Assembly (NCBI GenBank): GCA_012519465.1
Contig: JAAYQD010000368.1
Location: 1-15,470 of the forward strand
Source: Candidatus Cloacimonadota bacterium
GTDB taxonomy: Bacteria > Cloacimonadota > Cloacimonadia > Cloacimonadales > Cloacimonadaceae
Direction: 5' to 3'
Length of the DNA: 15,470 nt
Shown in pieces: positions 1-15,470 of this stretch. The notes beneath the pieces are model-generated. The model ran no database searches and was not told the origin of the DNA. It worked only from the letters and a program-made list of their open reading frames with translations. Every line of letters begins with the position of its first letter. Position 1 is the stretch's first letter. The position numbers and the translations under genes are program-made.

Positions 1-3000
1 CAAAATGAAAAGATTCATATTGAACGGATAAGGCGCTTGATAGAGAGGCTTCAGCCCTTGGTTCACCAGCATTCTGCACAGGCGCATGCATCCTTTTGTT
101 ATCATGATTTGCCCATTCCCTATACAGATTTGGAGAGCCAAAATTGGCGTGCCATCCAGCTGGGAGATAAGTGGGGCGAGCTGTGGGGCAGCGCTTGGTT
201 TAAGGTAAGCGTCACGATCCCCCCGGAGCTGGCTGGCAAAGAGCTGGCTTTGTGGTTCGATTGTGATGGCGAGGCTTGCGTTTGGCGGCAGGGACGCCCC
301 TGGCAAGGGCTTACTCCCAAGGTGGATTGGTATCATAAGGCTGCCAAATATCTGGTTCCCATTGGCAAGGAGGAAGATGACGCCACCCGGACGGGGGCGC
401 AGCATGATTTTCTGATCGAAGCTGCTGCCAATGGACTCTTTGGCGGTGGCAAGGACGATTTTCACCTTAATGTCTGCAAGCTGGTGAGCGTGGATAGTGG
501 GTTGCGCAGCCTGATCACCGATATCTCTCTGCTCTTGGATCTGGCATTGGCATTGCCGGCGGGGCAAGTGCGCCGTCAGCGTATTTTGCATGGATTGGAT
601 AGGGTTTGTGATCTCTGGGAAACCTCCCGGGAGGAATGTGCCCAGATACTGCAAGGCTTGCTTGCCATGCCCGCAAATGCTTCATCTTTAACTGCATACA
701 GCGTTGGCCATGCTCATCTGGATTTGGCGTGGCTGTGGCCCCTGCGCGAGACCAAACGCAAGGGCGGACGCAGCTTTGCCAATGCCCTGAGGCTGATGGA
801 AGAATATCCCCAATACATCTTTGGTGCCTCTCAGGCACAGCTTTATAAATGGATGAAGGAGCTGTATCCCTCCCTCTATGAGGAGGTTAAAGATGCCTAC
901 CGTGCTGGCAGATGGGAGGTGCAGGGTGCGGGATGGGTGGAATTTGATACCAACCTCATCAGCGGTGAATCCATCATCCGCCAGTTAAACTATGGTCTCT
1001 CCTACTTTGAAGAGGAGTTCGATATCTCTCCCCGCGGGCTGTGGCTGCCGGATTGCTTTGGCTTCAATGCCAATCTGCCGCAATTCCTCGTGGGCTGTGG
1101 TTTGGATTGGTTTATGACGCAAAAGCTGAGCTGGAACGAGAGCAACACCTTCCCCCATCATCTCTTTATGTGGGAAGGCATCGATGGCAGCCGCATCTTG
1201 GCGCATCAGATGCCCACCAACGATTACAACTTTTCAAACAACCCCTCTTCCTTTATCCAAACTGAACAGCGCTATGACCAGAGCGGGATTTGCGATAGCT
1301 TTCTCAATCTCTATGGCATCGGCGATGGCGGTGGCGGTCCCACACGGGAACACATCGAGTATGGCATCCGTCAAGAGGATTTGGAAGGCAGTCCACGCTT
1401 TCGCTTTGCCAAGGCGGAGGAATTCTTCCAACATCTGAAGAGCCTGGATAAGAGCCTGTTGCCAAAGCTGTTTGGCGAGCTGTATCTGGAGCTGCATCGC
1501 GGCACCTATACCACTCAGGGGCGCATGAAATATGACAACCGGCACAGCGAGCGCCTGCTGAATATGGCAGAATTTATCGCCACGCTGGATGGGAACACGT
1601 ATCCGCAGCTTTTGCGCGAAGTATGGGAAGATACCCTGCTGTTGCAATTCCACGATATCATCCCCGGCTCCTCCATCACCTCGGTGTATGAGGATTCCCG
1701 CTCTATTAGTGAGGCTAATCATCAAAAAATAGGTGAATATATCCGACAGACCGTCCAGGATCTGGCAGATGCACCGTCTGACTTTAGACGCTCCTTCGCC
1801 GTGATCAATGCCAATTCCTGGGCAAATCAAGCCTGGCTGGAATTTCCCCTGGAGCTATCAGAAAGTGCCGCCTTGGATGAAAATGGCAACCTCTTGCCTG
1901 CCATCCTCTTGAAGGATAAACTATTAGTGCGGGTAAATATGGATGCCTGGGCGGTGGCTGTGGTGGATTGGGAAGAGGAACGCTGTAACAATCAAATTGC
2001 CCTGCCTTATGACGAATTGGAGATGGAAAACGAGCACGTGAAGGTGCAGCTTTCCCCACAGGGCACCCTCACAAGCGTGATCCTGAAAGAAGACGGCAGC
2101 GAGGTGCTGGCAGCCGAATCCAATATCCTGAAGCTGTGGGAAGACGAGCCCAACAACTGGGGCGCCTGGGATATCAACCACTATTACCGCACTGCCTCTG
2201 CACGCCTGCCACACGCGGTGAGGCTATTGGACGATGGTTGTTGGCGGGCGGGAGCACATTTACAAAGGCTGACCTTTGAGATCAAGATAGGTGGTTCCAC
2301 CATCATCCAAATGGTGGAACTCTCCGATGCCGCACCCTGGATCAAATTCCATCATGAGGTGGATTGGAAGGAGCGGCATAAGATGCTGAGAGCGCACTTC
2401 TTCCCCGCTGTGCACGCTGCGGAGGCAAGTTTTGAGATAGCCATGGGCGTATTGAAACGCAGCGCCAAGCCCTCCAATAGCTTTGAGAATGCCAAGTTCG
2501 AGGTGCCTGCCCACCGCTGGATTGATCTCTCCCAGCGTGATCATGGGGTGGCGCTCTTGAACGATTGCAAATACGGGCACCGCGTGGTGGATAACGAAAT
2601 GGATATCAACCTCTTACGCTCTCTTGCAGACGTGGATCCGAATGCCGATATCCATCAGCATTCCTATGGTTACGGGTTTTACCCACACCTAAATGATGCC
2701 AATGGTGGCGGGGTGTTGCCCCAAGCACACAAGTTTAATGCTCCTCCCCTGGTGGTGGAACTGCCTGCAGGCAGGACCCTGCCGGTATTGCCCAATTTCA
2801 AGCCGGACTTGGCATCAGTAAAGCTGGAGACCATCAAGCCTGCTGAAAAGGGCGAAGGCATCATCATCCGCTTCTATGAATATCAGGGCGGTAACGCCAA
2901 GGCAGAATACACCGTGCCAGAGGGCTTTGCCAACCCTCGCTATTGTGACCTGCGGGAGCGACCCTTGGAGGAAGACGTTGTGTGTGATGATGGCATTGTT

Positions 3001-3060
3001 ACCATGCGATTTAAGCCCTATGAGATCAAGACCTTACACCTTACAAGAGAGGAATCATGA
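1..3060 (+). CDS. Alpha-mannosidase, GH38 (MAN2C1-like), 5' end outside window
   Basis: Glycoside hydrolase family 38 retaining alpha-mannosidase, which removes terminal alpha-linked mannose from oligosaccharides. The N-terminal beta region (about residues 30-210, counted from the TTG at 37) resembles the cytosolic MAN2C1 type. The catalytic domain follows, with the zinc motif HAHLDLAW (H225, D229), the nucleophile motif LPDCFGF (D339) and the downstream FHDIIPGSS (H539). A large C-terminal beta domain ends the protein. No signal peptide is visible, so it should act in the cytoplasm on imported glycans. The reading frame stays open to base 1, and the residues encoded at 1-36 continue the helix that begins the family, so the true start probably lies just upstream. 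TTG at 37 has only a weak AAGG before it. The stop overlaps the next start in an ATGA. Family assignment is firm; the exact linkage is not readable. Confidence 0.95.
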   Translation, partial: QNEKIHIERIRRLIERLQPLVHQHSAQAHASFCYHDLPIPYTDLESQNWRAIQLGDKWGELWGSAWFKVSVTIPPELAGKELALWFDCDGEACVWRQGRPWQGLTPKVDWYHKAAKYLVPIGKEEDDATRTGAQHDFLIEAAANGLFGGGKDDFHLNVCKLVSVDSGLRSLITDISLLLDLALALPAGQVRRQRILHGLDRVCDLWETSREECAQILQGLLAMPANASSLTAYSVGHAHLDLAWLWPLRETKRKGGRSFANALRLMEEYPQYIFGASQAQLYKWMKELYPSLYEEVKDAYRAGRWEVQGAGWVEFDTNLISGESIIRQLNYGLSYFEEEFDISPRGLWLPDCFGFNANLPQFLVGCGLDWFMTQKLSWNESNTFPHHLFMWEGIDGSRILAHQMPTNDYNFSNNPSSFIQTEQRYDQSGICDSFLNLYGIGDGGGGPTREHIEYGIRQEDLEGSPRFRFAKAEEFFQHLKSLDKSLLPKLFGELYLELHRGTYTTQGRMKYDNRHSERLLNMAEFIATLDGNTYPQLLREVWEDTLLLQFHDIIPGSSITSVYEDSRSISEANHQKIGEYIRQTVQDLADAPSDFRRSFAVINANSWANQAWLEFPLELSESAALDENGNLLPAILLKDKLLVRVNMDAWAVAVVDWEEERCNNQIALPYDELEMENEHVKVQLSPQGTLTSVILKEDGSEVLAAESNILKLWEDEPNNWGAWDINHYYRTASARLPHAVRLLDDGCWRAGAHLQRLTFEIKIGGSTIIQMVELSDAAPWIKFHHEVDWKERHKMLRAHFFPAVHAAEASFEIAMGVLKRSAKPSNSFENAKFEVPAHRWIDLSQRDHGVALLNDCKYGHRVVDNEMDINLLRSLADVDPNADIHQHSYGYGFYPHLNDANGGGVLPQAHKFNAPPLVVELPAGRTLPVLPNFKPDLASVKLETIKPAEKGEGIIIRFYEYQGGNAKAEYTVPEGFANPRYCDLRERPLEEDVVCDDGIVTMRFKPYEIKTLHLTREES

Positions 3061-4496
3061 TACCCACACCCACCCTTAGGGTAATCTCGGAAGACTATCT
3101 GCAAATAGCCTCCACACCTATGTTTCGGGTGGCAGGAAAGAATTGTGCGCGCATCAAGCGCATCGTCACCCAGTTTGAATACTGGCTGCATGGCTATTTG
3201 GGCGCATCCACCTTTCCGCCCAAAGATGGCATCTTGCTGATCGATATAGATTTAAACGTAAACCTGAACCATCTGGACGGTGCCTATATCATCAACGTAA
3301 GTGCCACTGAAATCATGATCACCACCGATGGGGAGCAGGGCTTACGCAATGCCTTTGCCAGCCTCAAACAGCTGATCCATCGTGCTTTGACCTTCCATCA
3401 AGGCAAGCTGGAAACCCAATTCATTGGTGATAACCCAGCCTATGAATGGCGGGGGCTGCATCTGGACGTGAGCCGTCACTTCTTTGGCGTAAAAGAGGTG
3501 TGCCAATATCTGGACTGGATGGCGGCGCTGAAGCTGAACCGATTCCACTGGCATCTCTCTGATGATCAGGGCTGGCGCATCAATAGCACCCGCTTCCCCC
3601 TCCTCACCCGCAAAGGGGCGTGGCGTAAGGAGGATGATGGCAGCATCTACGGCGGCTTTTACACCAAAAAAGAGATTAAAGAGGTGGTGAAATACGCCTG
3701 CAGCCTCGGTATCACGGTGATACCGGAGATAGACCTGCCCGGGCATGCCATGGCTATCCTGAGCGCATATCCGGATCTGGCATGCTTCCCCCAAGAGTTT
3801 GAACCCCTCACCGTGTGGGGCATCTCCGAGGATATCCTCTGTGCCGGCAAAGACGCCACCTTATCCTTTTTAAAAGAGCTGCTCCTGGAGGTTGCCGAGC
3901 TCTTCCCCAGTCCCTATCTGCACATCGGCGGGGATGAGGCGCCCAAACACCGCTGGAAAGAGTGTCCGCACTGTCAACAGCGCATCCGCGAGGAAGGCTT
4001 GCAGGATGAGGAGGAGCTGCAAAGCTGGTTGATTGGAGAGCTGCAACAAACCCTGGTAGATGCAGGAAAGACGCTGGTTGGCTGGGATGAAATCTTGGAT
4101 GGGAACTTGGGCAGCCAACCCATAGTGCACGTTTGGCGCGGTGATGGCAAAGACGCCGCCCGCAAAGCTGCCGCCAATGGCAACCGTTATATCATCTCGC
4201 CCAACAAACTGCTTTACTTTGATTGGCGGGCAGAAGAAGACCCCGCTACCCCCGGAGCGCATGGCGTTACCACTCTGGAAAAAGTGATGGCAATCAAGCC
4301 CCGGGAATATGAATTTGAGGATGATAAGCTGCTCTTGGGAGGGCAGGCGAATGTGTGGACGGAGTATATGCCAGACTTTGCCACAGTCAAGAGGATGCTC
4401 TTCCCGCGTGTATTTGCCATGGCGGAGGTCTTTTGGAACGGACAATGTGAAGACGATCTGCCCCAGCGTATCAAAGAGGTGGAAAGCCTGTGGTAA
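3057..4496 (+). CDS. Beta-N-acetylhexosaminidase, GH20
   Basis: Removes terminal beta-linked GlcNAc or GalNAc by substrate-assisted catalysis. About residues 10-130 form the GH20b-type N-terminal domain. The catalytic barrel starts at EWRGLHLDVSRHFF, followed by WHLSDDQGWRI near residue 165. The catalytic Asp-Glu pair is in HIGGDEAPK (D293, E294), and the substrate-pocket tryptophans are in VGWDEIL and GGQANVWTEY (W434). The length of 479 residues is normal for a two-domain bacterial member. There is no signal peptide, so it is probably cytoplasmic, which suits short imported oligosaccharides rather than intact polymers. The ATG overlaps the stop of the alpha-mannosidase gene by 4 bases and has an AGAGAGGA ribosome site just before it, so the two are translationally coupled. 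Confidence 0.96.
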   Translation: MIPTPTLRVISEDYLQIASTPMFRVAGKNCARIKRIVTQFEYWLHGYLGASTFPPKDGILLIDIDLNVNLNHLDGAYIINVSATEIMITTDGEQGLRNAFASLKQLIHRALTFHQGKLETQFIGDNPAYEWRGLHLDVSRHFFGVKEVCQYLDWMAALKLNRFHWHLSDDQGWRINSTRFPLLTRKGAWRKEDDGSIYGGFYTKKEIKEVVKYACSLGITVIPEIDLPGHAMAILSAYPDLACFPQEFEPLTVWGISEDILCAGKDATLSFLKELLLEVAELFPSPYLHIGGDEAPKHRWKECPHCQQRIREEGLQDEEELQSWLIGELQQTLVDAGKTLVGWDEILDGNLGSQPIVHVWRGDGKDAARKAAANGNRYIISPNKLLYFDWRAEEDPATPGAHGVTTLEKVMAIKPREYEFEDDKLLLGGQANVWTEYMPDFATVKRMLFPRVFAMAEVFWNGQCEDDLPQRIKEVESLW

Positions 4497-5461
4497 AACG
4501 CCATCCCCATTCCCCCGTTATCACCAGAGAAGATATTAGCAGCACTGATCCCCGCCTCGATGATGTCACGTCCGTCTTCAACCCCGGTGGCATCTATCAT
4601 CAGCGGCAGATCATCCTGCTTTTGCGGGTGCAAAACAGGGGCAGAGAGACCTATCTAGTGAAAGCCACCTCCCGGGATGGGATAGAATTTGATATTGCCT
4701 CCAAGCCCGTGGAGATCAGGGGAATGCAGGGCTTTCCCCATCCATATTACCATATTTACGATCCCCGCATCGTGTATATTGAAGGCAGATATCTGGTCAC
4801 CTGTGCCGTGGACTCTGAAGCCGGCTGTAGGGTGGTGATCTTTGAAAGCGAGGATTTGGATACCCTCTCTTATTTAGGGATGCTAAATGACGAGGGGCAG
4901 CGCAATGGGGTGCTCTTTCCCCACAAGATAGACGGCAGATACTGGATGCTTTCCCGCCCCAATGAGCACTTGGGAGCCGATGGAGTGCGCTCTGGCACCC
5001 GCATCCTTGCCTATGTATCAGATGATCTTTGCGCTTGGGAAGAGCAGGGAATAGTGATGCAGGGACGGCCACACTATTGGGATGAGCTGATAGGCAGCGG
5101 ACCGCCGCCCTTGCTCACAGAGCTGGGCTGGCTGCATATTTATCACGGAGTTGCCACCCACTTTGGCGGGGGAGGCATCTACCAGGCGGGAGTATCCCTG
5201 CTGGATGCCACAGAGCCCCATAAACTATTGGCACGCGGCGCTTTTAACATCCTTGAACCTCGTGCAGACTATGAGATAATGGGACAGGTGCCCAACGTGA
5301 TCTTCCCCACCGTTGCCATCAATCCCATGGACGAACCCCTGGGAATGGATACCCCCATCTATATCTATTACGGAGCAGCAGATAGCTGCATTGGCTTGGC
5401 AACTGCCACCCTGCGTACGCTGTTGCCCTATTCCGGCATCGATTTAGGAGCATTACAATGA
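4490..5461 (+). CDS. GH130 family mannoside phosphorylase or beta-mannosidase
   Basis: A five-bladed beta-propeller of the GH130 family, whose members phosphorolyse beta-1,4-mannosides (for example Man-beta-1,4-GlcNAc or mannosylglucose), giving mannose 1-phosphate, or hydrolyse beta-1,2-mannosides. Visible signatures are FNPGG (30-34), YDPR (D91 is the likely general acid), LFPHKIDGRY (142-151), WDELIGSGPPPL (197-208), IYHG (H219) and YYGAADSCIGLATA near the C-terminus. Basic residues R46, K146, R156 and H219 are compatible with phosphate binding, so I lean towards a phosphorylase. I base this on memory of the family, not on an alignment. It starts at GTG, overlapping the GH20 stop by 7 bases, with GAGGTGG seven bases upstream. 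The 323-residue length is typical. No secretion signal is present. Its place after GH38 and GH20 suggests the last step of N-glycan-core breakdown. Confidence 0.9.
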   Translation: MVKRHPHSPVITREDISSTDPRLDDVTSVFNPGGIYHQRQIILLLRVQNRGRETYLVKATSRDGIEFDIASKPVEIRGMQGFPHPYYHIYDPRIVYIEGRYLVTCAVDSEAGCRVVIFESEDLDTLSYLGMLNDEGQRNGVLFPHKIDGRYWMLSRPNEHLGADGVRSGTRILAYVSDDLCAWEEQGIVMQGRPHYWDELIGSGPPPLLTELGWLHIYHGVATHFGGGGIYQAGVSLLDATEPHKLLARGAFNILEPRADYEIMGQVPNVIFPTVAINPMDEPLGMDTPIYIYYGAADSCIGLATATLRTLLPYSGIDLGALQ

Positions 5462-6525
5462 AAAAGACTTATGTTTTAGTGACACTCATATTTATGGCAT
5501 ATCTGCTGGTGGCAGATGTATTTCCCACGCCTGCCTTGCCCTTCAATCCCCTCTCCTATACCGCCTGTAAAGCCACTGGAGAGCTGGTGATGGATGGCAT
5601 TTTGGATGAGGATGACTGGCAGAAAACGCCATGGACAGAGGAATTTGTGGATATCGAAGGGGAGCTGAAGCCCCTGCCTTTCCATAGCACCCGCGCCAAA
5701 ATCCTATGGGATGACGATTATCTCTATATCGCTGCCCGTATGGAGGAGCCTCATATATGGGCTACCCTCACCGAACGGGATGCGGTGATCTTTCACGATA
5801 ACGATTTTGAGGTGTTCATTGATCCTGATGGCGATACTCACGATTATTACGAGCTGGAAATCAATGCCTTGGGCACCCTCTGGGACCTCTTTCTCATCAA
5901 ACCTTACCGCGATCGGCAGCAGGTGGCTATCAATGCCTGGGATATTCGCGGCATCCAGTATGGCATCCATCTGGAAGGCACCCTCAACGATCCCTCGGAT
6001 ATAGATACCGCCTGGCAGGTGGAGATGAGAATACCGATGAGCGTGTTGGCAGAGTGCGCCCACAAACCCACTCCTCCTCCGCATGGGGATTGGTGGCGGC
6101 TCAACTTTTCCCGCGTGAACTGGGATACCCAGATCGTGGATGGGATGTATCAAAAGATAGACGGTAAGCCAGAATACAACTGGGTGTGGAGCCCACAAGG
6201 GCTGATCGCCATGCACTATCCGGAGCGCTGGGGCTATCTCTTCTTTGCCCACCAGCCGGCTGGCACAGATATTTCCTTTTCCATCCCTGCCATCGAGTAT
6301 CGCAAAGAGAGCCTACGCCAGCTTTATTACCTGCAAAAGCAATATCAATACGATCACGGTAGCTATGCCCGCTCTTTGTGCAAGCTGAAGATACCAGCCC
6401 CGCTCAAAAAGCTGAAACCCAAGATACAAAGCACTTCTTTTGGCTATGTAATCACCCTGCCCGCCAAAGACGGCTTCCCCCAGCTGCATATCCGCGAAGA
6501 CGGGCTCTTGTGGGAAACCCCATGA
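5458..6525 (+). CDS. Secreted CBM9-like carbohydrate-binding protein
   Basis: The N-terminus is a signal peptide (MKK, then a hydrophobic stretch to about residue 20) without a lipobox cysteine, so the protein is exported to the periplasm or beyond. About residues 35-245 match the CBM9-like domain that binds sugar ends. This domain opens with MDGILDEDDW, continues with ILWDDDYLYIAARMEEP, and has the paired strands around NDFEVFIDPDGD and WQVEMRIPM. A C-terminal segment (about 265-355) contains LRQLYYLQKQYQYDHGSYA, a tail I recall from other bacterial CBM9-like proteins of about 350 residues. No catalytic domain is seen. The ATG overlaps the GH130 stop (ATGA), with AGGAG seven bases upstream. 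In this operon it is the only exported product, so it could capture the glycan or help present a surface polymer. Ligand unknown. Confidence 0.85.
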   Translation: MKKTYVLVTLIFMAYLLVADVFPTPALPFNPLSYTACKATGELVMDGILDEDDWQKTPWTEEFVDIEGELKPLPFHSTRAKILWDDDYLYIAARMEEPHIWATLTERDAVIFHDNDFEVFIDPDGDTHDYYELEINALGTLWDLFLIKPYRDRQQVAINAWDIRGIQYGIHLEGTLNDPSDIDTAWQVEMRIPMSVLAECAHKPTPPPHGDWWRLNFSRVNWDTQIVDGMYQKIDGKPEYNWVWSPQGLIAMHYPERWGYLFFAHQPAGTDISFSIPAIEYRKESLRQLYYLQKQYQYDHGSYARSLCKLKIPAPLKKLKPKIQSTSFGYVITLPAKDGFPQLHIREDGLLWETP

Positions 6526-6917
6526 AGCGCGTCATCACCTACGGCACCTTCGATCTCTTTCATTATGGGCATCTGCGCCTACTGGAAAGGGCAAATGCAA
6601 TGGGGGATTACCTCATCGTGGCTGTTTCCACCGATGAATTTAACCGCATCAAAAACAAGCACTGCGTGTATCCCTATGCAGAACGTGCGGCGATCGTGAG
6701 GGCTATCAAATATGTGGATGAAGTGATTCCGGAAGAGACCTGGGAGCAAAAGGCATCCGATATAATCAAGCACCAGGTGGATATCTTCGTGATTGGGGAT
6801 GATTGGCAGGGAGAGTTTGACTTCCTAAAGGAATACTGCCAGGTGCATTACCTGGAGCGTACGCCAAACATCTCTTCCACAGAGATTAAGGGTGATATCC
6901 GCGAAGGCAAAGGCTAA
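6522..6917 (+). CDS. tagD: Glycerol-3-phosphate cytidylyltransferase (TagD type)
   Basis: Makes CDP-glycerol from CTP and sn-glycerol 3-phosphate. The 131-residue protein spans the whole family without extensions. It has the nucleotidyltransferase signature YGTFDLFHYGH (H14 and H17 of the HxGH motif), VSTDEFN, VIGDDWQGEFDFL and RTPNISSTEI (R113, where Bacillus TagD has RTEGISTT). The resemblance to Bacillus subtilis TagD is strong along its full length and sets it apart from pantetheine or ethanolamine-phosphate cytidylyltransferases. I chose the ATG at 6522 because it overlaps the preceding stop (ATGA) and gives the canonical N-terminus MKRVITYGTFD. A longer frame upstream would lie inside the CBM9 gene. 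The product feeds the transferase encoded immediately downstream. Confidence 0.93.
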   Translation: MKRVITYGTFDLFHYGHLRLLERANAMGDYLIVAVSTDEFNRIKNKHCVYPYAERAAIVRAIKYVDEVIPEETWEQKASDIIKHQVDIFVIGDDWQGEFDFLKEYCQVHYLERTPNISSTEIKGDIREGKG

Positions 6918-7943
6918 GTGAAATACCTCTTTTATATCTCCAAGCTCTACTCCCTTGCCATCATCCAACCCCTGATGCGCCTCATGGATGGGGAGGGACG
7001 GGATTACGCACTCTTGGTAAATCAAGGAGTGTGGGAAAAGCTGCCTCAAGCCATGCGCAGCCAACGGGTTTTCACCTCCCTCCGCCAAGCGAAAAGCTAT
7101 CAGCCAGACTACGTTTTGGTACCTGGTAACTTCGTGGATCACCGCATCCCCGGCATGAAGGTGCAGATATTCCATGGCCTGGGAGTAGAAAAGGATGCAC
7201 ACTTCAGAATCCGCCACTTCTGTGATGCCTATTTCACCTCTGGACCCTATGTCACAGAGCGCTTTCTGGCAATGCAGCAAAAGCATCCCTATTTTGAAGT
7301 GAGAGAAACCGGCTGGCTCAAAATCGATGGCATCCTCTCTTGGCAGGGAGATAATCCCAGACAAACCCTGCAAATACCCCCAGATAAGAAGGTTATCCTC
7401 TACGCTCCCACCTTTAGCAGAAGCATGGAATCCGCCCACGAGCTGGCATCCGTGATCCCTCATATCATCAAAGAGGATGAGTATTGGCTCTTCAAATTTC
7501 ACCTCCTGATGCCACAGGAATTGATTGCGCCTTTTCAAGACATCGACCCGGCAAAAGGACGCATCCACACCGAGGAGGATATCACTATCTGCCTGCATGC
7601 CAGCGATGTGCTCATCTCGGATACCTCCAGCGTGGTCTATGAGTTTTATGCCCTGGATAAACCGGTAATCACCTATAAGAGCATCGCCCGTCCCCAAAAG
7701 GCATTGGATATACGGGACGCCAGCCAGCTGCGCGCTGCCATAGACCGCTGCCTGGATGATCCGGAAGAGCTTAAACGCATCCGCAATGAGGCAATGGCAG
7801 AGGTGAATCCCTATCTGGATGGCGGCATTGCCAAGCGTACTTTGGCAGCGTTGGATAGCCTGGACCCCAAAGAGTTTCCCCGCCCAGGCAAGCCGCTCAA
7901 CCTCTTTCGCAAGCTAAAAACCATCCTGCAGCGGCATAACTGA
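6918..7943 (+). CDS. CDP-glycerol glycerophosphotransferase-like protein (TagB/TagF family)
   Basis: Predicted to transfer glycerol phosphate from CDP-glycerol to a glycan or lipid acceptor. The 341 residues form a two-Rossmann GT-B-like fold. Conserved features are FHGLGVEKD (H86), LFKFHLLM (H195, the second family histidine) and ISDTSSVVYEFYALDKPVI (residues 233-251), the nucleotide-binding signature of CDP-glycerol glycerophosphotransferases. It is the size of a bare catalytic domain and lacks the long N-terminal region of teichoic acid polymerases. No membrane helix is obvious. The GTG start directly follows the TAA of the cytidylyltransferase gene with no gap, and AAAGG lies just upstream. 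Adjacency to a TagD homologue strongly supports CDP-glycerol as donor. Single transfer versus polymerisation cannot be told. The operon ends here, 16 bases before a terminator hairpin. Confidence 0.85.
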   Translation: MKYLFYISKLYSLAIIQPLMRLMDGEGRDYALLVNQGVWEKLPQAMRSQRVFTSLRQAKSYQPDYVLVPGNFVDHRIPGMKVQIFHGLGVEKDAHFRIRHFCDAYFTSGPYVTERFLAMQQKHPYFEVRETGWLKIDGILSWQGDNPRQTLQIPPDKKVILYAPTFSRSMESAHELASVIPHIIKEDEYWLFKFHLLMPQELIAPFQDIDPAKGRIHTEEDITICLHASDVLISDTSSVVYEFYALDKPVITYKSIARPQKALDIRDASQLRAAIDRCLDDPEELKRIRNEAMAEVNPYLDGGIAKRTLAALDSLDPKEFPRPGKPLNLFRKLKTILQRHN

Positions 7944-7959
7944 ATATCCCCCTAAAGCA

Positions 7960-7985
7960 AAAAGCCACCCCGAGGGATGGCTTTT
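7960..7985. terminator. Bidirectional intrinsic terminator between convergent genes
   Basis: Arms AAAAGCCA (7960-7967) and TGGCTTTT (7978-7985) pair perfectly, extended by CCC/GGG inside with one bulged A and a tiny loop. The stem is flanked by T-rich sequence on the + strand and, read on the - strand, ends in a run of T. It sits between the end of the six-gene + operon (7943) and the end of the - strand barrel gene (8009), so it can serve both. Confidence 0.75.
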
Positions 7986-8008
7986 GTAATTCTTTAATCT
8001 CTATTGTC

Positions 8009-8596
8009 TTAGTACACAACACCCAGATTGATCATGATGGCATTGTTCTTAATATCAGACTGGCTGCCACCGGACTTTTCATAGATATTGCTCATACCAA
8101 TGCTATAGCGTGCTCCAAACAGGAAGTTGTTATAAATTATATCTGCACCCCAGCCCACGCCAAAGTCAAAATCGTTCATGTTCTTAATATCAGATGTGGT
8201 CTCTACTCCTGCTACTTTGGCAGTTCTTTTCCCAGACAGCATATAACGAAATTCGGGACCAGCGTAGGGCTGAACCAGGATATCGCCTGCTGACAAATTA
8301 AGCTTGAGCAGGATGGGCAATTCTGCATAATGCTGGGTTTGGCTCCATGTAACGCTGCCACTATCTTTTTTGGCACCTCTTTGGGTGTAAAGCAATTCAG
8401 GCTGCAGGGTAAGCATGGGATGCAGCTCATACATCATCATCAAGCCGCCGTGGAAGCCAAGCTTGGTTCCACCGGAAGCGTTTTTCCCATTATAACTGGA
8501 AAGGTTTACTCCTGCACGCAATCCATAACTGGATTCCGCAAAGGCTGCTCCAAATACGAGCAACACCAGTACGCTAATTAATGCAAGTTTCTTCAT
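8009..8596 (-). CDS. PorT-like outer-membrane beta-barrel protein
   Basis: A small exported outer-membrane protein of 195 residues. The signal peptide MKKLALISVLVLLVFGAAFA ends in the AFA cleavage motif before ESSYG. The mature part is alternating, aromatic-rich amphipathic strands (GLRAGVNLS, LGFHGGLMMMYEL, LTLQPELLYTQRG, YAELPILLKLNL, VQPYAGPEFRYML, FDFGVGWGADI, FLFGARYSIGM) and ends in Y after strand-like NLGVVY, as expected for insertion by the BAM machinery. LQPELLYTQRG and the ELP..LK strand are hallmarks of the PorT/OMP beta-barrel family. I place the start at 8596: the ATG four codons upstream (8608) overlaps the GGAG that sits six bases before 8596, the ideal ribosome-site spacing. 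Function beyond an eight-stranded-type barrel is unknown. It is monocistronic, with its own promoter and terminator. Confidence 0.88.
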   Translation of the reverse strand: MKKLALISVLVLLVFGAAFAESSYGLRAGVNLSSYNGKNASGGTKLGFHGGLMMMYELHPMLTLQPELLYTQRGAKKDSGSVTWSQTQHYAELPILLKLNLSAGDILVQPYAGPEFRYMLSGKRTAKVAGVETTSDIKNMNDFDFGVGWGADIIYNNFLFGARYSIGMSNIYEKSGGSQSDIKNNAIMINLGVVY

Positions 8597-8640
8597 TTTG
8601 TTCTCCATTTCTATGTTTAGTGTGTAATGAATTTGCTAAT

Positions 8641-8668
8641 AGTATAAGCAAGAAAAGAAAAAAGCCAA
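8641..8668 (-). promoter_or_regulatory. Putative sigma70-type promoter for the beta-barrel gene
   Basis: On the - strand, TTGGCT (8663-8668) and TATACT (8641-8646) are separated by 16 bases, followed by about 40 bases of AT-rich leader to the start at 8596. The -10 box is good (5 of 6) and the -35 moderate (4 of 6). The match is by eye only. Confidence 0.5.
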
Positions 8669-8751
8669 AACATTTGTGAATAATGCTATCCAATATCCTG
8701 AAATTCCTCATAAATAATGCTTAACCTATAAAGATATGTATCCGCAAAACA

Positions 8752-8787
8752 ATACGGAGCAGCGCCTTGTTCTTCGCTACTCCGTAT
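8752..8787 (-). terminator. Intrinsic terminator after the GAPDH-like gene
   Basis: Left arm ATACGGAGCAGCG (8752-8764) and right arm CGCTACTCCGTAT (8775-8787) form a 13-bp stem with one mismatch around a 10-base loop. Read on the - strand the stem is followed by TTGTTTTG, and it lies 36 bases past the stop of the GAPDH-like gene (8824). It separates this two-gene unit from the beta-barrel gene. Confidence 0.7.
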
Positions 8788-8823
8788 CTTCAAGTATCAG
8801 GTGTATTATATCGCTGGCACTTC

Positions 8824-10074
8824 TTAGAAGCTGTTTTCCTCGATATGAATAGCCAGTTTGGACAGGGAATACACGTAGGAGCCCAGTTCGTTATCATACC
8901 AACCAAAGATCTTGGCATGCGTCACGGGCATTTCCACCTTTTTATCAATGGGCAAACCCTGGGCTTTCAAGTATTGCTCCGGAATGGCGATCAATCCTGT
9001 ACGGGTGTGGGTTTCATGGGCTTCAATGGTCACAGATGCCATGCTGCCAATCATATCCGCACTCACGTTCTGCCTTTCGCTGAATATCAACAGGTCTTTT
9101 TGTGGTCCATTTGCCGCCTGCTGATAGAGGTCGTTGATCAGCTTGCGGGTAACCACAGGCTCTCCCAGGGGGTCCAATTCCGTATGGAAGGTGACGTTGA
9201 GATTGATCAGGGAGACCGTATTGGTGGGGATACGCACGCTATCCGCCATAAAGCCGATATCTTTCACCTGGGGCATCACCAGTTCCAATGCCTTGGCAGC
9301 ACCGGTGGTGGAAAGAATGATATTGTTGAACACGCTGCGGCTTTTGCGCAGGTCTGAAGCACCCGCCTTGGGAACGTTATCCAGGATGGATTGAGTGTTT
9401 GTGGAGGCATGGATGGTGCTCATGGATGCGGTCATGATCCTGGAGGTGGCGGCATTATCCAAGAGTGGTTTGATCATGTGTGCCAAACCGGTTGTGGTGC
9501 AGGAGGCTGCGGAAATGATATGGTGTTGACGTGCATCATATTCCAGATGGTTGATGCCATAAATCATGGTTTTGCTGTCTTCCGGTGCGCCGGAACCGCT
9601 CTTGATCTTGAAAGGTGCGCTGCATAAAACCTTGAGGGCTCCGGCATCCAGGTGACCACGCACGCAGGGCTTGCCGGAATCTGAGGTGAGGGTGGGATCC
9701 AAAAATTGCCCTGTGCAATCCACCACCAGCTTCACGCCTTCATTCAACCAATTGATATCCTTGGGGTTACGCGCTTCCCTTAGCACTTTTACGGGGATGC
9801 CATCGATTTCCAAGAGTGGCTTTGAGGGATCGATGATTTTGATGGGAACCTTGGGGCCAACCATCCCGTTCATAAAGCGGTGAATGGAGCCATAACTGCT
9901 ATCCGTCTCAATCACCTGTATCAGGTCATCCAGGTTTTTGCCGATCTCGCGGCCACAATTGACCACGATGCCGTCAAAGTGTTTGAGGTGGATCTGATTC
10001 CAAAGAAGTAACTTCCCGATTCTGCCCAGGCTATTGATGCCCAGCAGTTTTTTGCTTCTGAGGCTGAGGTCCAT
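8824..10074 (-). CDS. Divergent, enlarged glyceraldehyde-3-phosphate dehydrogenase-like protein
   Basis: A GAPDH homologue of 416 residues, about 80 longer than the usual 335. The Rossmann start is GINSLGRIGK (12-21). The active-site segment is SAASCTTTGL (catalytic C192), where the usual form is SNASCTTNCL. H222 lies in STIHASTNTQ, phosphate-site elements are STTGAAKAL (255-263) and SVRIPTNTVS (R281), and the end keeps GWYDNELGSY (391-400). The catalytic Cys/His pair is therefore intact. The position that normally carries the NAD-selecting Asp after the second strand reads VVNCGREIG, so NADP use is possible. Extra residues lie around 60-90, 126-137 and 153-167. ATG at 10074 has AAGGAG six bases upstream. 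It follows the dikinase-like gene by 27 bases and is probably co-transcribed. It may act in glycolysis/gluconeogenesis or on a different aldehyde phosphate. Confidence 0.88.
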   Translation of the reverse strand: MDLSLRSKKLLGINSLGRIGKLLLWNQIHLKHFDGIVVNCGREIGKNLDDLIQVIETDSSYGSIHRFMNGMVGPKVPIKIIDPSKPLLEIDGIPVKVLREARNPKDINWLNEGVKLVVDCTGQFLDPTLTSDSGKPCVRGHLDAGALKVLCSAPFKIKSGSGAPEDSKTMIYGINHLEYDARQHHIISAASCTTTGLAHMIKPLLDNAATSRIMTASMSTIHASTNTQSILDNVPKAGASDLRKSRSVFNNIILSTTGAAKALELVMPQVKDIGFMADSVRIPTNTVSLINLNVTFHTELDPLGEPVVTRKLINDLYQQAANGPQKDLLIFSERQNVSADMIGSMASVTIEAHETHTRTGLIAIPEQYLKAQGLPIDKKVEMPVTHAKIFGWYDNELGSYVYSLSKLAIHIEENSF

Positions 10075-10101
10075 TTTTCTCTCCTTTGTCTTTTTTATTT
10101 A

Positions 10102-13100
10102 TTAGTAAATTTCATGCATGGTTTTCAGAGGCAAATGCCCCTCATAAATGGCTCCTGTAGAGGCGTCTATGGTGATGGAATCGCCTGCGCTCAGCTGGAT
10201 ATCACCAATGCGGCAGCGGGAATTGATCTCATCCACCACGAGGTCCCAGCAATTCACGATGCCAATCAATCCCAGCCGGGTGGCGGTCACCGCAGCGTGG
10301 GATGTCACTCCACCCCTGGAGGTGAGCAGCCCCTGGCATTCAAAGAGCAATACCATATCATCGGGCACGGTATCCGGCCGCACCAGAATGAGCGGATGCC
10401 CTTGCGCCTTGTATTCATCGATATCTTCGATATTGATCACGATCAGCCCATGTAGTGCCCCCTTGCCTATGCCGATGCCGCTGCCCAAGCGCGGGGCATC
10501 CAAAGCACTCTCTGCCAACACCATATAATCCGGCATCTTGCTGATGATCTGATTGCGCGTCTGCAAGAGGAATACCTGATCTTCCGCCGGACCCTCAAAG
10601 GTGAATTCTATCTCCTGATGCGGGAAATTGCGGTCTCGGATCAGCTGATTAGCCAAGCGCAACAGCCTATTGTACACACCGGGGAAACGCTCTTCCAAAG
10701 AGAGGTCCACGCTGCGCTCCTGATGCAAAGCCTGTGCCCTGGAAATGGGCAGGGTGTGCACCAAGCCTGCCACCACGTCTTCCCCCTGGCTGCAGATGGT
10801 GTAATCTCCATTCAGGCAAATGCCCGCTCCCTCGTGCCATTGCGCATGGGTGAAAAGCACTCCGGAGCCGGAATCAAGCGAGATATTACCCATCACCATC
10901 TTTTGGATGATCACCGCCGTGCCCCATTCATCGGAGATCTGCAATTTGCGGCGGTAAGCCTTTGCCAGATCGGCATTCCAGCTATCCAAAACGTGTGAGA
11001 TTGCCCGATAAAGCTGGCGGAAGGGATCTTGCTCCAGCTCGATGCCATAGATCGCCAACACTTCCTTATAATCCTGCGTCATTTGCTGCATCACATCCGG
11101 GGAAAACTGTGTCTTCAACTCCACCTGATACTTCTGTTTATAGCGCAGCATCACCTCGTCAAAGATATCTCTGGGAATGCCATACGCCATGCCCCAGCTT
11201 TGGATGAGGCGCCGATATGAATCCCAAGCCGTCCAGCTATAATTGCGCTGTTGGGAAAGCAGCAGGGTCACCTCATCGTTGAGCCCTATATTGAGGAAGG
11301 TATCCATCGCCCCGGGCAGGCTCATGGGCGCACCAGAGCGCACCGAGAGGAGCAGCGGCTTGGACGGATCTCCCAAAAAGTGCCTGGTATGCCTCTCCAT
11401 CCTGCCCAGATGGGTGCGCAAAAGCTCGTCAAATTCCTCTGATATATCTGGATGCGTATTGATTACATGGCGATTGCGGAAAAGCTCCGTGGTAATCACA
11501 AAGCCCGGAGGGATGGGATATTCAAAGTGCCACAGCCGTTTCAGGAAAAACGCCTTGGAGCCCAAAGCCACCTGATTGTCCAGATGTGTATGGCTGCTAT
11601 GCAGATGCACAAATAGTTTATCCGGGTCATAGGACATCAATTTGGCGATATCCTGAGGCTTAAACAGCCGCTTCATCCCCGCCAATGTCTCGATCAGATT
11701 GCTGATAAATACATCCAGCCCCTGCACCAAAAACGAACCCATCAACAGCTTGCGATAGATGCCTTCCGCCTCTATTTCAGAGGAAAGTCCACGGCTTTCA
11801 TCAGCACAGCGCCGCTTTAGCTCCGGATCATAAAACCTGAAGTAGTATTCATTTACAATCTCATTCACGCTGTCTTTCAACAGACGGAAGATATCCATGT
11901 ATTGCTCCAGACTGGCGTTCATGATATTGGTCACCGAATCCAGCATCTCCACCGTGGAGCTATAGGCAAAATTGGTGAGCATCTCCTGGCTCATAGCATA
12001 ATCGTAAAGCCCCAATATCTTCACGATACGGCGCAAATTCCTGCCGTTTATATAGCTGAGGTTTATCTGTTTGATGCTGTGCTCAAAGAGGCGCCGCACC
12101 ACGTTTTCTATCCTGAATACCATGCCCATCGCTTCCAGTTTGGGTTCGCGGTAGCTGCCATACATGGAGGGGATGCCCGCAGCGATGTGGCGTTTATAAA
12201 ATATATTGTCCCAACCCGTGCTGGGCATGGGGTTGAGGATGATGCTGTTTAATTTGCCTATATAACTGAGCAACTGGCGGATGGAGCTCTCATAATCCTT
12301 TCGCACCAGGCTGGTGCGCAAACGGTTTTGCTCCTTGGAATCAAAGAACTTGTAGCGCGCCAAAAACTTTACGATATCATAGGGATCCAGCTCGTATTTA
12401 TCCTTGAGCAGCAGATGGATATTACACAGCAGGCGCAGGCGTTTCAGATAAAAGCTCCCCTCTTCCTTGCCGTCAAAGGTGCGTTCCAGATTTTGCCAGG
12501 ATAGCGCCAAGAGCTGGCTGGCACTCAAGTTTTTCTCTGCCAAAAACGCATTAACCGCCTTATTTTGCTTGTGTTGCAGGTCATCCTTTTGCTCCAAATA
12601 CTGCCGCACATCCTCTGGAATCATATTATCCAGCTTGCCAATATCCAGATCAGTCCAATAATCCAAGATGGAGGCACACAGCTTGATATGGGTGTTGTTG
12701 CTCTCCGTATGCACCTGTTTGCGCAAGAAATGGATAAGCCTGTCATGGCGCTGGGAAAGCTCATCCACCTCTGTGCTCAAATCCCGAATTTCGCCTTCCG
12801 CCCCGATCTCGCTAAAGAAAACGGGGATCTGCCGCAGGAGGTGTCTCAACTGGATAAACACGCCCCTGATATCGGCGTTGAGCAGGTTGGAGACGTCCTT
12901 TTGAAAGAGGTCTTCATCGGAGATAAAGATGCCGCTCTTGGTCACATTGATCACCAGATAAGCCAGCAGGTCTTTGCCCAGATTGGGGTCCAGCTTGATC
13001 AGCTCCATCAGCATCCGGATGTGTTTGATATGGTTTTTATCCGTATCCAATTGCCAATCTTCGCGGATGCGCACCTCTCCCGGCGGAGTGAATTTCAGCT

Positions 13101-14127
13101 GGGTGAGCCTTTGCATAAAGTGTTTGCTATGCTCTGCGTTGCCTGCATTGATCACCGTCTTGCCTATGGAAAGCAGACAATCCAACACGATGGAAAGGTG
13201 GCTGTCGTGAAAGCTCTCCAAGGCGGCAAACACGGAATCGATGATATCCGGTATCTCCTCTGCCGGCATATCTTTATACAGGTTTATCATCTCGCGGTTG
13301 AGGTCCCAGAGCAGGTGATCCCGCAGGTCTTCCATGCCCTGCAGCTTTAGGAGGGCAAAGATATAATCCAAACGCCCCAGATTATCCTCTATCTGGCACA
13401 CGCTTTCCCGCAGCCTATTGGCGGTATCGCTAAAGGAGGGCAGCCGGGTAAAATCCTTGATGCTTTGCAGGCTTTTAATAGTCTCTTGCAAGCCTTCCCA
13501 ATAGGGCGCCAGGGGAAATCCATCCTCCCCCAAGAGGGGCAGATGCGTGCTTTGCTGTTGCCACAATAGAAAGCCATCATCAAATAGCTGCCTTAAAAAT
13601 GCCTGCGCCCGGTTTTGCAATTCATCCGCGGCGGGCAGCTTCAAAAAGCTCTTGCGCACGTGGCCATTGAGCCGGATATAATGTTGCGGATAGCTCTTGG
13701 CATCCTCTTCCAAGTGGTGCAGGATATCCAAAAGCAGCTGATGATCAGCCTCTGCAAAGCCACACAGGGTTGCCATAAATTCCAATACCTCGCCTATCAT
13801 CCTCAGATGCAGGGATGGTTCGCTGGCTTTTTCCCACACTTTTTGATAAGAGGCAAAGAGCGCACGCTGTGCCCTGGCGGTTTCTTCCAGTTGCATAAAG
13901 ACCCACATATCTCCCAAAATCCCCTTGCGCATCAGCCCCATCGCCAATTCGGGATTCATAAAAGGATGATATATTTCTTCAAGAAGCTCTTTGCAACGTT
14001 GATGAATGCCAAAATGAGAAGCACAGCTATCCAAGAGCCATAAGGCTTCATTATCCAGTTCTATACGGGCTTGTTTTGTCACTGCCAAATTGGCAGTTAG
14101 GGCTTTGGAATCTAAGGGTTGCACCAT
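10102..14127 (-). CDS. PPDK-type ATP-grasp and phosphohistidine protein with large unknown N-terminal region
   Basis: A 1341-residue protein. Residues 1 to about 840 are mostly helical, with a charged, possibly coiled segment around 430-545, and match no family I recognise. About 845-1192 is a pyruvate phosphate dikinase-type ATP-binding domain: LGSKAFFLKRL (K858), PPGFVITTE, LSVRSGAPMSLPGAMDT (about 926-942), WDSYRRLIQ, WGTAV, SQGEDVVAG, then QEIEFTF and LLQTRNQ near the end of the domain. About 1195-1335 is the swivel domain with LTSRGGVTSHAAV, its phospho-accepting histidine being H1277. The protein ends there: the C-terminal PEP/pyruvate barrel of PPDK and PEP synthase is absent. ATP-dependent phosphorylation of H1277 is therefore likely, but the final acceptor is unknown. 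No signal or membrane segments are seen. It leads a two-gene unit with the GAPDH-like gene and starts about 40 bases below a good promoter. Confidence 0.85.
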   Translation of the reverse strand: MVQPLDSKALTANLAVTKQARIELDNEALWLLDSCASHFGIHQRCKELLEEIYHPFMNPELAMGLMRKGILGDMWVFMQLEETARAQRALFASYQKVWEKASEPSLHLRMIGEVLEFMATLCGFAEADHQLLLDILHHLEEDAKSYPQHYIRLNGHVRKSFLKLPAADELQNRAQAFLRQLFDDGFLLWQQQSTHLPLLGEDGFPLAPYWEGLQETIKSLQSIKDFTRLPSFSDTANRLRESVCQIEDNLGRLDYIFALLKLQGMEDLRDHLLWDLNREMINLYKDMPAEEIPDIIDSVFAALESFHDSHLSIVLDCLLSIGKTVINAGNAEHSKHFMQRLTQLKFTPPGEVRIREDWQLDTDKNHIKHIRMLMELIKLDPNLGKDLLAYLVINVTKSGIFISDEDLFQKDVSNLLNADIRGVFIQLRHLLRQIPVFFSEIGAEGEIRDLSTEVDELSQRHDRLIHFLRKQVHTESNNTHIKLCASILDYWTDLDIGKLDNMIPEDVRQYLEQKDDLQHKQNKAVNAFLAEKNLSASQLLALSWQNLERTFDGKEEGSFYLKRLRLLCNIHLLLKDKYELDPYDIVKFLARYKFFDSKEQNRLRTSLVRKDYESSIRQLLSYIGKLNSIILNPMPSTGWDNIFYKRHIAAGIPSMYGSYREPKLEAMGMVFRIENVVRRLFEHSIKQINLSYINGRNLRRIVKILGLYDYAMSQEMLTNFAYSSTVEMLDSVTNIMNASLEQYMDIFRLLKDSVNEIVNEYYFRFYDPELKRRCADESRGLSSEIEAEGIYRKLLMGSFLVQGLDVFISNLIETLAGMKRLFKPQDIAKLMSYDPDKLFVHLHSSHTHLDNQVALGSKAFFLKRLWHFEYPIPPGFVITTELFRNRHVINTHPDISEEFDELLRTHLGRMERHTRHFLGDPSKPLLLSVRSGAPMSLPGAMDTFLNIGLNDEVTLLLSQQRNYSWTAWDSYRRLIQSWGMAYGIPRDIFDEVMLRYKQKYQVELKTQFSPDVMQQMTQDYKEVLAIYGIELEQDPFRQLYRAISHVLDSWNADLAKAYRRKLQISDEWGTAVIIQKMVMGNISLDSGSGVLFTHAQWHEGAGICLNGDYTICSQGEDVVAGLVHTLPISRAQALHQERSVDLSLEERFPGVYNRLLRLANQLIRDRNFPHQEIEFTFEGPAEDQVFLLQTRNQIISKMPDYMVLAESALDAPRLGSGIGIGKGALHGLIVINIEDIDEYKAQGHPLILVRPDTVPDDMVLLFECQGLLTSRGGVTSHAAVTATRLGLIGIVNCWDLVVDEINSRCRIGDIQLSAGDSITIDASTGAIYEGHLPLKTMHEIY

Positions 14128-14170
14128 AATCCTCTATTGCATTATGTTCAGACATTTACACAGCATCACC

Positions 14171-14199
14171 TTTTTATTTATGATGCCATTTTCTGTCAA
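14171..14199 (-). promoter_or_regulatory. Putative sigma70-type promoter for the dikinase-like gene
   Basis: On the - strand a perfect TTGACA (14194-14199) is followed after exactly 17 bases by TAAAAA (14171-14176), leaving a leader of roughly 40 bases to the ATG at 14127. The ribosome site before that ATG is AGAGG with short spacing. Confidence 0.6.
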
Positions 14200-14237
14200 G
14201 AGGCAAATTGGTTGAATTGAGCATATTTTGCTTGACA
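14194..14237. promoter_or_regulatory. Inverted repeat spanning divergent -35 boxes
   Basis: TGTCAAG (14194-14200) and CTTGACA (14231-14237) are perfect reverse complements, with partly matching CAAA and TTTTG further in. Each arm contains a TTGACA facing outwards: one is the -35 of the dikinase-like gene, the other points to the beta-helix gene. The + strand -10 at the right spacing (TTGGAT, 14255-14260) is weak. The arrangement could be a shared operator or simply two -35 boxes in mirror position. Confidence 0.4.
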
Positions 14238-14329
14238 AAAACCTGCGGTGGGCGTTGGATATGAATCAGCGTGGGCTGGCAACCCGAGGGTTTCCGCCAT
14301 GCGCCAGAAGCATTTTAAGGAGAGAAGCC

Positions 14330-15238
14330 ATGCGCAGAGCATTTTTGTGCTGTTTAACTTTGGTGGCAGTGCTGGCAGCAGTAATCCCTCTGGCTGCCGC
14401 AAAGCTAGGCGAAATGAACGTAGTAAACGTTACAAACGAACGGGAATTTTTGAAAGCTATCGGCTCAAACACGGTGATCAACTTGGAGGGTTTGGACGGC
14501 GGTTATTTGGTGTTTTCGGGAAAACAAACGCTGGGGATGCCTAAAAATGCACGCTGGGAAGAAGTTTTCGATGGATATCAACTGGTGGTCAGCAATGTGA
14601 ACAACCTTACCATCACCGGCAGAGCCGTGGGTTTGAGCGTGATTATGGCGGAACCGCGCTATGCCAACGTGATAAAATTTGAAAACTGCAAAGACATCCG
14701 CCTGGAAAACCTGAGCCTGGGACACACCGATGGTGGTTATTGCACTGGCGGGGTGGTGGAACTGGATCACTGCCAAGACTTTTCCATCTGGAATTGCGAG
14801 CTGTGGGGCTGTGGCATCGAAGGCATCACTGCCTGGGATAGCAGCGGCTTGACGTGTGAGCTAAGCTCCATAACAGATTGCACTTATAATGCCATGACGA
14901 TGGTGAGGGTGAGCGATGTGAACTTTGTAAACTGCGTGATTCGGAATAATATTGAATTCAACACTCTGAACTTCAGCGACTGCAAGGATGTAACCTTCAC
15001 TGACTGCGCCATCTTCGATAACGCCGCCTTCGGACAGTGGGACACCAGCTATCTCATCCATTCGAATAATTCAAGAATCAAATTCCAGGGATGTGCCATC
15101 TTTAAAAACAACGTGCATGAGGTGACCAACAACCCCAGAATGGTGCGCTTTGAAAACTGCGCCATTTTCCAAAACGAACACATGAGCTTTGAAGGCGATG
15201 AGCATGATGAACCGATGGACTGGGATTATGATTGGTGA
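14330..15238 (+). CDS. Secreted parallel beta-helix repeat protein
   Basis: A 302-residue exported protein of unknown role. The N-terminus (MRRAFLCCLTLVAVLAAVI, then PLAAA) is a signal peptide, cleaved near residue 24. From about residue 70 the sequence repeats a pattern of short strands ending in an aromatic/Asn-Cys turn: FENCKDIRLENL, LDHCQDFSIWNCEL, VSDVNFVNCVIRNN, FSDCKDVTFTDCAIFDN, IKFQGCAIFKNN, VRFENCAIFQNE. This is typical of right-handed parallel beta-helices of the NosD/pectate-lyase-like fold. No polysaccharide lyase or esterase active-site set is evident. The tail after residue about 287 is very acidic (EGDEHDEPMDWDYDW). The ATG at 14330 was chosen because AAGGAG lies seven bases upstream and the signal peptide starts there. 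The frame extends upstream to 14228, but those residues look non-coding. Monocistronic, with its own terminator. Confidence 0.85.
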   Translation: MRRAFLCCLTLVAVLAAVIPLAAAKLGEMNVVNVTNEREFLKAIGSNTVINLEGLDGGYLVFSGKQTLGMPKNARWEEVFDGYQLVVSNVNNLTITGRAVGLSVIMAEPRYANVIKFENCKDIRLENLSLGHTDGGYCTGGVVELDHCQDFSIWNCELWGCGIEGITAWDSSGLTCELSSITDCTYNAMTMVRVSDVNFVNCVIRNNIEFNTLNFSDCKDVTFTDCAIFDNAAFGQWDTSYLIHSNNSRIKFQGCAIFKNNVHEVTNNPRMVRFENCAIFQNEHMSFEGDEHDEPMDWDYDW

Positions 15239-15269
15239 ACCTCCAATAAACACAGTGTTTTAAGCGAGC

Positions 15270-15299
15270 GGGGATGGATGATTTTCGTCCCCCTTTTTG
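15270..15299 (+). terminator. Intrinsic terminator after the beta-helix gene
   Basis: GGGGA (15270-15274) pairs with TCCCC (15288-15292), and wobble pairs inside extend the stem to about nine base pairs. It is followed by CTTTTTGATTTTTG on the + strand, 31 bases past the stop. A small AAACAC/GTGTTT inverted repeat (15248-15260) lies in between. Confidence 0.75.
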
Positions 15300-15413
15300 A
15301 TTTTTGTCTTTGAGGCAAGGAAACCGGGCTTGGGCGGCGCTGAGCAAAAGCGGGCTTTTTTTGGGGCTGGAAGGCTAATGCACTTATAGGGTTTCAGGGT
15401 TCTTGCCTGTTAA

Positions 15414-15470
15414 CCACCTTTGTCTCTCCTTTGCCTCGACAAGGGTGAGACAAGGGTGGTACAAGGGTGG
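15414..15470. repeat. 11-bp-period repeat cluster in both orientations, running off the window
   Basis: Three direct copies end the window: GACAAGGGTGA (15438-15448), GACAAGGGTGG (15449-15459) and TACAAGGGTGG (15460-15470). Just before them CCACCTTTGTCTC (15414-15426) is the reverse complement of GAGACAAGGGTGG (15447-15459) at 12 of 13 positions, and CCTTTG recurs 11 bases on (15417 and 15428). The cluster could fold into a hairpin. No coding region is recognised between the terminator and the window end. Confidence 0.6.

Follow-up and report, generated by a model that had tools for sequence, protein, structure and literature searches.

A PPDK-derived, predicted phosphohistidine enzyme with a large N-terminal domain is paired with a long GAPDH paralogue in four bacterial phyla

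What does an enzyme built from the ATP-grasp and phosphohistidine domains of PPDK do when the PEP/pyruvate barrel is missing and some 845 residues of another kind stand in front of them? The question is raised by a gene, here called DIK, in the 15,470 nucleotides of Candidatus Cloacimonadota DNA analyzed in this work (the window). DIK occupies positions 10102..14127 and encodes 1341 aa; ORF translation places the gene on the minus strand, with its ATG at 14127 and its stop codon ending at 10102, and bears out the coordinates given by an earlier sequence-only reading of the window. All features described below lie on the same strand. The 845 or so residues without a Pfam match are followed by a PPDK-type ATP-grasp (nucleotide-binding) domain (residues about 848-1195, 10543..11586) and by a swivel (PEP-utilizers, mobile) domain (residues about 1213-1335, 10123..10491), after which the stop codon is reached. 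PF01326 (PPDK_N, 82.7 bits for a cut-off of 27) and PF00391 (PEP-utilizers, 53 bits for a cut-off of 23.1) are the only Pfam domains above cut-off, a match to OGFr_N at residues 681-768 having been dropped (15.3 for a cut-off of 22). The C-terminal barrel (PF02896), which the sequence-only reading had described as missing, has no match in DIK. In the PDB, residues 848-1330 match positions 16-510 of the PPDK chain 5jvn (E 2.4e-64). TIGR01828, the NCBIfam model of PPDK, gives DIK 336 bits for a whole-protein cut-off of 843, a low score that is expected because the barrel third is absent.

The residues of the ATP/His module are strictly conserved. K858 and R930 are kept in 38/38 sequences of the DIK family, and E1172 (Asp in PPDK), E1174, Q1189, R1191, and H1277 are kept in all 37 sequences that reach them, even though pairwise identity within the family falls to about 30%. 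The roles of the ATP-site positions are presumed to be those of their counterparts in Clostridium symbiosum PPDK. H1277, in the motif GGVTSHAAV (codon at 10297..10299), is the predicted phosphorylated histidine, and Pfam, PDB, and the alignment agree on the succession of a full ATP-grasp domain, a TSHAAV swivel domain, and the stop that had been read from the sequence. The Arg of the FTR motif of PPDK is mostly lost (R in 5/38), and, given this loss, it is uncertain whether phosphate or pyrophosphate would be used as in PPDK. An open frame of 1192-1406 aa is kept across 34 sequences, far above chance expectation (33 loci and the window; L057 and L059 are cut by contig ends, and L067 contains a run of unknown bases).

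Residues 1-845 (11593..14127), a putative acceptor- or partner-binding domain, have no Pfam match above cut-off and no convincing match in the PDB: searched alone, the region finds a best chain at E 0.14, and the best match of a 17-member profile, a P450/reductase chain at E 0.0018, was judged implausible and dropped. Among 38 sequences, 63 residues of this region are invariant, 24 of them charged, and 38 of the 63 fall within 110 of the 845 residues. They form conserved block A (residues 399-475, 12703..12933, around DTDLFQKD, EIGAEGE, and HFLRKQ-HTE), with 23 invariant residues, and conserved block B (residues 642-674, 12106..12204, around KRHIAAGIPSMYG), with 15. Both blocks are rich in Lys, Arg, His, Asp, and Glu, as would be expected of a site for an anionic substrate. 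This pattern supports the view that the region is conserved in the manner of a functional domain, and, as judged by sequence comparison, it represents a family that Pfam does not yet cover. An AlphaFold2 model of residues 1-845, built from two near-identical sequences, contains only helices at a mean pLDDT of 37; the region is thus probably all-helical, in keeping with the large helical-looking N terminus without a described family that had been noted earlier. An internal duplication finds no support, the N-terminal profile aligning with the nucleotide-binding and His part of PPDK at a probability of 0.1%. Spread by mobile elements, phages, or plasmids was considered and rejected, as the N-terminal domain has no match in plasmids or phages and none confirmed in viral contigs. 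A scan of genome contigs with single-sequence patterns, which reach close relatives only, returned one confirmed locus. Searches for anti-phage defense (PADLOC, E 0.01) and for RNA elements in the window (gathering score) gave no match.

The neighbor of DIK points to a metabolic context. Twenty-seven base pairs downstream (10075..10101; median gap 29.5 bp in 42 loci) lies GAPDH-L (8824..10074), a long GAPDH paralogue of 416 aa, and the two genes are predicted to be cotranscribed. A promoter and terminator scan gave 8 and 5 hits versus 7.3 and 6.2 in shuffled sequences, that is, no excess, and we claim no operon boundary from it. Cys192, His222, Thr225, Thr257, and Arg281 of GAPDH-L are kept in 43/43 sequences; with the catalytic Cys and His and the phosphate-site Arg and Thr intact, GAPDH chemistry is to be expected. 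The NAD-binding Asp is lost and N39-x-G41-R42 stands at its site in all 43 sequences. Loss of this Asp accompanies NADP use in other GAPDHs, and GAPDH-L may use NADPH. GAPDH-L thus shares its catalytic and phosphate-site residues with type I GAPDH and differs from it in length (416 versus about 335 aa), in the missing Asp, and in conserved insertions of its own; TIGR01534 gives it 294 bits, under the cut-off of 367. Across 39 loci, GAPDH-L sequences are at least 50% identical to one another, versus about 33-38% identity to the ordinary GAPDH of the genome from which the window comes.

The association of the two genes is close and widespread. Of 48 loci, taken from all phyla together, 42 have GAPDH-L as the next gene downstream of DIK, on the same strand; the two are also adjacent at L094, which a score limit places outside this count. 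Three of the six nonadjacent loci are contig ends with GAPDH-L on another contig (L045/L101, L057/L106, and L059/L107), and the other three are real separations within one genus (g143). Among 423 genomes, 77 hold both genes, 3 only a DIK-like gene, 4 only GAPDH-L, and 339 neither (Fisher p 1.8e-75, a statistic that ignores relatedness). In 38 genomes checked later, GAPDH-L was present in 23/25 with a DIK-like gene and in 0/13 without. The first sample from beyond Cloacimonadota comprised 262 genomes (a number obtained by subtraction); five of these carry DIK, and the same five carry GAPDH-L. The pair occurs in four phyla, and the architecture is conserved well beyond the window in which it was first noticed. 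Neither the partner gene nor this distribution figures in the sequence-only reading, which was based on a single window. When the neighbors of the Cloacimonadota loci are clustered, DIK counts 33 loci, GAPDH 32 (a cluster that merges GAPDH-L with an upstream GAPDH), and the next cluster 4. In genome G043, a cut DIK gene adjoins GAPDH-L; G044 has the same downstream genes, a mere remnant of DIK, and no GAPDH-L.

Some observations go against a strict pairing. In g143, the two genes are on separate contigs in 12 of the 14 genomes having both; a DIK match occurs without GAPDH-L in three genomes, where it is a remnant in one and a broken copy in another, while the third genome is 59% complete; and on one contig GAPDH-L has no adjoining DIK. 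When loci are compared in pairs, DIK identity tracks GAPDH-L identity (r 0.96, 39 loci), a value that common descent alone would yield and that carries little weight for either a catalytic or a regulatory reading. Overall, we consider it very probable that DIK and GAPDH-L are functionally coupled, and their near-constant pairing suggests an unrecognized two-protein step in central sugar metabolism. One foreign-looking contig carries GAPDH-L amid glgP, GAPDH, PGK, part of TPI, PGI, PPDK, the PPDK regulator, and PGM. The idea that DIK replaces PGK finds no support: PGK is missing in 6/50 Cloacimonadota genomes with a DIK match and in 13/74 without.

Our working hypothesis, which we put forward tentatively, is that DIK forms a pair with GAPDH-L and uses 3-phosphoglycerate as its acceptor. 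Judging from the conserved residues, ATP bound in the ATP-grasp domain would phosphorylate H1277, and the swivel domain would carry the phosphoryl group to an acceptor site within the conserved N-terminal region, which stands in for the PEP/pyruvate barrel. The likeliest acceptor would be one of the three-carbon compounds around the GAPDH step: 3-phosphoglycerate may be converted to 1,3-bisphosphoglycerate at the expense of ATP going to AMP, after which GAPDH-L would reduce 1,3-bisphosphoglycerate to glyceraldehyde 3-phosphate, probably with NADPH. The result would be a one-way gluconeogenic lane alongside ordinary GAPDH/PGK; alternatively, the pair might run in reverse, driven by pyrophosphate as PPDK can be, as an energy-saving glycolytic lane. 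In a fuller and more speculative version, DIK would be a phosphoglycerate dikinase that turns ATP into AMP, perhaps with a link to pyrophosphate, and would form a complex with its own NADP-type GAPDH; channeling the labile 1,3-bisphosphoglycerate beside GAPDH/PGK, the complex would vary a trunk step, from glyceraldehyde 3-phosphate to 3-phosphoglycerate, that is supposed to be fixed. Several points count against the phosphoglycerate reading: PGK is not replaced, the FTR Arg is mostly lost, and an ordinary GAPDH is also encoded in the genome (for example, G000:C77), so that the pair would be an addition.

A close rival is that DIK is a regulator: its N terminus would bind GAPDH-L, and its phosphorylation state would switch GAPDH-L on or off while sensing ATP, AMP, Pi, or pyrophosphate. 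We hold this to be a real but likewise tentative possibility, and the genomic data fit it equally well. Its model is VadK, a PPDK without a barrel that autophosphorylates on His422 and is reported to interact with, and tune, methylcitrate-cycle enzymes encoded nearby (PMC13400623). The fact that one enzyme gene, and no other conserved neighbor, accompanies DIK in Cloacimonadota, the conserved insertions specific to GAPDH-L, and the coupled loss of both genes in G044 would all fit such a role. However, 845 residues with this many invariant and charged positions are much for a docking surface, and VadK has no such N-terminal domain.

Less probable, in our estimation, is a small-molecule dikinase with a different acceptor, for which glyceraldehyde, glycerate, and other polyols or sugar phosphates are examples; it would feed or drain the GAPDH-L reaction indirectly. 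Precedents without a barrel exist in RPH, which acts on rifampin (PMC4844700), and in HpeHI, CreHI, and PpsAB, which act on phenols (PMC12167813), but the clustered Cloacimonadota loci show no additional conserved neighbor from which a substrate could be read.

Glucan water dikinase (GWD) has a long N-terminal region ahead of its ATP/His module, with the His domain preceding the ATP-grasp domain. DIK resembles it in the former respect and has the reverse order in the latter; moreover, the Pfam search found no carbohydrate-binding domain in DIK, and, among the loci whose neighborhoods were compared, solely the near-identical L006 has the glycosidase genes seen in the window, all of which makes a glycan-phosphorylating enzyme of this type improbable. 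Least probable of all is a split or degenerate PPDK or PEP synthase, with the barrel supplied in trans or the protein having lost its function: the sequence match does cover two of the three PPDK domains, but so divergent a family shows no change at H1277 or at the ATP-site positions, the two PEP-utilizers_C matches in the genome (89% complete) belong to a complete PPDK (906 aa) and to EI, with no orphan barrel gene found, and an hhalign comparison of the N-terminal profile with three PPDK/EI barrels gave a probability of 0.5%. As a positive control, the C-terminal profile of DIK aligned with the nucleotide-binding and His part of PPDK at 100%, an easier case at 32% identity. Both a separate barrel gene and a barrel hidden in residues 1-840 had been named in the sequence-only reading as findings that would overturn it.

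Our results thus describe a module of two genes that recurs in four bacterial phyla and seems to belong to central carbon metabolism. A full-text literature search, covering titles and abstract openings and with subscription papers outside its scope, returned no description of it. According to a review, the GAPDH/PGK step has only two known variations, and both come from archaea (PMC8100219). If DIK makes or uses 1,3-bisphosphoglycerate, the pair would be another variation of this step; if DIK instead regulates GAPDH-L, metabolic regulators of the barrel-less PPDK type would extend to other phyla, with a new large domain. On either reading, the N-terminal domain without a Pfam entry offers a clear set of residues for testing.

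Among known systems, DIK is closest in its C-terminal part to PPDK (5jvn, 1kbl, TIGR01828), with which it shares an ATP-grasp domain followed by a swivel His domain, the ATP-site residues, and the TSHAA motif; a profile comparison with the PPDK of its own genome and one more gave 32% identity over 473 columns. It differs from PPDK in the absent C-terminal barrel, the 845-residue N terminus, the His near the C terminus, and the GAPDH-L partner. VadK (Rv1127c), described from actinobacteria as a two-domain protein of about 50 kDa whose partners are methylcitrate-cycle enzymes encoded near the vadK locus (PMC13400623), resembles DIK in its PPDK-derived ATP-grasp and His domains, in the loss of the barrel, and in its tie to a specific metabolic enzyme, and differs from DIK in that the latter has 1341 aa with a large N-terminal domain and GAPDH-L as partner. 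RPH likewise combines ATP-grasp and swivel His domains with a nonbarrel acceptor domain and a His near the C terminus, but its acceptor (RIF-binding) domain lies between ATP-grasp and His (PMC4844700), whereas the extra domain of DIK is N-terminal to ATP-grasp; the RPH model NF041857 gives DIK 23.9 bits for a cut-off of 999, and the PPDK match is far better. The two-component small-molecule dikinases HpeHI, CreHI, and PpsAB have the ATP-grasp and swivel His domains as well, but, unlike in DIK, their nonbarrel acceptor domain is on another subunit (PMC12167813). The absence of the barrel is not in itself novel, as RPH (PMC4844700), HpeHI/PpsAB (PMC12167813), and VadK (PMC13400623) do without one, too. 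The sequence-only interpretation is thus supported in part: it holds for the PPDK-type ATP/His pair, for the loss of the barrel, and for a conserved, undescribed, and probably helical region in front of them, and there is no sign of a split PPDK.

The gene termed DIK, which encodes a PPDK-derived phosphohistidine enzyme of 1341 amino acids, runs from ATG to stop on the minus strand (14127..10102), so the sequence-only reading had its coordinates, 10102-14127, right. As that reading also stated, the C-terminal third consists of a PPDK-type ATP-grasp domain and a swivel domain carrying the predicted phosphorylation site H1277 (Pfam PPDK_N and PEP-utilizers, PDB, and hhalign). PDB entry 5jvn matches residues 848-1330 (E = 2.4e-64), and hhalign scores the C-terminal part at 100% against two PPDKs. 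Residues 1-845, previously noted as an N terminus of no recognizable kind, indeed match no Pfam family above the cut-off in the window protein and no convincing PDB chain, and their predicted structure has a pLDDT of 37 and no usable fold. Among 17 relatives, this N-terminal domain gave weak, scattered Pfam matches only (best E = 0.007), 13 of the 14 families appearing in one member each. A copy from a Cloacimonadota MAG (L006) is 98% identical to the window protein, and the genome of the window (G000; 1.99 Mb, 89% complete) is assigned to the Cloacimonadota on this match. G000 also encodes a complete PPDK and PTS enzyme I, and DIK is therefore not the cell's PPDK; nor did a search of this 89% complete genome find a separate gene for an orphan PEP-binding barrel that could form a split PPDK with it.

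All counts of DIK and of its GAPDH neighbor given here refer to a genome sample that covers part of the bacteria and contains several incomplete genomes. With the N-terminal domain alone as the query, 50 of 124 Cloacimonadota genomes matched, and a 17-member profile of the domain retrieved 55 of 386 genomes, namely, the same 50 and five outside the phylum. In the three phyla of those five, the same profile matched 4/8, 7/7, and 19/28 genomes (the five counted in), all 19 of the last belonging to one family and the other nine genomes of that phylum being without DIK. By these profile searches, the family occurs in Cloacimonadota and three further phyla. Uncut members have frames of about 1335-1410 amino acids from the first start codon, a few being longer owing to mechanical start choice. 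An alignment of 38 sequences contains 63 invariant residues in the N-terminal domain (24 D/E/K/R/H and 7 N/Q/S/T), with 23 in residues 399-475 and 15 in 642-674, i.e., 38 of the 63 within 110 of 845 positions. The ATP-site residues and H1277, whose roles we assume to be those of their counterparts in Clostridium symbiosum PPDK, are invariant in the family alignment wherever the sequence extends to them.

DIK is followed on its own strand, 27 bp downstream, by a gene (8824..10074) for a 416-residue GAPDH, here GAPDH-L. A homolog with >50% identity directly follows DIK on the same strand in 42 of 48 loci, 37 of them with a gap of 12-85 bp; the other gaps are one of 471 bp and four negative values, three clearly caused by mechanical start choice and one being a 4-bp overlap. 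The genes are also adjacent in L094, a locus left outside this count by the score limit. Three of the six non-adjacent loci are contig ends (L045, L057, and L059) with GAPDH-L on another contig; in the other three (L092, L093, and L141), from genus g143, the genes are truly apart, with GAPDH-L elsewhere in the genome. This genus has both genes in 14 genomes; two of these (G410 and G415) carry them close together, and in the other 12 they are on separate contigs.

Co-occurrence was assessed by scoring DIK on its N-terminal domain only and GAPDH-L with one query sequence at a fixed E-value (1e-50 or better), the latter giving 58 of 386 genomes. Both proteins occur in 49 Cloacimonadota genomes, and among the 262 other genomes (a number obtained by subtraction, all 124 Cloacimonadota taken as included), DIK and GAPDH-L are found in the same five. 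Four Cloacimonadota genomes have GAPDH-L and no N-terminal DIK match. In two of them, G012 and G043, the contig start cuts off a DIK gene that adjoins GAPDH-L; in the other two, G087 and G100, it is GAPDH-L that is located at the end of a contig. Because G044 contains a DIK remnant (L096, 2776-3462; residues 209-286 beside 881-968) and no GAPDH-L, followed by the same genes as the pair of G043 (L097), it looks as if both genes were lost together. A later set of 38 genomes, with GAPDH-L status not known beforehand and phyla picked because DIK occurs there, had GAPDH-L in 23 of 25 genomes with DIK and in 0 of 13 without, the two exceptions being G388, with a broken DIK, and G422, which is 59% complete. 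In G388, locus L134 holds DIK-related pieces in several frames with an internal stop, reflecting a broken copy or assembly errors. In total, 77 of 423 genomes have both, 3 DIK only, 4 GAPDH-L only, and 339 neither (Fisher p = 1.8e-75, related genomes not being independent); recurrence in four phyla is stronger support for the coupling than this p value. One GAPDH-L without an adjoining DIK is a second copy on contig G025:C203 (L103), in a cluster with glycogen phosphorylase, GAPDH, PGK, part of TPI, PGI, a full PPDK, a PPDK regulator, and phosphoglucomutase; since its relatives have a different type of PGK, this contig may be foreign to the genome bin.

Neighbor clustering of the Cloacimonadota loci yielded no conserved DIK neighbor besides GAPDH, the next cluster comprising four loci. 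In the phylum of genome G222, a secreted matrixin-type protease gene lies near DIK in five of seven loci read (L094, 1799-3442; L095, 3926-7384; L135, 9776-11488; L136, 584-2239; L138, 10601-12244; the exceptions are L137 and the cut L142). The remaining loci of the same clustering, outside that phylum, lack it. The three proteases scanned (L094, L135, and L138) have a Peptidase_M10 domain and, at the C terminus, a sorting or FlgD_ig domain. A further short GAPDH homolog, about 24-30% identical to GAPDH-L and seen in some deep lineages, directly precedes DIK in five Cloacimonadota loci (L055, 4845-5849; L056, 11129-12133; L057, 980-1978; L059, 3573-4415; L060, 9177-9812) and in L091 (6661-7659), where it is very divergent and perhaps no longer a normal GAPDH. 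In a single case, G406, the pair is directly followed by two genes with NfnAB-like NADP/ferredoxin enzyme domains (L140, 10857-13084; NAD-binding plus DHODB Fe-S, and Fer4_20 plus pyridine nucleotide oxidoreductase), an arrangement that would be consistent with an NADPH link. Elsewhere in the window, a cluster (1-6525) of genes for GH38 alpha-mannosidase and for GH20 and GH130 enzymes, after which comes a CBM9-like protein, probably serves the breakdown of mannose- and hexosamine-containing glycans, and cytidylyltransferase-like and CDP-glycerol glycerophosphotransferase-like genes (6378-7943) suggest a glycerol-phosphate surface polymer.

All of 43 GAPDH-L sequences share Cys192, His222, Thr225, Thr257, and Arg281, together with N39, G41, and R42. 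Ordinary GAPDH has an N-D-L motif whose Asp selects NAD, and loss of this residue in other GAPDHs accompanies NADP use. This Asp aligns opposite G41, in a register possibly off by one, and the sequences printed from the alignment have no Asp there in either register. GAPDH-L also contains conserved insertions; a notable one, of about 30 residues, ends in PVTHA and precedes a WYDNE motif. G000 encodes an ordinary GAPDH as well (G000:C77).

ATP is predicted to phosphorylate H1277, after which the swivel domain would move to an acceptor site that, because the barrel is gone, would lie either in a partner or in the N-terminal domain itself. Within this domain, the invariant Lys, Arg, His, Asp, and Glu positions look like an anionic ligand site, and GAPDH-L is the one partner found consistently. 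1,3-Bisphosphoglycerate, a carboxyl phosphate, takes part in the GAPDH reaction, and succinyl-CoA synthetase provides a precedent for phosphohistidine-to-carboxylate transfer. On the grounds of this partner and this precedent, our working proposal, a tentative one that we rate well short of probable, is that DIK acts as a dikinase of the phosphoglycerate type and is coupled to an NADP-type GAPDH, with transfer, acceptor, cofactor, and direction all putative. Almost as likely is that DIK regulates GAPDH-L in the manner of VadK, a PPDK without the barrel that is reported to autophosphorylate on its His and has been proposed to act on methylcitrate synthase as a modulator that binds it (PMC13400623). 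A replacement of PGK in DIK genomes was rejected, PGK being missing from 6/50 genomes with DIK versus 13/74 without.

DIK and PPDK are alike by sequence in the catalytic half, and DIK falls outside the PPDKs on the barrel, present in PPDK and lacking in DIK. Since RPH (PMC4844700) and HpeHI (PMC12167813), dikinases described as barrel-less, share this trait with VadK, the absence of the barrel alone is not new. Full-text literature searches found no description of the DIK domain or of a DIK-GAPDH pairing, and what is new in DIK, as far as we have seen, is the 845-residue domain ahead of the ATP-grasp together with the pairing with a GAPDH.
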